A stretch of 64,000 nucleotides of DNA from Alphaproteobacteria bacterium (GTDB lineage Bacteria > Pseudomonadota > Alphaproteobacteria > Rickettsiales > SXRF01): contig JANYES010000019.1 in NCBI GenBank assembly GCA_025362975.1, positions 186,001 through 250,000 on the forward strand, read 5' to 3'. The translations under genes were made by a program, and so were the position numbers. The notes under the pieces were generated by a model that had not been told where the DNA came from, ran no database searches, and was given only the letters and a program-made list of their open reading frames with translations. Position 1 is the first letter of the stretch, and each line of letters begins with the position of its first letter. This document shows, piece after piece, positions 1 through 64,000 of this stretch.

Positions 1-1
1 T

Positions 2-592
2 CTGAAGTTGTTGGCACTGGCGATGGGAGGTGCTTTTATTACGCATAGTTTTTGGTGGGTGGCGTATTCTGATGGGAATGATCGTTATTTGATAGAATGC
101 GCCGGTTATGGCGCCGGTGCAGTAGTAGCTGCGATTATGCTCCTATCCTATCCAAAGCGTTTAAGTCTGTTAATCGCCGTCATCGCTGGCGCTGCGGTGT
201 TTCAATATTCTGCTGTAACATACCTGTTTAACAGCGCCTATCAACCGGACAAGACGATGCCGCAAATGCTAAGCGCCAGAATGGAACTTATCCATATACG
301 GCAGCTAGGCTACCGGATCTATTCATGCGGAGTTAATTTTGAGCTTGAATATCTGATGCCAACCAGCAGGAATTTTTATGATTGCACTGTGATGGAAAAA
401 TATCATAAAGCGCATCCAGAGGAAAAAATTGCATTCTTTACTTTTTATCATGAAGGCAAGACCATAAGACTTGATAATTCTTCTGCTTTAGTCACTTCTT
501 ATGCCATACCACCCGCTATTTTGAAGGCGTGTAACGTATCCTATACAAACTATGGGAAATCCGTCATTAAACTTTGTTATATTGCCCCTTGA
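2..592 (+). CDS. C-terminal part of a multi-pass membrane protein (5' end outside window)
   Basis: The frame is already open at the first base, so this is the 3' part of a longer gene; the TTG at 8 is not a credible start. Roughly 195 residues are visible. The first 75 contain two or three hydrophobic spans (around residues 1-15, 30-46 and 52-70), followed by a soluble tail of about 120 residues with several cysteines. The tail matches no family I recognise. Membrane spans followed by a short extracytoplasmic tail, next to a sugar/lipid-type oxidoreductase and a methyltransferase, would fit a glycan polymerase, flippase or GT39-like protein, but that is inference from context. Its 3' end overlaps the convergent FAD gene by 16 bp. 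Confidence 0.6.
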   Translation: MKLLALAMGGAFITHSFWWVAYSDGNDRYLIECAGYGAGAVVAAIMLLSYPKRLSLLIAVIAGAAVFQYSAVTYLFNSAYQPDKTMPQMLSARMELIHIRQLGYRIYSCGVNFELEYLMPTSRNFYDCTVMEKYHKAHPEEKIAFFTFYHEGKTIRLDNSSALVTSYAIPPAILKACNVSYTNYGKSVIKLCYIAP

Positions 593-1884
593 GCTCCGCT
601 TGCCTGCCGGGCGAGCGTTCTGCCGAGCTTGACACTTTCTGAAATGGAGCGGTCCTCGGGATAATAATAGCTGGTATCGGCCATGTAAAAACCGCCAATC
701 CCACTATCAGTGGGCGGCAATTGCTGCAGAAAACCCGGCGTACAGATCGGTTGAGCGCAATGATAGCGCGATACATGTACGGCCTCTATCCAATCATCGG
801 TTAACTCGTTATTTAACAAATGGAGATAACACATCGTTTCTTCGATGAATGTCTGGTCGCTATTTTTATATTTAGGATGCGTGGAGGCAATGTAGTAAGG
901 CGCATAAACGATGCTTCCATCGATCATAGCATTCAATCTGGTATATTCAATAATTCCAGGGATAGCGATACGTTTATCCGTAATGTTCAGCCAGAAATAC
1001 TCACTGATGCTGCGCTTCAGCCGGAAGACGACACACACAACTCCTATATTTTTTAGGTTCTGGATTTTATGCAATATTTCCTCCGGCATATCCGGAAATA
1101 GGCCAGGCAGATACGGCAGCGGAATGGTTGAGATGACACAATCGTATTTTTTCTCTACACCGCCTACCATCAAGGAGCGCGCCTGATTGTGGTGAAAGAC
1201 GATGCGCTCTACGGGCGCGCTCAAATGAATTACGCCGCCCAAGGCTTCGATACGGTTGCCGATTGCTTTAAGAAAGGTATTAGAACCGCCTTCCAGATAC
1301 CCTAGTTTTTCGTAGAAGACATTGCTGCGCGATTTCGCCAAACGCTGGATTCGCGTTGCGATCCAGGCAGCGGAAACCTCATGCTTTAATTCTTGAAACT
1401 TGAGTGTCAGCAATCTATCCCATAAAAGCTGATATGCCTGATCGCCAACCCAGAATCGCAACCAGGGAACCGCTTTTAGTTGATCAAGCTTAGGGCTGCC
1501 AGCAAATTTCTTGCAGTAGAGTATATGCATTGCGTAGCGTAATTTCGACATGAGCGTCAGTTTGGGAAACGCCAATAGATCGAAGGGATTGCACCAAGGG
1601 TAGGAGTGCCCGTCGCAGTAGTGCCCCATGCCAGTTTTTTTCCATCTCAGCTGACCACTGATGTCAAGTTCGGCCAACAGCTCGAATAAAGCATCATCGG
1701 TAGCGCAGATAAAATGATAAAAACGTTCAATGATCAGCCCGTCTAAATCAAATGATGCCGACATGCCGCCCATGCGGTTGTCCCGCTCAAAGACTTCGAC
1801 ATGGTGTCCATGTTTCAGCAATTCATAAGCGCAGGCCAGCCCCATGGGGCCGGAACCGATTACTGCAAAGCGTTTTGCTGGCAT
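577..1884 (-). CDS. NAD(P)/FAD-dependent oxidoreductase, amine-oxidase / protoporphyrinogen-oxidase-like fold
   Basis: The 435-residue protein opens with a Rossmann dinucleotide-binding motif (GSGPMG, about residues 10-15) followed by the acidic residue that contacts the FAD ribose (VEVFERD) and an RMGG motif, the usual signature of the amine-oxidase/UDP-galactopyranose-mutase-like flavoprotein superfamily. The C-terminal part has the second FAD-contacting segment (GIGGFYMADTS). It starts at an ATG five bases after the stop of the methyltransferase gene, so the two are almost certainly co-transcribed. Flavoproteins of this type are frequent in polysaccharide and lipid-modification clusters, but the substrate cannot be deduced. 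Membership of the superfamily is secure; a specific reaction is not. Confidence 0.75.
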   Translation of the reverse strand: MPAKRFAVIGSGPMGLACAYELLKHGHHVEVFERDNRMGGMSASFDLDGLIIERFYHFICATDDALFELLAELDISGQLRWKKTGMGHYCDGHSYPWCNPFDLLAFPKLTLMSKLRYAMHILYCKKFAGSPKLDQLKAVPWLRFWVGDQAYQLLWDRLLTLKFQELKHEVSAAWIATRIQRLAKSRSNVFYEKLGYLEGGSNTFLKAIGNRIEALGGVIHLSAPVERIVFHHNQARSLMVGGVEKKYDCVISTIPLPYLPGLFPDMPEEILHKIQNLKNIGVVCVVFRLKRSISEYFWLNITDKRIAIPGIIEYTRLNAMIDGSIVYAPYYIASTHPKYKNSDQTFIEETMCYLHLLNNELTDDWIEAVHVSRYHCAQPICTPGFLQQLPPTDSGIGGFYMADTSYYYPEDRSISESVKLGRTLARQASGAQGAI

Positions 1885-1888
1885 AGGG

Positions 1889-2545
1889 TCAATCGAGCCT
1901 TATGATATACTGATTATTTTTAATCATGAAAAAAGTGTGCGGGTGCGTAGCGATAAATTCCTGAACGGCCATTTCCACCGTTGCAACACCCTCATCATCA
2001 TGCCAGTAATAGTCGTCGCCTGTGAGATAACCGCCGGTTTTTATTTTCGGCCACCATAACTCCAAGTCTTTTTTTATATAGTCGTAGCAATGATTGGCGT
2101 CAAGGTAGATCCAGTCAAAAAACTTATCCGGGAATTGATGCGCCGCGATGTGTGAATCTGCTGCAATTATTTGCACTTCCGGCATGGAAAAAAAATCACG
2201 TTTCACGCCTTCGCGCAACGCATCCATATAAGCCTGCCCATCCGCCTCCAGCGTGCCGTAATGTCGATTGGCCTGCCCTGGCCCAGGTAAAAAGATCCAC
2301 GCATCTACCAGGTAGAGGGCTTTGGGGCGGGTTATACGATAAATTTCGCGGGAAAATTCTCCCTTCCATACGCCGATTTCCACACATACGCCGCCGGTTG
2401 GCATCATTTTCAGAAGAAAACGCCGTTTGGCTGCTCTCATGCCGGAATACACCGTAAATTTATACAGCGCGTTGTAGAGTATCAGCAGTGGCTTGATGTG
2501 CCATGTCTTGACTACCCAATAGGAAATATAACGCTCTAAGGACAT
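1889..2545 (-). CDS. Class I SAM-dependent methyltransferase
   Basis: The start is placed at the first ATG (218 aa). A TTG 30 codons upstream would add a poorly conserved extension, and neither start has a strong ribosome-binding site. The glycine-rich motif I (CVEIGVWKGE) is typical of SAM binding, and DWIYLDANHCYD followed by GGYLTGDDY matches the Methyltransf_24-type enzymes found in capsule, LPS and rhamnan clusters, where DANH sits at the end of strand 4. The product probably methylates a sugar or sugar-linked acceptor; the acceptor is unknown. It is the first gene of a two-gene minus-strand unit with the FAD oxidoreductase. Confidence 0.7.
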   Translation of the reverse strand: MSLERYISYWVVKTWHIKPLLILYNALYKFTVYSGMRAAKRRFLLKMMPTGGVCVEIGVWKGEFSREIYRITRPKALYLVDAWIFLPGPGQANRHYGTLEADGQAYMDALREGVKRDFFSMPEVQIIAADSHIAAHQFPDKFFDWIYLDANHCYDYIKKDLELWWPKIKTGGYLTGDDYYWHDDEGVATVEMAVQEFIATHPHTFFMIKNNQYIIRLD

Positions 2546-2636
2546 AGTTATGCTTATAATAACAACCAAATAATGCAATGCATTTCCAATGGTCTGTTTT
2601 CCCTCATGATTGGCCTTCCGATCCTGCAGGTGCAAA

Positions 2637-3020
2637 TATAAAAAACCCTATGTGGTCGGGGTAATTATTGATTATGGCGTTTGTTTGGATTTAGCTACGC
2701 TTATCGGAATTGAATCCCTCCAAACTGCATACGAAAGCCTAAAAGAAATTTTTGATACCGCCTCCACTATAATGCCCAAAAATGAGAAGGGTTATTTGCG
2801 CCATTTAGATTGTGCTGTAATTAACCACCTTCATGAAATTGTAGATCAAATAGATGACCTTCCTAAAATTGATACTGTTAAAGGCATATTTATTGAAGGT
2901 GACCCTGTATATCCAGATGCAGGATTTCGCAAAAAGACACACATTCAAATCTGTGTGAGAAACCCAGAATGTATAAAGGGTGTATTTAGGGTTAAACCAG
3001 AATTTTTAATAGGTAGTTGA
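2637..3020 (+). pseudogene. 5'-truncated remnant of a conserved hypothetical gene
   Basis: An open frame encodes about 127 residues that look like the C-terminal two-thirds of a conserved bacterial family of unknown function, recalled by its YGVCLDL, RHLDCAVINHLHE, GVF/GIFIEGDP and KTHIQICVRNP motifs. The usual N-terminal part is missing. Upstream of about 2637 the sequence becomes the 5' region of the divergent methyltransferase gene, and the only starts are non-ATG codons in unrelated sequence. I therefore call it a fragment. Composition is AT-rich compared with the flanking chromosome. It ends two bases before another convergent remnant, so this strip looks like the scar of an older insertion. 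Confidence 0.5.
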
Positions 3021-3022
3021 AG

Positions 3023-3300
3023 CTACATTTCTTGTTTTGCTGTAATCCAAAGCTTCTCATATGTATCCCACATAACATTGAAAGCGTCTTCAATTTGCAG
3101 AATGGTTGTTCCTGACATCTTAGCGCCATATTTAAAAGACGCGCCAGAGCTATAACAACTGTTACTATCTATGAATACATATCTATCATGCAAATTTGCA
3201 GTAGATTTTACTTGTATAATAATCCCAACCTGCCTAGCGAAAAGCTCAACCGAAGGTAACAGGCTTGGAAGCTTTTTTTCACTGGTGAGTAGGCGAGCTC
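3023..3300 (-). pseudogene. Frameshifted C-terminal remnant with PLD-like/effector C-terminal motif
   Basis: Reading the minus strand from about 3240 down to 3023 gives a clean coding-like tail: NLHDRYVFIDS, then CYSSGASFKYGAK, then an aromatic-rich end finishing in KQEM and a TAG stop. The HDR...GAS.K pattern resembles the C-terminal domain of phospholipase-D-like or defence-type proteins. No ATG opens this frame. Upstream of about 3240 a plausible coding sequence (SVELFARQ) continues only in another frame, which suggests a one-base slip in the AAAA run near 3241-3244, and that frame meets a stop at 3303. I read it as a decayed gene end rather than a working gene. The family assignment is from memory. 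Confidence 0.4.
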
Positions 3301-3301
3301 G

Positions 3302-3469
3302 TTACATTGGGGGGGTATTGTCTGACTAACTCTAAGTACCGTTTTGCCCCCACACGCCGCCGATTTCAGGGGCGTTTTTTTCAATCAGTCAGAGAGTGGC
3401 CGAATACGGTGTTCGCACGGTACTCGGCTTTCTCGGAGATCTGCATTATCAGGCCTAACGCCTTGTAAT
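3302..3469. other. Non-coding strip left of the integrated element
   Basis: No credible gene was found here. One short stem (ACGCC at about 3355 pairing with GGCGT at about 3372) is followed by a run of seven T, so a terminator reading rightwards is possible, although nothing upstream clearly needs it. The segment ends directly at the left copy of the tRNA-derived repeat. Confidence 0.4.
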
Positions 3470-3519
3470 GAATGGTGGGCCGTACTGGGGTCGAACCAGT
3501 GACCTATTGATTAAGAGTC
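3470..3519. repeat. attL: 50-bp direct repeat of the tRNA-Lys 3' part
   Basis: It is identical at 49 of 50 positions to 12041-12090 (G at 3490 against A at 12061). It contains the acceptor, T-arm and anticodon-loop part of the tRNA but not the 5' half, so it cannot form a functional tRNA. It marks the left junction of the element. Confidence 0.9.
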
Positions 3520-3662
3520 GGCCTATACTTCGTTTCTATTGGTTTCATCGCATGCATTTTCGTTTCATAAAAAGGCTTATTAATTATTATATATCAATAA
3601 ATAATTGCTCCATGAAGTGGTATGAAACCGCTTGCAATGCTTCATACTGTTGCGTAATATTT

Positions 3663-3681
3663 GCTAGCCAAATGCTAGCCA
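3663..3681. repeat. Left pair of GCTAGCCA octamers (candidate integrase arm sites)
   Basis: Two direct copies of GCTAGCCA start at 3663 and 3674, immediately upstream of the integrase ribosome-binding site. The same paired octamer occurs just inside the right end of the element (11978 and 11990). The placement at both ends suggests arm-type integrase sites. At the left end they would also overlap the int promoter or leader, which would permit autoregulation. Confidence 0.55.
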
Positions 3682-3691
3682 CGGAGTTTTT

Positions 3692-4966
3692 ATGAAGTTC
3701 ACGGATCGCAGTATCGGTAGCCTGAAACCACAAGAGCAGCGCTATATATCATGGGACGATAACGGCAAAGGTTTCGGCGTGCGCGTATCGCCGCAGGGTA
3801 AAAAGACCTTCGTCTATATGTATCGCTTCGACGGGCGTAATCGCATGATGAGCTTGGGCGAATATCCCGACACTAAGCTGGTGGATGCCAACGAAGCCCA
3901 CGCAAAAGCACAAGCGCAACGTAAAAAAGGTATAGACCCCGGTGCTGAACAGGGGGAACAGAAACAGTCCGACCGTAGCGCCTTTACCATGAAGGAGTTG
4001 GCGGAAGAATATATTGAAAAATGGGCAAAAGCCAGAAAACGCTCATGGAAAGAGGATCAGCGCGTACTCGATAAGGACGTGTTGCCGGGGTGGAAATACC
4101 GTAAGGCAAAGAATATCCATCGCCGCGATGTGATCGGCCTATTGGATGAAATCGTGAATCGTGGCGCACCTATACAGGCTAACCGGACGCTGGCTGTAGT
4201 GCGGAAGATGTTCAATTTCGCGCTATCACGCGACATCGTGCCTTTCTCTCCTTGCGCCGGTATATCTCTACCGAGTCCAGAAAATCAACGTGATCGTGTG
4301 CTAAATGATGCAGAGATAAAGCAGTTATGGAATAAACTCGATGAAGCCAAAATGCACAATAACAGCAAGCTGGCGATTAAATTCATACTGGTAACAGGTC
4401 AACGCGCCGGTGAAGTCGTAAGCGCGGAATGGAGCGAGTTTGACAGGAAGGCAAGGTGGTGGGCTATTCCGGGTGAGAAGGCCAAAAACGGACTACTGCA
4501 CCGTGTCCCGTTATCGCCACTAGCCGAAGAATTGCTAAAGAAAATAAAGCCTCACTCGGGTAACAGCCTGTATCTGTTCCCTTCCCCACTTAGCCCTAAG
4601 AAAAATGATTCTAAGCGGAAATCCTTCGCCAAACCTGAGAAACGTTTAGATAAGCCTATCGACGAATCCGCGTTAGGCCATGCGTTTAGGAATAACCTAG
4701 CAACATTAGGGTTGGAAAATGTCAAACCTCACGATTTACGACGCACAGCAGCAAGCCACATGACAGGAGCCGGAATATCCCGGCTGGTAGTTTCAAAAAT
4801 ACTGAACCACGTTGAGAAGGGAGTTACTGCTGTCTATGACAGGTATGGGTACGATACGGAGAAACGACACGCGCTCGATATATGGGCAAAAAAGCTGGAG
4901 GAAGTATTGGCAGGCAAAGAAGAACCAGAATGCGGCAAAGTTGTGCCTATCAAGCAGGCGAAGTAA
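3692..4966 (+). CDS. int: Tyrosine recombinase (P4-type integrase)
   Basis: A 424-residue site-specific recombinase that inserts and helps excise the element at the tRNA-Lys gene. The N-terminal 90 residues form the DUF4102/Arm-DNA-binding domain (WDDNGKGFGVRV, SLGEYPD), followed by a SAM-like core-binding domain at about 98-185 and the catalytic domain. Catalytic residues are visible: R238 (TGQRAGE), H347 and R350 (HDLRRTAASH), H373 (LNHVEKG) and the nucleophile Y382 nine residues later. The length is normal for the family and no key residue is missing. GGAG lies six bases before the ATG. The stop overlaps the next start (TAATG), so the following gene is translationally coupled. Paired octamers directly upstream may let the protein repress its own synthesis. 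Confidence 0.95.
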   Translation: MKFTDRSIGSLKPQEQRYISWDDNGKGFGVRVSPQGKKTFVYMYRFDGRNRMMSLGEYPDTKLVDANEAHAKAQAQRKKGIDPGAEQGEQKQSDRSAFTMKELAEEYIEKWAKARKRSWKEDQRVLDKDVLPGWKYRKAKNIHRRDVIGLLDEIVNRGAPIQANRTLAVVRKMFNFALSRDIVPFSPCAGISLPSPENQRDRVLNDAEIKQLWNKLDEAKMHNNSKLAIKFILVTGQRAGEVVSAEWSEFDRKARWWAIPGEKAKNGLLHRVPLSPLAEELLKKIKPHSGNSLYLFPSPLSPKKNDSKRKSFAKPEKRLDKPIDESALGHAFRNNLATLGLENVKPHDLRRTAASHMTGAGISRLVVSKILNHVEKGVTAVYDRYGYDTEKRHALDIWAKKLEEVLAGKEEPECGKVVPIKQAK

Positions 4967-5832
4967 TGCACGATATTTTTACCAGTGAGGAACGAGAACT
5001 CTATTCTAAATATTTTCATACGTTTGATCCCAAACGCGTCAATAATTTTGAGATTCTGCAACAGCTTGCAGGACTTGATTACATTATATTCCAAGCTGCA
5101 TTCATTGAATCGTACACAACTGGTGGCGGAACATCACTCCTAGGCGGAAAAAATGGGATCGCTGTAAATTGTACTGTTGAAATTCCGAATACCATTTGTA
5201 ATATTCTTAAGGATATAGATCAAGCCATAGTACGCCATGATAAAAATCTACAAAAACACGAAGCCGAAACGGAAACTCCCGTTCAAAAAGGGATAAAAAT
5301 TATATGGGGCATTTATCAAAAAAAAGTATTTATCCGCAGTCCCGGATATGAAGATAAACACCTTGCTTTAGTGCTAGCCTCAATCGGTATTAATGATCTC
5401 ATTGAAAGTATCAAAAAAGATCGTCTTGTAAACGGTTTCCCTAGCAAAAAAAGTAGCGCATTAATTGTTGCTATTACTGTGGCAATGGAAAAATACTTTA
5501 GCGAAGCTGAGAAGCCACTTGTAATTAAGGAAGCTAAAACGCAAGCAGCCAAGAAGGTACGCGGGGCAAGGACACAAGCCTATAATGAAAAAATATATCT
5601 GATAAAAAAATGGTGGAAAGATACCGCTACTGATTATTTTCCTAGACAATCTAATTGTAGAATAATCGATAATGATATCAGGCGAATACTGCCAAAACTC
5701 CGACCTGATTGGTATGATCAAACTACAGGCGAACCCCTGGCACATATTGAAAAAGTCCTCAGTGCTAAGGATACAACCTATAAATGGATTCTTAGAGCAT
5801 TCCGAGAATGGCTACAAAAAACAGTATTATGA
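4966..5832 (+). CDS. Hypothetical protein translationally coupled to integrase
   Basis: Its ATG overlaps the integrase stop (TAATG); the open frame extends further upstream only as a shadow of int. The 288-residue product is basic, lysine-rich and without membrane spans. Residues of about 185-215 (EAKTQAAKKVRGARTQ) look helical and charged, and the C-terminal 70 residues contain many aromatics (WWKDTATDYFPR, LRPDWYD). I do not recognise a family. Coupling to int suggests a role in recombination control, element maintenance or defence, but that is inference from position only. Codon use is AT-rich like the rest of the left half of the element. Confidence 0.7.
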   Translation: MHDIFTSEERELYSKYFHTFDPKRVNNFEILQQLAGLDYIIFQAAFIESYTTGGGTSLLGGKNGIAVNCTVEIPNTICNILKDIDQAIVRHDKNLQKHEAETETPVQKGIKIIWGIYQKKVFIRSPGYEDKHLALVLASIGINDLIESIKKDRLVNGFPSKKSSALIVAITVAMEKYFSEAEKPLVIKEAKTQAAKKVRGARTQAYNEKIYLIKKWWKDTATDYFPRQSNCRIIDNDIRRILPKLRPDWYDQTTGEPLAHIEKVLSAKDTTYKWILRAFREWLQKTVL

Positions 5833-5974
5833 ATGGATTTGTAAAAATTCCTGTACGCGTAGAAGAAATATAATAGCTATGTATCAAATGGTTATGCGTT
5901 GACTGGTGAAATACAAAAAGCTTAACGTTACTGATGCAACCCCACTAACGGCGTTGCAATCAGGAGCAAAGACG

Positions 5975-6193
5975 ATGATTCATGAACAGCCGCAGCGACC
6001 CGCGTGGGATCGTATAATTCGAGAGCATGAAGAAAAAACATTAACTGGAGTTTCACGGGTTTCACGTTGGCGTTGGGAACGCGCTGGGTGCTGGCCCAAA
6101 TCAGTACGGCTCGGGCCAAATTCGCGTGGACATTGGCTTTCCGAAATTTTGGCGGCACTTGAATCACGGAGTGCTAATGATGCCACAGCGTAA
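5975..6193 (+). CDS. AlpA-like transcriptional regulator / excisionase
   Basis: A 72-residue protein with a winged-helix/MerR-like helix-turn-helix of the AlpA type: VSRVSRWRWERAG followed by WPKSVRLGPNSRGHWLSEI matches the AlpA pattern of recognition helix plus R-LG-xSxGW-SEI. Such proteins in integrative elements activate the integrase or act as the directionality factor. The start at 5975 is chosen because AGGAG lies eight bases upstream; a GTG at 5906 would add a low-complexity extension. Its 3' end overlaps the next gene by 17 bp. The gap between 5832 and 5975 probably holds its promoter. Confidence 0.75.
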   Translation: MIHEQPQRPAWDRIIREHEEKTLTGVSRVSRWRWERAGCWPKSVRLGPNSRGHWLSEILAALESRSANDATA

Positions 6194-6353
6194 ATCAGAA
6201 ATTCCCTTGCCAGAAGATACGATACTGCTTGATCAGCGCTATTTGCTGCGAGCAATCGTCAAGCATGTGCTGATACGTCCGCGTATTCACCGCTTGCTTG
6301 GCCATTGGCTAACAACAGCACTTTTCAAGATGTTCAATTTGGAGGCTATATAA
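6177..6353 (+). CDS. Small hypothetical protein (58 aa)
   Basis: Two consecutive ATG codons at 6177 and 6180 could start this short basic protein, which ends in TAATG overlapping the next start. It has no recognisable domain. The tight chain of overlapping starts and stops from 5975 to 7272 supports it being translated. The region LLRAIVKHVLIRPRIHRLLGHWL looks like an amphipathic or basic helix. Confidence 0.5.
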   Translation: MMPQRKSEIPLPEDTILLDQRYLLRAIVKHVLIRPRIHRLLGHWLTTALFKMFNLEAI

Positions 6354-6595
6354 TGGCTGAAATCTTAAATTTTACACATTCAGGCTACCCCGCACCGCAC
6401 ACCGGCCAGCAGGTCGATGTCGATTTTGCCGGTATCTTTGACAAGCTGGCACACGCGGACAATCTGGCGAATAGTATGGCTATGGCTAAGGTGCTGGCCA
6501 ACGCACTTTATGCCCGCAACCAAATCACCGCGCCGGAATGGAGAGGGATCATCGCTATTTTTGAGCCGCGCACCGATGAAAGGATGCTACCATGA
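6353..6595 (+). CDS. Small hypothetical protein (80 aa)
   Basis: The ATG at 6353 overlaps the previous stop, and the TGA at 6593-6595 overlaps the next ATG at 6592, so the gene sits in a translationally coupled chain. The 80-residue product begins with a proline- and histidine-containing stretch, then a helical segment rich in alanine and asparagine (NLANSMAMAKVLANALYARNQ). I recognise no family. Its position before the replication initiator suggests a small accessory or regulatory product. Confidence 0.6.
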   Translation: MAEILNFTHSGYPAPHTGQQVDVDFAGIFDKLAHADNLANSMAMAKVLANALYARNQITAPEWRGIIAIFEPRTDERMLP

Positions 6596-7272
6596 GCGGA
6601 CGCTATATCATGGCGCGGGGCTGGCAGGAACACCCACTTTTTGAGAATGATGAATATAGTCGCCGGGACGCATGGGAATGGCTAATTGCCAACTCATGTT
6701 ATGAGGATACCCAGTGCAATATCAAGGGCAGGATCATCGCACTGAAACGCGGACAACTCAGCCATAGCGTGCGCTTTCTGGCCAAAAAATGGAAATGGAA
6801 AATTACGACAGTATGGCGGTTTTTGAAGCGATTAAAAACCGAAACAATGATTGAAACGGGAAACGGAACAGGACAGTTAATTATAACTATCTGTAATTAC
6901 AATCAATATCAGTGTTTACCTAAAAATGGTGGAACACCTGCCGGAACAGGCAATGGAACGCAAGTGGAACAGGAGCGAAACAAAGATAAAGAAATAAAAG
7001 AAACTCCTTACGGAGCCGATCAAAAACCGGCCAATGGCAATCCGGTAAAAAATTTGTTCGACATCGGCGTGGAATACTTCGTCTCCAAAGGCGTGTCGGA
7101 ACAGCAGGCACGAACTTTCATTGGAAAACTCAGAAAAGATTACGATGACGGAGAAATCATTGGAGCCTTAATACAGGCGCAAAAAGAGCAGGTCATTGAT
7201 CCGAAGGCTTGGATTGCAGCTTATTTCCGAAACCGCAGCCGCGCAGCCGCCTGCGCCGACATGATGAATTGA
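6592..7272 (+). CDS. Replication-initiator-like protein (phage O / DnaD-like)
   Basis: The 226-residue protein opens with a segment typical of phage-type replication or regulatory proteins (ARGWQEHPLF, RRDAWEWLIANSCYED), followed by a winged-helix-like region (residues about 50-85: KRGQLSHSVRFLAKKWKW, TTVWRFLKRL). A polar linker with Thr/Gly repeats leads to a C-terminal helical part (LRKDYDDGEIIGAL...DPKAWIAAYF) like the DNA-binding tail of helicase-loader or DnaD-type proteins. The gene directly precedes the primase-helicase, which supports a role in origin recognition or helicase loading. The start overlaps the preceding stop (ATGA). The functional name is inferred from architecture and neighbours. 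Confidence 0.65.
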   Translation: MSGRYIMARGWQEHPLFENDEYSRRDAWEWLIANSCYEDTQCNIKGRIIALKRGQLSHSVRFLAKKWKWKITTVWRFLKRLKTETMIETGNGTGQLIITICNYNQYQCLPKNGGTPAGTGNGTQVEQERNKDKEIKETPYGADQKPANGNPVKNLFDIGVEYFVSKGVSEQQARTFIGKLRKDYDDGEIIGALIQAQKEQVIDPKAWIAAYFRNRSRAAACADMMN

Positions 7273-7285
7273 CGGGGGCGGCGGC

Positions 7286-9055
7286 ATGAACGACATCACG
7301 AGCAAATTGCAGGTCGAAGGAATCATGCTTCCAGGTGGCGTTCGCCAAGGCAACCACAAGGCGCTATGCCCGAAATGCTCCCACACGCGACGCAAAAAAG
7401 CCGATCCGTGCCTTTCCGTTACCATTGACGCCGACGGCGCGGTTTGGAACTGCCACAACGCCGGTTGCGGATTCACTGGCAGCACCGCCGAAAAGAAAGC
7501 GGACGCTTGCCCTATGAGGAAAAAGCCCGCAAAGCCGCTTTATAAGCGTGAAGAGTTACCAGCTCATGTCATTGCATGGTTTAAGGCCAGAGGCATCACA
7601 GAGGCTACCCTAATGCGAAATAACATAGGCTATGGCAACGCATATATGCCAGCCGTCGCCAAAGAGGTAGGTACGATACAATTTCCCTATCGGCGCGGTG
7701 GCGAGGTGGTGAATATTAAATACCGCGATATGGAAAAACATTTCCGACAAGTGAAGGATGCTGAGAAAATATTTTACGGCCTTGATGACGTCGCCGGTGT
7801 TGATACCGTCATCATCGTCGAGGGGGAAATGGACAAACTGGCACTGGAGGAAGCTGGCATCCGCAACGTCATATCCGTACCGGACGGCGCACCGGCCAAG
7901 CTCAAAGAAACCACCGCGCCGGATGATAAAAAATTCGAGTATATCGGCAGTTCATGGCCACAGCTTGAGCATATCAAAACATTCGTACTGGCAGTCGACA
8001 ATGATGCACCCGGCAAAGTTTTGGAGGAGGAGCTGGCGCGGCGCATAGGCCGGGACAAGTGCCTGCGTGTGAATTGGCCTACGGCTGGCGATGCACCATG
8101 CAAGGATGCAAATGAAGTGTTGATGACGCATGGTGCGGACGTGTTGCGCGAGTGCATAGCGTTGGCGGCTCCGTACCCAATCCGCAATCTGGTGGAAATC
8201 GGCACCGATGAAACCGACATCTTATCGTTATACCGCGAGGGCTATGAAAAAGCATTATCGACGGGCTGGCAATGCCTTGATGATAACCTGAAAATCCGCC
8301 TAGGCGAATTATCCGTAGTCACCGGTACGCCGGGCAGCGGCAAGAGCGAATGGATTGACGCGCTAATGGTGAATCTCGCTGAAAACGAGGGCTTGAAATT
8401 CGCGGTATGCAGCTTTGAAAATCCAGTAGCGACGCACCGCTCCAAGCTTGTCGAAAAGCGAGTGCGCTTACCGTTTTGGCCGGGAATCACGTCGCGCATG
8501 AATGAACAAGAATTAAGACAAGGTGCAGCATGGGTGCGCGATCATTTTCATTTTATGCAGTTTGCCGATGATGCCCCGACCATCGACGCTATACTCGACG
8601 CAGCGCGAGGCGCGGTTCGGCGTTACGGCATCAAGGGGCTGGTAATCGACCCGTACAACGAGATTGAGCATAAGCGTCCGGCGGCGATGACGGAAACCGA
8701 ATACGTTTCTGAAATGCTCGGCAAGGTAAAACGTTTCGCACAAAACCATGATGTGCATGTTTGGTTCGTCGCTCACCCTGCTAAAATGATGAAGGATCAA
8801 TCCGGCAAGCGTTTCATACCGGGACTTTACGACATAAGCGGTAGTGCCAACTGGGTGAACAAAGCGGACATTGGCATCGTTGTGCACCGTGAACCAGAGA
8901 AAAAACCGCCACAAACGGAAATTCATATCCGCAAAGTGCGCTTCCGGCCAGCGGGACAACTTGGAACCGTAATGCTGAATTATGATAAAAAGACAGGCCG
9001 CTACAGTGATCCAGCGGAAATGCGGAGAGAATCCTATGGCCAGAGGTATTCGTAA
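7286..9055 (+). CDS. Bifunctional primase-helicase (T7 gp4 / Twinkle-like)
   Basis: The 589-residue protein has the layout of a replicative primase-helicase. A CHC2-like zinc finger (C28, C31, C56, C61) comes first. A TOPRIM domain follows with the catalytic Glu in VEGEMD (about 177-183) and the metal-binding AVDND (D238, D240). The C-terminal half is a RecA/DnaB-family helicase with Walker A GTPGSGKSEW (347-356, K353) and a Walker B-like strand (GLVIDPYNEI). All major motifs appear intact. It would prime and unwind DNA so the element can replicate apart from the chromosome. It lies 13 bases after the initiator gene and is the strongest evidence that the element replicates autonomously. Confidence 0.9.
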   Translation: MNDITSKLQVEGIMLPGGVRQGNHKALCPKCSHTRRKKADPCLSVTIDADGAVWNCHNAGCGFTGSTAEKKADACPMRKKPAKPLYKREELPAHVIAWFKARGITEATLMRNNIGYGNAYMPAVAKEVGTIQFPYRRGGEVVNIKYRDMEKHFRQVKDAEKIFYGLDDVAGVDTVIIVEGEMDKLALEEAGIRNVISVPDGAPAKLKETTAPDDKKFEYIGSSWPQLEHIKTFVLAVDNDAPGKVLEEELARRIGRDKCLRVNWPTAGDAPCKDANEVLMTHGADVLRECIALAAPYPIRNLVEIGTDETDILSLYREGYEKALSTGWQCLDDNLKIRLGELSVVTGTPGSGKSEWIDALMVNLAENEGLKFAVCSFENPVATHRSKLVEKRVRLPFWPGITSRMNEQELRQGAAWVRDHFHFMQFADDAPTIDAILDAARGAVRRYGIKGLVIDPYNEIEHKRPAAMTETEYVSEMLGKVKRFAQNHDVHVWFVAHPAKMMKDQSGKRFIPGLYDISGSANWVNKADIGIVVHREPEKKPPQTEIHIRKVRFRPAGQLGTVMLNYDKKTGRYSDPAEMRRESYGQRYS

Positions 9056-9126
9056 TAACCGGCAAACAATCGCGGCGCTGGTTAGTATGGCGCGATAAAC
9101 GAACTTATCACTAAGGATGTAATGAT

Positions 9127-9795
9127 ATGAAATCTAAAAAAACAGACGCATTAGAAAAAAAAGAAGTAGCGCCACCGAAAGAGTACACACCTGCTGAATA
9201 TCGTATGATGGCGAGCTTCATGGAGAAGGCAAAAGCACGTCATGAAGCGCCTAAATTAAAGATACAACATAATCCCGGTGAACCTGCCAATATCAGTCCT
9301 TCCAACGACGCGCTTGTTTCCAAACTTGCGCTATGGGAGGCATTCGGCACTACTTCCGCTGACCTTCAATCATACCTGATGCTTGAAATGATAGATGCCG
9401 CGTGTAGAGGCGGCATAGTAAAACCGTATGAAGAATCGAATGTAAACGGTGTAATCGCCGCCATGCACGGAATTGCGCCGCGTGATGAAATCGAAGGGAT
9501 GCTTGCTAGCCAAATGGTTGCCACTCACTTCGCCGCCATGCGCCAAATGCGTAAGATGAAAAATTCTGAAACCATCCCGCAGCAAGATTCCAATAGCAAC
9601 CTCGCTATCAAGCTGCTTCGCACCTATACGGCGCAAATGGAAGCGTTGCAGCGGTATCGCGGTAAAGGGCAGCAAAAAATGACAGTGGAACATGTCCACG
9701 TCCATTCCGGTGGTCAGGCGATTGTCGGCAACGTAACCCGCCCGGAGGGGGGTGGGGTGTCAGATAAAAATGAGGAACAACCCCTTGCAAAGTAA
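9127..9795 (+). CDS. Conserved hypothetical protein (element-associated)
   Basis: The 222-residue protein starts with a Lys/Glu-rich segment, has a predicted helical middle and ends with EHVHVHSGGQAIVGNV and a Gly/Lys-rich tail. I recall this C-terminal motif in proteobacterial genes of unknown function that sit beside HGG...GAPKGN...KHG proteins, exactly as here. AAGGA precedes the ATG. A small-terminase or DNA-packaging role has crossed my mind because of this pairing, but nothing in the sequence proves it. It is the penultimate gene of the rightward element operon. Confidence 0.65.
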   Translation: MKSKKTDALEKKEVAPPKEYTPAEYRMMASFMEKAKARHEAPKLKIQHNPGEPANISPSNDALVSKLALWEAFGTTSADLQSYLMLEMIDAACRGGIVKPYEESNVNGVIAAMHGIAPRDEIEGMLASQMVATHFAAMRQMRKMKNSETIPQQDSNSNLAIKLLRTYTAQMEALQRYRGKGQQKMTVEHVHVHSGGQAIVGNVTRPEGGGVSDKNEEQPLAK

Positions 9796-9802
9796 ATTGA
9801 CT

Positions 9803-10030
9803 ATGCACCAGCACGCGAAATGCCAAGCCCGGACACGAAAAGGCAATCCGTGCCAATCCCCTGCGATGCCAAACGGTAGATGCCGTATGCACGGCGGCTT
9901 GTCCACCGGCGCACCGAAGGGCAATAAAAATGCACGGAAACACGGGCATTATACAGCATTGGCAATAGCCGAGCGTCGGGAAGTCAGGGGTTTGATCCGG
10001 CAATGCCAAGATATGATGCAGGAAATATAA
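9803..10030 (+). CDS. Small HGG-GAPKGN-NARKHG family protein
   Basis: This 75-residue basic protein has two Cys pairs (KCQARTRKGNPC and GRCRMHGG) that could bind a metal, then the hallmark GAPKGNKNARKHG. The ATG at 9803 is chosen because homologues usually begin close to the first cysteine; an ATG at 9770 would add 11 residues. It begins seven bases after the preceding stop, so it is probably coupled to it. The family is common in phages and integrative elements of Proteobacteria, but its function is unknown. Confidence 0.7.
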   Translation: MHQHAKCQARTRKGNPCQSPAMPNGRCRMHGGLSTGAPKGNKNARKHGHYTALAIAERREVRGLIRQCQDMMQEI

Positions 10031-10067
10031 TTTGCTACTCGTCACACTGTAGCTCATGCACCTTGGG

Positions 10068-11135
10068 TCAAATCAGCAGCGACCGAATCCGCTTAAAGCA
10101 TTGCGGCTGATCATTCAGGTCAATCTGGCCATCAATCGCAAGAGACAACACTGGCCAAGTCTTTTCCGGCGCAAGTGGGAAGTTCATAGGCAATGTGGAC
10201 TCCTGATATAGTTCTCGCACATTATCAGCGGAGAAATTTAGATCTTCCGCAAAATCCCGTACATTTTGAACGATCATAGGAGCCAAAGATGCCATTTTCA
10301 CATCGTATAGAGGAAATTGCCGAAGCAACTCCGCAGACGCTCCTCCCCGATTTGCAGCACCATTCAAATCATACGCACAAACGATTAGGTAAAGTTTTAG
10401 CGCGTCCTTTAGTTTGCCACGTCTACCAAGATAGTCTGCCATCATCATATAGGTGTTGCGGCAAAGGCCAAGATCACTGTTTTTGGCGTGTTGAAGTGCT
10501 CGCCGGTTCATCATTCCCCATTTAACATCATCGTCAGAAGGCTCTGGAAATCCTTTGCCAATGAACTGTTTTTTTAGTCTTCCTTTTTCTTCTTCAAAAT
10601 CCTGCTGGTCAAAAGAATGTTTCAAATCTTGGTCATCCAGTTGGGTTTTCTCCCATGCCTCTCTTCTGGTTCTTGCAATTTGCTCCGCTTCGTCCGAACA
10701 CTTTAACAGTTCGCCAGAATAACCAAGCTTCAAGCCAGAGGGATCAACGCTTGCAAGTCGTTCTGCCATTTGTAGCTTAGTGCCAGATACTTTCAGCCCG
10801 TGCTCACGGCAGATTTTCTTCAACTCATTTGTTCCCCTATAGTATAGGATGCGCTGTATTGGGTCATTAACCGAAAGCAGCGCACCGTCTGTTTTAAATG
10901 TCTGAATTGCCGAAACCAGCGATTCGCCGAGAAGTTCATTCCAGTCGACCCATTTCGGTACGCCATCACCAGCATTAGGAGATATGAAACTTTGCAAAAG
11001 TCGCTGATGCCCTTCGGATATGCGCCAATCTATTTGAGTTTTACGGGGCTGGCTTTGCACAAATTTAGATGTACTGGCTGCTGTAGGATTAGAATTAATC
11101 TTAGATGTGGAGAATAATTTTGAAAGGAAATTCAT
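10068..11135 (-). CDS. SAP-domain protein, possible element cargo
   Basis: The 355-residue protein is transcribed against the replication operon and ends 38 bases from it. Residues of about 93-130 form a helix-turn-helix-like SAP motif (YYRGTNELKKICREHGLKVSGTKLQMAERL), a small DNA-binding module. The middle is highly charged and probably coiled (about 150-200). The C-terminal half contains a TPR-like helical stretch (MADYLGRRGKLKDALKLYLIVCAYDLNG) of the kind found in some phage and defence proteins. No catalytic motif is visible. The opposite orientation and lack of link to replication make it a candidate accessory or defence gene. The start has no strong ribosome-binding site. Confidence 0.6.
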   Translation of the reverse strand: MNFLSKLFSTSKINSNPTAASTSKFVQSQPRKTQIDWRISEGHQRLLQSFISPNAGDGVPKWVDWNELLGESLVSAIQTFKTDGALLSVNDPIQRILYYRGTNELKKICREHGLKVSGTKLQMAERLASVDPSGLKLGYSGELLKCSDEAEQIARTRREAWEKTQLDDQDLKHSFDQQDFEEEKGRLKKQFIGKGFPEPSDDDVKWGMMNRRALQHAKNSDLGLCRNTYMMMADYLGRRGKLKDALKLYLIVCAYDLNGAANRGGASAELLRQFPLYDVKMASLAPMIVQNVRDFAEDLNFSADNVRELYQESTLPMNFPLAPEKTWPVLSLAIDGQIDLNDQPQCFKRIRSLLI

Positions 11136-11221
11136 TTGGAGGTGCTTCTGAATTTTGTTGAAAGGTTAGCGTCACTGCTGAACTCTTCTGTGCAATCCTT
11201 GCAGATAATAAGAGCCATATT

Positions 11222-11614
11222 TTATTGCTTTTGCATTACAAAATTTGCAAAACTTGCCTTTGCTTGGAGCATGGAGGGAATGCAGCCAAACATATTATCG
11301 CAACCACCATCAAGCTCAATTGAGTAAGTGCCTTTGCCAGCGGAAGTTTTTGTTACGGTAAAAGCAGGGCTAGGGTCGTTCGGAAGCGGCCCCATAGTCT
11401 GCATGACGTTATCGGAAACAGTCTGAAATTTATACGCCGAGTTCTGCTTTACCCATTGCGTTACGCGGCTCCATTTTTCCTCGCAATCCTTACCGGCTTT
11501 ACAGGTTACAGGGCGATTTGCTGCTGCAAGCATGGCGGCGTTCTGCTCCGGCGTCATTCGCGGGGCACAGGCGGTTAATAATAAAATTGATGTGATGATG
11601 AAATAACGTCTCAT
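11222..11614 (-). CDS. Predicted lipoprotein
   Basis: The 130-residue protein has an N-terminal signal (MRRYFIITSILLLTAC) with a lipobox LTAC, so the cysteine at 16 would be lipidated and the protein anchored in a membrane. The mature part has two Cys pairs (CKAGKDC, and GGCDNMFGC) that could form disulfides outside the cytoplasm. No family is recognised. Being inside the element and on the same strand as the SAP-domain gene, it may be cargo that changes the cell surface, for example superinfection exclusion, but that is speculation from lipoproteins in other phage-like elements. Confidence 0.65.
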   Translation of the reverse strand: MRRYFIITSILLLTACAPRMTPEQNAAMLAAANRPVTCKAGKDCEEKWSRVTQWVKQNSAYKFQTVSDNVMQTMGPLPNDPSPAFTVTKTSAGKGTYSIELDGGCDNMFGCIPSMLQAKASFANFVMQKQ

Positions 11615-11641
11615 AATACCCCCGGCTATTGGTTGCTATAA

Positions 11642-11818
11642 CCACCAGCGTCCGCTGGTGGCAGGGGAGTTTACAAAACCCATACTATAAGGTTCGCAAT
11701 AGCCTTTAGGCTTGCACCTTGGACATACGCTATTGCCTCCCCGCCAAAGCGAGGAGTGCGGTAACGGTGCACAAAACCGATAGTATGGGAGGTTGTAACG
11801 CCCCATGAACGCTATTGC
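11642..11818. repeat. Cluster of inverted and direct repeats (possible origin or recombination control site)
   Basis: This gene-free stretch is dense in symmetry. CCACCAGCG at 11642 pairs with CGCTGGTGG at 11653 (2-base loop). CCCATACTAT (11679-11688) is inverted at 11780-11789. GCAATAGC (11696-11703) is inverted at 11729-11736 and 11811-11818. ACAAAACC recurs before both ATACTAT/ATAGTAT blocks. GGGGAG (11664) is opposed by CTCCCC near 11737. Such nested repeats near the right end of an element with its own helicase would fit a replication origin or excisionase/integrase sites. From 11830 to 11977 I see nothing more. Confidence 0.45.
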
Positions 11819-11977
11819 GCTCACGGCGTCGATAATAGGCAGCGTTCGGGCAGGGTCAAGTTGATTCAGCGGGCTGCAACAAGTGGCTCACTACAATCAG
11901 GTTGCAAAATGTGAGGTACGCCAAGACTGGTATAGGAATGCGATAATTATTTAGTGGGACGTAATACCCGCAAAAAT

Positions 11978-11997
11978 GCTAGCCAAAACGCTAGCCA
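11978..11997. repeat. Right pair of GCTAGCCA octamers (candidate integrase arm sites)
   Basis: GCTAGCCA occurs at 11978-11985 and 11990-11997, about 45 bp inside the right att repeat, and mirrors the pair at 3663-3681 in sequence and spacing (12 against 11 bases between starts). Both pairs are in the same orientation. Confidence 0.55.
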
Positions 11998-12040
11998 CAG
12001 CGAATTTTCTAAAAATGGCTATCATGTAACCTATTGAAAA

Positions 12041-12090
12041 GAATGGTGGGCCGTACTGGGATCGAACCAGTGACCTATTGATTAAGAGTC
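12041..12090. repeat. attR: 50-bp direct repeat within tRNA-Lys
   Basis: This is the right copy of the att repeat (see 3470-3519). It lies inside the functional tRNA gene, covering CCA, acceptor strand, T arm, variable region and anticodon loop, so the element carries the sequence that rebuilds the tRNA after insertion. Confidence 0.9.
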
Positions 12091-12119
12091 AACCGCTCTA
12101 CCAACTGAGCTAACGGCCC
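12044..12119 (-). tRNA. tRNA-Lys (anticodon CTT)
   Basis: The reverse strand reads GGGCCGT at the 5' end and ACGGCCC-A-CCA at the 3' end, a perfect 7-bp acceptor stem with an encoded CCA. D-loop (AGCTCAGTTGGTAGAGC), anticodon loop CTCTTAA and T-loop GGTTCGATCC are all standard. The anticodon CTT reads AAG lysine codons. It is 76 nt long. The gene is the integration target of the neighbouring element, which has restored its 3' half. Confidence 0.97.
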
Positions 12120-12355
12120 ACAAGACGCGAGAATCTGCGTTGCCACAGGTGTAACATTTCTTTTGGGATTAGCAAGCGGAAGGGCATAAGTTTAACATTA
12201 TTTTCTTACCAACTCCACCTTTTTGTATGGAAAAATAGCATGGTTATCAAATTGTTAGTTCCCGGCGCGCATTGGATTTTTACTGATTTCCGCTGTTTTT
12301 TGCGCTATAATCGGAGCTAAGGAGCCAGCTAGGCGCCCCCAGACGGGAGTGATTC

Positions 12356-12622
12356 ATGACAGATTTCGAACAGATGCTGTTATACGATTACCGGCTTACG
12401 ACAGCAGAAATACTTTATCACATGCCGGACCATCCGGCCCTTTTGCAGACATTTATCTGGCAGGAGCTGGATATCGCGCCGCGCTTTCCGGTGCTGGGTA
12501 AATTCCTGACATTCTGGGAAAAGGAAATTGAAGGCAAGCTTCACTCGGTAAAAATCGCCAGCGCCAAGCTGGTCGTGCCCGCGAAGTTCGTCAACTGCAT
12601 CGGCGAACTCAGAATCCATTAA
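12356..12622 (+). CDS. usg: Usg family protein
   Basis: The 88-residue protein matches the alphaproteobacterial Usg family from end to end: YRLTTAEILYHMPDHPALLQ, then W..LDIAPRFPVL, then FL.FWE.EIEGKLHSV. Its biochemical role is not established. The name comes from early annotation near unrelated biosynthetic genes. GGGAG lies upstream of the ATG. It is monocistronic, flanked by tRNA-Lys and a bidirectional terminator. Length is typical. Confidence 0.85.
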   Translation: MTDFEQMLLYDYRLTTAEILYHMPDHPALLQTFIWQELDIAPRFPVLGKFLTFWEKEIEGKLHSVKIASAKLVVPAKFVNCIGELRIH

Positions 12623-12639
12623 AAAACCTACGCTTTACT

Positions 12640-12680
12640 CAATAAAAAACCCCAGCTTGTTGGCCGAGGTTTTTTTATTG
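12640..12680. terminator. Bidirectional terminator between usg and the convergent gene
   Basis: CAATAAAAAACC at 12640 is complementary to GGTTTTTTTATTG ending at 12680, with an inner loop of about 16 bases. T-runs occur on either strand, so it can serve usg (plus) and the 108-aa gene (minus). Confidence 0.7.
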
Positions 12681-12699
12681 GCTTACAACGAAGCGCTCT

Positions 12700-12741
12700 T
12701 ATGCTTCTTCGCTCTCGACTTATGCTTCTTCGCTCTCGACT
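12700..12741. repeat. Perfect 21-bp tandem duplication at a gene 3' end
   Basis: The 21 bases at 12700-12720 are repeated exactly at 12721-12741. The unit covers the last codons and stop of the minus-strand gene, and 21 is a multiple of three. The outer copy lies beyond the stop, so the protein is unchanged. Confidence 0.9.
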
Positions 12742-13046
12742 TCTTCTTCGTCTTCTACCAAACGGCGCGCTTTGCGGCCAGCATCCGGTTTGGATTTCAC
12801 GAGTTTGCCTTTATCCTGGTCCCACGAATAGTGGTACACGACGGTCTTGGTACCCGTGGTCACAATGTCGCCATTGGCCAGCTGGAGTACATCAAAACCT
12901 TTCTGCAAAGAATCCTGGATCAGCGAGGACGACTGGCGCAGATAGCGCGCGTCCAGCATCATGTTCGTGATTTCCGGTTCGGCATCCGGCGTCTTTTTGG
13001 CAATCTGCGAAGCGATTCTCTTAGACGTCAGGTCAAATTTTTTCAT
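12720..13046 (-). CDS. Conserved small hypothetical protein with acidic tail
   Basis: The 108-residue protein begins MKKFDLTSKRIASQIAKKTPDAEPEITNMM and ends in a strongly acidic tail (EDEEEVESEEA). The middle contains a compact domain (LANGDIVTTGTKTVVYHYSWD) and then a basic patch (GRKARR). I think similar proteins occur in several alphaproteobacteria as a domain of unknown function, but I cannot name it with certainty. It is monocistronic, with its own AT-rich upstream region (13047-13265) and the bidirectional terminator downstream. The stop lies at the junction of a 21-bp tandem duplication. Confidence 0.7.
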   Translation of the reverse strand: MKKFDLTSKRIASQIAKKTPDAEPEITNMMLDARYLRQSSSLIQDSLQKGFDVLQLANGDIVTTGTKTVVYHYSWDQDKGKLVKSKPDAGRKARRLVEDEEEVESEEA

Positions 13047-13265
13047 TAGGTGTCCTTAGCAGAAATGAGAAAGTTAATTTTATTACTTATGTACAGTTAA
13101 AAGATGGGGAAATAGCTGGAAAAACCATATATGGCCGCATCATTCGTATCTCACGCATACTGTAGTAGATAACTTTGAACCCCTTGTCAACTTCTATCAA
13201 CAAAGAATTTACCATTTAGAACAGATTGTTAACAAATACATATCAGCCCTTGATGCCATAAAACA
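13047..13265. other. AT-rich intergenic region upstream of the 108-aa gene
   Basis: No gene is visible. The segment should carry the leftward promoter for the 108-aa gene, but I cannot choose a convincing -35/-10 pair. Confidence 0.4.
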
Positions 13266-13300
13266 CCGCCGCATGAGCCGGTTGATGGCTTATGCGGCGG
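13266..13300 (-). terminator. Terminator of the fliK-flgD-flgE transcript
   Basis: A 14-bp stem with one G-U pair (13266-13279 with 13287-13300) and a 7-base loop lies about 50 bases after the flgE stop. On the minus strand it is followed by a T-containing run (GTGTTTTAT). It is the strongest hairpin in this intergenic region. Confidence 0.7.
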
Positions 13301-13349
13301 GTTTCAAGACTGATGGCGCATCATAAATGCTCTAAAAAATCCTGACCGA

Positions 13350-16300
13350 TTATTGAATAATCTGGTCAAGGCTCTGGAGCAGATTGTCGGCGGTTTGAAT
13401 CACCTTGGTATTGGCCTGGTAAGCACGCTGCGCGACGATCATGTCGGTCAGCTGGCTTGCCAATTCCACGTTCGAGGTTTCGAGTGCGCCCGGGGAAATC
13501 GAGCCCACACCGCTCGCGCCCGCTTGCTTGAGGTTGGCGATACCCGAGCCGTTGGACTGCGAATACGCGTCGCCCGAAGCGCCCTGCAGCCGGTTCGGAT
13601 CGGTAAACGATGCCAACGGGATTTTGTACAGCTTTTGGGTTTCACCGTTGTTGTAGGCGGCAGTGATGAAGCCGTTTGCGTCAATCGAAATCCCGGTCAA
13701 CTGGCCTACCGGCGAGCCGTTCTGATTCACGAAGGATACGTTGTAGCCGGAATCGAACTGGCTCAGACCGTCGGTCTTGCCGATTGATGCGGCGCCCACG
13801 GTGCCGAACGGCAAGCCTTGCGTACCCCAGTCGAACGACACGTTGCTCGGGGTAGAACCGTTCGTCCAGTTTATATTGATCGGGTTGGTCAGCGACGCGC
13901 TTACGCTCTGCAAGCTGCCATCACCGTTGAAGCGGATGGTGCCGGTAGCGATCTGTCCATTGATGAGCGATGCCGAAGCCGGGGTGATGTTGGTTGCCGG
14001 CTGTGCGTAGACTTCCACGGCCCACGTGTTGTTCTGCAACTTGGCGAACGCGACGTTGAGGTTATGGGAAGTACCCAGACCGTCGAAAATGCTCACCGGA
14101 CGGCTGAACTGCGGCGAGATTGCGCCCGAAGCCATGTTGGTGGTCGCCACCTGCGGATTGTATGCAGGGCCGGCCGGGCCGACCGATTCAGCCACGAACG
14201 CTCCGCCGTTGAGCGACGCGCCGATACCCAGCTGAGCAAGCAAGCTGCCGGTGTTGAGGGCGCCGTCTTTGAAGCTGATCGTATCGGTCGGGTCCACTAC
14301 GTTGATCTTGAGGTCGGACGCGCCAAGCGGGTTTTCAAGGTTGGAAGTAATACCAGAAGACAGGCTGACCAGCTGGCCTAGCGAGGAGAGCGAATTGAAA
14401 CGGTTCGCACCCAGCGCATAGGATTGCACGCCCAGCTCGCGTGTCCAGTCTACCCCCCCCTGCACTACACCGCCGGTGCCCGTTGTGGCAACTGTCTGGT
14501 TATTGGTGAAGGTCACCGCCTGCGTCGCATCGCTCGCACCGACATAGATGCGGCTGTTAACCACGCGGGCCGTAAGCCCCACCGTGTTATTGATCGCATC
14601 GGCGAGGTTGTTGAGGTTGTTGAACTGACCCGGCGATGCGTTCGGCGAGGTCGACGTGTAAGTGAATTTCACCGTGCCGGTTGCCGAGGTAGTGATGTTG
14701 AACGACAGCGCGTTCGGGTCGATGCCGCTGATGCCGGTCACGCCGAAGAAGGACTGCGAAGCGTTCTGCGCATCGAAGATATTACCGACATACGGACGTG
14801 CAGTGGCAACCGAAGCGATACCGCCGCCAGCACTGCTGGTTGCGTTTGCAGCCGCGGTGATGGTGTAGTGGTTAATGTCGACGACGGTCACAATGAAGGT
14901 GCCGGTCAGCTGCGCCTGCGTCAGGCCGCCGATACCGCCCGCCGGGATGCTGGACATCGTCACGACGTCACCCGTAACCAGCCCGTGGGCAGGTTCATAG
15001 ATGGAAACCGTCGGCGAGTTTAACGTCGTCGAAATCGGCGCACGCTCCGAGGTAATGGTACCCAAGCCGCCCGCCTGACTGCCGCCGGTGGTGAGCTTCG
15101 CCGTGAGTGCCGTAAGCGTCGTCCCGCCGGCAACGTTGCCAAGCGTCGCCGTGCCGAGGCTGTTGATGACATAGTGGTTAGCATTGGTGATTGAGGTGAT
15201 CTGGAACGAGCCGTTGAGCGTCAGGCCATCAACCGCGCCGTTAACACCGGCGAAAGTAACGAAGGTGCCGACCTTGGCGTTAGCCGGAAGCGGCTGTGAA
15301 ACGGTAACCAGCGTATTACCGGCAACCGAAGTGCCCGTCTTGAACGGATTGGGGGTGACGGTGTCGTTGATCGTGCCGCCCGTGGTGCTACCCACGGTCG
15401 CCGTGCCGGTCGAAACGAAGGTGAAGCTGGTCGGCCCGGTGACGGTGATCTGGTGAGCGCCGTTGATCTGCGGAGCGGTGATACCGTCGAAACCGGCGTC
15501 ACCGGCGATGGTGATATAGTCGCCGTTACGCAGATTGGTAGTATCGGCCGTGACCGTGATGACAGTAGCGCCAGCCACGCTCGGACCGGTTTGCATGCTG
15601 TTGATCGGTTGCGTCTGCACCGTGGTATTAAGTGTCGCGGTGGGCGGAACGGTCGGCGTGCCGAGGCTGTTGACAGTGAAGTGGTTGGCGTCGTTGAGCA
15701 CGGTCACCTGGAAAGTGCCGTTAAGCGTGATGCCATCCACCGGCGAAGTAACGCCAGCAAGCGTGACCCAGTCGCCCACCGCAATGTTGGCTGGCGGGGC
15801 TTGCGAAATCGTAACCGGCGTGTTGCCGGTAACGGCAGCGCCGATATAGAACGGTTGCGGGGTGACGAGGTCGCCCACGGTGCCGCCGCTTACGTTGCCG
15901 ACAGAGGCCGTGCCCGGAGTGACGTAGGAGAAATGCGTCGCGTCGATCACGGTGATTTGCTGCGAGCCGTTGATTTCGAATGCTGGAATGCCATCGAGTG
16001 CTGAGCTTTCACCGGTGATGTTAACATAGTCGCCCGTTTTCAAATTAGTGGTGGACGCCGTAACGATGATCGGGGTGGCACCGGCCACGCTCGCACCGGT
16101 TTTCAGCGAACCGGCGGCAAGTGCTGGTAATGCGGCCGTGCCGAGGGTAACGACAGGCGGCGTAAGCGGGGTGGCGTTGGTCTTCAGATCCTTCGCGTTT
16201 TCACCGTCGCCGAGCGTGGCGCCGTTGGTGACGTCGCGGCCATAGGTGAAGCCGCCATACACGTAGTTGAAGCCCGAGGTGTTGACACCCGTAGAAATAT

Positions 16301-16982
16301 TAAGCGTGTCACCCTTGACGATTTTATCGACCGCCGTCGGCACGATAATGGCTGAGCCTTTGAGAGGGCTGTTGAGCGAATCCAGCAAATCGAGTTTCGC
16401 CGTGGCGCCCGCACCGGTCAGTACCGTCTGCGACGATTTGAGGTTAGCGCCGATCGAGATCAGCGAGGTCGCCGCTGCCGTGCCAGCAAGGTTCTGCACG
16501 TTCACGGTGCGCAAGCTCGACAGGTTGGCGTTGGATTCGGTGTTGACGTTACCCGGCTCGCCCGGCAGCAGGCCGTTGCGATCAAGCGGCCATGCCTGCA
16601 AGAAGAAGCCTGCGGAGTTGACGAAATCGCCCTTCGCGTCCTGCGTAAAGGAACCGGCGCGGGTATAGAGCAACTGGCCCGACTGGTCGGGTTTCTGGTT
16701 CACGACGAAGAAGCCCTGACCGGACACGGCGATATCGGTGCCCGAGGTGGTCGTTTGCAGCAGGCCCTGCGTAGTGACGAGCGCTTCGGAGTTACCAAGT
16801 ACACCGCCCGGGGTGTAAGTGGCCGCACCGCCTGAGCTGGTGACCAACGCCTGGAAATTTGCGGTGGTCTGCTTGTAACCGACCGTATTCACGTTGGCGA
16901 TGTTGTCGGAAATAATACCGAGCTTGTTAGACTGGGCCGATAAGCCTGCAACACCTGCGTATAATGCACCATATAAACTCAT
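13350..16982 (-). CDS. flgE: Flagellar hook protein FlgE, enlarged by internal repeats
   Basis: The ends are diagnostic. The N-terminus (MSLYGALYAGVAGLSAQS, then SDNIANVNTVGYK) is the rod/hook motif and ISVSGQGFFVV-like sequence follows at about 84-95. The C-terminus (SNVELASQLTDMIVAQRAYQAN) forms the D0 coiled coil. It builds the extracellular hook below the filament. At 1210 residues it is about two to three times the usual length. The extra mass at residues of about 293-720 consists of repeated 75-85-residue units with the pattern NGTFQVTV.DANHFTV and TGDYVNITG, resembling the FCCH beta-domain. It is the last gene of the fliK-flgD-flgE operon. Confidence 0.95.
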   Translation of the reverse strand: MSLYGALYAGVAGLSAQSNKLGIISDNIANVNTVGYKQTTANFQALVTSSGGAATYTPGGVLGNSEALVTTQGLLQTTTSGTDIAVSGQGFFVVNQKPDQSGQLLYTRAGSFTQDAKGDFVNSAGFFLQAWPLDRNGLLPGEPGNVNTESNANLSSLRTVNVQNLAGTAAATSLISIGANLKSSQTVLTGAGATAKLDLLDSLNSPLKGSAIIVPTAVDKIVKGDTLNISTGVNTSGFNYVYGGFTYGRDVTNGATLGDGENAKDLKTNATPLTPPVVTLGTAALPALAAGSLKTGASVAGATPIIVTASTTNLKTGDYVNITGESSALDGIPAFEINGSQQITVIDATHFSYVTPGTASVGNVSGGTVGDLVTPQPFYIGAAVTGNTPVTISQAPPANIAVGDWVTLAGVTSPVDGITLNGTFQVTVLNDANHFTVNSLGTPTVPPTATLNTTVQTQPINSMQTGPSVAGATVITVTADTTNLRNGDYITIAGDAGFDGITAPQINGAHQITVTGPTSFTFVSTGTATVGSTTGGTINDTVTPNPFKTGTSVAGNTLVTVSQPLPANAKVGTFVTFAGVNGAVDGLTLNGSFQITSITNANHYVINSLGTATLGNVAGGTTLTALTAKLTTGGSQAGGLGTITSERAPISTTLNSPTVSIYEPAHGLVTGDVVTMSSIPAGGIGGLTQAQLTGTFIVTVVDINHYTITAAANATSSAGGGIASVATARPYVGNIFDAQNASQSFFGVTGISGIDPNALSFNITTSATGTVKFTYTSTSPNASPGQFNNLNNLADAINNTVGLTARVVNSRIYVGASDATQAVTFTNNQTVATTGTGGVVQGGVDWTRELGVQSYALGANRFNSLSSLGQLVSLSSGITSNLENPLGASDLKINVVDPTDTISFKDGALNTGSLLAQLGIGASLNGGAFVAESVGPAGPAYNPQVATTNMASGAISPQFSRPVSIFDGLGTSHNLNVAFAKLQNNTWAVEVYAQPATNITPASASLINGQIATGTIRFNGDGSLQSVSASLTNPININWTNGSTPSNVSFDWGTQGLPFGTVGAASIGKTDGLSQFDSGYNVSFVNQNGSPVGQLTGISIDANGFITAAYNNGETQKLYKIPLASFTDPNRLQGASGDAYSQSNGSGIANLKQAGASGVGSISPGALETSNVELASQLTDMIVAQRAYQANTKVIQTADNLLQSLDQIIQ

Positions 16983-17009
16983 ATCATGACTCCTTTTTTT
17001 AAAACTGTA

Positions 17010-17702
17010 TTACGCGCTCGGATTGGTACCGGCCGTGTAGACGGATTGAATAGTGTTAAGCGGCACGGTGATCGCCCCCAGCGAAAGCGTATTGGTGCCG
17101 CCCTGAGTGTTGACCGACGTGACCACGCCGCTGGTAAATGGAGTTGCCGTGACCGCAGCGCTCTTCGAATCGGTCGCAGCGATGCTGAACGTGTAGATGC
17201 CGTCCGGCGATGCGGCCTTGGTCGTGCTGTTTTTACCGTTCCACAGGAGTTGGTTGCGCCCTGGGGTGGCCGTGCCGGATGAAGTGAACACGACAGCGCC
17301 CGTGCTGTCTTTGATGGTGACGGTGGCCCCCGTGGCGTTGGAAGGAAGCGAGTAAACCACAGCACCCGCGCCGCCGCTTAAATTGATCTGGTTGCCGGTA
17401 GCGTCAACCTGCTTGCCGATATACGACACTGCCTGATTCGACGCCGCCGCGTTGTATGAAGCAATCAGCGTGTCGAGCTTGGTGTTGGTGTTGATCGTCT
17501 GCTGCACCTGACTAAGGGTCGCGATCTGCTGGGTGATCTGGTTGGTGTCAAGCGGTGTCGTCGGGTCCTGATTGGTAAGCTCGGTAGTGAGCAGCTTCAG
17601 GAACTGATCGTAATCGTTGTTGAGGCCCTGCTGCGCGCTGGTGCCCGAGGGGGTCTTGGTAGTACCGCTAGTACCGGTTGTACTTGTTGTTGCGTCGACC
17701 AT
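17010..17702 (-). CDS. flgD: Flagellar hook-capping protein FlgD
   Basis: The 230-residue protein caps the growing hook. The N-terminal scaffold motif (YDQFLKLLTTELTNQDPTTPLDTNQITQQIATLS) is highly typical. It is followed by the Ig/FnIII-like domain with a conserved LWNGK...DGIYTF segment. The ATG at 17702 is chosen because GGAG lies eight bases upstream; an earlier in-frame start would run into fliK. It starts 11 bases after the fliK stop and is followed 27 bases later by flgE, so the three form one operon under the sigma-54 promoter in front of fliK. Confidence 0.95.
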   Translation of the reverse strand: MVDATTSTTGTSGTTKTPSGTSAQQGLNNDYDQFLKLLTTELTNQDPTTPLDTNQITQQIATLSQVQQTINTNTKLDTLIASYNAAASNQAVSYIGKQVDATGNQINLSGGAGAVVYSLPSNATGATVTIKDSTGAVVFTSSGTATPGRNQLLWNGKNSTTKAASPDGIYTFSIAATDSKSAAVTATPFTSGVVTSVNTQGGTNTLSLGAITVPLNTIQSVYTAGTNPSA

Positions 17703-17712
17703 AACTAATCTC

Positions 17713-19626
17713 CTAAATTTCGATATCAACACCCTCACTCAGGTTTACGACGTAACTCCTGGTGAGAATATTTAAATTGGTTTCGGACTCATCGTCCGGC
17801 TGCATTTTCTGGTAGCTCTGCACTGGCTGGGATGAATTGTCCTGCTGTGCTTGCTGGTTTGAATTCTGTTGCTGATTGCCAAGATTAAAACTCAGGCTAC
17901 CGCTGTCGGCTTTAAGACCCGCGTCGCTCAATGCACGTGCAAGCCCGCTGGCGTCGCGCTGGAGCATGTCGAGCGTCTTGGCGTTATCGGCAGTGACCAC
18001 GACGCTGGTTTTGCCGTCAGCGTCCACGCTCAGCTTAATGTCGAGCTTGCCCATATCGGCCGGGTGCAGCTGAATGGAGATTTTGCTGCTGCCGTCCGTC
18101 AGGCCGTGCTTTACCTGGAAATTGATCTGTTCGAGAATCGCTGGCTGCTGCGCCGTTGGCGCGAGAAGGCGCGAGAAGGTCGTCGCGTTGACATTGCTGG
18201 TCGACTGCGCTTGCGAGGTTGCGGCCACGATAGGCTGCGCGCCCGGCAGGTTCTGGTTGTTGCTGCCGCCCGAATCGGTGTTGGCATTATCCTGCGTCCC
18301 TTGCACACCGGCGACGGCGAGCAAGGTAAGATTCTGCGTATCGCTGTTAGTGGCGGTAACCGGCGAGACGGCGGCAGTATCGGTCTGCGTCGCAGCGATT
18401 GCAACAACCGGAGCGGCCGCCGGAGTCTGCGTGACCGCAGGTTTGCTGGCAACATTATCCACCTGCAATTGGGTATCGACCGTCGTAACGGCGGAGGCTT
18501 GCTGGTTAGCGTTCGGCAGCGAATCGAGAATGCGCTGCACCTGAGATTTCAAATCGCCCGCGGGCACCGCTTTCGTGGTGTCCGCCGCAGTGGTAACGGC
18601 GGGCGTGGCGATTTGTGCGGAATGGGTGACGTTTTCAGTCGTGGCGGGCAGGCCGGAAAGCTGCGTGAATGTATCCACCACCTGTTTGATCGTATCGAGC
18701 AGCGGCGGCGACAGATCGCCTTTGGTGGCCAACTGAAAGCCGAGCAGTTCCTGCCCGTTGCTATCAATAATAGGAGCAGGCGTGGCGGTACCCTGCAATG
18801 AGGACTGCAACTGCTGCATCATCGCGTGTATATCGCCGAGCACGCCGGCGTCATTAGCAAGAGCCGCGCCGGGTGTCTGGTTGGCGGCAGAAAGAATATT
18901 GAGCTGTTCCGTGACGATCGGCGCGTCGCCCGGGTTCTTTCCCGGGTTGATCGTGGCGGTAATGTTGATGCTGGTGGTTGCGGTCGTCACACCTACGGTA
19001 AGCGTCTGGCCGGTCGGTGCGGCGGTGCCGAGCATCTGTTGCAGCATGGATGCCAGCAACTGGTCGATCTGGCCGATCTGGTCGCCGAGCGCCTTGACCT
19101 GTTGTTTATCATCGTTTTCGTCGCCCTGTGTATTGGTGGCGGGGGTGCTGGCGGCGGCGGCGATGCTGTTGGTTTTATCCGTTGCCTTGGCCGGAATTTG
19201 GTCCGGCGCCTTGTCATCGCTTTTGGCGTGGGTGGAGGCGGACTGGCTGGTGTCGCTGGTCAAGCGCTCCGGCGCTTTTACTTTAGCGTCGGCCTGCTGC
19301 GGCACCGGGGCTTTGGCCGTGACGACGCTGAGGTCGGTGGTGAAGCTCTGCTTATTAGAGGTGGCGTTATTTTGCTGCTGCGACTGGTTGTCCAGCGGAG
19401 CGGGCGTGGCGGTTTTCGCCTGTGGCTGCGGGCTCGCTTCCGGGGTCAGGATGTCGGCCACGCCGCCATTCTGGTTGTTGCTGATAGTGCCGCTCGGCAC
19501 ATTGTGGCCTGACAAGTTCAGCAGGGAGAGAAAATCCTGCCCTTTGCCATGCGACGCAGCGGACGACAGGGACGTATTCCCGGTGAGGGCGGCAAGGGCG
19601 GAAGATGATAATGGTGCAACCGACAT
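17713..19626 (-). CDS. fliK: Flagellar hook-length control protein FliK
   Basis: The 637-residue protein is rich in Ala, Thr, Gln and Ser, as expected for the molecular ruler secreted through the flagellar export gate. The conserved Flg_hook C-terminal domain is visible at about 510-600, with LHPADMGKLDIKLSVDADGK and LDMLQRDASGLARALSDAG. A Gln/Asn-rich tail follows. The start at 19626 (MSVAPLSSS) is preferred over a TTG at 19677, because the latter lies inside the sigma-54 promoter. Substrate-specificity switching from hook to filament is the known role of the family. A long ruler would fit the enlarged hook protein encoded two genes on. Confidence 0.9.
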   Translation of the reverse strand: MSVAPLSSSALAALTGNTSLSSAASHGKGQDFLSLLNLSGHNVPSGTISNNQNGGVADILTPEASPQPQAKTATPAPLDNQSQQQNNATSNKQSFTTDLSVVTAKAPVPQQADAKVKAPERLTSDTSQSASTHAKSDDKAPDQIPAKATDKTNSIAAAASTPATNTQGDENDDKQQVKALGDQIGQIDQLLASMLQQMLGTAAPTGQTLTVGVTTATTSINITATINPGKNPGDAPIVTEQLNILSAANQTPGAALANDAGVLGDIHAMMQQLQSSLQGTATPAPIIDSNGQELLGFQLATKGDLSPPLLDTIKQVVDTFTQLSGLPATTENVTHSAQIATPAVTTAADTTKAVPAGDLKSQVQRILDSLPNANQQASAVTTVDTQLQVDNVASKPAVTQTPAAAPVVAIAATQTDTAAVSPVTATNSDTQNLTLLAVAGVQGTQDNANTDSGGSNNQNLPGAQPIVAATSQAQSTSNVNATTFSRLLAPTAQQPAILEQINFQVKHGLTDGSSKISIQLHPADMGKLDIKLSVDADGKTSVVVTADNAKTLDMLQRDASGLARALSDAGLKADSGSLSFNLGNQQQNSNQQAQQDNSSQPVQSYQKMQPDDESETNLNILTRSYVVNLSEGVDIEI

Positions 19627-19660
19627 AAAGAACCTGCTAGGTAAGTTTCCTAACAGTATC

Positions 19661-19677
19661 AGCAAGCCTCGTGCCAA
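19661..19677 (-). promoter_or_regulatory. Sigma-54 promoter of fliK-flgD-flgE
   Basis: The minus strand reads TTGGCACGAGGCTTGCT, a full match to the sigma-54 consensus YTGGCACGRNNNTTGCW with the correct GG-N10-GC spacing. Transcription would start near 19650, about 24 bases before the fliK ATG. Confidence 0.85.
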
Positions 19678-19827
19678 CTGGCGGGCAATTGCGAATATAG
19701 CGATATAATATCTAGTATTTCTGTGGGTTAGTCGTGCAAAAAACCGCCAATCAGGCAGGGTCCGGGAGGTCAGATTGGAGAGGTGCTAATCCGCTCTTAA
19801 ACGCGCGCGGCAGGAAGCGCCACGGGG

Positions 19828-19850
19828 CAAAAACTGCCGGTTTCAGGCAG
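19828..19850 (-). terminator. Terminator after fliS
   Basis: The minus strand has CTGCC-TGAAACC-GGCAG followed by TTTTT, with the fliS stop codon inside the hairpin loop. It separates the fliD/fliS transcript from the fliK operon. Confidence 0.55.
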
Positions 19851-20316
19851 ATAAGGTAATGGTTTTATCCGGTTCGGCGCCGGGGGTCATGGCAGCCGAA
19901 GGCGTGGCGGGGGGAACGGGAACGGCCGTGGACATGGCTGCCGTTTCGGATTCATTGATATCGATGTCGTGCCACAACTCCCGCATTTTGCGCAGTTCTT
20001 CTATCACTTCGTCGCAGGTAGCGGCGGAGTTGCTGCGGTGGATAGTGTGGATGCGGCCATCGACCCGGGAATAAAAACTATACAGGATCTTGGCGATATC
20101 GCCGCCGTTTTCAAAATCGAGGCAATGTTGCAGGCCTGTGATAACGCTGCTGGCCTTTATCAGGCAGTTATATCTGTCTTCAATGCGCTTGGCGGCAATG
20201 GCTTCCTTGGCTTGCTTCATGAACCGAATCGCGCCATCATACAGCATGACGATTTGTTTTGTCCTTGCAACCGTTTGCGTTGCCACTGCATAAGCCTGAT
20301 ATTTATTTTTCTGCAT
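19843..20316 (-). CDS. fliS: Flagellar export chaperone FliS
   Basis: The 157-residue protein has the FliS signature: NKYQAYAVATQT at the N-terminus, then VMLYDGAIRFMKQAKEAI, then a four-helix core with RV..R. FliS binds the C-terminus of flagellin in the cytoplasm and prevents premature polymerisation. About 40 C-terminal residues form a Pro/Ala/Thr-rich tail beyond the usual length. The gene follows fliD by 19 bases and belongs to the same transcript. Finding it downstream of fliD is the usual order. Confidence 0.9.
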   Translation of the reverse strand: MQKNKYQAYAVATQTVARTKQIVMLYDGAIRFMKQAKEAIAAKRIEDRYNCLIKASSVITGLQHCLDFENGGDIAKILYSFYSRVDGRIHTIHRSNSAATCDEVIEELRKMRELWHDIDINESETAAMSTAVPVPPATPSAAMTPGAEPDKTITLSA

Positions 20317-20335
20317 AAAAACACTACTTCATTAA

Positions 20336-22144
20336 TTAGTGGCCGGAAGACGACATCTGCGCATTCGAGTTCGCATTCAAGCTCTGCAGTAACGTATTGA
20401 CCTTCGATACGGCGGACTCAAGCGCGGCGAATTTCGCAAGCAGCTGATTTTGATACTGGTTGACCTGTGTTGTCAACCGGCTGATGTCGCTATTAAGCGT
20501 GGTGGTAGCGGTTTGAATGCCGCTGACGGCAACGGCGACGGAACCAGTTTTGGTTGTGGTGGCTACAACGCCGACATTGTACATCTTGTCGGCCACACCC
20601 TGCGAGGTGGTGACATGGATGGTGGCATTATCAGTGCTACCGTAAATCAGCTGTAACCCTTCGAGCGCGCTACCGTCAGGAGCTGTAAGGCTGAAACCGA
20701 GATCGTTGCCGATGGCCGTGGCTGTCAGCGGAATGGTGACGGCGTTCCCGTTCTGGGTGTAGCTGGCGGTAAACGCGGAATTCGAAATCGTCACTGTGAA
20801 ATCCTGCACGTTCAGCGGCTTGGATGATTTAAAGACCGCGAGGTTGGCGTTATCCGACGACAGGTTGAAACCGAACACGTTTTTAACGCCGCTGAAGTTT
20901 GATGCCAGCAGCGAGGTCAGCTTGGTGTCGTCGACATTGAGGATGTTATTAACAGCCGGAAGCGTATCCGTCGCGGCCTGGTTGGTCAGCGAAATCCCCA
21001 GATCGCTCAACCCTTTCAGCGTGCCGCTAAGCCCGGCGCCCGGCACGAGAATCTGGCCGGTGATCTCGCTCATCGTCTGGCGGAACGTCTGGTTGTTAGC
21101 AAGGATCGCAGTGGTGGCGAAGGTGCCGTCACTGTTTTGCTGTGTCTGTTGCGCGGCGAAGCTTTGCAGCGCGTTATAGGCCGTGGTGAAACGCACGATG
21201 GTGTTCTGCACGGTCGTCGTGTCCGGACGGATGGTCACGGGATAATTGGTGGTGCCGTCAGGCGTGTTTTGCAGGATGGTGAAGGTTACGTTACTAACCA
21301 CGTCGCTGATGGTATTGGTCTGGCGGCTAATCGGCACACCGTTGATTTTAAAGGCTGCGTTAGACCCTGCCACGGCGACGGTGCCGGCTGGTACGCTGTT
21401 AAAATTCAAGCCTGCAAGCACGGCCGAACCACCGGTGATCGTGCTGACGTTGGACAGGTCGAAATTCGCGGTCGTACCGGTGGCGGTGGCCGCGAAGGAG
21501 AGTTTGAAATGCGTGCCGTCCACCTGAATGATCGAGGCGGTGATACCGGTCTGGCCGGACGCGGCGTTGAAATTGGCCGCGATGTTGTTCAGCGAATCCC
21601 CCGCACGCACCGTAACTGTGGCGCTATTGGCGAAGGTGATGGTGCCGGGGGCGAATGCAATATCGCCGTTGGTGTAGGTGGCGGCACTCGTGGTGGCGTC
21701 GGCGTTCACGCTGGCGAGGCTGAACACGCCACTCGTTTGGGTGGCGGCGGAAGCGACGCTGGTGATGCCGCTGATATTATATGATTGCAAAGATGCACCC
21801 GCCGTCGGCGAAACGCTGACATACGCGCTGCCGCCGTTACCGACGCTGCCCGTGGTGAATGCGAAAACGTTGCTGGCGTCGTTGTTGACACCGGGGGGAT
21901 TGCGCAGCGCGTCCGAAGCGCTCTGGAAATTAGTGAGCAGCGTGTTGAACGTGGTGAGCGCCGTGATCTGGCTGTTATTGGTAGTGATGTGGGTCTGGTC
22001 CTGCGTAATTGGCAGGCTTTTAGCTGTGACTAAGCCTTTGACGAGGGTCTGTGTATCGAGACCTGAGCCGCCTGAACCGCCCAGTACGGTTTTACCGTCG
22101 CTGGTCGTAAAGAAATTCCCCAGTGTTACTGCACTTACCGACAT
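20336..22144 (-). CDS. fliD: Flagellar filament cap protein FliD
   Basis: The 602-residue protein has the FliD N-terminal part (GSGLDTQTLVKGLVTAKSLPI) and C-terminal coiled coil (ISRLTTQVNQYQNQLLAKFAALESAVSKVNTLLQSL). FliD forms the pentameric cap at the filament tip and folds newly exported flagellin. The ATG at 22144 has AGGAGG eight bases upstream and lies downstream of a sigma-54 promoter, so the longer frame starting at 22216 is rejected. It is somewhat longer than the common 450-500 residues, with a Thr/Ala/Asn-rich middle. fliS follows in the same operon. Confidence 0.93.
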   Translation of the reverse strand: MSVSAVTLGNFFTTSDGKTVLGGSGGSGLDTQTLVKGLVTAKSLPITQDQTHITTNNSQITALTTFNTLLTNFQSASDALRNPPGVNNDASNVFAFTTGSVGNGGSAYVSVSPTAGASLQSYNISGITSVASAATQTSGVFSLASVNADATTSAATYTNGDIAFAPGTITFANSATVTVRAGDSLNNIAANFNAASGQTGITASIIQVDGTHFKLSFAATATGTTANFDLSNVSTITGGSAVLAGLNFNSVPAGTVAVAGSNAAFKINGVPISRQTNTISDVVSNVTFTILQNTPDGTTNYPVTIRPDTTTVQNTIVRFTTAYNALQSFAAQQTQQNSDGTFATTAILANNQTFRQTMSEITGQILVPGAGLSGTLKGLSDLGISLTNQAATDTLPAVNNILNVDDTKLTSLLASNFSGVKNVFGFNLSSDNANLAVFKSSKPLNVQDFTVTISNSAFTASYTQNGNAVTIPLTATAIGNDLGFSLTAPDGSALEGLQLIYGSTDNATIHVTTSQGVADKMYNVGVVATTTKTGSVAVAVSGIQTATTTLNSDISRLTTQVNQYQNQLLAKFAALESAVSKVNTLLQSLNANSNAQMSSSGH

Positions 22145-22215
22145 AACGCCTCCTGTTGTGCGCCGCCTGTGTCTGATTATTACTATAACACAATTACGCC
22201 ATTTATTAAAGCGCA

Positions 22216-22232
22216 TGCAAAAACTGTGCCTT
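22216..22232 (-). promoter_or_regulatory. Sigma-54 promoter of fliD-fliS
   Basis: The minus strand reads AAGGCACAGTTTTTGCA. It keeps GGCAC and TTGCA with correct spacing and differs from consensus only in the first two bases and the base after GGCAC. The predicted start is near 22205, about 60 bases before the fliD ATG. Confidence 0.7.
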
Positions 22233-22236
22233 GTCG

Positions 22237-22608
22237 TTACACTTTGAACGTTACGGAGGGTTCCTGACTTGAGCTGCTTAATTTAAACAGCGTAGGTTCT
22301 GGAATATACGTAACTTTTCCATCCCGCAGGCTAGTGAATCGTGTGATGTACTGACCGGTAGCGTCCTTGAAAAGACTGAATGACTGGTCCCCCAGCACGA
22401 AAACGTTCGCAATCTGCTGAGCTGCCTTCTGTAGAGTCTCTACACGTTTCCTTTCGGCTCCCTGAATGTCAATGGTTTGAGGTATGACAACAGGATTATC
22501 AAGATCAGGCTGAGCTGCGGGTAAACCTGCAGCAGCCACGGCCTGAACCGGTACAGAAAGTGCCGGTATTGATTGTAAGCCCGGCTGAGTGATTCCTATA
22601 GTACTCAT
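22237..22608 (-). CDS. flaG: FlaG-like flagellar protein
   Basis: The 123-residue protein lies between flagellin and fliD, the usual position of flaG. Its C-terminal half (FVLGDQSFSLFKDATGQYITRFTSLRDGKVTYIPEP) follows the FlaG pattern of a beta domain with a DATG...I..I.P ending. FlaG proteins influence filament length, but their mechanism is not firmly established. AGGAGG lies close before the ATG. The sigma-54 promoter for fliD begins just beyond the 3' end of this gene, so it is probably transcribed with flagellin or independently. The name rests on position plus weak sequence pattern. Confidence 0.6.
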   Translation of the reverse strand: MSTIGITQPGLQSIPALSVPVQAVAAAGLPAAQPDLDNPVVIPQTIDIQGAERKRVETLQKAAQQIANVFVLGDQSFSLFKDATGQYITRFTSLRDGKVTYIPEPTLFKLSSSSQEPSVTFKV

Positions 22609-22627
22609 GGGTTCCTCCTATCGGTCA

Positions 22628-22653
22628 GCCCGGGGTATTTAAGCACCCCGGGC
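22628..22653 (-). terminator. Strong stem-loop between flagellin and flaG-like gene
   Basis: A perfect 9-bp GC-rich stem (GCCCGGGGT, 22628-22636, with ACCCCGGGC, 22645-22653) has an 8-base loop. It lies 16 bases after the flagellin stop. No T-run follows on the minus strand, so it may stabilise the 3' end of a highly expressed flagellin mRNA or partly attenuate read-through rather than terminate fully. Confidence 0.6.
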
Positions 22654-22669
22654 ATTCCGACTATCCTTA

Positions 22670-25600
22670 TTAACCGATCAACTTCAGAAGAGCCTGAAGC
22701 GACTGGTTCGCTTGCGCTAGTACCGAGATACCGGCTTGCAGCTTAACCTGGCTTGTAGCGTAGCTGGTCGATTCAGACGCGATGTCCGTATCAAGCAGCG
22801 ACCCGCGGGCAGCGTCCTGGTTCTGTACGCTGGTCTGGAGTGCCGCAGCGGCGAAGTTGAACTGCGATTCCAGTGCGCCTACACCTGCACGAAGCGACGT
22901 AACACCGTCGATCGCGCTCGCAACCACCTTAGCGGCGGCCGACGCACCCAGCTGGGTGGAGATGTCGAGCGAAGAGCCAGCGAACAATGCGGTAGATTTC
23001 GCGCTGCCGATGGTTACAGAAACGTTTGCCGCAGCCGTCGATCCGAGCTGGAAGTTCAGACCACCCGTGGCGGTGCTGAGACCTAAAGCGCTGGACAGAG
23101 TCGACTGGAAGGCGGAGGCGTTGCTGGTGTTGCTGAGGTTAGCAAACCCGGCAGAGCCAAGCGTCAGGGTCAGAGTCTGGTTAGGATTCTGCTGATTCAC
23201 GAGAACGATCTCGTTGTTAGCAGCAAAGGTGGCGCCGATACCTGAAGTGGTCGAGTAGGTTTGACCGTTCACGATCGCGCTCAGTTTCGCATCCGTCGAA
23301 CCGTTCGTTGGAGCGTCTACGGTGATGCCGGAGATGCTCGCAGCCGAGAAGTCATTGGAGTTGAAGGACAACGACGCACCAGCCAGGGTAGCAGTAAGCG
23401 TACTGCTAACCGAAGACGAGTAGTTGTTGTTGAAGCTAAGCACGTTGCGGTTCTGGTAAGAAGAGACCGTGGCGAGGGAGGCGTTGATGCCCGTAGCGAG
23501 CTGGTCAGCACCGTTCTGGCTGTTGATGGTAGGTTGCGGCTGAAGGGTCAGCGTGAAGCTGCCGCCTTCTACAGCACTCGTCAGAGTGTTGTTGCCGTTG
23601 AATACCAGCGACACCGGAGCGGTAGCACTGCTCAGCTGCGTGTTGGTGATGGTGTTCGTCGTGTAAGTGTCGTTACCGACCTTCACGCTGAACTGTACAC
23701 CGGACGTAGCGTTAACACCCGTGTTGATGTAGTTCGAACTGATCGCACCGATCGAACCGGCACCACCGAACGCACCTACGAAGGCAGAGTTGTTCGAGAT
23801 AGCGCTCAGGTCAACTGCATTACCATAGTTGGTAACGCCGGTGCCTTTGCTGCTTACGAACAGGCTGCCACCCGGCAGGCCCTGAGCGGAGGTTACACCA
23901 GCGCCGAGGCCAGTCACGCTGCTTGCGGTGATCAACTGACCGGTAACGCCGGTGAAGCTGACTGCGCTTGCAGAGTAGAACTTGCTGGACAAGGTCGAGG
24001 TGTTGCCGATACCCGTGTTGTCGTCAAACTCTGCGAGCAACTGCGTGCCGTTGGTCGAGAATGCCGTACCGGCGATTTTCGGAATCGGATCGGTGTTGAG
24101 CGTCGCAACAGTTGGGTTGTTCAGGTAAGAAGTCGCGTTGGCAAGCGAAGCTGCCAAGCTGCCCCCTACGAGGACGTTAGCCTTGCCTGCGGTGATCTGG
24201 GCAGCAGTACCGAACACGAGGGTCGTGGCGGCAGGAGCCAGGGTAAGCAGGTTAACCGTCGTACCGGCCGTAACAGCACCCGCAGCACCTGGGATCGTCG
24301 GAGCCGTCGCCGGGGTGCCGCTGGTGAATGCCAGTGCGCCGGTGGTGGTCTGAGTAACCAGGGTGTTGTTGGTAGCTTTCAGGCTGGTGCCATCCGTGCT
24401 GAAGGTGAAGTTAGCGACACCGGCGGTGGCGAAACCTGCATTGAGCGTGGTAGCGTTAGCGTTGAGGTAGTTAGCGATGTTGTTGAGGGTCACGTAGTTG
24501 TTCGGACCTGCAACGACGTTCGCGGTGCCTGCAGTCACCTGAGCAGCGGTGCCCAGCTGGATGCTTTTACCACCAAGGGTGATAAGAGCGGTCGAGCCAG
24601 TGATGAGCGAAGCGTTGTTGATCGCCGTGTCGGTCAGGCCGAGGGTGATGACGTCACCAGAACCGACGTTACCGCCGCCGCTGAACGTACCAACCACTGC
24701 CGAAGCCACATGCGAGATGCCCGTTACGACTGTCGTACCTGTCGGCGGAACGGTCGGGGCAGCGGTGAACGATACGGCTGCAGTACCTGAAGTGACCGTG
24801 GCACCGGTTGCGTTGGAAACTAACAGGGTGTTAGTACCGCTCGTGAACACCTGACCAGCAAGCGAGGTACCGCCTGCGGTAAGAGCGCCTTGACCAGCCG
24901 CACTGTTGAGGTAGGTGGCAATGTTGGCCAGTGTCGCCGTGTCGTTAGCGCCCAGTGCTACGAAACCATGCGTGGTCGAGGTAGCAGGAGGAGTTGTGCC
25001 AAGTGGAACGAAGGTGATATCGACACCGCCCACGTTGAACACGCTGCCGTTAGCAACCGTAAGCGAAGCACCGCCACCCGTGGTGGTCAGGATCGTACCA
25101 TTGTTTGCAGCCACAACGTTCGTGCTCGGAGTACCCACAACGAGAGCACCTGCTGAGTCACTACCAGTCAGACCGCTACCACCTGCTGCAGTAAGGTTGG
25201 TGATAACCGATAACGAACCGGCAGTTGGGTTGGTAGCATAAATATTGGTAGCATCCGATGAGTAGGTTACGCCAGCCGGGGTGTTGGTGCCGATATGGGC
25301 GTTGAGGTAGGTGGTGATACCAGCAAGGGATTCCGTGTTGTTCGCACCGATATTGATCGCAAGGCTGGCACCTGTGTTACCCGCAGCGGCCCCGACTGCG
25401 AAGGTAAAGTTGTTACCAGCGAGGGTCAACGTAGTAGCCGCACCGAACGCACCAGCCGTCACCGTGAATGCGGCAACTTTCTGAGAAGTCAGCGGAGTGC
25501 TGAGCACGGTAGCACCGAGCGGGCCACCGTTCGACAGAGCCGTGGTGATCGTCGCGTTGGTGTTAGTTGCGTTGCTCGAGAACAGATGCGTACCGTCGGT

Positions 25601-27103
25601 CGAGTACACAGCACCGGCATAACCAGCACCCAGAAGCGGGTTGGCGGTTGCACCGTTAAGGTACGAAACGACGTTAGCAAGGGTGGCAGCGAGCGCGCCG
25701 CCGCCGTCGATGGTGGCGCTGGTCGTGCCTAAGCTTACCAGAGCGGCAGCGGCCTGGGCAGAGGTTCCAACGTTGATCGTGGCGTTGCCGATGGTGATAG
25801 CGCTCGAACCTTTGGTCAGAGAGTTAGCATTCAGCGTCAGGATGGTCGTTGCTGCGCTCACGTTCTGCGAAGAACCACCACCGAAGTTGGTCGGGGTGAT
25901 CGGGGTGAACGTCGTGCTCAGTTTTGGCTGGTTAGCACCAACGCCGCTAAAAGCGGCATTCAGTGCGTAGGTGGAGATACCAGTTGCAACCGGGGTGGCT
26001 GTGGTCTGCGAGAAGCTGATACCAGAGATGTCGCTGAAGCCAGCGGCGCCCGAAGCGGTGTTCAGTGCAGTCACCAGGTTGGTGAAGGCGGTAGCTGTCG
26101 AGCCGGTCGAGTTGCCCGTGGTGCCGATATCGACGGAGATGTTGCCGCCGGTTACAACATAACCACCAGCAGCCGCGTTGGTGTTACCAGCAGCGAAGGT
26201 GACGGTATGCGAACCGATGCTGAATGTGTCGCCTGCGTTGATGTTACCGGAAACAAGGCCGATCTGCGTAGCTGCGGTGAAGACCGGAGCGGCAGTGGTC
26301 GTGAAGGCGGTGCTGGTCGTGCCGATGGTCAGCGCCGGGATGTTGCTGATCGAGGCAGCATGGCCGGTGTAGTAAGCGCTGACGTTCGGGTTGCCGAGGG
26401 AATCCGAACCGGTCTGGAAGCGGAAGTCCGAAAGCTGCGACAGACCCGAGTTGTTGAGGGCAGAAGAGAGGTTCGAAGCTGAATCAGCTGCGGTAGCGCC
26501 GACTGCGATCTGGCCGGTGCCGCTACCAAACGTGAAGGTCTGGGTGGTCTGGCCGGATACTTTAACAGTGATGGTATCGCCGGCAACTGCGTTAGCGCCG
26601 AACGAAGCGATGGAAGCACTAACCGGGAGGTTGGAGCTGCCGTTGGTGGTGTTGGTATTAATCGAGGCGCCACCGGAGATTGAACCGTCAATCAGGCCTA
26701 CACCGTTGAACGTGGTGCCGGTTGCGAGCGAGTTAATTTCGTTTGTGAGAGCAGAGAACTGCTGGTTAAGGAACGCGCGGTCCGTGTTGGTCAGCGAGCC
26801 CGAACCTGCCTGAAGTGAGAGGGACTGCTGCTGCTGGAGAATGCCCTGAATCTGAGCGAGAGCACCGTCGGCCACCTGAAGGAGGCTGGAACCCTGGGCT
26901 GCGTTGGTCTGGGCGGTCTTCAAAGCGCTAACCTGCGTGGCCAGCGAAGTACCGGTTGCGAGTGCTGCTACGTTGTCCGAAGCCTGAACGATGGCGTTAC
27001 CGGATGATAAACGAGCTACTGAGGATTGTGCGCTGTTGGAAGCTGCGGTGATATTTGCCTGAGCATAATATGCCGCGATGTTGGTATTGATTGAGGTTGT
27101 CAT
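22670..27103 (-). CDS. Giant flagellin (1477 aa)
   Basis: The N-terminal 140 residues (NTNIAAYYAQANI, SSVARLSSGNAI, QASDNVAALA, FLNQQFSALTNEI) and the C-terminal 85 residues (LGALESQFNFA-like GVGALESQFNFAAAAL, then DTDIASESTSYATSQVKLQAGISVLAQANQSLQALLKL) are the D0/D1 polymerisation domains of flagellin. Between them lie about 1250 residues of Ala/Thr/Asn/Gly-rich beta-type sequence, which would form very large surface domains. Residues of about 420-1030 contain at least five degenerate repeats with the core LANI..YLN followed by STDGT.L.ATN. Ordinary flagellins have 270-500 residues. AGGAGA precedes the ATG. A flagellin lysine methylase, FliW, FliS and FlaG-like genes surround it. Confidence 0.95.
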   Translation of the reverse strand: MTTSINTNIAAYYAQANITAASNSAQSSVARLSSGNAIVQASDNVAALATGTSLATQVSALKTAQTNAAQGSSLLQVADGALAQIQGILQQQQSLSLQAGSGSLTNTDRAFLNQQFSALTNEINSLATGTTFNGVGLIDGSISGGASINTNTTNGSSNLPVSASIASFGANAVAGDTITVKVSGQTTQTFTFGSGTGQIAVGATAADSASNLSSALNNSGLSQLSDFRFQTGSDSLGNPNVSAYYTGHAASISNIPALTIGTTSTAFTTTAAPVFTAATQIGLVSGNINAGDTFSIGSHTVTFAAGNTNAAAGGYVVTGGNISVDIGTTGNSTGSTATAFTNLVTALNTASGAAGFSDISGISFSQTTATPVATGISTYALNAAFSGVGANQPKLSTTFTPITPTNFGGGSSQNVSAATTILTLNANSLTKGSSAITIGNATINVGTSAQAAAALVSLGTTSATIDGGGALAATLANVVSYLNGATANPLLGAGYAGAVYSTDGTHLFSSNATNTNATITTALSNGGPLGATVLSTPLTSQKVAAFTVTAGAFGAATTLTLAGNNFTFAVGAAAGNTGASLAINIGANNTESLAGITTYLNAHIGTNTPAGVTYSSDATNIYATNPTAGSLSVITNLTAAGGSGLTGSDSAGALVVGTPSTNVVAANNGTILTTTGGGASLTVANGSVFNVGGVDITFVPLGTTPPATSTTHGFVALGANDTATLANIATYLNSAAGQGALTAGGTSLAGQVFTSGTNTLLVSNATGATVTSGTAAVSFTAAPTVPPTGTTVVTGISHVASAVVGTFSGGGNVGSGDVITLGLTDTAINNASLITGSTALITLGGKSIQLGTAAQVTAGTANVVAGPNNYVTLNNIANYLNANATTLNAGFATAGVANFTFSTDGTSLKATNNTLVTQTTTGALAFTSGTPATAPTIPGAAGAVTAGTTVNLLTLAPAATTLVFGTAAQITAGKANVLVGGSLAASLANATSYLNNPTVATLNTDPIPKIAGTAFSTNGTQLLAEFDDNTGIGNTSTLSSKFYSASAVSFTGVTGQLITASSVTGLGAGVTSAQGLPGGSLFVSSKGTGVTNYGNAVDLSAISNNSAFVGAFGGAGSIGAISSNYINTGVNATSGVQFSVKVGNDTYTTNTITNTQLSSATAPVSLVFNGNNTLTSAVEGGSFTLTLQPQPTINSQNGADQLATGINASLATVSSYQNRNVLSFNNNYSSSVSSTLTATLAGASLSFNSNDFSAASISGITVDAPTNGSTDAKLSAIVNGQTYSTTSGIGATFAANNEIVLVNQQNPNQTLTLTLGSAGFANLSNTSNASAFQSTLSSALGLSTATGGLNFQLGSTAAANVSVTIGSAKSTALFAGSSLDISTQLGASAAAKVVASAIDGVTSLRAGVGALESQFNFAAAALQTSVQNQDAARGSLLDTDIASESTSYATSQVKLQAGISVLAQANQSLQALLKLIG

Positions 27104-27134
27104 AAGACTTCTCCTACTTGGACGTTGTTGTTTC

Positions 27135-27151
27135 GAAAGCTACATGCTTTC
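27135..27151 (-). promoter_or_regulatory. Hairpin in the flagellin mRNA leader
   Basis: GAAAGC-TACAT-GCTTTC forms a 6-bp stem (7 with the flanking C/A context excluded) about 32 bases before the flagellin ATG and 15 bases before its ribosome-binding site. In Caulobacter the leader of flagellin mRNA is the target of FlbT, so a translational control element is a reasonable inference. Confidence 0.45.
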
Positions 27152-27219
27152 ACTAAAAGTCGCCTAAGCCCCATACATAGGACCACGGCTATATTACTAA
27201 CCATACTACCCGTACAATC

Positions 27220-27236
27220 GTTAACGCGAGGTTAAC
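27220..27236. promoter_or_regulatory. GTTAAC-gcgag-GTTAAC repeat upstream of flagellin
   Basis: Two palindromic GTTAAC hexamers separated by five bases lie about 120 bp before the flagellin start, beyond a weak TTGTAC/TATAGC promoter-like pair on the minus strand. It could be an operator or activator site. No sigma-54 motif was found between 27104 and 27312. Confidence 0.35.
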
Positions 27237-27312
27237 ATATATAAGGTTTACATCATTTTTTTAGCGGGTGATTACGTTTTATAACGTTATTTTGCCTCTA
27301 CCTTTATTTTTT

Positions 27313-28485
27313 TTACTCTAAAAGGCCGCGCATTCTCGCTTCGTTAACCCAGCCCGTCTCTTTATATATGGAGAGGGAAAACACCGGATCGCCGAGATGA
27401 TCTAAGAACCGCGATAGGCCTTGTACGACACGAACCACCACATCTTGTGTTGGTAACTCCCCGTTTATACTATAATTACACATAAGCGCAAGTTTAATTG
27501 TTGCGAGCCGCACGCCGATCATGGTAATACGCTCGCCGAAATTCCCCCCTAATCCACCAAACGGGAACAACCCCAGCGACATCTGCATCTGCAACCAGCG
27601 GCGCAACACGGGGGAATAATCCATCGCGGCCTGCGCGTACCAGAGTTGTTTCGCCTGCGCGTGCGCTTCCATGCTTGAGGGGGAAATGGCGATCTGCACA
27701 TTTGCCCAGTCGAGTTTGACTTGCAACACGGCTTCCATTTCTTCAATCGTCTGCATCAAACGCGCCGACGGTGATTTATGCGACGCAACGACGAGTCCGC
27801 ACAGCGCATGCAGCAAATGGAACGGATCGACATCGCTGCGCTGCGCGGGCAACAGCCGCGCGTCGGCGTTTTGCAAATAGAACGGCGCCATCGCGGGCCA
27901 GTCTTTGGGATCGATGCGTTCCAGCGAACGCACCGCCGAGGCGATGCGCAGGTAAATAACTTCGACAGGAACGTTATCGTCATTCGCCGCGTTGATGAAT
28001 GCGTGATGCACCGCCAGCGCGTCGCTGGCTTCCATGCTGGCGGGCAGATAATTTTTGAGCGCCTCGGGCAAGCGGCCGACGGTATGTTCATGCTCGCCGC
28101 ATGGAGGCGCTTCGAACAATGCGAGCCGCGCGATTTCCGGGCAGGACATGGTGGCGGTCATGATGGTGCGTTCGCCCAGCGAGCGGGTGACGCGGGGGTA
28201 AAAGTGACAGGCGTCGCCTAAAAAACGGTCGCCGTATTTCGCATGGATGCTGCATAAGCCGCCGTCGAGCTTCACGCAGAACCCGGTGGCCGGATTTTTG
28301 CGCATGATCCAGTGTGCTTCTTTCGCCTGCTCGGTGGCTTCGAGCAATTCGGGCGCTTCGCGCTGGTAGAGATCGTGGGTGAAATCGTCGACCTGCATCG
28401 ACCATGTCTGACAGCAGGTGTCTTCGCATTTATCACCTAGACAGGTGAACTGCGATAATACGTCCGTGCGCAATAAAACAGTCAC
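27313..28485 (-). CDS. fliB: Flagellin lysine-N-methylase FliB
   Basis: The 390-residue protein carries the FliB/YkgJ-type cysteine cluster near its N-terminus (C15, C20, C24, C25 in FTCLGDKCEDTCCQTW), with further cysteines in GFCVKLDGGLCSIH and GDACHFYPR. These probably bind a metal or iron-sulfur cluster. FliB methylates surface lysines of flagellin in Salmonella. Length is close to the family norm of about 400. It is placed between fliW and the giant flagellin, 59 bases after fliW, and would be read with the flgI-to-fliW transcript. The flagellin beside it is very lysine-poor, so its targets are few. Confidence 0.88.
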   Translation of the reverse strand: MTVLLRTDVLSQFTCLGDKCEDTCCQTWSMQVDDFTHDLYQREAPELLEATEQAKEAHWIMRKNPATGFCVKLDGGLCSIHAKYGDRFLGDACHFYPRVTRSLGERTIMTATMSCPEIARLALFEAPPCGEHEHTVGRLPEALKNYLPASMEASDALAVHHAFINAANDDNVPVEVIYLRIASAVRSLERIDPKDWPAMAPFYLQNADARLLPAQRSDVDPFHLLHALCGLVVASHKSPSARLMQTIEEMEAVLQVKLDWANVQIAISPSSMEAHAQAKQLWYAQAAMDYSPVLRRWLQMQMSLGLFPFGGLGGNFGERITMIGVRLATIKLALMCNYSINGELPTQDVVVRVVQGLSRFLDHLGDPVFSLSIYKETGWVNEARMRGLLE

Positions 28486-28544
28486 GGCGTTTGCGTTATG
28501 GGCAATGCGATTAGTCTCTCAGAATGCATCAACCCATAACTTTC

Positions 28545-29021
28545 TTATAACATGTATTGAACTTTGTAGCGGTCCTGCTGGAAGACGTATTGCGTGCCGA
28601 CTTTAAGATTGGTGTCGACGAGCAAAGGTGCGCGGGCGTTGACCGACAGCTTCACGCCGTCGAGCGCGCGGTGCACCGATACGATCACCAGCGGGGCTAC
28701 GTTGGATTCATCGATTTGCATGTCGCGGCACGCCGTTTTCAAATCGTCGGCGGCAATGATCGCGTTATTCATGCTGAGCGGCAGGGTGATGAAGGAAAGA
28801 TTCGTATCCTCGAGCGATTGAAGCAGCATGAACTGCTCCATTTTCGGGTTAGGGAAATTGGTGAGCACAAATTGAAAACGATCAGGCATGCCCAGCATGC
28901 CAAGCGGGAAAACAATGCTCTTACTGGTATCAACCGTAATCTCGCCGAAACGGGTTTTTAGGGTTTCCGTCATAGGGTGTATAGTTCTAACTGTAGTTGT
29001 CAGTACTGATTGATTTAGCAT
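28545..29021 (-). CDS. fliW: Flagellar assembly factor FliW
   Basis: The 158-residue protein matches FliW: TRFGEITVD, then IVFPLGMLGMPDRFQFVL, then MLLQSLEDTNLSFITLPL. In other bacteria FliW binds flagellin and CsrA and couples flagellin secretion to its translation. No csrA gene lies beside it here. The start at 29021 has GAGGGAAG shortly upstream; a start 16 codons later is also possible. It follows flgL by 60 bases and precedes fliB, so filament-junction genes and flagellin quality control are in one transcript. Confidence 0.92.
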   Translation of the reverse strand: MLNQSVLTTTVRTIHPMTETLKTRFGEITVDTSKSIVFPLGMLGMPDRFQFVLTNFPNPKMEQFMLLQSLEDTNLSFITLPLSMNNAIIAADDLKTACRDMQIDESNVAPLVIVSVHRALDGVKLSVNARAPLLVDTNLKVGTQYVFQQDRYKVQYML

Positions 29022-29081
29022 ATGTACTTCCCTCTGTCTGCCATAACTATATACCAAAAAGGTACCATAGTAAGGTTAAAG

Positions 29082-29990
29082 TTATTTTAAGTAATCTGAT
29101 AGGCGTAGCGACGAAATTTTGGCGAACGCCTGGAACGCCGCTTGTAAAATTCCCTGGTTGATCGACAACTGCGTGGACACGGAAACGATGTCGGTATTAC
29201 CGACCTGTTCCTGCACACCCTTATAATATAATTGTTGATTGGTCAGGCTGTTATCGATGGTCGAAAATTGCGCCGCATTGGCGTTGACGGTCGCTTGCAA
29301 ACCGCCCATGTCCTTAAGCGACGCCTGCACTAAATTTTCAGCCTGCGAAAGCATGGCGGAGTTGTTGGTGGCGTCGCCTTGCTTGGCAAGCGAGAGGGCT
29401 GCGAATAATTTCTGGAACGCTGGATTATCGGCGCGCACGTTATAGATGATTTCAGTATTGTCCTGCGGGCGCGCGGTGATGTCCTGGTTCGAACCGCCGT
29501 AATAGCCGGAGTCCGGCGTGCCCGGAACCAGGAGGCTCGGGAAGCTGTTGGTGTCCACAGCCTGTTTATTTGTGGCGCTGCCGCTGAATAGAAACTGGCC
29601 GCTGAGCGTGGTGTTGAGCTGGCCGGTGATGGTCTGCCACAGGCCGTTGACCTGCGTGCCGAACGCCGCCGAGTTGGACACGCCGCTGATGCGCTGCGAC
29701 AGCAGGCTCTGGAAACTGTTGCCGGTGGTGATGAGCTGGCCGATGATGGTGCTGGTGGTGTTGACGCGGGTCTCGACAACTTTGTTATCGCTTAAGTACT
29801 GGTTCACTTTGCCCAGCACGTTATCGAGCGAAAGATACTGCGACACGTTCGAAGCCATGCCAGCGAAATCCTGCGAGGCGAAACCGCTCGACAATTGGGC
29901 CTGCGCATTTTGCAGCTGGTTTTCCACTTTGCTGACATCGTTCAATGTAGTTTGCTGGACGGAATAGGTACTAACGGTAGCGACTGGCAT
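29082..29990 (-). CDS. flgL: Flagellar hook-filament junction protein FlgL
   Basis: The 302-residue protein has a flagellin-like N-terminus (VSTYSVQQTTLNDVSKVENQLQNAQAQLSSG) and C-terminus (TQLSINQGILQAAFQAFAKIS), typical of FlgL/HAP3. It forms the second junction ring between hook and filament. GGAG lies seven bases before the ATG. It begins 11 bases after flgK, the usual order in the operon. Length is normal. Confidence 0.92.
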   Translation of the reverse strand: MPVATVSTYSVQQTTLNDVSKVENQLQNAQAQLSSGFASQDFAGMASNVSQYLSLDNVLGKVNQYLSDNKVVETRVNTTSTIIGQLITTGNSFQSLLSQRISGVSNSAAFGTQVNGLWQTITGQLNTTLSGQFLFSGSATNKQAVDTNSFPSLLVPGTPDSGYYGGSNQDITARPQDNTEIIYNVRADNPAFQKLFAALSLAKQGDATNNSAMLSQAENLVQASLKDMGGLQATVNANAAQFSTIDNSLTNQQLYYKGVQEQVGNTDIVSVSTQLSINQGILQAAFQAFAKISSLRLSDYLK

Positions 29991-30001
29991 GGTTTATCTC
30001 C

Positions 30002-32743
30002 TTAACCCCTGAATGTCTGTAAGAGGTCGTCAAACAACGTGTTGGCGACAGTGATGACGCGCGCGGATGCGGCGTAGGCATTCTGGTAAATAACAGTGTT
30101 GGCAAGTTCGGTATCGAGGTTGACGCCGCTGACGGCGGACGATTTCTGCGAAAACGCGTCGTACAGCGCCTGCGCGTTGGTGCTGTTGGTGCCAGCGTTG
30201 GAAGCAGCAGTGGCGATGGCGCCTATCACCTGTCCGGCATAGCCGGAAAAGGTCTGCGTGGTGGCGTTCAAACCACCGGCGGCGGCGAACGGCAACGCGA
30301 GCGACGAGAGGCTGGCGAGCTTAACGATATTGCTGTTGTCGCCCGGATTGAGCTGGTAGGTGTAATTAACCGACGAGGACGCGGCGTTGGCGGCAGGCGA
30401 CTGTGTCAGCTGGCCGAGGCTCAGCAGGCCATTATTACCCTGAATGCGCTGGGCGACGGAAATATTGGCCGCGCTGCGCGCCTGCGTGTCGCCACCGCCG
30501 ATCGGGTCGTTGCTGTTGAAGAAATCGTTGAGGTCGAAATAATGCGAGAATCCACGGTGGGAAGCGGGCACCGGAGGCAGGCCGGTAGGTTTGCCCTGCT
30601 CGGAACTGTCGAGACTGTCGATGGAAATGGCACCGCCAGTACTGGCTGCCGAAATCTGTAAGAAACCCGATTCAAGTGAGGTATACACGCCGCCGATTTT
30701 AGGCAACTCAACGCCGTCGGCGTTGACCAGCTTGGCAGTGACGAGCGGCTTGATCGAGGTCGGCGCGACCAGCTTGCCGCCGCCGGTGACGGTTTGTGCC
30801 GCCATATGGGTGCCAAACAGCGCGGGCTGGTTGTTGAAAACCTGATAGGTGATGGTCGACGGCTGCACCTTGCCGGTACCGTCATCTACACCGACGGTAA
30901 CGCTGACATTATAAAACGGCGCGGTGGTGTTGGAGCTTAAATCGGTGATGAACTGGGTGTTCGGCGTGGTGCCGGTGCGCGACTGACCGCCTGGGGTGGC
31001 CGAGGCGTAAGATGAAGAGGCGGTCTGTCCGGCAACGCCGAAGCTGTTATCGGCGGAGGCGAGCGTGTTGGTGGTAAACTGGAAGCCAGTGGTCGACGTC
31101 GCGGTGACGGTGACGTAACCGCCGATCTGGCTGGCGGGGATACCGCTGTAGCTGCCGTTGAGGTCAGGGCCAGCAGGCGCGGGGGCGAGGTAGACGACCT
31201 GACCAATCCTGTAGCTGTTCACCCCGGTCGTCTTCACGGTGACGGTGCTGCTGCCGGATTGCGTGCTGTAGGTAGTATTGGGGTCAAGGGCGACGGTTGG
31301 AGCCGGTGAGGTGGTGTTCATCACGCTGCCGTTATTGTCGGTGACGGTGACGCGGGTGACGTAGAAATTCGAACCCGTCGACGAAATGTTGGTGAGGTCG
31401 AAATCGAAATTCATCTTGGCGGCGTTATTGGGGATGCCAGCCGTATCGGTCACGAGCTGGATGTTGTTGAGGTTGCCGACTTCGGCCTTGTTGGAGGGGG
31501 TATAAAACTGGTTGATGGCGTTGATGATGCCCTGCACCGAGGGGTTGCCCGCACCGTTGCCGGTGTCGAGAGTGCTTAAGTTAAGGGTGAGCGGCTGCAC
31601 GCCGTTGGGCTCGTCGGGATACGGCGAGGTGATGGGCTGGCCGTTGGAATCGAGCACCGCAATGCGCGTGCTGCCGCCCCACTGGCTGTAATCGGTGCCG
31701 AACACGGCTCGGGTGCCGGTCAGGCTGTTAGCACCCGGATAGCCGGTGCCGTGGTTATGAATGGTATTGACCTGATCGCGAAGCGCACTGGCCATGCTAT
31801 CGAGCTGGCTGGTGATGCCCGGGATGGTCTGGTTGCGAAGCGTCATCAGCGCGCCGAGCTTGCCGGTGGTGAACAGCGTGGTGATGCTGCTGACTTTATC
31901 CTGACTGGCCAGCGTAATCGCGGAGCCGATGGGTTTGCCGGAGAGGTCGGTGGGGGCGACGGTGATTGGTGACAGCACGCTGTTATTGGTGAACGACGCC
32001 GACGAGGTGGTCGGCTTGTAGCTGAATTGGTAGAGGTTTTCGTCGAGGATGCTGACGCCGCCGGTGGTGGTGATGAACACCGAACCATCGGTGTGCTGGA
32101 AGGTGGAAATGCCAGCATAGGTGGACAGGTCTTTAATATAGCTGTCGCGCTGGTCCTGCACGTCGGCGACGGATTTGCCGAGCTGCGCGTTCTGGGCCAC
32201 CAGCTGGTTGAGCTTGAAGATGTTGGTCAGATCGTTGTTCATCGTCTGCAGGCTGGTATTGATGTCGCTATCGGCCTGGAACTGGAGGTCGGTCATGCCG
32301 CCAGCCAGCTGGTTGAATTGTTTGGCGACGGTGACGCCGTTGTTGACAGCGTTTTGTTGCAAGGCGGTATTGTCCGGGGTTTGCGACAGCGACTGCACCG
32401 AGTTGAAGAAATTATTGACGTAGGAGTCGATGCTGTTCTTCGTGCCCGGCGTACCGAGCAGGAGCTGGATCTTGCTGTAGTAATCGTTAATGGTCGAGGT
32501 CTGGCCGACGCTTGAGTTCTGGTTCTGCACGGCTTTGGCGAGGTAGTCGTCGACCTTGCGGGTGACGCTGTCGATGCTGACGCCCTCGCCTACCCCGTTC
32601 AGCGACACCGATTTCTGGTTGATGATCTGCTTGCTGTAACCGGGGGTATTCGCGTTGGCGATGTTCTGCGACAATACCGTCAGGGCCTGCTGGTTGACGT
32701 TCAGGCCGGTAAGCGCATTATTGAGACTCAGCGATACGCTCAT
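30002..32743 (-). CDS. flgK: Flagellar hook-associated protein FlgK
   Basis: The 913-residue protein begins with SLNNALTGLNVNQQALTVLSQNIANANTPGYSKQ and ends with VNLDTELANTVIYQNAYAASARVITVANTLFDDLLQTFRG, the unmistakable FlgK ends. It forms the first junction zone on top of the hook. It is longer than the common 450-700 residues because of a Thr/Ser/Gly-rich middle (about 430-650), parallel to the enlarged FlgE and flagellin in this cluster. It lies between the FlgN-like chaperone gene, which is expected to serve FlgK and FlgL, and flgL. Confidence 0.94.
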   Translation of the reverse strand: MSVSLSLNNALTGLNVNQQALTVLSQNIANANTPGYSKQIINQKSVSLNGVGEGVSIDSVTRKVDDYLAKAVQNQNSSVGQTSTINDYYSKIQLLLGTPGTKNSIDSYVNNFFNSVQSLSQTPDNTALQQNAVNNGVTVAKQFNQLAGGMTDLQFQADSDINTSLQTMNNDLTNIFKLNQLVAQNAQLGKSVADVQDQRDSYIKDLSTYAGISTFQHTDGSVFITTTGGVSILDENLYQFSYKPTTSSASFTNNSVLSPITVAPTDLSGKPIGSAITLASQDKVSSITTLFTTGKLGALMTLRNQTIPGITSQLDSMASALRDQVNTIHNHGTGYPGANSLTGTRAVFGTDYSQWGGSTRIAVLDSNGQPITSPYPDEPNGVQPLTLNLSTLDTGNGAGNPSVQGIINAINQFYTPSNKAEVGNLNNIQLVTDTAGIPNNAAKMNFDFDLTNISSTGSNFYVTRVTVTDNNGSVMNTTSPAPTVALDPNTTYSTQSGSSTVTVKTTGVNSYRIGQVVYLAPAPAGPDLNGSYSGIPASQIGGYVTVTATSTTGFQFTTNTLASADNSFGVAGQTASSSYASATPGGQSRTGTTPNTQFITDLSSNTTAPFYNVSVTVGVDDGTGKVQPSTITYQVFNNQPALFGTHMAAQTVTGGGKLVAPTSIKPLVTAKLVNADGVELPKIGGVYTSLESGFLQISAASTGGAISIDSLDSSEQGKPTGLPPVPASHRGFSHYFDLNDFFNSNDPIGGGDTQARSAANISVAQRIQGNNGLLSLGQLTQSPAANAASSSVNYTYQLNPGDNSNIVKLASLSSLALPFAAAGGLNATTQTFSGYAGQVIGAIATAASNAGTNSTNAQALYDAFSQKSSAVSGVNLDTELANTVIYQNAYAASARVITVANTLFDDLLQTFRG

Positions 32744-32753
32744 GATCGGTGCC

Positions 32754-33209
32754 CTACACTTGCTTGTTCAGCGTGACGGAAAGCGTCGCGTATGGGGCAT
32801 AGCCGGTCGTGCCCTTGCCGGTGTAAACGCGGCTGGCAGTGCCTTCTTTGACCACGTCGGTGACGGCTTTGACGATCTTGGCATTGATCTCGCGCGCCAG
32901 CATCAGCTTGCGGTGGTTTTCGGCGAGGATGTCGTTGAACACGTTAACCACCTGCTGGAGGTCGTGCTTGTCCTGCGAAGGGATGGTGTCGACAAGGCCG
33001 GGATGCTTGTCGAGCAGCTTGCGCTGGGCGTCGAGCGCGTTGGTGAGGAAGATTTTTTCCTTCTGCAGCGCCTCGATGCGCGATACTTTCATCTCACCTA
33101 AAAGGTCGACTTCCTCGGCCAGAAGCTGGGCCAGACGGGCAGTCAGGTGGATAACATCTTGTATTTTAATGACTGGCGGCGTTGCGCCCTGCTGTTGCAT
33201 CGTACTCAT
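32754..33209 (-). CDS. flgN: FlgN-like flagellar chaperone
   Basis: The 151-residue protein is almost all helix with long heptad-like stretches (LTARLAQLLAEEVDLLGEMKVSRIEALQKEKIFLTNALDAQRKLL), which matches FlgN in fold and in its E-x-L-L core motif. FlgN proteins keep FlgK and FlgL export-competent, and flgK is the next gene. Its ATG overlaps the preceding stop by four bases (ATGA). Name confidence is lowered because FlgN is poorly conserved in sequence. Confidence 0.7.
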   Translation of the reverse strand: MSTMQQQGATPPVIKIQDVIHLTARLAQLLAEEVDLLGEMKVSRIEALQKEKIFLTNALDAQRKLLDKHPGLVDTIPSQDKHDLQQVVNVFNDILAENHRKLMLAREINAKIVKAVTDVVKEGTASRVYTGKGTTGYAPYATLSVTLNKQV

Positions 33210-33547
33210 TTTGCTATCTCCTGTTGTTTCAGAAGTTCTTGCTTAACAAAGGTAGCAATTCCTATGCCACCCGAGCGGGCAATGAGCTTTCCGTACTGCT
33301 CCATGAGCAATCCTTTATATACATCATTGGTTTCCTCGCTGCCGAACGCCTCGTCGCCCTCGGACTCGCCAAACATCTGTTCGAGCATCTGGCTCACAAA
33401 CATGGACTCAAAGTCGCTGGCGGCGGCGTCGATCTTGTCCGGGCTCATGGTTTTGGAGCCGCCTTTGAAGATCGCCGCATAGGCCGTCGCCGGGTCGGGC
33501 GAGTTGCCGATATTATAAGAAACAGAGAGGCTATCGGTCGAGGCCAT
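33206..33547 (-). CDS. flgJ: Rod-binding protein, FlgJ N-terminal-like
   Basis: The 113-residue protein corresponds to the rod-binding half of FlgJ: AASDFESMFVSQMLEQMFGES, then YKGLLMEQYGKLIARSGGIGIA, matching the E-x-x-F...L...G...D-x-L-x-E-Q-x-x-x-x-I-A-x-x-G-G-I-G pattern. The muramidase half found in enteric bacteria is absent, as is usual in alphaproteobacteria. It would act as the rod cap scaffold in the periplasm. It starts four bases after flgI and overlaps flgN. Confidence 0.85.
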   Translation of the reverse strand: MASTDSLSVSYNIGNSPDPATAYAAIFKGGSKTMSPDKIDAAASDFESMFVSQMLEQMFGESEGDEAFGSEETNDVYKGLLMEQYGKLIARSGGIGIATFVKQELLKQQEIAK

Positions 33548-33551
33548 GCGA

Positions 33552-34727
33552 TTACCGTGTCTGGATATCGGCCTGCAGAGCGCCTGCGGCCTTGATGGTT
33601 TGCAAGATGGTGATCAAATCGCGAGGTCCCACGCCAAGGGCGTTCAGGCCAGCAACGAGGTCCTTAAGTGTTGCCCCGCGCTGCATGACGGCCATGCGCT
33701 TACCCGGACCGGCATTGCCGGTGTCGACGGTGACAGTGGCCTGCGTGGTGGCAACCGTGGTGGCCGAGTCGGGGGCGAAGCTGGCGGGCTGGGAAACGGC
33801 GGTGGTTTCTTCGACTTTGACCACGAGATTGCCTTGCGATACCGCGACGGTATCGATGCGCACGTTTTCACCCATGACGATGGTGCCTGAGGATTCGTCG
33901 ATAACGATGCGGGCGACCTGATCGGTCGGCACGGTGAGTTTTTCGATGTCAGCGAGCAGCAGCGTGACATTATTATTATAGGCGGCGGGAACGGCGAGCG
34001 TCACCGTGCCGGGATCGGTGACTTTAGCGAGGCCAGGGCCGACCTGCTCGTTGATGACGCTGGCCACGGCCTGTGCGGTGGTGATATCCGGGTTGCGCAG
34101 GGCCATTTTGAGTTCAGGCAGATCGTTCAGCGCGAAATTGATTTCTTTTTCCACGATGCCACCGTTGGAGATGAAGCCCGAGGTCGGCACGCCCTTGGTG
34201 ATGGTGATGCCCGCCGCATCGGAACCGGCTTTGAAACCGCCGATGGAAATCTGACCTTGGGCGACGGAGTAGACTTCACCGTCGGCGCCATAAAGCGGGG
34301 TGGCGAGCAGCGTGCCGCCGGTTAAATCCTTGGCGTCGCCCATCGCGCTTACGGTCACGTCGATCTGCGAACCGGTGCGAGAAAATGCATGCAGCTTGGC
34401 GGTGATGCTGACGGCGGCGACGTTTTTGGTTTTAAGCTGTGTGCCGCGGGTGTTGACACCCTGACGCTCTAAGAAGGCGATCAGGCTTTGTTCGGTAAAG
34501 GCGGAGTTGGTGAGCTTGTCGCCGGTGCCGTTGAGGCCGACCACGAGGCCGTAGCCCATCAGCATGTTGTCGCGGATGCCTTCGAAGGTGACGACGTCTT
34601 TAATGCGGGCATCGGCGCGGGCGTCCTGCGCGATGAGCGAGGCCACCATGACGCAGGCAGTCGCAAATGCCGCCACAAAGGAACGCGCACCGCGCACCGG
34701 CATTGTTATGTGACCCCCATGACCCAT
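33552..34727 (-). CDS. flgI: Flagellar P-ring protein FlgI
   Basis: The roughly 391-residue protein forms the periplasmic P ring around the rod. The mature N-terminus (ARIKDVVTFEGIRDNMLMGYGLVVGLNGTGD) and C-terminus (GATLKDLVAGLNALGVGPRDLITILQTIKAAGALQADI) are classic. A signal peptide ending near ARADA precedes it. Three in-frame ATGs exist (34745, 34727, 34703). I choose 34727 because GGGGAG lies seven bases before it, and because the sigma-54 promoter predicts a transcript start near 34754, which leaves no room for the ribosome site of 34745. It heads the flgI-flgJ-flgN-flgK-flgL transcript. Confidence 0.95.
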   Translation of the reverse strand: MGHGGHITMPVRGARSFVAAFATACVMVASLIAQDARADARIKDVVTFEGIRDNMLMGYGLVVGLNGTGDKLTNSAFTEQSLIAFLERQGVNTRGTQLKTKNVAAVSITAKLHAFSRTGSQIDVTVSAMGDAKDLTGGTLLATPLYGADGEVYSVAQGQISIGGFKAGSDAAGITITKGVPTSGFISNGGIVEKEINFALNDLPELKMALRNPDITTAQAVASVINEQVGPGLAKVTDPGTVTLAVPAAYNNNVTLLLADIEKLTVPTDQVARIVIDESSGTIVMGENVRIDTVAVSQGNLVVKVEETTAVSQPASFAPDSATTVATTQATVTVDTGNAGPGKRMAVMQRGATLKDLVAGLNALGVGPRDLITILQTIKAAGALQADIQTR

Positions 34728-34763
34728 GATGAACTCCCCTTGCATTGATTCTCTCCATTTAAT

Positions 34764-34781
34764 AAGCGATTCCCGTGCCAA
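34764..34781 (-). promoter_or_regulatory. Sigma-54 promoter of flgI operon
   Basis: The minus strand reads TTGGCACGGGAATCGCTT, with only one mismatch to the sigma-54 consensus (TCGC in place of TTGC) and the right GG-N10-GC spacing. It predicts initiation near 34754. Confidence 0.8.
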
Positions 34782-34854
34782 CATCCGGCAGACTAAAAAT
34801 CATGTGCAATTTGAACGGATTGATACCACCAAAGGGCCTGAACTTAAAATTCCC

Positions 34855-34868
34855 GTGCGGCACCGCAC
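34855..34868. promoter_or_regulatory. Palindrome GTGCGG-CA-CCGCAC, candidate activator (FlbD) site
   Basis: A perfect 6-bp inverted repeat lies about 100 bp upstream of the predicted flgI transcription start and between flgI and fliX. That is a suitable position for an NtrC-type activator such as FlbD, which acts with FliX in Caulobacter. The binding assignment is inference. Confidence 0.4.
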
Positions 34869-35006
34869 CTCTTTAATGTGACGACGCCCGGCATTTTTTG
34901 CCTTGTTACTGAAATGTAAGAAAATTACGCAATAATCCTTGAGTATATCTGACTAAGGTTTATGATGGTGGAGTCTTAAGTCTTAACGGTCCATCCTAAT
35001 CCAATC

Positions 35007-35453
35007 ATGAAAATCGACGGCTTCGGATCTATCAATACAACCAACGGCACTTCCGCCACGAACAAGCGTAAGGGGGTGTCGTCCTCGAGCTTCGCCGACC
35101 TGCTGTCGGCCGCCGAAGAGCCCGAAACCAGCTCCACGAACGCGGCGCAAGACATCGCCGCCACCCCGATGATGGGTAACTTGCTGGCATTGCAGGAAGT
35201 TCCTGAAGAATTCCTGCACCGCAAAAAGCTGGTCCAGCAGGGCCATTCCATGCTGATAACGCTGGAGAAACTCCAGCAGCAGCTGATCCAGGGGTCACTG
35301 ACATTCCAGACGCTTCGCAACATCGAAGCCGAAATAGAAGCTCAGAAACAGGTGGTCAACGATCCGAAACTTTCTGAGATTATTGCCGATATTGAATTGC
35401 GCGCAGCGGTGGAAGCTGCCAAATTACGGCAATACATGCGCGAGACGTGGTAA
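35007..35453 (+). CDS. fliX: Flagellar assembly regulator FliX
   Basis: The 148-residue protein matches the FliX family: MKIDGFGSI at the start, SFADLL, then the conserved helical part (RRKKLVQQGHSMLITLEKL-like, IQGSLTFQTLRNIEAEI, IADIELRAAVEAAKL). In Caulobacter FliX controls the sigma-54 activator FlbD in response to flagellar assembly, and the gene is divergent from flgI, as here. Good sigma-54 promoters upstream of flgI, fliK and fliD fit this regulation. FlbD itself is not in the window. Confidence 0.9.
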   Translation: MKIDGFGSINTTNGTSATNKRKGVSSSSFADLLSAAEEPETSSTNAAQDIAATPMMGNLLALQEVPEEFLHRKKLVQQGHSMLITLEKLQQQLIQGSLTFQTLRNIEAEIEAQKQVVNDPKLSEIIADIELRAAVEAAKLRQYMRETW

Positions 35454-35549
35454 GCGCTACACTTAAGTAACGATTGCAATTTTGGTCTAACTTAGCTATA
35501 CACCCCGTCTCTTTATTCATATTAACTCTTCATGGACGCTGAGGTTAGA

Positions 35550-35969
35550 ATGACTGCTAAAAACGCTAAAAGCTACCAGCCTACCGAATCCGAAAAATAC
35601 ATGAACGAAAAGCAGCTGGATTACTTCCGCCAGAAGCTCGTGACGTGGCGCGATGAACTCCTCGCCGAGTCGCAGGAAACGATCAATAACCTGAAGGAAG
35701 AAAACTGGCGCGAACCGGATCTGTCCGACCGCGCGTCGCTGGAAACCGAAGCGGGTGTCGAACTGCGCACCCGTAACCGCTACCTGAAACTTATCGGCAA
35801 GATCGACTCGGCCGTTCGCCGCATCGAAGACGGCACCTACGGGTATTGCGAAGAAACCGGCGAGCCGATCGGTATCAAACGCCTCGAAGCACGCCCCATC
35901 GCAACCATGACCATCGAAGCGCAGGAACGCCACGAACGCATGGAAAAGCAGTATATCGACGAAGAATAA
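35550..35969 (+). CDS. dksA: RNA polymerase-binding factor DksA (zinc-cysteine-poor type)
   Basis: The 139-residue protein has the DksA layout: an N-terminal helix, a coiled coil with the DxxDxA tip (EPDLSDRAS) and a C-terminal globular end (GTYGYCEETGEPIGIKRLEARPIATMTIEAQERHER). Only one of the four zinc-binding cysteines is present (YGYC). The others are replaced by Thr, Met/Thr and Ala positions, as in many alphaproteobacterial DksA proteins, so the fold is probably zinc-independent. DksA binds the RNA polymerase secondary channel and works with ppGpp. The ATG at 35550 has GAGG six bases upstream; one at 35532 is an alternative. Confidence 0.92.
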   Translation: MTAKNAKSYQPTESEKYMNEKQLDYFRQKLVTWRDELLAESQETINNLKEENWREPDLSDRASLETEAGVELRTRNRYLKLIGKIDSAVRRIEDGTYGYCEETGEPIGIKRLEARPIATMTIEAQERHERMEKQYIDEE

Positions 35970-35993
35970 ATCTTCGCCGTACTATTGATATGG

Positions 35994-36030
35994 AAATCGC
36001 CCGGAGGCATCAGCACCGGGCGATTTTTTT
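35994..36030 (+). terminator. Terminator of dksA
   Basis: AAATCGCCCGG (35994-36004) pairs with CCGGGCGATTT (36016-36026), with an 11-base loop and a T-run. It lies 25 bases after the dksA stop. Confidence 0.9.
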
Positions 36031-36326
36031 GCCCAGGGATTGGTCGTGAACTGTTTTAGTCGGTCATAATAAAGATGGGCCGGCCCAGTTTAATCGCAGG
36101 AACGCCGGGGTTCACCGGTTTCACGACGGCTCTCCCCGCCATCCCCGCCCTGCCGCGGTGATGGGCTTTTTCTTTCCCTTGCAAGCTAAGACACAGTAAG
36201 CCACGGGCATGCGTGACCCGGAAGGGAAAAAATTGCACGCGCGCTACAAAAGTTACAAACGGTCATCAAACTGTCACATTAGGGGACTATACCAATGCAG
36301 CTGACACAACAAAAATCGGGGGGTTT
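36031..36326. other. Intergenic region before the 356-aa gene
   Basis: No convincing gene. A short minus-strand frame (36056-36238) has no ribosome site and no family resemblance. The right part is AT-rich and likely contains the promoter of the next gene, but I cannot fix a -35/-10 pair. Confidence 0.4.
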
Positions 36327-37397
36327 ATGTATAGCGCACTCACTCAGCTTGCCTTGGATTCACTACCATTCACACTCGGCGCTCCGGTGCCGAAGGATAA
36401 CGCCACGCGCGACACATGGCGCGAGCAGCACAAATTCGAAAAGAAATTACCAAACGAAGAGCCGCGCACATTGCTGCCCGGCGAAGCCTATTTCCTCACT
36501 AGCACGTGGAGCCCATTTAATAAGGTAGGCACAGGCGAGTTGCAGGATAAAGCAACGCTGGCCAAAAATTTAATGGCCGGAAACTACAACGATTATATCG
36601 TGCGCGACAGCAAGAACCGCATCATCGCCACCACCGAAGATTTCAAAAACCGCATGGTACTCAACCTCGATAAGCCCCACAGCGGCTTCCGCCTCGGTGA
36701 AAAGGGTATCGAGTTCGGCGAAGGTGTGACGGTGGAAAACCTGCGCACCGGCGAAGTCACCAAGAATGGGCTTATCCCATACCCGCCCGGCGCGGATTTT
36801 AAGATCGACCTCAATGCTCATAGCGCAGGCTATGGCATCGATGTGGCCCATACCGACCGCAGCCACCGCGTTCGCCTCGATGTAGTGAGCGGCGGACCGG
36901 CGAATCTCAGCTTCCGCGAGAAGGCGGCGGGCGCGCATATCACCATTAAAAATGATAAGCCGGAAGAGCTGAAAGAAGCGCATCACCGCATCGAGCTGCC
37001 GCCGTCGGTTGCAAGACAAGTGGATGTGTGCGACTGCGAATGCGACGAAAAATTTGAACGCGGATTTCTTTTCGGCAAACCCGCCGACGCCACCGGCATC
37101 CCAGCAGGGGTTACGGTTGAAACCAGAACCTTCCGCGGCTATGACGACAGCGCCACCCACAGCGTGGATTTCGTGGTCGTCGATACGGTGCGGTTTCAAG
37201 ATGTGACCAGCGCTAAAACCTCCTACACTATCGGCACTAAGCCTTCGAGTTCGTCGGAAGATTTCAGCAAAGCATTGGCAGAACAGGCGGCCGCGACTGC
37301 AAAAAAAGCCGATATTCTGCGCCAACAATACGACGAGAAAATCGAAGCGCCCAAGCTGCCCGCGATTCCCATGCAGCGCCAAGGCAACGGGCGCTAG
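36327..37397 (+). CDS. Unrecognised 356-aa protein with a CDCECDE motif
   Basis: The start at 36327 is chosen because a run of six G lies three bases upstream; the frame is open further but with no better start. No signal peptide or membrane span is visible. The central part is rich in beta-type sequence (ENLRTGEVTKNGLIPYPPGADFKIDL, GYGIDVAHTDRSHRVRLDV). Around residue 240 a CDCECDE motif clusters three cysteines and four acidic residues, suggestive of metal binding. The C-terminus is Ala/Lys-rich and probably helical. I recognise no family. It is monocistronic, flanked by terminators, and has ordinary codon use for this genome. Confidence 0.65.
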   Translation: MYSALTQLALDSLPFTLGAPVPKDNATRDTWREQHKFEKKLPNEEPRTLLPGEAYFLTSTWSPFNKVGTGELQDKATLAKNLMAGNYNDYIVRDSKNRIIATTEDFKNRMVLNLDKPHSGFRLGEKGIEFGEGVTVENLRTGEVTKNGLIPYPPGADFKIDLNAHSAGYGIDVAHTDRSHRVRLDVVSGGPANLSFREKAAGAHITIKNDKPEELKEAHHRIELPPSVARQVDVCDCECDEKFERGFLFGKPADATGIPAGVTVETRTFRGYDDSATHSVDFVVVDTVRFQDVTSAKTSYTIGTKPSSSSEDFSKALAEQAAATAKKADILRQQYDEKIEAPKLPAIPMQRQGNGR

Positions 37398-37485
37398 GCA
37401 TAAAAAAACCCGCCTGCATGAGTCAGGTTAAAAGCAATAGGCGGCAGAGTTCCATATTCTGACCACACCATTACTCACTAAATGC

Positions 37486-37522
37486 AAATAGCCCCTATCA
37501 GTTATCTTGTGGGGGCTATTTT
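37486..37522. terminator. Terminator downstream of the 356-aa gene
   Basis: AAATAGCCCC (37486-37495) pairs with GGGGCTATTT (37512-37521), followed by TTGTG. The AT-rich ends make it usable in both directions. It lies about 90 bases after the plus-strand stop and beyond the end of the minus-strand RND operon. Confidence 0.7.
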
Positions 37523-37630
37523 GTGTCCCAATTGCAACATTTGGTGCTTTGGTGTTAACCGTAATAGCACCTCACTTTTCCTATGGTTGAGGAGGCACTT
37601 TCTTATGCAGCCAAATAATAATTTAAATAT

Positions 37631-38146
37631 TTACTTACGCACCATGCTTTTTTCGCGGCGTTTAACCTCTTCATCCGCCATCGCTTTTTCGAAATCGGCC
37701 AGTTCCTGTTCGGCCTGCTGCTCGCTGTAGATTTTCTTGTCGATCAGGCGAGCCATCTGCACGCGCTTATCGCCCAGCTCACGCAGCAAATCCGGATACG
37801 GATATCCGGCGGCGAGGAAATACGACATCACCTTGGTGTTAAAGCATGTAACCATCTGCGCGTGCGATTTAAGTTTGCCTTCAAGATACTTGGTTTTGCA
37901 GGCGTTGATTTCGACATTGGCCTCACTGCGGGCGATATCAATCTTCCTTCGGTAGCTCGCCTGCGCTTCCTCGGCTTTGCGGCGAATGTCTTCTTCGGCT
38001 TCGTCCTCAGCTTTTTGCATGGGTGTGATTATCGGGTCGGCGAGGGCGGGAGCCTCCGCGGTCGATTCGTGCGGAGGATTGAAGGCGACATTGGCATTTG
38101 CCATGATTGGCAGCAGCAAGGCTAGCAGCGTAAGCAAAACTTTCAT
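37631..38146 (-). CDS. Periplasmic coiled-coil protein at the end of the RND operon
   Basis: The 171-residue protein has a signal peptide (MKVLLTLLALLLPIMANA) and a charged, mostly helical mature part (KAEDEAEEDIRRKAEEAQASYRRKIDIARSEANVEINACKTKYLEGKLKSHAQMVTCF). Two cysteines, about 20 residues apart, could form a disulfide. AGGAGG precedes the ATG and overlaps the end of the outer-membrane channel gene, so it is the last gene of the efflux operon. I do not recognise it. Coupling suggests a periplasmic accessory factor, but this is inference. Confidence 0.65.
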   Translation of the reverse strand: MKVLLTLLALLLPIMANANVAFNPPHESTAEAPALADPIITPMQKAEDEAEEDIRRKAEEAQASYRRKIDIARSEANVEINACKTKYLEGKLKSHAQMVTCFNTKVMSYFLAAGYPYPDLLRELGDKRVQMARLIDKKIYSEQQAEQELADFEKAMADEEVKRREKSMVRK

Positions 38147-38154
38147 GCGGCCTC

Positions 38155-39648
38155 CTATCCTCGTGTTGCGTCCGGCGGTGCGATCAGCGGTTGTACGTCG
38201 GGCGCCGGTGCGGCTGGCGCTTCGGGCGGTTTGATATCCTGCCCGCCGAGCTTCCAGCCGCCGCCCAGTGCACGGTATAATCCCACCATTGCCTGTAAAT
38301 GCAACAGCTTTGCCTGTACCCATGCATCTTCAGCAGAGAACAGCACGCGCTGGGTGTTGAGCACCGTGGTAATGTCGATGATGCCGCCGGTGAGCTGCTG
38401 CTGGGTCAGGCGATAGGCTTCGCGCGCGGTTTTGACGGCCACTTCCTGCGCTGCTTCCTCGGCGGCCGATTGCTTAACGGCCGCGAGCGCATCCTCCACA
38501 TCCGAAAACGACGCGACCACCGCCTTGCGGTAATCCTGTAGCAGCTCATCATAACGCGCTTTCTGGAAATCAAGCTGACCGCGCAGTAAGCCGCCTTCGA
38601 AAATGGGTGCCGCCAGCGACCCGCCGAGCGACCACAGCATGCTATCGGGTTTGAACAGATTGGCCAGCTGCGTGCTGTGGTATCCGCCCGAGCCGGTGAG
38701 CGAAATACTCGGGAAGAACTGCGCGCGGGCGTTGATGATATCGGCATGCGCGCTTGCCAGCTGGGCTTCGGCGGTCTGCACGTCCGGACGGCGCTGCAAC
38801 AGCTCCGACGGCAGGCCGGAGACGATGACTGGGATTGCGATGTCTTTTAAGTTTTCCTTGGGCTGCTCGATCGACTCGGGCATTTTACCTAACAGCACCG
38901 CCTGCGCATCGAGGTCCTGTTGCAAATGTTGTTCCAGGGGCGGAATGGTTGCCTTCTGCGAGGCCACGACATTTTCCTGCTGCGCGAGATCGAGGGCGGT
39001 GGCAATACCGACCTTGTAGCGCTTGCGGATGGTAGTGAGCAACTCGTCAGCGTTTTTGGAATTGTCTTTGGCGACGTCGAGGCGTTCTTTCGTGCCTAAG
39101 ATATCGAAGTAATTGGTGGCGACGGACGATAGCGTGGTCAGCTTGACCGTCTGCTGGTCGAAGCGGCTGGCATCGGCCAGCGATTTTGCCGACTGGTAGG
39201 ATGCCCAGTTTTTGCCCCAGAAATCCAGCTCGTAGGAAGCGTTGAGCGTGGCGTTATAAGAATTGTTGACGCGCACACGGTTGTTGAAACCGTTGAGGTT
39301 GGTTGTGGTCGAGCTGCGGCCCGTGCGGGTGCGCGTGGCGTCCGCCGAGGCGTCAAGATGCGGCAGCAGCGACGAGCCGTTGACCTGCACCTGCGCGTCG
39401 GCGTGGCGCACGCGGGCCATCGCGGCTAGAAGATCGAAATTGCTGTTGTTGGCTTGCTCGACCTGCGCGCTGAGCGCGTCGGATTTGAATTGCTTCCACC
39501 ATTGTTCGTCGGGCCATGCGGCATCGGTGCTGGCCTGCGTCGTCCAACTGGCGGGGGCTTCGGTGGCGGGGTGTTCGAAATCATGCCACAGGGCGCAGCC
39601 CGATAGCGGCACCAGCAATGCGACGGTTTTTAATTTCATGTGTTTCAT
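38155..39648 (-). CDS. RND efflux outer-membrane lipoprotein, NodT/OprM family
   Basis: The 497-residue protein starts with a lipoprotein signal (ALLVPLSGC, lipobox LSGC) followed by the typical W/P-rich segment (WPDEQWWKQF). It carries the two outer-membrane efflux (TolC-fold) repeats, with YELDFWGKNW, RYKVGIATALDLAQQENVVASQKA, LLQRRPDVQTAEAQLASAHADIINARAQFFPSISLTGSGG and the closing MVGLYRALGGGW. It forms the trimeric outer-membrane exit duct. The ATG overlaps the stop of the permease gene (ATGA). A Pro/Ala-rich tail of about 30 residues follows the domain. Confidence 0.92.
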   Translation of the reverse strand: MKHMKLKTVALLVPLSGCALWHDFEHPATEAPASWTTQASTDAAWPDEQWWKQFKSDALSAQVEQANNSNFDLLAAMARVRHADAQVQVNGSSLLPHLDASADATRTRTGRSSTTTNLNGFNNRVRVNNSYNATLNASYELDFWGKNWASYQSAKSLADASRFDQQTVKLTTLSSVATNYFDILGTKERLDVAKDNSKNADELLTTIRKRYKVGIATALDLAQQENVVASQKATIPPLEQHLQQDLDAQAVLLGKMPESIEQPKENLKDIAIPVIVSGLPSELLQRRPDVQTAEAQLASAHADIINARAQFFPSISLTGSGGYHSTQLANLFKPDSMLWSLGGSLAAPIFEGGLLRGQLDFQKARYDELLQDYRKAVVASFSDVEDALAAVKQSAAEEAAQEVAVKTAREAYRLTQQQLTGGIIDITTVLNTQRVLFSAEDAWVQAKLLHLQAMVGLYRALGGGWKLGGQDIKPPEAPAAPAPDVQPLIAPPDATRG

Positions 39649-42600
39649 GACTTTCCTGTACCTCCTGTTACGCCGGAGATTCCGCCGACCAGCGCGACCA
39701 CTGCCTTAGACAGATAGATGCATACCATCACGATAAGCACAACCCCTACAATAATCCCCACGATCATGGCGATGATCGCCAGCGTTTTTTTCCACCAGAC
39801 CAGCTTGGCCAGCTTTTGCTTGCAGTCTTCCAGCGCGAGGTAGATCACGGGCGTGGTAAACAGCGTCAACATCTGCGACACGACCAGCCCGCCGATAATA
39901 GAAACACCTAAGGGACGGCGCAACTCCGAACCGTGGCCATGCCCGAGCACCAGCGGCAGCGCGCCTAAGAGCGCGGCAAGCGTGGTCATCATGATCGGGC
40001 GGAAGCGTTTCTGGCAGGCCAGCGCAATGGCGTCCGACGGGGAGAGCTTGTCGCGGCGCTCGACTTCGATGGCGAAATCGACGAGGATGATGCCGTTTTT
40101 CTTGACGATGCCCATGAGCAGAATTACGCCGATAACACTGATAATCGAGAGATCAAGCCCCGCGATGCGCAGCGCGATCAGCGCGCCGATACCCGCTGAC
40201 GGCAGGGTGGAGATGATGGTGAGCGGATGCAGCAGGCTTTCATAGAGCACGCCGAGAACGATGTAGATGGACAGGAACGCCGCCCCGATCAGCATCGGCT
40301 CGCTGCTGAAGGAATCGGCGAACGCCTTGGCGTTGCCCGCGAAACCGCCATGAACGGTCGGCGGCATGCCGATTTCATCGGCGATGCTGTTGAAGCGGTC
40401 CGTTGCGTCACCCAGCGATGCACCCGGCGGTAGGTTGAACGACAGCGTCGAGGCCGGGAACTGGCCCTGATGCATCACCGAAACCGGCGCGATACCCGGC
40501 TCGAAACGCGCGATGCTGCTTAAGCGCACCTGCTTACCATCGGAAGATTTAATGTAAAGCGCTTCGAGCGAAGTGGGGCTTTCGAGGTATGGCGCGGCGA
40601 GTTCCATCACCACGTGGTACTGATTGCGGATGCCGTAAATCACCGAGACCTGCCGCTGCGCGAAGGCATCCTGAAGCGAGTTGTCGATGGATTGCATGTC
40701 GACGTTTAGGCGCGAGGCCATGTCGCGGTCGACGACGACATTTTGCTGCTGGCCTACGGCGTCCTGATCGCTCGACACGTCGGTGATGCCGGGCTGGAGT
40801 TTGAGGCGCTCGATGAGCTTGGGCGTCCAGATGCGCAGCTCGTCAAGCGACTCATCGGAGAGTGCATACTGGAACGCGCCCTTGCTGGAGCGGCCGCCGA
40901 CACGGATGTCCTGCGCGGCTTGCAGGAATACGTTGATGCCTTCGATTCTGGCAAGTTTCGGACGCAGGCGATTGACCACCTCTTCGGCGCTGAGTTTCCG
41001 CTCGGCGAGGGGCTTGAGGCTGATGAACATTCGGCCCTGATTCGGGCTGAATGAGCCGCCGCCGGAGCCTACGGAAGACGCGATGTTGTCGATGGCGGGG
41101 TCTTCGAGCACGATTTTATTGGCGAGTTGTTGCTTTTCCGCCATCGCTTTGAACGACACGTCTATGCGCGCTTCGGTGGTGCCCATGATCATGCCGGTAT
41201 CCTGCGAGGGGATGAAACCCTTAGGCGCCCAGTAATACATCATCACCGTGATGACGATGGTGGCGACCATAACGAACAGCATGAAACGTTCGCGCGCGAG
41301 CGCCCAGCCGAGGCCTTTTTCGTACCAGTGCTGCATGGCGTCGAACATGCGCTCGCCCATGTGGGGCTTGTCGGAACGCGCGTGGCCGTGGCTGCGGCGC
41401 CAGAGCATGAGGCAGCAATAAAGGGTCGGCGTCACGGTCAGGGAAATGACCAGCGATACGGCGACCGCTACCGATAGTGTCACCGAAAATTCGCGGAACA
41501 ATCGCCCGACGACACCGCCCATAAACAACAGCGGCACGAACACGGCGATCAGCGAAACGCTGATGGAAATCACTGTGAAGGCGATTTCGCTCGCACCTTT
41601 GATGGAGGCGACGAGCGGCGAATCGCCATCTTCAACATGGCGGGTGATGTTTTCAATCATTACGATGGCGTCATCCACCACGAAGCCCACGGAAACGGTA
41701 AGCGCCATCAACGAGATATTATCGAGGCTATAGCCCAGCAGCCACATCGCCGCAAATGTCCCCGCGAGCGATAGCGGCACGGTGACGCAGGCGGCAAGTG
41801 TAGGCGTCACGCGCCCGAGCGCGAACAGCACGACGAGGACGACGAGGATGACCGAAATCAGCAGCGCTTTTTCCACATCATGAACGCTGGCGCGGATGGT
41901 AAGCGTGCGGTCGGCGAGAACCGAGACATGGGTGTTGGCGGGCATCCACGATTCGAGCTGCGGCAGGATGGCGGTGATGCGGTCGACGGTGTCGATCACG
42001 TTGGCGTCGGCTTGTTTTCGAATGATGATGATGACCGATTTGCCGGTGTTGTACCAGCCGGCCTGATGGCTGTTTTCGGTCGAGTCTTTGACGCTCGCGA
42101 TATCGGACAAATGCAAAATGGTGCCATTATCGGTGTGCAGGATGAGTGAGGCATATTGCGAGGCTTTGCTCAACTGGTCGTTCGTGTCGATAACAATGCC
42201 CTGTTTCGCACTCTGCAGCGAACCTTTGGGCGCGTTGGCGTTGGCGCTCGAAAGCATGGCGCGCACATCTTCGAGGCCGAGGCCGGTGGAGGCGAGTGCC
42301 TGCGGGTCAACCTGCACGCGCACGGCGGGTTTGTCGGCACCACTGACGGTGACGTCGGCAACGCCTTCGATCTGCGAAATACGCTGCGATAAAATTTGAT
42401 CGCTGGCATCGTAGAGCGTACTTAAGGGGAGCGAATCGGAGGTGACGGCGAGGATAAGAATCGGCGCATCGGACGGGCTGGCTTTGCGGTAGGTCGGCGG
42501 GGTCGGAAGATCGACGGGCAGGTCGTTGCCGGATGAGCTGATTGCAGCCTGCACGTCGCGTGCAGCACCATCGATATCGCGATCGAGGGAGAACTGGATG

Positions 42601-42875
42601 GTGATGCTGGTGGTGCCTTGCGAGCTGACCGACGTCAACTCGTCCACACCGGCGATTTCGCCTAGGCGGCGTTCGAGCGGGGCGGCGACGGTGGCGGCCA
42701 TCGTCGTTGGATCGGCGCCGGGGAGCCTGGCCTGCACGTTGATGGTGGGGAAATCGACGCGCGGCAGGGGCGCTACCGGCAGCAGCATGAAGGCGACAAC
42801 GCCGATTAAAAAAATACCTACCGCTAAAAGAAATGTTCCAACCGGCCTGCGGATAAAAAATTCCGTAAAACTCAT
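39645..42875 (-). CDS. mdtC: RND multidrug transporter permease, MdtC-like
   Basis: The 1076-residue inner-membrane protein has the RND layout: an N-terminal span (FFIRRPVGTFLLAVGIFLIGVVAFMLLPVAPLPRVDFPTI), two large periplasmic loops and 12 membrane segments. The proton-relay segment (FVVDDAIVMIENI) and the ILLMGIVKKNGIILVDFAIE segment are present. Compared with MdtC it has a C-terminal extension of about 45 residues ending in a further hydrophobic segment (IIAMIVGIIVGVVLIVMVCIYL). It is expected to pair with the MdtB-like subunit encoded just upstream, whose stop overlaps this start by four bases. Confidence 0.9.
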   Translation of the reverse strand: MSFTEFFIRRPVGTFLLAVGIFLIGVVAFMLLPVAPLPRVDFPTINVQARLPGADPTTMAATVAAPLERRLGEIAGVDELTSVSSQGTTSITIQFSLDRDIDGAARDVQAAISSSGNDLPVDLPTPPTYRKASPSDAPILILAVTSDSLPLSTLYDASDQILSQRISQIEGVADVTVSGADKPAVRVQVDPQALASTGLGLEDVRAMLSSANANAPKGSLQSAKQGIVIDTNDQLSKASQYASLILHTDNGTILHLSDIASVKDSTENSHQAGWYNTGKSVIIIIRKQADANVIDTVDRITAILPQLESWMPANTHVSVLADRTLTIRASVHDVEKALLISVILVVLVVLFALGRVTPTLAACVTVPLSLAGTFAAMWLLGYSLDNISLMALTVSVGFVVDDAIVMIENITRHVEDGDSPLVASIKGASEIAFTVISISVSLIAVFVPLLFMGGVVGRLFREFSVTLSVAVAVSLVISLTVTPTLYCCLMLWRRSHGHARSDKPHMGERMFDAMQHWYEKGLGWALARERFMLFVMVATIVITVMMYYWAPKGFIPSQDTGMIMGTTEARIDVSFKAMAEKQQLANKIVLEDPAIDNIASSVGSGGGSFSPNQGRMFISLKPLAERKLSAEEVVNRLRPKLARIEGINVFLQAAQDIRVGGRSSKGAFQYALSDESLDELRIWTPKLIERLKLQPGITDVSSDQDAVGQQQNVVVDRDMASRLNVDMQSIDNSLQDAFAQRQVSVIYGIRNQYHVVMELAAPYLESPTSLEALYIKSSDGKQVRLSSIARFEPGIAPVSVMHQGQFPASTLSFNLPPGASLGDATDRFNSIADEIGMPPTVHGGFAGNAKAFADSFSSEPMLIGAAFLSIYIVLGVLYESLLHPLTIISTLPSAGIGALIALRIAGLDLSIISVIGVILLMGIVKKNGIILVDFAIEVERRDKLSPSDAIALACQKRFRPIMMTTLAALLGALPLVLGHGHGSELRRPLGVSIIGGLVVSQMLTLFTTPVIYLALEDCKQKLAKLVWWKKTLAIIAMIVGIIVGVVLIVMVCIYLSKAVVALVGGISGVTGGTGKS

Positions 42876-45800
42876 CCCGCCTGCTCCTGCGGTCTGGCCG
42901 TGGTGAGGCGGGCTTTGACGCGCTCCATCGCCAGATAAATGACCGGCGTCGTGTAGAGCGTAAGCAGTTGCGACACCAGCAGGCCGCCGACAATGGCGAT
43001 GCCGAGCGGACGGCGCAGTTCCGCGCCCATGCCTTGGTCAAAGGCAAGCGGGAGGGCACCGAGCAGGGCGGCCATCGTGGTCATCATGATGGGGCGGAAG
43101 CGTAAGGAACATGCCTTGAAAATCGAATCGCGCGGTGACATGCCTTCTTCGCGCTCGGCTTGCAGCGCGAAATCAATCATCATGATCGCGTTCTTTTTGA
43201 CGATGCCCATTAACAATAAAATACCTACCAGCGCCACCAGCGATAAATCATTGCCGGTGAGTATGAGCGCGAGCAACGCGCCGACACCCGCGGATGGCAG
43301 GGTGGAGATGATGGTGATGGGATGAATGGTGCTTTCGTAGAGCACGCCAAGCACGATATAAATGACGATCACGGCAGCAGCTATCAGCAGCGGTTCGCTT
43401 TCCAGCGACAGGCGGAACTCTGCGGCGTCTCCGCTGTAACTTCCAACGATAGTATTAGGCAGGCCAAGATCGCTTTGCGCCTTGTCGATGGCGTCGATGG
43501 CGCTGCCTAGGCTCTCGCCCACGGGCAGGTTGAAACTGAGTGTGACCTGCGGGAACTGCCCCTGGTGCGAGACGATGAGCGGTGCCGGGCCAATATTGAT
43601 TTTGGCGAAAGCGCCGATCTGCACCAGCGAATTATTGGCCGAGCGCACGTAGAGATTGGCCAGCGACGCGGGGTCGATCTGGTATTGCGGGGCGACTTCC
43701 ATGATGACGTGATACTGGTTCACCTGTGAATAGACTGTGGAAATCTGGCGCTGGCCGAAGGCGTCGTAGAGCGTGTCGTCTAGCGCTTGCGCGCTGATGC
43801 CGAGGCGGTAGGCCTGATCGCGGTCAACCTGAATGTCGGCTTTGAGGCCGCCGTCTTCCTGATCGGTGGCGACGTCGGTCAGGATTTTGAGGGACTTCAT
43901 TTTAGTGAGTAGTTTGGCGGACCATTCGGACAGCTCGTCGGCGTCGAGATCGGTGAGTGTATACTGGTATTGCGTGCGGCTGATGCGCGTGCCGATCTGG
44001 ATGTCCTGGGCGAGCTGCATGTGCACGGACATGCCGGGAATCTGGTCGAGCCTGGCCATCAGGCGCTTAACGATGGCCAGCGCCGAGGCGCGGTGTTTCG
44101 AGGGTTTTAGCACGATGGTGATATGGCCGCTATTGGGCGTGGTGTTGATGGTGCCGACGCCGAGGAATGATGCGACGTTTTCCACATCCGGGTCGTCATG
44201 GATGATTTCGGCGACTTGGGTTTGCAGGTGCGACATTTGCGTGAAGGACACAGTTTCGGAGGCGTCGGTGGTGGCGATGATCTGACCTGTATCTTCTTGC
44301 GGAAGGAAGCCCTTGGGGGCGACGATGTACAGGAAAATCGTGGCCACGAGCGTGGCGAGCGCCACCCACAGAGTGAGCGTCTGGCGGCCCAACACCCATT
44401 CGAGCGTGCTTTCGTATTTTCGGCGGGCGCGGTTGAAATACGTGTCGGCGTCGTGGTCTTCTTCGGGAAGTTCTTCGCGTTTGAGCATGTGGCCGCACAT
44501 CATGGGCGTGAGCGTGAGCGAGACGACCATCGACACTATGACGGAGATGGTGAGGGTGAGTGCGAATTCGCGGAACAAACGGCCGACGATGCCCGACATG
44601 AATAGCAGCGGGATGAACACGGCGAGCAACGATACCGTAAGCGAAATGACCGTGAAGCCGATTTCCTTGGAGCCTTTATAAGCGGCCTCCATCGGCGAGG
44701 CGCCTTCTTCCATTTTTCGCACGATGTTTTCGATCATCACGATGGCGTCGTCGACCACGAAACCGGAGGAAATGGTAAGTGCCATCAGCGATAGATTGTC
44801 GAGGCTGAAACCGCACAGCTGCATGACGCCGCACGTGCCGATCAGCGATAGGGGCAGCGACACGCCGGGAATAATCGTCGAGCGCGCCGAGCGCAGGAAC
44901 ATGTAGATCACGGCGATCACGAGCACGATGGTGAGCACCAGCGTGAATTTCACGTCGGCGACGGAGGCGCGGATGGTTTCGGTGCGGTCGGCGAGAATCT
45001 CGACTTTGATGCCGGCGGGGATGGAGGTTTTAAGTTGCAACAGGGCTGCTTTCACGCGGTCGGCGGTGGCCACAATATTGGCGCCGGGCTGTTTCTGGAT
45101 GTCGACGATCACCGCCGGATGGCCATTGACCCATCCGCCGACGCGCAGGTTTTCCACGCTTTCGACGATTTCGGCTACATCGCGCATACGCACGATGGCG
45201 CCGTTGTGCGTGGCGAGAATGATGTTGCGGTAGGTTTCGACATTGTCGATCTGGTCGTTGACGTCGAGCGTGAAGGCTTGCACCGGGCCGTCGAAACTGC
45301 CTTTGGGCAGGTTGACGTTGGCTTTGGCCAGCACGCTGCGCACATCTTCGGGGCTTAGATTATAAGAGGCCAGACGGGCGGGGTCGATCTGGATGCGATA
45401 CGCCGGGCGCTGCCCGCCTTCGGTGAGCACGCGCCCGACACCGCTTACCTGCGACAGTTTTTGCGCCAGCAACGTGTCGGCGATGTCGTTGACGGTGGTC
45501 ATGGGCAGCGTGTCGGAGGAAAGCGCAAGCGTGACGATCGGCGGGTCGGCGGGGTTGACTTTTGAGTAGGTCGGCGGATAGGGAAGGTTCGCGGGCAGTA
45601 CGCCTTTGGCGGCGTTGATGGCGGCCTGCACGTCCTGCGAAGCGACGTCGATATTCTTGGATAAATCGAATTGCAGCGTGATGGCGCTTAAACCTTCAGA
45701 ACTGCTTGAGAGCATTGAAGTGAGGCCAGCGGTCAAGCCAAACTGGCGTTCAAGCGGGGCGGTGACAAGCGAAGCCATCGTTTCAGCCGATGCGCCGGGG

Positions 45801-45952
45801 AGTTGAGTGGTGACCTGAATGGTCGGAAAATCGACTTGCGGCAGGGCGGCGACGGGCAGGTTTTTATACCCCAGAATACCCGTCAGCATAAGCGCGATGG
45901 CCAGCAGCCATGTGGCGACGGGACGCGCAATGAACGGTGCCGAAACGTTCAT
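42872..45952 (-). CDS. mdtB: RND multidrug transporter permease, MdtB-like
   Basis: The 1026-residue protein is the second RND permease: N-terminus FIARPVATWLLAIALMLTGILGYKNLPVAALPQVDFPTI, then the FVVDDAIVMIENIVRKMEEG and LLLMGIVKKNAIMMIDFALQAE segments with the conserved acidic and lysine residues of the proton relay. Length and absence of frameshifts indicate a working pump. Two adjacent, different permeases behind one adaptor is the arrangement of MdtABC, which forms heterotrimers. Drug specificity cannot be read from the sequence. It begins six bases after the adaptor gene. Confidence 0.9.
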   Translation of the reverse strand: MNVSAPFIARPVATWLLAIALMLTGILGYKNLPVAALPQVDFPTIQVTTQLPGASAETMASLVTAPLERQFGLTAGLTSMLSSSSEGLSAITLQFDLSKNIDVASQDVQAAINAAKGVLPANLPYPPTYSKVNPADPPIVTLALSSDTLPMTTVNDIADTLLAQKLSQVSGVGRVLTEGGQRPAYRIQIDPARLASYNLSPEDVRSVLAKANVNLPKGSFDGPVQAFTLDVNDQIDNVETYRNIILATHNGAIVRMRDVAEIVESVENLRVGGWVNGHPAVIVDIQKQPGANIVATADRVKAALLQLKTSIPAGIKVEILADRTETIRASVADVKFTLVLTIVLVIAVIYMFLRSARSTIIPGVSLPLSLIGTCGVMQLCGFSLDNLSLMALTISSGFVVDDAIVMIENIVRKMEEGASPMEAAYKGSKEIGFTVISLTVSLLAVFIPLLFMSGIVGRLFREFALTLTISVIVSMVVSLTLTPMMCGHMLKREELPEEDHDADTYFNRARRKYESTLEWVLGRQTLTLWVALATLVATIFLYIVAPKGFLPQEDTGQIIATTDASETVSFTQMSHLQTQVAEIIHDDPDVENVASFLGVGTINTTPNSGHITIVLKPSKHRASALAIVKRLMARLDQIPGMSVHMQLAQDIQIGTRISRTQYQYTLTDLDADELSEWSAKLLTKMKSLKILTDVATDQEDGGLKADIQVDRDQAYRLGISAQALDDTLYDAFGQRQISTVYSQVNQYHVIMEVAPQYQIDPASLANLYVRSANNSLVQIGAFAKINIGPAPLIVSHQGQFPQVTLSFNLPVGESLGSAIDAIDKAQSDLGLPNTIVGSYSGDAAEFRLSLESEPLLIAAAVIVIYIVLGVLYESTIHPITIISTLPSAGVGALLALILTGNDLSLVALVGILLLMGIVKKNAIMMIDFALQAEREEGMSPRDSIFKACSLRFRPIMMTTMAALLGALPLAFDQGMGAELRRPLGIAIVGGLLVSQLLTLYTTPVIYLAMERVKARLTTARPQEQAG

Positions 45953-45958
45953 TGGAGG

Positions 45959-47212
45959 CTATCCTTCTTTCTTGTGGTGATGTTTCTTTTTATCCTCCCC
46001 ATCCGTTTTTTTCTCTTCATCCGCATCGCCGCTTTTCTTATCGGCGGATTCGTCTTTTTTATCGTCCGGCAGCGAGACTTTGCTGCCATCGAGGAGCTTC
46101 GCCATACCGTCAGTGACGACCTGTTCGCCGTCGGTGACGCCGTCGGTGATGACCGCGTCCTGATCTTGCGTCATCGACACGGTGACGGGGCGCATGACAA
46201 CCGTGCTGTCGTCTGGCTTATAGATGAAGACATAAGAATTTTTCGGGCCGCGCTGCACGGCTGGCAAAGGAATCACCAACGCGTTGGAAAGCGTGGTGAC
46301 CATCAGGCGCACATTGGTGAATCCGCCAGGCCACAGCGCGCGGCTGGCGTTTGGGAAGGAAGATTTAAGCTTAATCGTGCCAGTGTTCTGGTCAATCTGG
46401 TTGTCGACCAGTTGCAGCGCGCCGGTGTCGACCGTTTTACCGCTGGCGTCGAGCGCGAAGGTGGTCAGCGTTTTACCGACGTTTAGCTGTTCGTTGATGA
46501 CGGCCAGATTCTGCTGCGGCAGGCTGAAGATGATATTGACCGGCTGCAACTGTGTCAGCACCACCAGCCCGTTGACGTCACCCGGATGCACGATGTTGCC
46601 GACGTCGACCTGGCGGATGCCGGTGCGCGCGTCCATCGGGGCGACGATGGTCGTGTAGCTGAGCAGGGTTTTGGCGTTATCGACTGCGGCCTGATCGCCC
46701 GCGACAGTGGCTTCAAGCTGATGCACGGTCGAGGCCTGCGTATCGCGGGTCTGGCCGGAGACGCTCTTGCCAAGCTCCTGATAACGTTTCAAGTCGCGGC
46801 GCGCATTGTCGAGCAGCGCGGCATCTTTAGCTTTATTGGCAACTGCCTGATCGTATTGAGCCTGATAAGTACGCGGGTCGATTTTGACCAGCACGTCGCC
46901 AACTTTCACATCCTGTCCTTCTTTGAACAGCACAGCGTCGAGCCGCCCGTCGACCTGCGAATGCAGCGTGACGGTATTGTTCGCCTGCACGGTGCCAAGC
47001 CCATTGAGATAGACCGCAATGTCCTTGCGCACCACGGACGCTACCGTGACGGGGATGTCGGATTTTTTATGGTCCTTGCCGCTGCCGCCGCTGAAGAACA
47101 TCCAGTACACAATGCCGATCACCGCGAGGCCGATCAACACCGGTTTCCATTGTACGCGCGCACGCGTGCGGCGAACGAAGTTGGAATTGAAACCTTTCTT
47201 AAATGGCTGCAT
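45959..47212 (-). CDS. mdtA: RND efflux periplasmic adaptor, MdtA-like
   Basis: The 417-residue membrane-fusion protein has one N-terminal membrane span (WKPVLIGLAVIGIVYWMFF), a lipoyl/barrel-sandwich domain (VYLNGLGTVQANNTVTLHSQVDGRL, then GQDVKVGDVLVKIDPRTY), a hairpin coiled coil and the beta-barrel domain (PWDARTGI-type motif seen as APMDARTGIRQVDVGNIV). The C-terminal 40 residues are an unusual Lys/Asp/Glu/His-rich tail (DKKKHHHKKEG) that could bind metal. It is the first gene of the four-component efflux operon. No regulator gene is adjacent. Confidence 0.9.
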   Translation of the reverse strand: MQPFKKGFNSNFVRRTRARVQWKPVLIGLAVIGIVYWMFFSGGSGKDHKKSDIPVTVASVVRKDIAVYLNGLGTVQANNTVTLHSQVDGRLDAVLFKEGQDVKVGDVLVKIDPRTYQAQYDQAVANKAKDAALLDNARRDLKRYQELGKSVSGQTRDTQASTVHQLEATVAGDQAAVDNAKTLLSYTTIVAPMDARTGIRQVDVGNIVHPGDVNGLVVLTQLQPVNIIFSLPQQNLAVINEQLNVGKTLTTFALDASGKTVDTGALQLVDNQIDQNTGTIKLKSSFPNASRALWPGGFTNVRLMVTTLSNALVIPLPAVQRGPKNSYVFIYKPDDSTVVMRPVTVSMTQDQDAVITDGVTDGEQVVTDGMAKLLDGSKVSLPDDKKDESADKKSGDADEEKKTDGEDKKKHHHKKEG

Positions 47213-47446
47213 GCGGGATTTTTTCCGTGAAAATCGTGGCCGAATTGAGCAGAATTATAGCGGGCTCGCCAGCTTGAGCAATAACTATACCACTAATGGT
47301 GTGTCGTCCGACCGGGAATCAGCGATGAGTGAAACGCACGCCGCATATTTTTCCCATACGGTCTTAATTGTTATATGCAAGAGGCGAAAAAACCTACGCC
47401 AGCTACCGCAAGATATTTTTTTGATACCCCCTGCCAACAATAGATA

Positions 47447-47483
47447 TTGACTTAATTTGCGACGACTATACTATATGTAGTGT
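47447..47483 (+). promoter_or_regulatory. Promoter with a candidate NrdR box upstream of nrdA
   Basis: TTGACT at 47447 is followed by AT-rich -10-like sequence at about 47467-47475. ATACTATATGTAGTGT (47468-47483) agrees with the NrdR-box pattern ACACTATATATAGTGT at 14 of 16 positions and would overlap the -10 region. A weaker second half-match lies about 33 bp upstream, near 47435-47450. NrdR represses ribonucleotide reductase genes in most bacteria. Confidence 0.5.
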
Positions 47484-47487
47484 TCTT

Positions 47488-47697
47488 ACGGTGCATCACA
47501 GGCCAATCCTGACTATGCTTAAAAGGGCACCCGGTGCGATCATATTCAAGCCGGTACTGCCCCCGCAATTGTAAGCGGCGAGTCGTTTTCTATTCACCCC
47601 CGGTCATTCCGGGAAGGTTGAAAACGGCGCTTAAAGCCTCGAGTCTGGAAACCTGCCGCGCAAGGACATATGGCAATCACCGGGCAGGATGCACCGT
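47488..47697 (+). ncRNA. Cobalamin (B12) riboswitch controlling nrdAB
   Basis: The conserved core is plain: CCCCGCAATTGTAAGCGG at 47561-47578, the preceding AAAAGGGCACCCGGTGC, GGGAAGG at 47611 and the AACCTGCC element at 47649-47656. The closing helix P1 is a perfect 10-bp pairing of ACGGTGCATC (47488-47497) with GATGCACCGT (47688-47697). Just downstream, GTTTGCG (47704) can pair with CGCAAAC (47719), perhaps the expression platform, before the nrdA ribosome site. Cobalamin riboswitches are normally OFF switches. Confidence 0.95.
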
Positions 47698-47784
47698 TGA
47701 AGCGTTTGCGTTTTTTTGCGCAAACCCTTTCGCTTGTTTCTCTCCCGAATTTAGAACAGAATAAAAAAAATAGTAGGGGAAGAT

Positions 47785-49707
47785 ATGCTGACCAACGCTT
47801 ATGACTTCGACAAAAACGGCAACCTGATCCATTTCGATCCCACGCGCAAAATCGTTTCCTTCCCTGAAACGCAGGAGCAAAAACAGCTCTACCGCAAAGC
47901 CGCCGAAATCCCGGAAAAGCCCAAATTCAGCCCCTCGCAGCTCACCCTCGACCACTCGCGCGATTCGCTACTCACCGATTTCGGCAAGGCCACGCTCGAC
48001 GACCGCTACCTGCTCGAAAACGAATCCTATCAGGACATGTTCGCCCGCGTCGCCTGCGCCTATGCCGACGATGTGGACCATGCGCAACGCCTCTATGATT
48101 ATATGTCGCGCTTATGGTTCATGCCCTCGACACCCATCCTTTCCAATGGCGGCGCCAAGCGCGGCCTGCCGATTTCGTGCTTCTTGAATACGGTCTCTGA
48201 TAGCCTTGACGGCATCGTCACCACATGGAACGAAAACGTGCTGCTCGCCTCTAACGGCGGCGGTATCGGCACCTACTGGGGTTTTGTGCGCGGTGTCGGC
48301 GAACCTGTTGGCAGGGCTGGGAAAACGTCGGGTATCATCCCGTTCGTACGCGTCATGGACTCGCTGACGCTTGCCATTTCCCAAGGTTCGCTTCGCCGCG
48401 GATCGGCGGCGGTGTATATCGATGTGTATCATCCTGAAATCGAAGAGTTCTTGGAAATCCGCAAACCCTCCGGCGACTTCAACCGCAAGAGCCTGAACCT
48501 GCATCACGGCATCAACATTACCGATGAGTTCATGGAAGCGGTGCGCGAAGACACCGAGTTCGGCCTGCGCAGCCCGAAAGACAACCGCGTACTGAAAAAA
48601 GTCAACGCCCGCCAGCTCTTCCAGAAAATCGTCGAGATGCGTCTGCAGACCGGCGAGCCGTACCTCATCTTTATCGACACCGCCAACAAGGCGATGCCCA
48701 AGCACCAGCGCGAGCTGGGCCTGAAAGTCCGTATGAGCAATTTGTGCAGCGAAATCCTGCTTCCCACTGGCCCGGACCAGCACGGCAAGGAACGCACCGC
48801 CGTGTGCTGCCTGTCGTCGCTCAACGCCGAAACATGGGACGAATGGTGCAACGAGCCAATGATCGTCGAAGACGTGCTCCGCTTCCTCGATAACGTGTTG
48901 CAGGAATTCATCGACACCGCGCCGGACGGCATGGCGCGAGCCAAATATTCGGCGATGCGCGAACGCTCGGTGGGCTTGGGGCTCATGGGCTTCCACTCCT
49001 TCCTTCAATCCAAAAACATTCCGTTCGAAAGCGCGATGGCCAAATCGTGGAACATGCGTATTTTCAAACACATGCGCCGCGCAGCCGACGCCGCCAGCGT
49101 GCAGCTCGCCGAAGAACGCGGCGCGTGCCCGGATGCGCAGGAACGTGGCATTAAAGCCCGCTTCAGCCACAAAATTGCCATCGCGCCGACGGCGTCGATC
49201 AGCATCATCTGCGGTGGTACGAGCGCGTGCATCGAACCGATTCCCGCCAATATCTATACGCATAAAACATTGTCGGGTAACTTCGCGGTGAAGAACATTC
49301 ACCTGCGTAAATTGCTGGTTGAGAAGGGCATGGACACCGATGCGGTGTGGCAATCCATTGTGGAATACGAAGGCTCGGTGCAACATCTCGACTTCCTCAC
49401 CGTCGATGAGAAAGACACTTACAAAACGGCGTTTGAAATCGACCAGCGCTGGGTGATCGAACTTGCCGGTGACCGCGCGCCGTATATCTGCCAGGGACAA
49501 TCGATCAACCTGTTCCTTCCCGCCGACGCGAACAAATGGGACTTACTGATGCTGCACTGGACGGCTTGGGAAAAAGGCGTCAAATCGCTGTACTATTGCC
49601 GCTCCAAATCCATCCAGCGCGCCGAGCAGGTCGGCAGCGACAACAAAGAGGCGAAAGCCATGAAGACCGAAAAAACCGACTATGAAGAATGTCTGGCCTG
49701 CCAGTAA
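47785..49707 (+). CDS. nrdA: Ribonucleotide reductase class Ia, large subunit NrdA, without ATP cone
   Basis: The 640-residue alpha subunit reduces ribonucleoside diphosphates using a radical from NrdB. Active-site features are present: C132 (PISCFLNT), the N319-x-C321-x-E323 triad (NLCSEI), the redox partner Cys in VCCLSS (341/342), the YY pair in SLYYCRS for radical transfer, and the C-terminal thiol relay C636-x-x-C639. The protein goes almost straight into the catalytic barrel, so the N-terminal ATP-cone domain for overall activity control is missing. The ribosome site GGGG lies before the ATG. Expression is predicted to be low when cobalamin is abundant. Confidence 0.95.
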   Translation: MLTNAYDFDKNGNLIHFDPTRKIVSFPETQEQKQLYRKAAEIPEKPKFSPSQLTLDHSRDSLLTDFGKATLDDRYLLENESYQDMFARVACAYADDVDHAQRLYDYMSRLWFMPSTPILSNGGAKRGLPISCFLNTVSDSLDGIVTTWNENVLLASNGGGIGTYWGFVRGVGEPVGRAGKTSGIIPFVRVMDSLTLAISQGSLRRGSAAVYIDVYHPEIEEFLEIRKPSGDFNRKSLNLHHGINITDEFMEAVREDTEFGLRSPKDNRVLKKVNARQLFQKIVEMRLQTGEPYLIFIDTANKAMPKHQRELGLKVRMSNLCSEILLPTGPDQHGKERTAVCCLSSLNAETWDEWCNEPMIVEDVLRFLDNVLQEFIDTAPDGMARAKYSAMRERSVGLGLMGFHSFLQSKNIPFESAMAKSWNMRIFKHMRRAADAASVQLAEERGACPDAQERGIKARFSHKIAIAPTASISIICGGTSACIEPIPANIYTHKTLSGNFAVKNIHLRKLLVEKGMDTDAVWQSIVEYEGSVQHLDFLTVDEKDTYKTAFEIDQRWVIELAGDRAPYICQGQSINLFLPADANKWDLLMLHWTAWEKGVKSLYYCRSKSIQRAEQVGSDNKEAKAMKTEKTDYEECLACQ

Positions 49708-49713
49708 CTGCCG

Positions 49714-49787
49714 CCCCGTCGCATGACGGGGTCCACGTACAAGAACAGGCGGAACTACCGTTATCCAGACCCCGTCATGCGACGGGG
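49714..49787. repeat. Long intergenic inverted repeat between nrdA and nrdB
   Basis: The 20 bases at 49714-49733 are the exact reverse complement of those at 49768-49787, with each arm itself containing CCCCGTC/GACGGGG symmetry. This resembles a REP-like mobile palindrome and would form a long hairpin in the nrdAB mRNA. Confidence 0.85.
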
Positions 49788-49805
49788 TGACAAAAGGAGA
49801 ATAAG

Positions 49806-50888
49806 ATGACCGACTTCACCACCGCCAATCCGCTGAGCTTGCAGAACAAAGGCCTGATCGGCCTGCTCGACACTTCCGGCTCCTACAATATCGACCGCTA
49901 TCCGTGGGCATATCAGGCATGGAAGCGCCAACAGCAGATTCACTGGATGGGCGAAGAAGTGCCGCTCGGCGAAGACATCAAGGACTGGAACGGCGATAAG
50001 CTCACCCCGCCCGAGCGTAATTTGCTCACGCAGATTTTCCGCTTCTTCACCCAGTCGGACATCGAAGTCAGTGATAATTATTTCAAGCGCTATATCCCGA
50101 TCTTCCAGCCACTGGAAGTGCAGATGATGATGGCGGCGTTCACCAATATGGAAACGGTGCATATCGACGCTTATGCGCTGTTACTCAAAACGCTCGGCAT
50201 GCCGCAGACGGAATTCAACGCCTTCCATGACTATGCCTGCCTGCGCGCCAAGGCCGACTACATGCACAGCTTCGGCACCAATACCTGCGCGGACGTGGCG
50301 CGCACACTCGCCATGTTCGGCGCGTTTACCGAAGGCATGGCGCTGTTTGCGAGCTTTGCGATGCTGATGAACTTCCCACGCTTCAACAAAATGAAGGGCA
50401 TGGGGCAGATCGTCAGCTGGTCGGTGCGCGACGAATCGCTTCACTGCGAATCCGTCATTCGCCTGTACCATGAATGGGCTGACGAAACCGGCTGCGTGAC
50501 CAAATCCGTTGCCGACGACATCACCGATGTCGGCAAGACGATGGTGGATCTGGAAGATAAGTTCATCGAACTCGCTTTTGAGTTGGGCGAAGTGCAGGGC
50601 ATGAAGCCCAAGGACATCCAGTCCTATGTGCGCTACATCGCCGACTGGCGCTTCACGCAGCTCAAACTCACGCCCTGCTACGGGTATTTCACCGGCACCA
50701 ACGGCGAATACACGCAGACCAAAGAACACCCGCTGCCGTGGCTGTCGGCCATGCTCAACGGCGTGGAACATGCGAACTTCTTCGAAGCCCGCTCGACCGA
50801 ATACTCCAAAGCCGCTACAAAGGGCGACTGGCACGGCGAGGGCGGCGTCTGGGCGTCGTTCGATTCAAGGATTAAGAAAACCGCTTAG
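49806..50888 (+). CDS. nrdB: Ribonucleotide reductase class Ia, small subunit NrdB
   Basis: The 360-residue beta subunit houses the di-iron tyrosyl radical. Metal-ligand helices are recognisable: FTQSDIEVSDNY, the EXXH-type NMETVHIDAYALLL with its radical tyrosine, EGMALFASF and the RDESLHCESV segment. The C-terminal tail (GDWHGEGGVWASFD) docks to NrdA. No ATP-cone is attached to this subunit either. AGGAG lies eight bases upstream of the ATG. It follows nrdA after a hairpin-forming repeat that may lower or uncouple its expression. The 3' end overlaps a convergent gene by four bases. Confidence 0.95.
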   Translation: MTDFTTANPLSLQNKGLIGLLDTSGSYNIDRYPWAYQAWKRQQQIHWMGEEVPLGEDIKDWNGDKLTPPERNLLTQIFRFFTQSDIEVSDNYFKRYIPIFQPLEVQMMMAAFTNMETVHIDAYALLLKTLGMPQTEFNAFHDYACLRAKADYMHSFGTNTCADVARTLAMFGAFTEGMALFASFAMLMNFPRFNKMKGMGQIVSWSVRDESLHCESVIRLYHEWADETGCVTKSVADDITDVGKTMVDLEDKFIELAFELGEVQGMKPKDIQSYVRYIADWRFTQLKLTPCYGYFTGTNGEYTQTKEHPLPWLSAMLNGVEHANFFEARSTEYSKAATKGDWHGEGGVWASFDSRIKKTA

Positions 50889-51163
50889 CGGCGAAGTTGC
50901 GACGGCTGGGTGCGCAGCGCGAACGGATCGTCCTGCAAGCCGTTGACGCTGAAGCTTAGGGACGGGCCGTTTTGCGGGCCGCTTGCTTGCTCCATCGCGC
51001 CGTCATCGGCGACGTGCGGATAGGGAACTTTATCATCAGGATCGCCAAATTTGGCCGTACCGTCTTTTTGCGTGGCGCTGGTGGTGTCGACATCGAAAGC
51101 CATCGCGGCATGGGGTGCGACAACTGCAAGCGCGGCAATCAGGAACAGGCGGAATAAGGGCAT
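50885..51163 (-). CDS. Small secreted protein of unknown function
   Basis: The 92-residue protein has a clear signal peptide (MPLFRLFLIAALAVVAPHAAMA), with cleavage likely after AMA, leaving about 70 polar residues rich in Asp, Pro and Gln. No cysteine or known domain is present. GGAGG lies upstream of the ATG. It is close to the ABC transporter gene on the same strand (24 bases), so the two may be co-transcribed. Confidence 0.6.
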   Translation of the reverse strand: MPLFRLFLIAALAVVAPHAAMAFDVDTTSATQKDGTAKFGDPDDKVPYPHVADDGAMEQASGPQNGPSLSFSVNGLQDDPFALRTQPSQLRR

Positions 51164-51187
51164 GAGGACCTCCGTTTGGGAGATTTT

Positions 51188-52861
51188 TTATAGTCCAATT
51201 TCCTGAGTATGCCAAGCGCGAAGCGTGGCGCGGTGGCCGACGCTGACGAGAATGCTGCGCGGCAGGCGCTCAATCAGCAAGCCATAAAGCTGCGCTTCGG
51301 CGGTATCATCGAGGGAGGCGGTGGCTTCATCGAGCAACAATACGGCGGGTTTTTGCAGAAGGATGCGGGCGAAAGCAAGCTTCTGTTGCTCGCCTAGCGA
51401 CAGGCTATGGGACCAGCGGTCCTGACTGTCCAGTAGCGGAATGAGGCGCGCAAGGCCCACATCGGCAAGCGCCGCTTCGATGGCTTCCTGAGAGTAAATC
51501 CCAGCGCTGTGCGGATAGGCGATGATATCGCGCAGCGGCAGCAGCGGCAGGTATGGTTTTTGCGGTACGAACAGCACGCTGGCGTCCTGCGGCAGGGTGA
51601 TAGCCCCCTGCCCGTACGGCCAGAGGCCCGCGATGGCGCGAAGCAGCGTGGTTTTGCCTTTGCCGGAGGGGCCAGTGATAAGCGCACGGTCACCGGGATT
51701 GAGGGTGAGCGACACATTGGATAATAGCGCCTCGTCCTGCAGCAGAGTGATGGTGAGGTTGCGGACCAAAAGCCTCTCGCCACCCGTGGCGCGTTCGATA
51801 TCGGTGCGGGCCATGTCCTTATGCGACAGCTCCATCGCGTCGGTGAAGCCGATGAGGCGGTTAGTGGTGGCTTTCCAGTTGGCGAAGCTTGGATAGACGT
51901 CGATCAGCCAGCTCAGCGCATCCTGCACACGCCCGAAAGCGGACGCGGTCTGCATCAGCCCGCCGAGCTGAATGGCGCCGGAGAAATAGCGGGGTGCGGC
52001 GACTACGATGGGGAAGATGATGGCGATCTGGCTGTAGCCGGAGGTAAACCAGGTGAGCTGCTTTTGCTTGCGCATGATCTGGCGCCAGTTGCCGATGATA
52101 GCGGCGAAACGCTCGGTGAGCTGGGCGTTTTCGGCAGCCTCGCCCTTATAAAAAGCGATGCTTTCGGCGTTTTCGCGCAGGCGCACCATCGAAAAACGGA
52201 AATTTGCTTCGAAGCGCTGCTGGTCGAAATTAAGCGACACCAGCTTGCGGCCGATGAGGTGGGTAAGTCGCGTGCCGAGCATGGCGTAGACAATCGCCAC
52301 CCAGAACATGTAGCCGGGAATGTGGAATTGCATGCCGCCGAGGGCGAAATCCAGCGTGCCGGACAGGCCCCACAGGATGGTGGTGAAGGACACTAAGGTC
52401 ACGATGGAACTGAGCAAGCCGATGCTGAGCGTGAGCGTGCTGCTTGTGAAACCGTCAATATCGTCGGCGATGCGCTGGTCGGGGTTATCGGTGCTTTTGT
52501 AGATGACTTGCAAGCGATAATACGCATAGTTCGATAGCCACGCGTGCTGGTATTTTTGCGTCATCCAAGAGCGCCAGCGAATGTGCAGCATCTGGTTGAA
52601 ATACTGGCGGTACACGGCCACCGCAATGTAGAAGACGGCGAGAATGCTGAACACGCCGAGCTGGTGTTCGAACTCGGGCAGGTTTTTGTCCTGCAATGCG
52701 TTGTAAAACCCATTATTCCACTGGTTGAAGAGTACCGACAGATACACCTGCCCGAGCGCGAGCGCGACAATCGTGCCCAGCAGTGCCCTGCCCTTCCAGC
52801 GGTCTTCGGATACCCAATAGGGCAGGATCAGACGCCATGTGGAACGCCAGTTGGTTTTCAT
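51188..52861 (-). CDS. SbmA/YddA-type ABC transporter (fused membrane and ATPase domains)
   Basis: The 557-residue protein joins a six-span ABC_membrane_2 domain (PYWVSEDRWKGRALL, FNQWNNGFYNALQDKN, DNPDQRIADDIDGFTSSTLTLSIG are all typical) to a C-terminal ATPase with Walker A GPSGKGKTTL, signature LSLGEQQKLAFARI and Walker B AVLLLDEATASLDD. The DNPDQRI segment is characteristic of the SbmA/BacA/YddA group. Related proteins import peptides or export unknown compounds. Its stop is followed by the small secreted protein gene; its start overlaps the exporter gene by four bases. Confidence 0.88.
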   Translation of the reverse strand: MKTNWRSTWRLILPYWVSEDRWKGRALLGTIVALALGQVYLSVLFNQWNNGFYNALQDKNLPEFEHQLGVFSILAVFYIAVAVYRQYFNQMLHIRWRSWMTQKYQHAWLSNYAYYRLQVIYKSTDNPDQRIADDIDGFTSSTLTLSIGLLSSIVTLVSFTTILWGLSGTLDFALGGMQFHIPGYMFWVAIVYAMLGTRLTHLIGRKLVSLNFDQQRFEANFRFSMVRLRENAESIAFYKGEAAENAQLTERFAAIIGNWRQIMRKQKQLTWFTSGYSQIAIIFPIVVAAPRYFSGAIQLGGLMQTASAFGRVQDALSWLIDVYPSFANWKATTNRLIGFTDAMELSHKDMARTDIERATGGERLLVRNLTITLLQDEALLSNVSLTLNPGDRALITGPSGKGKTTLLRAIAGLWPYGQGAITLPQDASVLFVPQKPYLPLLPLRDIIAYPHSAGIYSQEAIEAALADVGLARLIPLLDSQDRWSHSLSLGEQQKLAFARILLQKPAVLLLDEATASLDDTAEAQLYGLLIERLPRSILVSVGHRATLRAWHTQEIGL

Positions 52862-54063
52862 GCCATCACCATGCAGTCATGGGTGCGCTTGCGGCCCAGC
52901 AGCAAAATCGCGTAAGCGATGCTGACGGTAACGCCGAGGATGGCGATGATGGGGAAGCTTTCATGCGAATGTGACATGCTGATGCCGGTGGAAATGACCG
53001 CACCGACTCCGAGCTGTAAAAAGCCGAGCAATGCCGAAGCGCTGCCGGCGTTTTTAGAAAACGGTGCCAGCGCAATGGCAGCCGCGTTGGGATAGGTGAT
53101 GCCCGCGCAGGCGAGGAAAATAAAGAACAGTACCATCGTGGCCACCAGCCCGTACCAGCCGTTATAGGTGCCGACGAGGAACACCACGCCGATGATCGCC
53201 TGAATGGTGAGCACACGGATAAACAATGTTTCGCTGTTCATGCGGCGAAGCAGCAGGCCGTTGAACTGGCTGCAACCGATGAAACCGACGGCGATGATGG
53301 CGAAAACGCCGCTATAGGCCTGAGCTGACATGTGGAAGTTTTCCATGAAAATGATAGGCGAACCGGCGACATAGGTAAAAAGACCAGCGAAGGAAAACGC
53401 ACCCGCAAAGGCGTAAGTCGCGAATTTCGGGTGTTTGAGGATGGCGACATATTCGGCCACGATGGGGCCGAATTTGAGTTCGATGCTGGGATCGGGCGCG
53501 TGGCTCTCAGGGAGCAAAAACCAGATGAGCGCGACCACGGCAGCGACGATGGCGGCCATGATGAAAAACACGAAACGCCAGCCGATATAAATCATCACCA
53601 TGCCGCCGATGCTGGGCGCGCAGAGCGGCGACACCGCGATAAATAAAAACATCAGCGACAGGATCTTAGCACTCTCATTGACCGGGAAAAAATCCCGTAC
53701 CATCGCAAGCGAAGCGACCGCGGCGGCGCACCCGCCCAATCCTTGGATAAAGCGAAGCACCACCAGCGATTCGATAGTCGGCGCCATCGCGCAGCCAGCG
53801 GAAGAAATGATGAAGAGTCCGAGGCCCGCAAAGAGCGGTTTTTTGCGCCCGTAGCGGTCGAGCAGCGGGCCGTAGAACACTTGCCCTAAGGCCATGCCTA
53901 TAAAATAGCTCGATAGCGTCAGCGAAATCATCGTGCCTGGCACGGAAAAATCATGCGCGAGCTGCGGGAAAACTGGTAGGTACATGTCGATGGCAAACGG
54001 GCTGATGACGCTGAGCGCACCAAGCAAGCACACAATAAATAAACGGGACGGAGTGGCGGTCAC
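52858..54063 (-). CDS. MFS drug exporter, Bcr/CflA family
   Basis: The 401-residue protein has 12 hydrophobic segments and the Bcr/CflA hallmarks: SPFAIDMYLPVFPQLA at the N-terminus, GQVFYGPLLDRYGRKKPL (MFS motif A) and RFIQGLGGCAAAVASLAMVRDFF. Members export drugs or amino-acid metabolites by proton antiport. It starts the two- or three-gene minus-strand unit with the ABC transporter. The 280-bp region to the right carries divergent promoters I cannot place. Confidence 0.9.
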   Translation of the reverse strand: MTATPSRLFIVCLLGALSVISPFAIDMYLPVFPQLAHDFSVPGTMISLTLSSYFIGMALGQVFYGPLLDRYGRKKPLFAGLGLFIISSAGCAMAPTIESLVVLRFIQGLGGCAAAVASLAMVRDFFPVNESAKILSLMFLFIAVSPLCAPSIGGMVMIYIGWRFVFFIMAAIVAAVVALIWFLLPESHAPDPSIELKFGPIVAEYVAILKHPKFATYAFAGAFSFAGLFTYVAGSPIIFMENFHMSAQAYSGVFAIIAVGFIGCSQFNGLLLRRMNSETLFIRVLTIQAIIGVVFLVGTYNGWYGLVATMVLFFIFLACAGITYPNAAAIALAPFSKNAGSASALLGFLQLGVGAVISTGISMSHSHESFPIIAILGVTVSIAYAILLLGRKRTHDCMVMA

Positions 54064-54345
54064 GGCTGCTCTTCACGAAAGGTTCGAACAGGTTGTAGCC
54101 TTTTTTGGGCCTATCCGACAGCTTTTTTTGCAAGCTGGCTTACTGCCATTCGGTTCTGTCGGTTTTCATTTTTTGTTCTGCCTGTCACAGCGCGTATTAT
54201 TCAAACTAAACTGCGTAAAGTTTCAATATGGATATGGTCTTTATCGCGTCCTGATGTTTTTTCTGCCCTAACCGGCTTACGCCCTTATTCCTAGACGCCT
54301 AGAGTAATCAAGACCCCCAGCTAACATTCAATGAGGAGCCCTTCA

Positions 54346-54762
54346 ATGTCCCGCCATCATTATCACAATATCCGCAACGAAACCAAGCAGCATTTGCTCG
54401 AAGTCGAAACACTGATCGAAAGCAAAGAGGCCGCCAAAACTCTGAAAGCGGATTTGCTGGAACATAACAATGTGATTAAAGTTCATGCAACCGGCGAAGA
54501 CACGCGCGAAAATAACAAAGAAAAATATTCCCCGTATGCCGATGAAAACATCAAGCGTGTCGATGAAATGGAACGTATCGCGGCTAATACGGCATCTATC
54601 GCAGCCGCAGTGAAAAAACCTGCGCAGGAGCTTATCTCGCCCGTGGCGCAAGCGATGAGCGATAACGTTAAACAGGTATTTGACATCCAGCGCCAGTATG
54701 TCGCTCTTGCGATGGAAGGCTGGGGCAAATTGCTAGGCATCAACACCAGCTTTATCAAATAG
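54346..54762 (+). CDS. Phasin-sized hypothetical protein
   Basis: The 138-residue protein starts at the ATG with GAGGAG eight bases upstream; another ATG at 54331 has no site. It is fully helical and charged, with an amphipathic C-terminal half (KKPAQELISPVAQAMSDNVKQVFDIQRQYVALAMEGWGKLLG) like phasin-family proteins that coat storage granules. No PHA genes are nearby. Together with the stress-type SDR ten bases downstream it may belong to a stress or envelope operon. Confidence 0.6.
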   Translation: MSRHHYHNIRNETKQHLLEVETLIESKEAAKTLKADLLEHNNVIKVHATGEDTRENNKEKYSPYADENIKRVDEMERIAANTASIAAAVKKPAQELISPVAQAMSDNVKQVFDIQRQYVALAMEGWGKLLGINTSFIK

Positions 54763-54771
54763 GAGCGCGGT

Positions 54772-55785
54772 ATGGCAAACACAGCAGAAAAACCACCGTC
54801 AATTTCGTACAGCCAGCAGACGAAACAGACCGCCAAAGAACAGCGCGATATTCAGCAGCAAGTGGCAGGCGCCGACAAGCGCGCGCCGAAAAAAGAAAGC
54901 AAGCAGGCCATGCAGGCTGGCGCGCGCGAATATCCGCAACCACCGATGGAACCGCAACACCTAGACAAACCCGGACTGCAGTCAGACCTCAAACTCGCGC
55001 CCATGTGCGACGCGCCTTATTATAAAGGTTCACAGAAATTGCAGGATATGGCGGCCATTATCACGGGCGGCGATTCAGGCATAGGCCGGTCGGTAGCAAT
55101 TTTATATGCGCGCGAAGGCGCGGACGTGGCTATCGTCTACCTTGCCGACGAGCAAGAAGACGCCGCAGAAACCAAACGTCTCGTTGAAGCCGAAGGCAAG
55201 CGCTGCCTACTGATTCCGGGCGATGTCACCAATCGGGCATTTTGCTTCAGCGCCGTGGAAAAAACCGTGGCGGAATTCGGCAAGCTCGACGTGCTGGTCA
55301 ATAATGCAGCTTTCCAGATGCACGTGTCGCGCTTCGAAGATTTGACCGAAGAGCATTTCGACAAAACTATTAAAACCAATCTTTACGGCTATTTCCACAT
55401 GGCGCAAGCGGCCATCGGCGTAATGGGTAAAGGCGGGGCCATCGTTAATACCGGTTCGGTGACAGGACTGATGGGCAATAAGGATTTACTCGATTATTCG
55501 ATGACGAAAGGCGGCATCCATGCTTTTACCCGGTCGCTTGCCACGCATTTGATTCCGTATGGCATCCGCGTCAATGCTGTGGCTCCAGGCCCGGTATGGA
55601 CACCGCTGAATCCTTCCGATAAAGAGGGCGAAGACATCGTGCATTTCGGTGAATCGACGCCGATGAAACGCCCGGCCCAGCCAGAGGAAATCGCGCCCGC
55701 TTACGTGTTCCTCGCAAGCCCGCATTGTTCGAGCTACATCACCGGCGAAATCCTGCCGATCATTGACGGTTATAATGGTGGCTAG
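54772..55785 (+). CDS. Short-chain dehydrogenase/reductase, YghA/general-stress type
   Basis: The 337-residue enzyme has an N-terminal Gln/Lys-rich extension of about 90 residues and then a classical SDR: TGGDSGIG cofactor site (98-105), NNAA (177-180), catalytic Ser at about 229, Y242 and K246 in DYSMTKGG, and PGPVWTPLNPS. The extended layout is that of YghA/YdaD-like proteins, often induced by stress. NADP- or NAD-preference is not decided. It starts nine bases after the phasin-like gene and overlaps the following gene. Confidence 0.88.
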   Translation: MANTAEKPPSISYSQQTKQTAKEQRDIQQQVAGADKRAPKKESKQAMQAGAREYPQPPMEPQHLDKPGLQSDLKLAPMCDAPYYKGSQKLQDMAAIITGGDSGIGRSVAILYAREGADVAIVYLADEQEDAAETKRLVEAEGKRCLLIPGDVTNRAFCFSAVEKTVAEFGKLDVLVNNAAFQMHVSRFEDLTEEHFDKTIKTNLYGYFHMAQAAIGVMGKGGAIVNTGSVTGLMGNKDLLDYSMTKGGIHAFTRSLATHLIPYGIRVNAVAPGPVWTPLNPSDKEGEDIVHFGESTPMKRPAQPEEIAPAYVFLASPHCSSYITGEILPIIDGYNGG

Positions 55786-56887
55786 TACCGCATACCCTTC
55801 GGACGTCCAGCACAAGCGAACGCCGCATCCGCGCCGCAAGTGGATTATTATGGGCACCTTGCTGGTCCTTTTTATAGGTGGACTAATCGCGGCCCGCCTG
55901 TATCTGAACGTCTGGCTGCCTCGCTACGTCAACCACGTGCTTAATAATATCAAAGGTTATGAAGGTTCAGTCGAAGGCATCGACATCGCATTGTATCGCG
56001 GTGCTTATGTTATCCATAATCTGAAACTGTTTAAAACCACTGGCAAAATTCCCGTGCCGTTTATCGATGTGGAAAAAGCGGATCTATCGATTGAGTGGGG
56101 CGCGCTGTTCCACGGGCGTATTGTGTCGAATCTCGACCTTGAAAAACCGGTGATTAACTTCGCGGTCGATAAATCCGGCAAAACTACGCAGACTGGTGCC
56201 AATGTCGATTGGACTAAACCGATCAAGGATTTGGCCCCCGTCGACATCAACATCGTGAATTTCCACAATGGCAAGCTCACCTATCAGGATTTTTCGGCGA
56301 CACCAAAGGTCAATATCTACATCCATAACATGGCAGGCGAAGTACGAAACTTGCGCAATGTCGTGGAAAAATCCGAACCTTTACCTTCTACTATCCTCGT
56401 GCACGGCGATTCCATCGGCCACGGCGCGCTGAATATCAAAGGCAGGATGAACATTCTGAAAGAAGTGCCGGACATGGACCTCGACGCCAAGCTTGAAAAC
56501 GTAAATCTCACAGCGTTGAGCGATTACAGTAACGCCTACGCATCGGTCGATATTCGCGGCGGCAAGCTTAGCGTGTATTCTGAAATCAAGGTCAAGGACA
56601 ACCATGTCAGTGGTTATGTCAAACCCATTGCCAGCGATATTTCGCTGATCGATTTGCGCAAGGAGACCAACCCACTGAAGCTCGCGTGGGAATCGGTCGT
56701 TGCCGTCGTGGTGGATATTTTTACTAACCGTTCGCATGACCAGTTTGCTACCCGCATCCCGCTGAACGGAAATCTCGATTCGATTAAAACCAATACATGG
56801 ACAGCCATCGGCGGCATTATTCGCAATGCTTTCGTTCAGGCGTTGAGCAAAGGGTTGGACCCGTCAGGCCCGGGAGATAAAAAATAA
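55775..56887 (+). CDS. DUF748/AsmA-like envelope protein
   Basis: The 370-residue protein has one N-terminal membrane span (WIIMGTLLVLFIGGLIAARLYLN) and a long extracytoplasmic part with the DUF748 pattern (LPRYVNHVLNNIKGYEGSVEGIDIALYRGAYVIHNLKL, then SIEWGALFHGRIVSNLDLEKPVINF). This family belongs to the AsmA-like/repeating beta-groove group linked to lipid traffic between membranes. Its ATG overlaps the SDR stop by 11 bases. A weaker TTG at 55763 is rejected. Confidence 0.8.
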   Translation: MVASTAYPSDVQHKRTPHPRRKWIIMGTLLVLFIGGLIAARLYLNVWLPRYVNHVLNNIKGYEGSVEGIDIALYRGAYVIHNLKLFKTTGKIPVPFIDVEKADLSIEWGALFHGRIVSNLDLEKPVINFAVDKSGKTTQTGANVDWTKPIKDLAPVDINIVNFHNGKLTYQDFSATPKVNIYIHNMAGEVRNLRNVVEKSEPLPSTILVHGDSIGHGALNIKGRMNILKEVPDMDLDAKLENVNLTALSDYSNAYASVDIRGGKLSVYSEIKVKDNHVSGYVKPIASDISLIDLRKETNPLKLAWESVVAVVVDIFTNRSHDQFATRIPLNGNLDSIKTNTWTAIGGIIRNAFVQALSKGLDPSGPGDKK

Positions 56888-56895
56888 GATACAAT

Positions 56896-57621
56896 TTAAT
56901 GGGCGGTTTTTATTTCCATCGCCTGATGTGTGTTGCAGGAGCCAGCCACGGAACACGCGCTGCATACATATTTTCCCACGGCTTTTAAGTCAAGAATCGC
57001 CACATGATTACCCTCGACGCTGATGCCGTGGTCTTTGAGCTTTGCGATGGTGCGCGAAAAGGTTTTCACCTCCATGCCCAGCCGCGAGGCGATCAGTGTT
57101 TTGCTGTAAGGCAGTTCAAATCCCGCTTGGTTGAAATCATAAAGCACGCACATGCGTTGTAAGAAACACGCTACTAGCTGGGCTGCCGACATTGCTGCCT
57201 GATGCTCTGCTTCCACTTCGGCAAGATGCAGCCGCGCCGCCACCAAGGACAAAAGGTTGAGCGCGAACGTACCGTTTTCACGCGCCATTTCTTTGACCCG
57301 CGCCACTGGAAATTCTAATAATTCACTGTCTTCAACCGCCACGCCGCTAGTGCGCCGTCCGTGGCACGCGTCCATGATTTCATCTTCGCATAGCGGCTGG
57401 CCAGCCTTGACCAGCGCGATGGTTTTTTGCTGGCCCTCATGCGTGGTGCGGAACAACTGTACGCTGCCGCAGGTAATCAGATACAGGCTCGTCACCGGAT
57501 CGCCATGCGCGAACAGAAGTTCACCGCGTGTTAACCGGCGAGTGCGCGCGTGGCGCATGAACGCCGCCTTGTCACTTGCCGCAAGCCCCGCAAATAGTGA
57601 CGCCGAATCAACCGGATACAT
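56896..57621 (-). CDS. Crp/Fnr-family regulator with C-terminal cysteine cluster
   Basis: The 241-residue regulator has a cyclic-nucleotide-binding-type beta barrel (GELLFAHGDPVTSLYLITCGSVQLFR), a dimerisation helix and a C-terminal winged helix (LPYSKTLIASRLGMEVKTFSRTIAKLKDHG). The recognition helix has KTFSR where DNR/FNR-like proteins usually have ETFSR. The end carries three cysteines, C220-x2-C223-x5-C229, plus others in the sensor domain, so a redox, metal or Fe-S role is possible. It faces a 46-aa membrane-protein gene across a perfect FNR-type box. Confidence 0.85.
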   Translation of the reverse strand: MYPVDSASLFAGLAASDKAAFMRHARTRRLTRGELLFAHGDPVTSLYLITCGSVQLFRTTHEGQQKTIALVKAGQPLCEDEIMDACHGRRTSGVAVEDSELLEFPVARVKEMARENGTFALNLLSLVAARLHLAEVEAEHQAAMSAAQLVACFLQRMCVLYDFNQAGFELPYSKTLIASRLGMEVKTFSRTIAKLKDHGISVEGNHVAILDLKAVGKYVCSACSVAGSCNTHQAMEIKTAH

Positions 57622-57680
57622 ACCTATTCCTCATGCAATTTCGTTAGTTCTTCCATAGCCCACGCCCCGCGCAAACGCAT

Positions 57681-57694
57681 TTGATCGCGATCAA
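57681..57694. promoter_or_regulatory. FNR/DNR-type box TTGATCGCGATCAA
   Basis: This is a perfect match to TTGAT-N4-ATCAA. Its centre lies 62 bp before the plus-strand small gene and 66 bp before the minus-strand regulator gene, so it can serve both. If centred at -41.5, plus-strand transcription would start near 57729. Confidence 0.8.
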
Positions 57695-57749
57695 GGTGGG
57701 CGCCGCGCGGCCATGTTTCAATAGATCATACGCTTTTTAAGGGGACTGT

Positions 57750-57890
57750 ATGGAAGTTATTTTTTTTGGAATACCAATGCTTATTGCAGGAATGATGCTC
57801 GTTATGGGTGCACCGTTCGTTTACTTCCTCAAGCGCGACCGCGAATGGGACGCCGCCAGCCAAAAATCGCTGGATATCTGGTACCATTAA
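57750..57890 (+). CDS. Small membrane protein (46 aa) downstream of an FNR-type box
   Basis: A 46-residue frame starts at an ATG with AAGGGG five bases upstream. It has one membrane span (FFGIPMLIAGMMLVMGAPFVYFL) and a polar, tryptophan-containing tail ending in DIWYH. It is too short for most gene finders. Proximity to a perfect FNR-type site suggests oxygen- or NO-responsive expression. I do not recognise it. Small single-span proteins often adjust membrane enzymes, for example oxidases. It overlaps the convergent tag gene by four bases. Confidence 0.7.
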   Translation: MEVIFFGIPMLIAGMMLVMGAPFVYFLKRDREWDAASQKSLDIWYH

Positions 57891-58435
57891 GCGGCTTTGA
57901 AGCAGTTTTGCGAGTGGTCGTTGACAAGGCCGGTCGCCTGCATGAAGGCGTATATAATCGTGCTGCCTACAAAGCTCATGCCACGTTTTTTGAGGTCTTT
58001 GCGAAGCGCATCCGATTCTTTCGTCGTGACCGGTACTTTGGCATGCTTGCGCACTAGCGGCGTGCCACCGACAAAACGCCAGACATACGCGTCGAACGAG
58101 CCGAATTCTTTCTGGATGGCCAGAAACGCAAGGGCGTTTTTACGCACGGAAAAGACCTTAAGCCGGTTGCGGATAATGTCGCCGGCTGCAAGCACCTCTT
58201 CGAGCTGCGCGTCGGTCATCTTCGCGGCCTTGGCCACGTCGAAGTTTTTGAACGCTTTTCGGTAGCCTTCGCGGCGCTTTAAAATTGTGTACCAGCTGAG
58301 CCCAGCCTGCGCGCCTTCGAGGATTAACATCTCAAAAAATAAGCGGTCGTCATGCACGGGCTCACCCCATTCGGTGTCGTGGTAGAGCATATAATCCGGC
58401 TTACCCTCAGGCAGCCACGCGCAACGTGTTTTCAT
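57887..58435 (-). CDS. tag: DNA-3-methyladenine glycosylase I
   Basis: The 182-residue enzyme excises 3-methyladenine from DNA. It begins with CAW, then YHDTEWGEPVHDD, FFEMLILEGAQAGLSWYTILKRREGYRKAF and the HhH-like end. The zinc ligands of the family are present: C5, H19, and H plus C of DHSQNC near the C-terminus. The ATG at 58435 has AAGAAGG upstream and fits the family length; the longer open frame has no support. Divergent from the DUF1489 gene. Confidence 0.93.
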   Translation of the reverse strand: MKTRCAWLPEGKPDYMLYHDTEWGEPVHDDRLFFEMLILEGAQAGLSWYTILKRREGYRKAFKNFDVAKAAKMTDAQLEEVLAAGDIIRNRLKVFSVRKNALAFLAIQKEFGSFDAYVWRFVGGTPLVRKHAKVPVTTKESDALRKDLKKRGMSFVGSTIIYAFMQATGLVNDHSQNCFKAA

Positions 58436-58508
58436 GAGAGCCTTCTTGAACTTATTGGCAAGCACACTAAATACCAATATTAGGCCTGAATAATAGCATA
58501 AGTCTACC

Positions 58509-58940
58509 ATGACCGTTCACCTGATCAAACTCTGCGTCGGCGCCGACACGTTGGCCGAACTAAGCGACTGGCAATCCCAGCGCCTCAAGGAATTCAAACG
58601 TGCCAAAACCACGCCCGAGCTGATGCACATTACCCGCAGCACCCCGAAACGAGCCGAAGAAGTGCTCGCGGGCGGCTCACTTTACTGGGTGATCAAAGGC
58701 TTCATCTGCGCACGTCAGGAAATTATCGAACTTCGACCGGTGACGCGGGGGGGCATACCGTCTTGCGGGCTGATGCTCGACCACGAGATGGTACGCGTTA
58801 ACCCCCGCCACTACCGCGCGTTTCAGGGCTGGCGTTATCTTGCGGCCCATGAAGCGCCGAAGGATCTTATCCTTGGCAAAAACGACGACGACATGCCCGA
58901 CGCCATGCGCCAGAAACTGGCATCACTGGGATTGCTTTAG
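58509..58940 (+). CDS. DUF1489 family protein
   Basis: The 143-residue protein matches DUF1489, a family largely confined to alphaproteobacteria: HLIKLCVGADTLAEL, then RSTPKRAEEVLAGGSLYWVIKGFICARQ, PCGL-type SCGLMLDHEMVRVNPRHYRAFQGWRYL. Function is unknown. Gene context (next to tag) is common but not informative. Length is normal. Confidence 0.85.
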   Translation: MTVHLIKLCVGADTLAELSDWQSQRLKEFKRAKTTPELMHITRSTPKRAEEVLAGGSLYWVIKGFICARQEIIELRPVTRGGIPSCGLMLDHEMVRVNPRHYRAFQGWRYLAAHEAPKDLILGKNDDDMPDAMRQKLASLGLL

Positions 58941-59067
58941 CCGCTGCGGCCCGAAGCTTTATCTATAATGCCCGTTATTGATAAATTCCTCGGCTCATAA
59001 ACAGTGAATCATGATTACCGTAAAAATTTATTTTATCAACCCCTTGAGGGATGATTACGCAAGCCGC

Positions 59068-59091
59068 TTGACATGCAACCTTTAGTTGCAT
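59068..59091 (+). promoter_or_regulatory. Promoter and ArsR-type operator
   Basis: TTGACA (59068-59073) is followed by the inverted repeat ATGCAAC-CTTTA-GTTGCAT (59073-59091) and TAATGA. The dyad covers the spacer and -10, as in autoregulated ArsR genes paired with SRPBCC proteins. Confidence 0.6.
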
Positions 59092-59100
59092 AATGAATCT

Positions 59101-59193
59101 ATGGCCCCCAGTGAAGACACATTGTTCAAAGCACTCACCGATGTCAGCCGCCAACTGCTTAATCGGCTGCACAAAACGGCGGGGCTGACGGCA
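59101..59193 (+). pseudogene. Truncated ArsR-family regulator
   Basis: The first 30 or so residues (MAPSEDTLFKALTDVSRQLLNRLHKTAGLT) are the first two helices of an ArsR-family HTH regulator, compare DLFKALADPTRR-LLD-LH. The sequence then loses similarity, and no recognition helix or SRPBCC partner follows before the convergent mtgA at 59301. The promoter/operator upstream is still well formed. Fragment of a decayed or deleted gene; from 59193 to 59300 I see no further gene. Confidence 0.6.
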
Positions 59194-59300
59194 TCACATT
59201 CACGCTACACCCTAAAACATTTTTGCGCTGCGAAGCGCTGTAATCGATGCCTTGCGAACGACACTGGCGAGTGCGGGAATCGAAGATTTGCGCATCCTAT

Positions 59301-59963
59301 TCAATGCAGGCAGGACATATCCATATCCTCTTTACCCCATTTCATCAGGTTCGTGGCATAGCGCAGGTGATACGCCGATGGGTTATTCGGATTGCGCTGC
59401 CGGGGATTCGGCAAAGCCGCCGCCAGAAACGCCGCCTGCGACCAGCTCAGCGCCCTGGCGGATTTATGAAAATAGTTCTGCGACGCGGCTTCGATGCCGA
59501 AAATGCCGTTCCCCCATTCGGCGATGGAAAGGTAGTTTTCCATCATCCGCTTTTTCGACCAGAGAGCACTCAGGTACATGGCCATCGGGATTTCGATCGC
59601 CTTGCGGATGTAGGATTGCTGCGGCCAGAGGAACAGGTTCTTGGTCACCTGCATCGCAATGGTGGATGCCCCGCGCGTCGGGCCGTCTTCGGTCGCATCC
59701 TCGATGGTGTGGCCAAGGCTGTGCCAGTCGACACCGTGATGTACGCAGAACTGGCTATCTTCCGCCCGCATCACCATGCGCACCAGCGCCGGGCTGACCC
59801 GGCTTAGCGATACCGGCGTATAGTGCACCTTCTCCAGCGTCACCCAGCGCGTCAGCATCAGCGTCGAAATCGGCGGCACAAAAATATACATAATGCTCAG
59901 CGTCACGACGATAAGCGCGTATAGGGCAGCCATAAAAGTAAGGATATGCAGAATTTTTTTCAT
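59301..59963 (-). CDS. mtgA: Monofunctional peptidoglycan glycosyltransferase
   Basis: The 220-residue enzyme polymerises lipid II glycan strands. It has one N-terminal membrane span and the GT51 motifs: the catalytic Glu in MRAEDSQFCVHHGVD, then TRGASTIAMQVTKNLFLW, RKAIEIPMAM and ENYLSIAEWGNGIFGIEAAS. All catalytic motifs are intact. Length is normal for MtgA. It is monocistronic, divergent from slyX. Confidence 0.95.
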   Translation of the reverse strand: MKKILHILTFMAALYALIVVTLSIMYIFVPPISTLMLTRWVTLEKVHYTPVSLSRVSPALVRMVMRAEDSQFCVHHGVDWHSLGHTIEDATEDGPTRGASTIAMQVTKNLFLWPQQSYIRKAIEIPMAMYLSALWSKKRMMENYLSIAEWGNGIFGIEAASQNYFHKSARALSWSQAAFLAAALPNPRQRNPNNPSAYHLRYATNLMKWGKEDMDMSCLH

Positions 59964-60050
59964 GCCGCCGAGGGGAAGTCCGTGATCTGATTTCTAGTGA
60001 CTATATTGAAAATACTTGGCTTTCCCACCAATTATTACTATATCAGCAGC

Positions 60051-60257
60051 ATGGATGACATGATGATCAAGCTACAGACGATTGTGGGATATCAGGAAGA
60101 GGATATCGCCAATCTAAGCAAAGAGCTTTACACGCAGCAGCAGGAACTGACCAAGCTTAAGCAGCAAATGGCACAGTTGACGGAACGTTTCCGCTCCATG
60201 CTCGATGCCGCCGACAACACCCACGACAAAACCCCCGAGCCGCCGCCGCATTATTAA
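60051..60257 (+). CDS. slyX: SlyX family protein
   Basis: The 68-residue coiled-coil protein matches SlyX: DMMIKLQTIVGYQEEDIANLSKELYTQQQELTKLKQQMAQLTERF and a Pro-rich end (PEPPPHY). Its function is unknown. The start at the ATG 60051 gives the usual family length; a GTG at 59997 is possible but less likely. Convergent with the VF530-family gene, overlapping by four bases. Confidence 0.8.
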   Translation: MDDMMIKLQTIVGYQEEDIANLSKELYTQQQELTKLKQQMAQLTERFRSMLDAADNTHDKTPEPPPHY

Positions 60258-60472
60258 TCAAGCCCCTGCACGTACAGCTCCTCCACCTTCGTCCGCGCCC
60301 ACGGCGTGGCGCGCAGGAAGGTGAGGCTGGAGTTGATGCTGGGGTCGTGGGTAAAGCAGCGGACAGGAATCAACCGGCCTAAGGTTTCCCAGCCATGTTT
60401 TTCAACCAGCGTCGTGACGATGGCTTTTAGGGTTATCCCGTGCAGCGGGTTATTCGGCTGGGTATCCACCAT
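60254..60472 (-). CDS. VF530/DUF2132 family DNA-binding protein
   Basis: The 72-residue protein is typical of the VF530 family: NPLHGITLKAIVTTLVEKHGWETLGRLI, RCFTHDPSINSSLTFLRATPWARTKVEELY. Family members are small and were shown by structure to be helical, with proposed DNA binding. The ATG overlaps the stop of the RRM gene (TAATG), so the two are translated together. Confidence 0.88.
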   Translation of the reverse strand: MVDTQPNNPLHGITLKAIVTTLVEKHGWETLGRLIPVRCFTHDPSINSSLTFLRATPWARTKVEELYVQGLD

Positions 60473-60708
60473 TAATCGGCGGCTTTAACGCGGATTTTTC
60501 TCTGTTCCAGCATGCTGCCGTTTAGCGCCTTGATGGCAGCAGCCGCTTCGTGCGCTACCGCCATTTCGACAAAGCCGAAGCCTTTCGAATTGCCGGTATT
60601 CGGGTCCATCACCAGATCGCAGGCCCTGATATTGCCGTATTTTTTGAAAAGTTTAGCCAGCGCATCTTCGCTAAAGCTGCGCGGTAGGTTGAGGACGATT
60701 AGTTTCAT
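60472..60708 (-). CDS. RRM-domain RNA-binding protein
   Basis: The 78-residue protein is a single RNA recognition motif: RNP2-like LIVLNLP at the start and RNP1 KGFGFVEM in the middle, followed by AAAAIKALNGSMLEQRKIRVKAA. Such small proteins bind RNA in bacteria, for example in cold or stress responses. AAGGA lies before the ATG at 60708. Operon with the VF530 gene downstream and possibly a 33-aa frame upstream. Confidence 0.9.
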   Translation of the reverse strand: MKLIVLNLPRSFSEDALAKLFKKYGNIRACDLVMDPNTGNSKGFGFVEMAVAHEAAAAIKALNGSMLEQRKIRVKAAD

Positions 60709-60721
60709 GATGGTTCCTTGG

Positions 60722-60823
60722 TTACTTCGTTTCTTTTCCTGCCTTGCGCTTGAGCCAGCGCTTGCCGTTGCCATCGGCCAGCATGAAAATCTGGTCTTTG
60801 CTATCGTGATTGGCATACGACAT
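60722..60823 (-). CDS. Possible small basic protein (33 aa)
   Basis: A complete frame from ATG at 60823 to TAA encodes a basic 33-residue peptide (SKDQIFMLADGNGKRWLKRKAGK). It lies just before the RRM gene on the same strand. No clear ribosome site and no known family, so coding status is uncertain. Confidence 0.35.
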   Translation of the reverse strand: MSYANHDSKDQIFMLADGNGKRWLKRKAGKETK

Positions 60824-60864
60824 GGTGATGATATAAAATTCTATTCTAACCATTTCCGAGATCT

Positions 60865-61194
60865 TTATCTTATTGCCCCATAAAAATTAGTCAAAGCTGT
60901 GTCTCTGTCTGGAGTGTTAGGTGCACTATCCATAAGTTTTCTAGCAGTTTGCACGACATCTTGGGAGCCAAAGATTTTTGTTACATTAAGATAATAACCA
61001 AACATCTTTTCATTTTTCGGGCCCGGCTCGATTTCAGCATCGTAAAGAGCCTTAGTCATACCGAGGTACGCTTCGCGTTTTTCCTGATATAGCTGGGCTG
61101 CGGCGTCAGATTTCTTTGAAAGGAAATGATTCACTATTGTGGTCAGTAATGATCCTATGCCAAGGCCACCAAATAGAGCTAAAATCCATTGCAT
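60865..61194 (-). CDS. Small membrane-anchored hypothetical protein
   Basis: The 109-residue protein has one N-terminal membrane span (WILALFGGLGIGSLLTTIVNHFL) and a helical, charged cytoplasmic-type part (KKSDAAAQLYQEKREAYLGMTKALYDAEI). This layout occurs in many small, poorly conserved bacterial proteins. The region is AT-rich compared with its neighbours. It lies directly after the tRNA-Ser gene in transcription direction, a frequent site for acquired genes. Confidence 0.6.
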   Translation of the reverse strand: MQWILALFGGLGIGSLLTTIVNHFLSKKSDAAAQLYQEKREAYLGMTKALYDAEIEPGPKNEKMFGYYLNVTKIFGSQDVVQTARKLMDSAPNTPDRDTALTNFYGAIR

Positions 61195-61222
61195 CGATAA
61201 GCCCTAATGTATTCAGTAAAAA

Positions 61223-61310
61223 TGGCGGAAGCGGTGAGATTCGAACTCACGGAGGCTTGCACCTCGCTAGTTTTCAAGACTAGTGCCTTAAACCACTCGG
61301 CCACGCTTCC
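61223..61310 (-). tRNA. tRNA-Ser (anticodon TGA)
   Basis: The reverse strand begins GGAAGCG and ends CGCTTCC-G-CCA. It has the long variable arm of class II tRNAs (AGCGAGGTGCAAGCCTC region) and anticodon loop CTTGAAA, giving TGA for UCA codons. 88 nt with encoded CCA. Confidence 0.96.
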
Positions 61311-61359
61311 CTGCGTTAGAAAATAGCGGTTATTCGGGATTTCACAACCGTTAATTGAT

Positions 61360-62724
61360 TTAAGCGACGATGATGGTTTTGATGTTAAGAAATTCGCGCA
61401 TGCCGAAGGAGGAGAGTTCGCGTCCATAGCCGCTTTCTTTAATGCCGCCAAAGGGTAAGCGCGGATCGGAGCGGACCATCATATTGACGAAGCACGCACC
61501 CGATTCCATCTGTTCGCGTGCGATCAGCTCGCCGTGAGCGGTGTCTTTAGTGAAGACCGCGCCGCCTAAACCGTAGACGGAATCGTTGGCGATGTAGATG
61601 GCTTCGGCCTCGTCCTTGGCCGGGATAATGACGGCGACGGGGCCGAACATTTCTTCTTCATACGCGGGCATGCCTTTTTTCACATTGGTCAGGACCGTAA
61701 GCGGGTAGAACGCGCCCTTGCCTTCGGGGACTTTGCCGCCCAGCAATAGCCGCGCACCGGATGTGATCGAGCGCTGGACCTGATCGTGAATTTCATCACG
61801 AAGTTCGGTGCGCGACATGGGGCCAACAGTGGTGGCGGCATCCATCGGGTCGCCGATTTTTTGTTTAGAGAAAATCTCGACGATTCCGGCTTCGAAACGC
61901 TCTTTCAGACTTTCCGCCACGATCAGGCGCTTGGCCGAAACGCAGGACTGGCCGCAATTGAGCATTCGGCTGGCTGCGATGGTCTTAATGGCGTGTTCGA
62001 TATCGGCGTCGGCTAAAACAATATAAGCGTCGGAGCCGCCGAGTTCGAGTACGGTTTTCTTCAAATATTTTCCCGCGAGCGAGGCGACTGATTTACCCGC
62101 CGGCGTGCTGCCGGTAAGGGTGACTGCGGCTACTTTCGGATTCGAAATGACCTCTTCGCAGCGTTTGCCGGGGATGAGCAGTGACTGGAAAGCATGCTCA
62201 GGAAGTCCCGCATCGCGGAAGACCGATTCGATGGCCAGCGCGCAGCCGGGGGTGTTGGAGGCATGCTTGAGCAAACCGACATTGCCCGCCATCAGCGATG
62301 GAAAGGCAAAACGTAAGACCTGCCAGAAAGGGAAGTTCCACGGCATGACGCCAAAAATGATGCCCAAAGGTTGGAAAGTGACGTAGCTTTTGCTATATTC
62401 GGTAGGTATATGCTCATTTTTGAGGATGTTTGGGCCGTTATCGGCGAAATATATGGCCGTAGAGGCACATTTTTCGACCTCAGTAATAGCTTCTTTCAGG
62501 GTTTTACCCATTTCCTCGCTGATTACCTGGCCAAACTGGTCTTTTTTAGCCAATAATATGGCATTGACCTTGCGCAGGTAGTCGCTTCGTTCCGCAATCG
62601 AAACCTTTTTCCATTTCAGAAAGGCCTGATGGCCCTGTTCGATGATCTGCTGGACCTGTTCGGGCGTGTGCTCGGGATAGTCACGGATGACAGCTCCGGT
62701 GGTGGGATTGATACTGGTTTGCAT
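61360..62724 (-). CDS. NAD(P)-dependent aldehyde dehydrogenase, succinate-semialdehyde dehydrogenase-like
   Basis: The 454-residue enzyme has the aldehyde-dehydrogenase fold: the conserved Asn in MPWNFPFW, the GSTPAGKSVA cofactor loop, catalytic Glu in VLELGGSDAYIVLADAD and catalytic Cys in NCGQSCVSAKR, then EEMFGPVAVI and PFGGIKESGYGREL. The pattern (INPTTGAVI at the start, LNCGQSC) matches the short NAD(P)-type succinate-semialdehyde dehydrogenase group (GabD/Sad). Substrate remains a family-level guess. It follows proA by 66 bases on the same strand. Confidence 0.85.
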   Translation of the reverse strand: MQTSINPTTGAVIRDYPEHTPEQVQQIIEQGHQAFLKWKKVSIAERSDYLRKVNAILLAKKDQFGQVISEEMGKTLKEAITEVEKCASTAIYFADNGPNILKNEHIPTEYSKSYVTFQPLGIIFGVMPWNFPFWQVLRFAFPSLMAGNVGLLKHASNTPGCALAIESVFRDAGLPEHAFQSLLIPGKRCEEVISNPKVAAVTLTGSTPAGKSVASLAGKYLKKTVLELGGSDAYIVLADADIEHAIKTIAASRMLNCGQSCVSAKRLIVAESLKERFEAGIVEIFSKQKIGDPMDAATTVGPMSRTELRDEIHDQVQRSITSGARLLLGGKVPEGKGAFYPLTVLTNVKKGMPAYEEEMFGPVAVIIPAKDEAEAIYIANDSVYGLGGAVFTKDTAHGELIAREQMESGACFVNMMVRSDPRLPFGGIKESGYGRELSSFGMREFLNIKTIIVA

Positions 62725-62790
62725 AGGATTCTTCGAGGTTGTTATACCTCTTCATTCTAGCCAAAAAGTATTAATTTTCGATGTGCTTAG

Positions 62791-64000
62791 CTATGCGCGC
62801 GTTTGCCCGTTCCCATAAATAACGTATTTATAGGTAGTTAGCTGCTCAGCGCCGACGGGTCCGCGAGCGTGGAGCCTGCCGGTGGAAATACCGATTTCGG
62901 CACCGAAACCGAACTCGCCGCCGTCGGCAAATTGCGTGGAGGCGTTATGCATCACGATGGCGCTGTCGACTTTGCGCAGGAAGCTGCGGGCGGCTTTCAT
63001 ATCGGTGGTGATGATAGCATCGGTATGGTGCGAGCCGTGGCGGTTGACGTGATCGATAGCTTCGTCCAGATCTTTCACCAGCTTGATGGAGATTATGGGG
63101 GCGAGGTATTCGGTGTCCCAATCCTCGTCGGAAGCTTTTTTAATGCGCTTGTCGATCTTGCGAGACGCGTCGTCGCCGCGCATTTCGCAACCAGCTTTGG
63201 AAAGCGCCTCGGCGAGAGCGGGCAGGAAGGTTTTGGCAATGGTTTCGTCGATCAGCAACGATTCGGTGGCACCGCAAATGCTTACGCGGCGCATCTTGGC
63301 GTTCATGAGCACGGCCACCGCCATGTCCTTGTCGGCCTTTTTATGGATATAGGTGTGGCAGTTACCGTCGAGGTGCTGGATGGTCGGAATGCGGCTTTCT
63401 TCCATCACGCGCTTGGTCAGCGACTTGCCACCGCGCGGGACGATGATGTCGATCAGCCCGGTCATGGTGAGCATTTCGCCGACAGCGGCGCGATCGCGCG
63501 TAGGCACGAGCTGGACGGCGTCGACGGGGAGTTTAGCGGCTTTTAAGCCCGCATGCAGGCAGGCGACGATGGCTTGCGACGAGTGCAGCGATTCGGAACC
63601 ACAGCGCAGGATGGCGGCGTTGCCAGCCTTAAGGCTGAGTGCTGCCGCATCGGAGGTTACGCCCGGGCGGGCTTCGTAAATGATGCCGATGACGCCCAGC
63701 GGAATGCTGACGCGCTGGAGCACGAGGCCGTTGGGGCGCTCCCATTCATCGAGTTTTTTGTTCACGGGGTCGGGTAGGGTGACGACGGTTTCCAAGCCAG
63801 CCGCCATGCCCTCGATGCGTTTTTTGTCGAGGGTCAGGCGCTCAAGCTGGGCGCTGTCGAGCTTTTTGAGCGTGCCGTATTCGATGTCTTTTTCGTTGGC
63901 GGCGAGAATTTTATCGGCGTTATCGCGGATGGCCATCGCGGCATGGACGAGCGCTGCGTCCTTCTGCGCGTTTGTGGCTTCGGCCATGATAATGTACGCG
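62791..64000 (-). CDS. proA: Gamma-glutamyl phosphate reductase ProA (5' end outside window)
   Basis: ProA reduces gamma-glutamyl phosphate to glutamate semialdehyde in proline synthesis. Family motifs run through the sequence: RPNGLVLQRVSIPLGVIGIIYEARPGVTSDAAALSLKAGNA, PRGGKSLTKRV, the catalytic Cys in RVSICGATESLL, and the ending FGFGAEIGISTGRLHARGPVGAEQLTTYKY. The frame is still open at the right edge of the window and the family usually has 15-20 more N-terminal residues, so the internal ATG at 63987 is probably not the start. Confidence 0.93.
   Translation of the reverse strand, partial: AYIIMAEATNAQKDAALVHAAMAIRDNADKILAANEKDIEYGTLKKLDSAQLERLTLDKKRIEGMAAGLETVVTLPDPVNKKLDEWERPNGLVLQRVSIPLGVIGIIYEARPGVTSDAAALSLKAGNAAILRCGSESLHSSQAIVACLHAGLKAAKLPVDAVQLVPTRDRAAVGEMLTMTGLIDIIVPRGGKSLTKRVMEESRIPTIQHLDGNCHTYIHKKADKDMAVAVLMNAKMRRVSICGATESLLIDETIAKTFLPALAEALSKAGCEMRGDDASRKIDKRIKKASDEDWDTEYLAPIISIKLVKDLDEAIDHVNRHGSHHTDAIITTDMKAARSFLRKVDSAIVMHNASTQFADGGEFGFGAEIGISTGRLHARGPVGAEQLTTYKYVIYGNGQTRA

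Follow-up and report, generated by a model that had tools for sequence, protein, structure and literature searches.

Introduction

The phage satellite families in the literature surveyed come mainly from Gammaproteobacteria, Firmicutes, and certain marine lineages. PICIs carry an integrase, an AlpA-type regulator, their own replication genes, and, in some cases, a small terminase, and known satellites often combine interference with packaging hijack. The phage-inducible chromosomal minimalist islands (PICMIs) of Vibrionaceae require int, alpA, and prim, and an int-overlapping gene is needed for their excision (PMC10803314). This gene overlaps the int stop codon by 1, 4, or 13 nt in 21 of 35 PICMI subfamilies, and homologues of terS, sid, and ppi are absent from PICMI115 (PMC10803314).

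The 64,000-nt stretch of alphaproteobacterial DNA analyzed here (the window) contains an 8.6-kb insert bounded by a 49-nt att repeat with one mismatch (Table 1). A sequence-only reading had described it as a phage satellite or minimal replicating integrative element, a plan that same-order tRNA islands and islands in sister genomes support. We consider it likely that the island belongs to an alphaproteobacterial family of phage satellites that depend on a helper, with a PICMI-like layout and its own probable packaging module.

Integration site and gene content of the island

The island is integrated in tRNA-Lys(CTT). Its left-end repeat matches the 3' half of this tRNA gene (45 nt, 98%, E 1e-19), and no other direct repeat in the region comes close in size to the extended att pair (64 nt, 91%). 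The clear att repeats and the intact tRNA at the right end, both noted in the sequence-only reading, were recovered, as were the integrase and the AlpA-like regulator. With an integrase of its own between att ends, the island shows the site-specific integration of a phage satellite in the broad sense. The integrase and helicase, whose disruption in all relatives had been named beforehand as grounds for refutation, were both intact here, and all named ORFs of the island were open. The island looks able to excise and copy itself without producing virus particles.

Table 1. Features of the island, with positions in the window
Feature	Positions	Strand	Basis
att repeat, left end, displaced 3' half of tRNA-Lys	3471..3519		48/49 nt identical to 12042-12090
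Tyrosine integrase, 424 aa	3692..4966	+	PF00589 E 3e-22, PF13356 E 7e-18, phrog_1 E 2e-69
288-aa gene, start overlapping integrase stop by 1 nt	4966..5832	+	sequence, overlap survey
AlpA-like regulator/excisionase	5975..6193	+	PF05930 E 1e-7 (above cut-off), phrog_2790 E 1e-7
57-aa ORF overlapping the alpA end	6180..6353	+	ORF only
80-aa ORF, 1-nt overlap with the 57-aa ORF	6353..6595	+	ORF only
DnaD-like helicase loader, 226 aa	6592..7272	+	phrog_2514 E 3e-16, phrog_35955 E 6e-28, phrog_186 E 2e-7
Primase-helicase (Toprim + DnaB_C), 589 aa	7286..9055	+	PF13662 E 2e-11, PF03796 E 1e-15, phrog_239 E 9e-96
p222, 222 aa, first gene of the marker pair of the family	9127..9795	+	relatives at 142 genome loci; confident helical model, no known family
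HGG, 86 aa, stand-alone small-terminase N-terminal CCCH-knuckle domain	9770..10030	+	profile comparison, viral neighbourhoods
Accessory SAP-domain protein, 355 aa	10068..11135	-	PF02037 E 6e-6, PF18953 E 2e-6 (above cut-offs)
Accessory small lipoprotein-like ORF, 130 aa	11222..11614	-	LTAC lipobox by eye
att repeat, right end, within intact tRNA	12042..12090		direct-repeat comparison
Intact tRNA-Lys(CTT), integration site	12044..12119	-	ARAGORN

The integrase stop codon and the ATG of the 288-aa gene share the junction TAATG (4964-4968); in several relatives, the corresponding overlap is 4 nt, against 1 nt here. The 288-aa gene had no family match (Pfam, PHROG, PADLOC). By analogy of position, it is the counterpart of the PICMI int-overlapping gene, and it probably belongs to an excision operon. 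The sequence-only reading had listed the 288-aa, SAP-domain, and lipoprotein genes as private cargo. The SAP domain was borne out, but the 288-aa gene is not obviously cargo, since its ATG overlaps the integrase stop as in the PICMI gene. The lipoprotein-like ORF was searched against PADLOC only, with no match. The defining cargo of the island is instead a pair that the earlier reading overlooked, p222-HGG (9127-10030), the conserved core of the island family. The start of the AlpA-like gene is either GTG 5906 or ATG 5975. The 57-aa ORF matched nothing below E 0.1 among Pfam and PHROG families, and the 80-aa ORF had no family match in the same databases.

Both replication genes named earlier were confirmed as such: the full primase-helicase as described, and the "initiator-like" 226-aa protein with a changed identity, that of a DnaD-like helicase loader. 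The primase-helicase was considered as a family marker and rejected. It is not common to the island family, because the search gave only distant relatives, located in phages or contigs resembling phages (L002, L003, and L004).

The scanned island genes included no convincing capsid, portal, large-terminase, tail, or conjugation family (Pfam, PHROG), in agreement with the earlier claim that nothing for capsids or conjugation lies within the 8.6 kb. The lack of a complete particle gene set accords with a phage satellite in the broad sense.

Comparison with described satellites

The island resembles PICMIs in its small size, its gene order (int, int-overlapping gene, alpA, and primase), and its lack of capsid genes; int, alpA, and primase occur together, and the 1-nt overlap at 4966 is one of those seen in PICMIs. 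It differs in its location, tRNA-Lys of an alphaproteobacterium rather than fis in Vibrionaceae, and in its helicase loader, DnaB-type helicase domain, and p222-HGG pair.

With PICIs, the island shares a size of ~9 kb, an integrase, an AlpA-type regulator, and its own replication genes, and its p222-HGG pair may be a packaging-redirection module. However, the hosts differ, PICI capsid-remodelling families had no match in the island, and the island has just a detached N-terminal domain beside p222 and no PICI-type small terminase. P4-like satellites are similar in tRNA integration, AlpA, a large primase-helicase protein, and the lack of structural genes, but no P4 capsid-size or packaging gene (Sid, Psu, Delta) was among the Pfam and PHROG matches of the island, and its replication module is of the DnaD-like loader plus Toprim/DnaB type. 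Capsid-forming PICIs (cfPICIs) are likewise satellite-sized integrated islands, whereas the island has no capsid, portal, or large-terminase gene with which to form and fill its own capsid.

Related islands and the tRNA-Lys site

Four islands shared the order half-tRNA att, int ... p222, HGG, intact tRNA, with tRNA-derived repeats at both ends. They ranged from 6.1 to 9.5 kb and occupied tRNA-Lys, -Ala, -Glu, and -Phe; the three outside tRNA-Lys, which lie in other hosts, have the same compact plan without structural genes.

The sequence-only reading had proposed a search for an empty tRNA-Lys site in sister strains. Both sister genomes carried different small replicating islands (8.0-8.7 kb) in the same tRNA-Lys, and an empty site was found in a related genus (G006, the sole genome used for this purpose). 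Three other candidates were rejected: the G003 sequence ends ~300 nt beyond the tRNA, G014 has one tRNA copy yet different right-flank genes, and the tRNA of G005 is broken up, with its pieces scattered and inverted. One sister island, L237, encodes a true small terminase (phrog_51 E 2e-18), as in some PICIs, with no large terminase among its scanned proteins.

Distribution of the p222-HGG pair

The pair was represented at 92 loci, mostly in Alphaproteobacteria, with HGG beside p222 in 86 of them. HGG was located by a six-frame profile search; greedy longest-ORF calling misses it in GC-rich loci. The proposed family is defined by an HGG gene that overlaps or adjoins p222, an arrangement present in the island, where the HGG start is either ATG 9770 or ATG 9803. 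Several of the loci are complete tRNA islands with differing integrases and replication genes, and both p222 and HGG evolve under purifying selection. Tyrosine-integrase p222 islands occur in the cultured, non-pathogenic Tropicimonas sp. IMCC6043 (L056), Jannaschia seohaensis DSM 25227 (L051), and Methylobacterium sp. Leaf99 (L100).

No Pfam, PHROG, NCBIfam, PDB, or fold match was obtained for p222; the fold search gave none at E 0.001 among PDB or viral models. The gene was also absent among 50,697 phage records. The pair is not exclusive to small satellites, because larger islands that carry serine recombinase and restriction-modification genes also have it, as do plasmids, some of which were typed mobilizable, and one locus adjoining phage tail genes (Shinella L114). 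These occurrences were counted against the satellite reading.

Relationship of HGG to phage small terminases

HGG corresponds to the N-terminal, zinc-knuckle-like domain of a family of phage small terminases, encoded on its own (profile match of 99.95%), and 74 of 86 viral HGG proteins are encoded directly upstream of a large terminase. The domain is homologous to the N-terminal CCCH-knuckle domain of HGG-type phage small terminases (phrog_1889, phrog_9231; ORF53 of Pasteurella phage Pm86). In the phage proteins, it is fused to a C-terminal part, with the large terminase next, whereas the island HGG stands free and is paired with p222. As HGG is part of a phage DNA-packaging protein, detached from the rest, the islands may travel inside the particles of other phages. 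By eye, p222 was an attractive candidate for the missing C-terminal half, but the profile comparison gave a probability below 1%; this lack of detectable similarity to small terminases was counted against the satellite reading, as was the lack of an HGG-type small-terminase prophage in the host genome, where large-terminase matches were weak only.

In the tree, island HGG forms one lineage separate from phage small terminases, and a single change splits free from phage HGG, against 40-47 changes in the ten label shuffles listed. This split was counted against the island being what a prophage left behind after deletion of its late genes, the most improbable of the explanations weighed. Phage-like replication genes and the position of the Shinella pair are compatible with a remnant, but many hosts have the compact plan, with integrases and replication genes that are unrelated, ORFs that are open, and att ends in tRNA, and p222 is absent from phage records. 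Packaging or conjugation genes in homologous elements had been named as the sign of such a remnant, and here the outcome was mixed: no large-terminase ORF was detected at the 92 p222 loci by a model of limited reach, while tail genes adjoin the pair in Shinella L114.

The terminase origin of HGG also argues against an integrative mobilisable element moved without any phage by a conjugative element through a helper-mimicking oriT. Small size, an integrase, and self-encoded replication genes would suit such an element, as would the mobilizable p222 plasmids. However, the Pfam scan of the island gave no relaxase or mobilisation family, and one of the sister islands at this tRNA encodes a small terminase; we regard this explanation as very unlikely.

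Proposed transfer and function

The helper-dependent satellite reading is supported by the exact tRNA-derived att ends, the intact phage-type integration and replication genes, the compact plan shared with islands in other hosts, the small-terminase origin of HGG, the sister islands in the same tRNA-Lys, the empty site in a related genus, the PICMI-like gene order, the purifying selection on p222 and HGG, and the absence of p222 from phage records. The label "satellite" and mobilisation by phage are what we infer from these. Upon infection by a helper phage, AlpA, the integrase, and the int-overlapping gene product would excise a circle, which the primase-helicase would copy. HGG and p222 would then steer the large terminase of the helper onto satellite DNA, or might displace the small terminase that the helper encodes. 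Packaged in helper particles, this DNA would integrate into the tRNA of the next cell.

We further propose, tentatively, that p222-HGG is a new packaging-hijack device: a satellite-specific split small terminase, formed by a detached phage knuckle domain paired with a protein whose fold matches none known. A large, undescribed class of alphaproteobacterial satellites would use it, with exchangeable integrases, replication genes, and even plasmid backbones. If the pair redirects packaging, a small-terminase fragment and a protein of unknown fold would suffice for a satellite to do so, and the minimum needed for capsid entry could be tested with two genes.

The pair could instead serve anti-phage or helper interference, with free HGG blocking HGG-type small terminases as a decoy; the island would then persist because it protects the cell, whether or not phages transfer it regularly. 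HGG lacks the remainder of the terminase protein, and p222-HGG adjoins type I restriction-modification genes in serine-recombinase islands. However, neither p222 nor HGG had a PADLOC match, and HGG is one lineage apart from phage small terminases, unlike arms-race decoys, which might be copies from current local phages. We consider this explanation unlikely, although interference and packaging hijack are not mutually exclusive.

A literature search (satellites in Alphaproteobacteria; "HGGxSTG") retrieved no description of the island family, although an earlier account may exist elsewhere; the p222-HGG islands are apparently a widespread, undescribed family. The marker pair would open to study a class with few described satellites, including cultured isolates, and its carriers include Jannaschia, Tropicimonas, Methylobacterium, Nitrobacter, and Bradyrhizobium.

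Boundaries and gene content of the island

In the window sequence, direct repeats of 49 nt that differ at one position flanked the insert, and the right-hand copy corresponded to the 3' half of tRNA-Lys(CTT), which is intact here. This 3' half was found again at the left end (45 nt, 98%, E 1e-19), a match far beyond chance. The G+C content of the insert (0.475) lay between those of the left (0.449) and right (0.572) flanks. Many neighbors in the forward-strand gene run overlapped or almost did so.

Features of the island and its right flank (window coordinates)
Feature	Position	Strand	Evidence
Insert between repeats	3471-12090		49-nt repeat
Forward gene run	3692-10030	+	
Integrase	first of run, from 3692	+	PF00589, PF13356, phrog_1
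288-aa gene	start on integrase stop, TAATG 4964-4968	+	sequence
AlpA	forward run	+	PF05930 above cut-off
ORFs of 57 and 80 aa	between AlpA and loader	+	
DnaD-like helicase loader	forward run	+	phrog_2514 E 3e-16
Toprim/DnaB_C primase-helicase	forward run	+	phrog_239 E 9e-96
p222 (222 aa)	9127-9795, second to last of run	+	
HGG (86 aa)	9770-10030, last of run	+	
SAP-domain protein	after HGG	leftward	PF02037
Small lipoprotein-like ORF	after HGG, second leftward gene	leftward	
tRNA-Lys(CTT)	12044-12119	-	
Perfect 21-nt tandem duplication	12698-12739		within 108-aa ORF directly right of island

No convincing match to structural, large-terminase, or conjugation families was obtained for the island genes in the Pfam and PHROG scans, and PADLOC retrieved nothing from them except two weak matches, both to the loader. 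The repeat, the intact tRNA, and these scans bore out the sequence-only reading of a small tRNA-integrated element without structural genes. Its integrase, AlpA, and primase-helicase were also recovered, whereas its "initiator-like" protein was the helicase loader.

Distribution of the p222-HGG pair

Searching related genomes showed that small integrase islands recur, with p222 and not the primase-helicase as the common gene. Within the order, 344 genomes contained one clear relative of the primase-helicase, and ten genomes other than the own one had relatives of p222. Where the flanking sequence was sufficient, most of these p222 relatives came last in a small island that had an integrase, often an AlpA-like gene, and a replication module different from that of the window. 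A wider scan (84,980 species genomes) yielded 142 relatives, of which 80 were kept; they were chiefly from Alphaproteobacteria, with a few records otherwise labeled. HGG overlapped or closely followed p222 at 86 of the 92 loci examined. p222 was present in 11 of 385 genomes drawn evenly across Alphaproteobacteria (own genome counted) and in 19 of 398 from a phylum-wide draw, four of the 19 being outside Alphaproteobacteria. It had no relative among 50,697 phage records, was rare in IMG/VR (3 contigs), and occurred on 14 plasmids. The 8.6-kb IMG/VR contig L124 carried integrase, AlpA, and p222-HGG in this order.

Four islands shared an identical plan (half-tRNA attachment site, integrase, further genes, p222, HGG, intact tRNA), namely the window island (tRNA-Lys, 8.6 kb), L032/L090 of UBA998 (tRNA-Ala, 8.1 kb), L048 of a Magnetospirillum MAG (tRNA-Glu, 6.1 kb), and L094 of a Desulfovibrio MAG (tRNA-Phe, 9.5 kb). 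The tRNA was at the integrase side instead in L029, L035, L036, L049, and L088. In L088 (Sneathiella MAG, 8344-16053), the island at tRNA-Leu adjoined an ORF resembling a phage DNA polymerase and another, of 1518 aa, that gave phage-type matches.

The island is unlikely to be a deletion remnant of elements with packaging genes. No large-terminase ORF was found in 1.29 Mb of p222 loci using a model built solely from large terminases adjoining HGG-type small terminases, which other types could escape. An example is Shinella sp. UYSO24 (L114, 3995-10727), where p222-HGG was directly preceded by phage genes for the tape measure (tail) and neck and by a 270-aa ORF matching a large-terminase PHROG; no other locus examined connected the pair with phage morphogenesis genes.

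In a second architecture (Nitrobacter, Mesorhizobium, a Kordiimonadales genome, and others), with gene labels read from translations, the pair came after an XRE-like gene, a CHC2-type primase, and a DUF3987-like gene and before type I restriction-modification genes; a serine recombinase family occurred in 12 of these neighborhoods. L058, L063, L066, L080, and similar loci formed this second, larger island class, with p222-HGG, the primase set, restriction-modification, and the serine recombinase. A repABC plasmid of Microvirga lotononidis (L127, 11003-20835) carried p222-HGG beside a DNA-ejection-like protein (phrog_4287), possibly a satellite living as a plasmid; it also contained very large ORFs without a known family. 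Judging from these neighborhoods, the module is portable.

Properties of HGG and p222

HGG proteins matched two small-terminase families, phrog_9231 (23 of 25) and phrog_1889 (17 of 25), and the profile comparison of satellite HGG with phage small terminases reached 99.95%. As cysteines 18, 28, and 38 and histidine 41 were invariant, the sequence suggests a CCCH zinc knuckle. The sole phage record reached by HGG similarity was Pasteurella phage Pm86, in which the domain forms the N-terminus of ORF53 (phrog_1889, 1e-24), adjoining the large terminase ORF54. In IMG/VR, 74 of 86 HGG proteins were immediately followed by a large terminase, the domain making up the N-terminal part of a protein about 150-236 aa long. 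A tree built from 84 free and 55 phage domains needed a single change to split them (40-47 in the ten label shuffles listed), also with the motif region alone. The free domains thus make up a single lineage rather than several recent captures; the internal branch order is not trusted because the domain is short.

Comparison of 63 p222 members with Pfam, PHROG, NCBIfam, and PDB gave no family match save stray single hits. The AlphaFold model was confident and helical (mean pLDDT 85), and its fold search gave no match at E 0.001. The tail had low model confidence, yet was strongly conserved (consensus QKVTVEHVHVHxGGQAIVG). Between the window and L029, dN and dS were 0.37 and 1.90 for p222 and 0.26 and 2.55 for HGG, with dS near saturation; the third-position excess fits purifying selection.

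Proposed mechanism and comparison with known satellites

The phage-inducible chromosomal minimalist islands (PICMIs) require int, alpA, and prim, and an int-overlapping gene is essential for excision (PMC10803314). Parts for integration and replication are present in the island according to its gene matches; we infer its induction and packaging, as well as what p222-HGG does. By analogy with PICMIs, helper infection would activate AlpA, which would lead to excision of a circle. The primase-helicase encoded by the element would then start replication, with p222-HGG connecting the satellite DNA to a helper terminase. The helper is presumably a non-resident phage, since the host genome contained no prophage with an HGG-type small terminase and its large-terminase matches were weak only. 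The mode of working is probably similar to that of PICMIs and phage-inducible chromosomal islands (PICIs), but the island is not integrated at fis, as PICMIs are, and is therefore not one of them. It is intact and belongs to a satellite-like family that is apparently undescribed and has a new marker module, which confirms the sequence-only reading and extends it.

The tRNA-Lys site in relatives

An empty tRNA-Lys site, sought in sister strains, was found in another genus of the same family. Both sister genomes of the same genus carried a different island in this tRNA, of about 8.7 kb in one and about 8.0 kb in the other, with the same repeat as in the window. In the other genus (G006), a single repeat copy was present at the tRNA and a chromosomal gene ended about 20 nt before it, as in an empty site. 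The integrases of the sister islands were 30% and 26% identical to that of the window. L237 (G010) had genes for a small terminase (phrog_51 E 2e-18) and for a primase. L238 (G009) had a gene overlapping int, and it also encoded an AlpA-like protein, a CHC2-type primase, and a helicase. No structural protein was among those scanned from either island. By gene content, these are two more satellite-like islands, unrelated, and tRNA-Lys is a hotspot of small satellite-type islands. In L258 (G005, 3401-15786), the tRNA-Lys sequence lay in several separate, inverted pieces around an integrase gene, as if broken by repeated integrations plus inversion.
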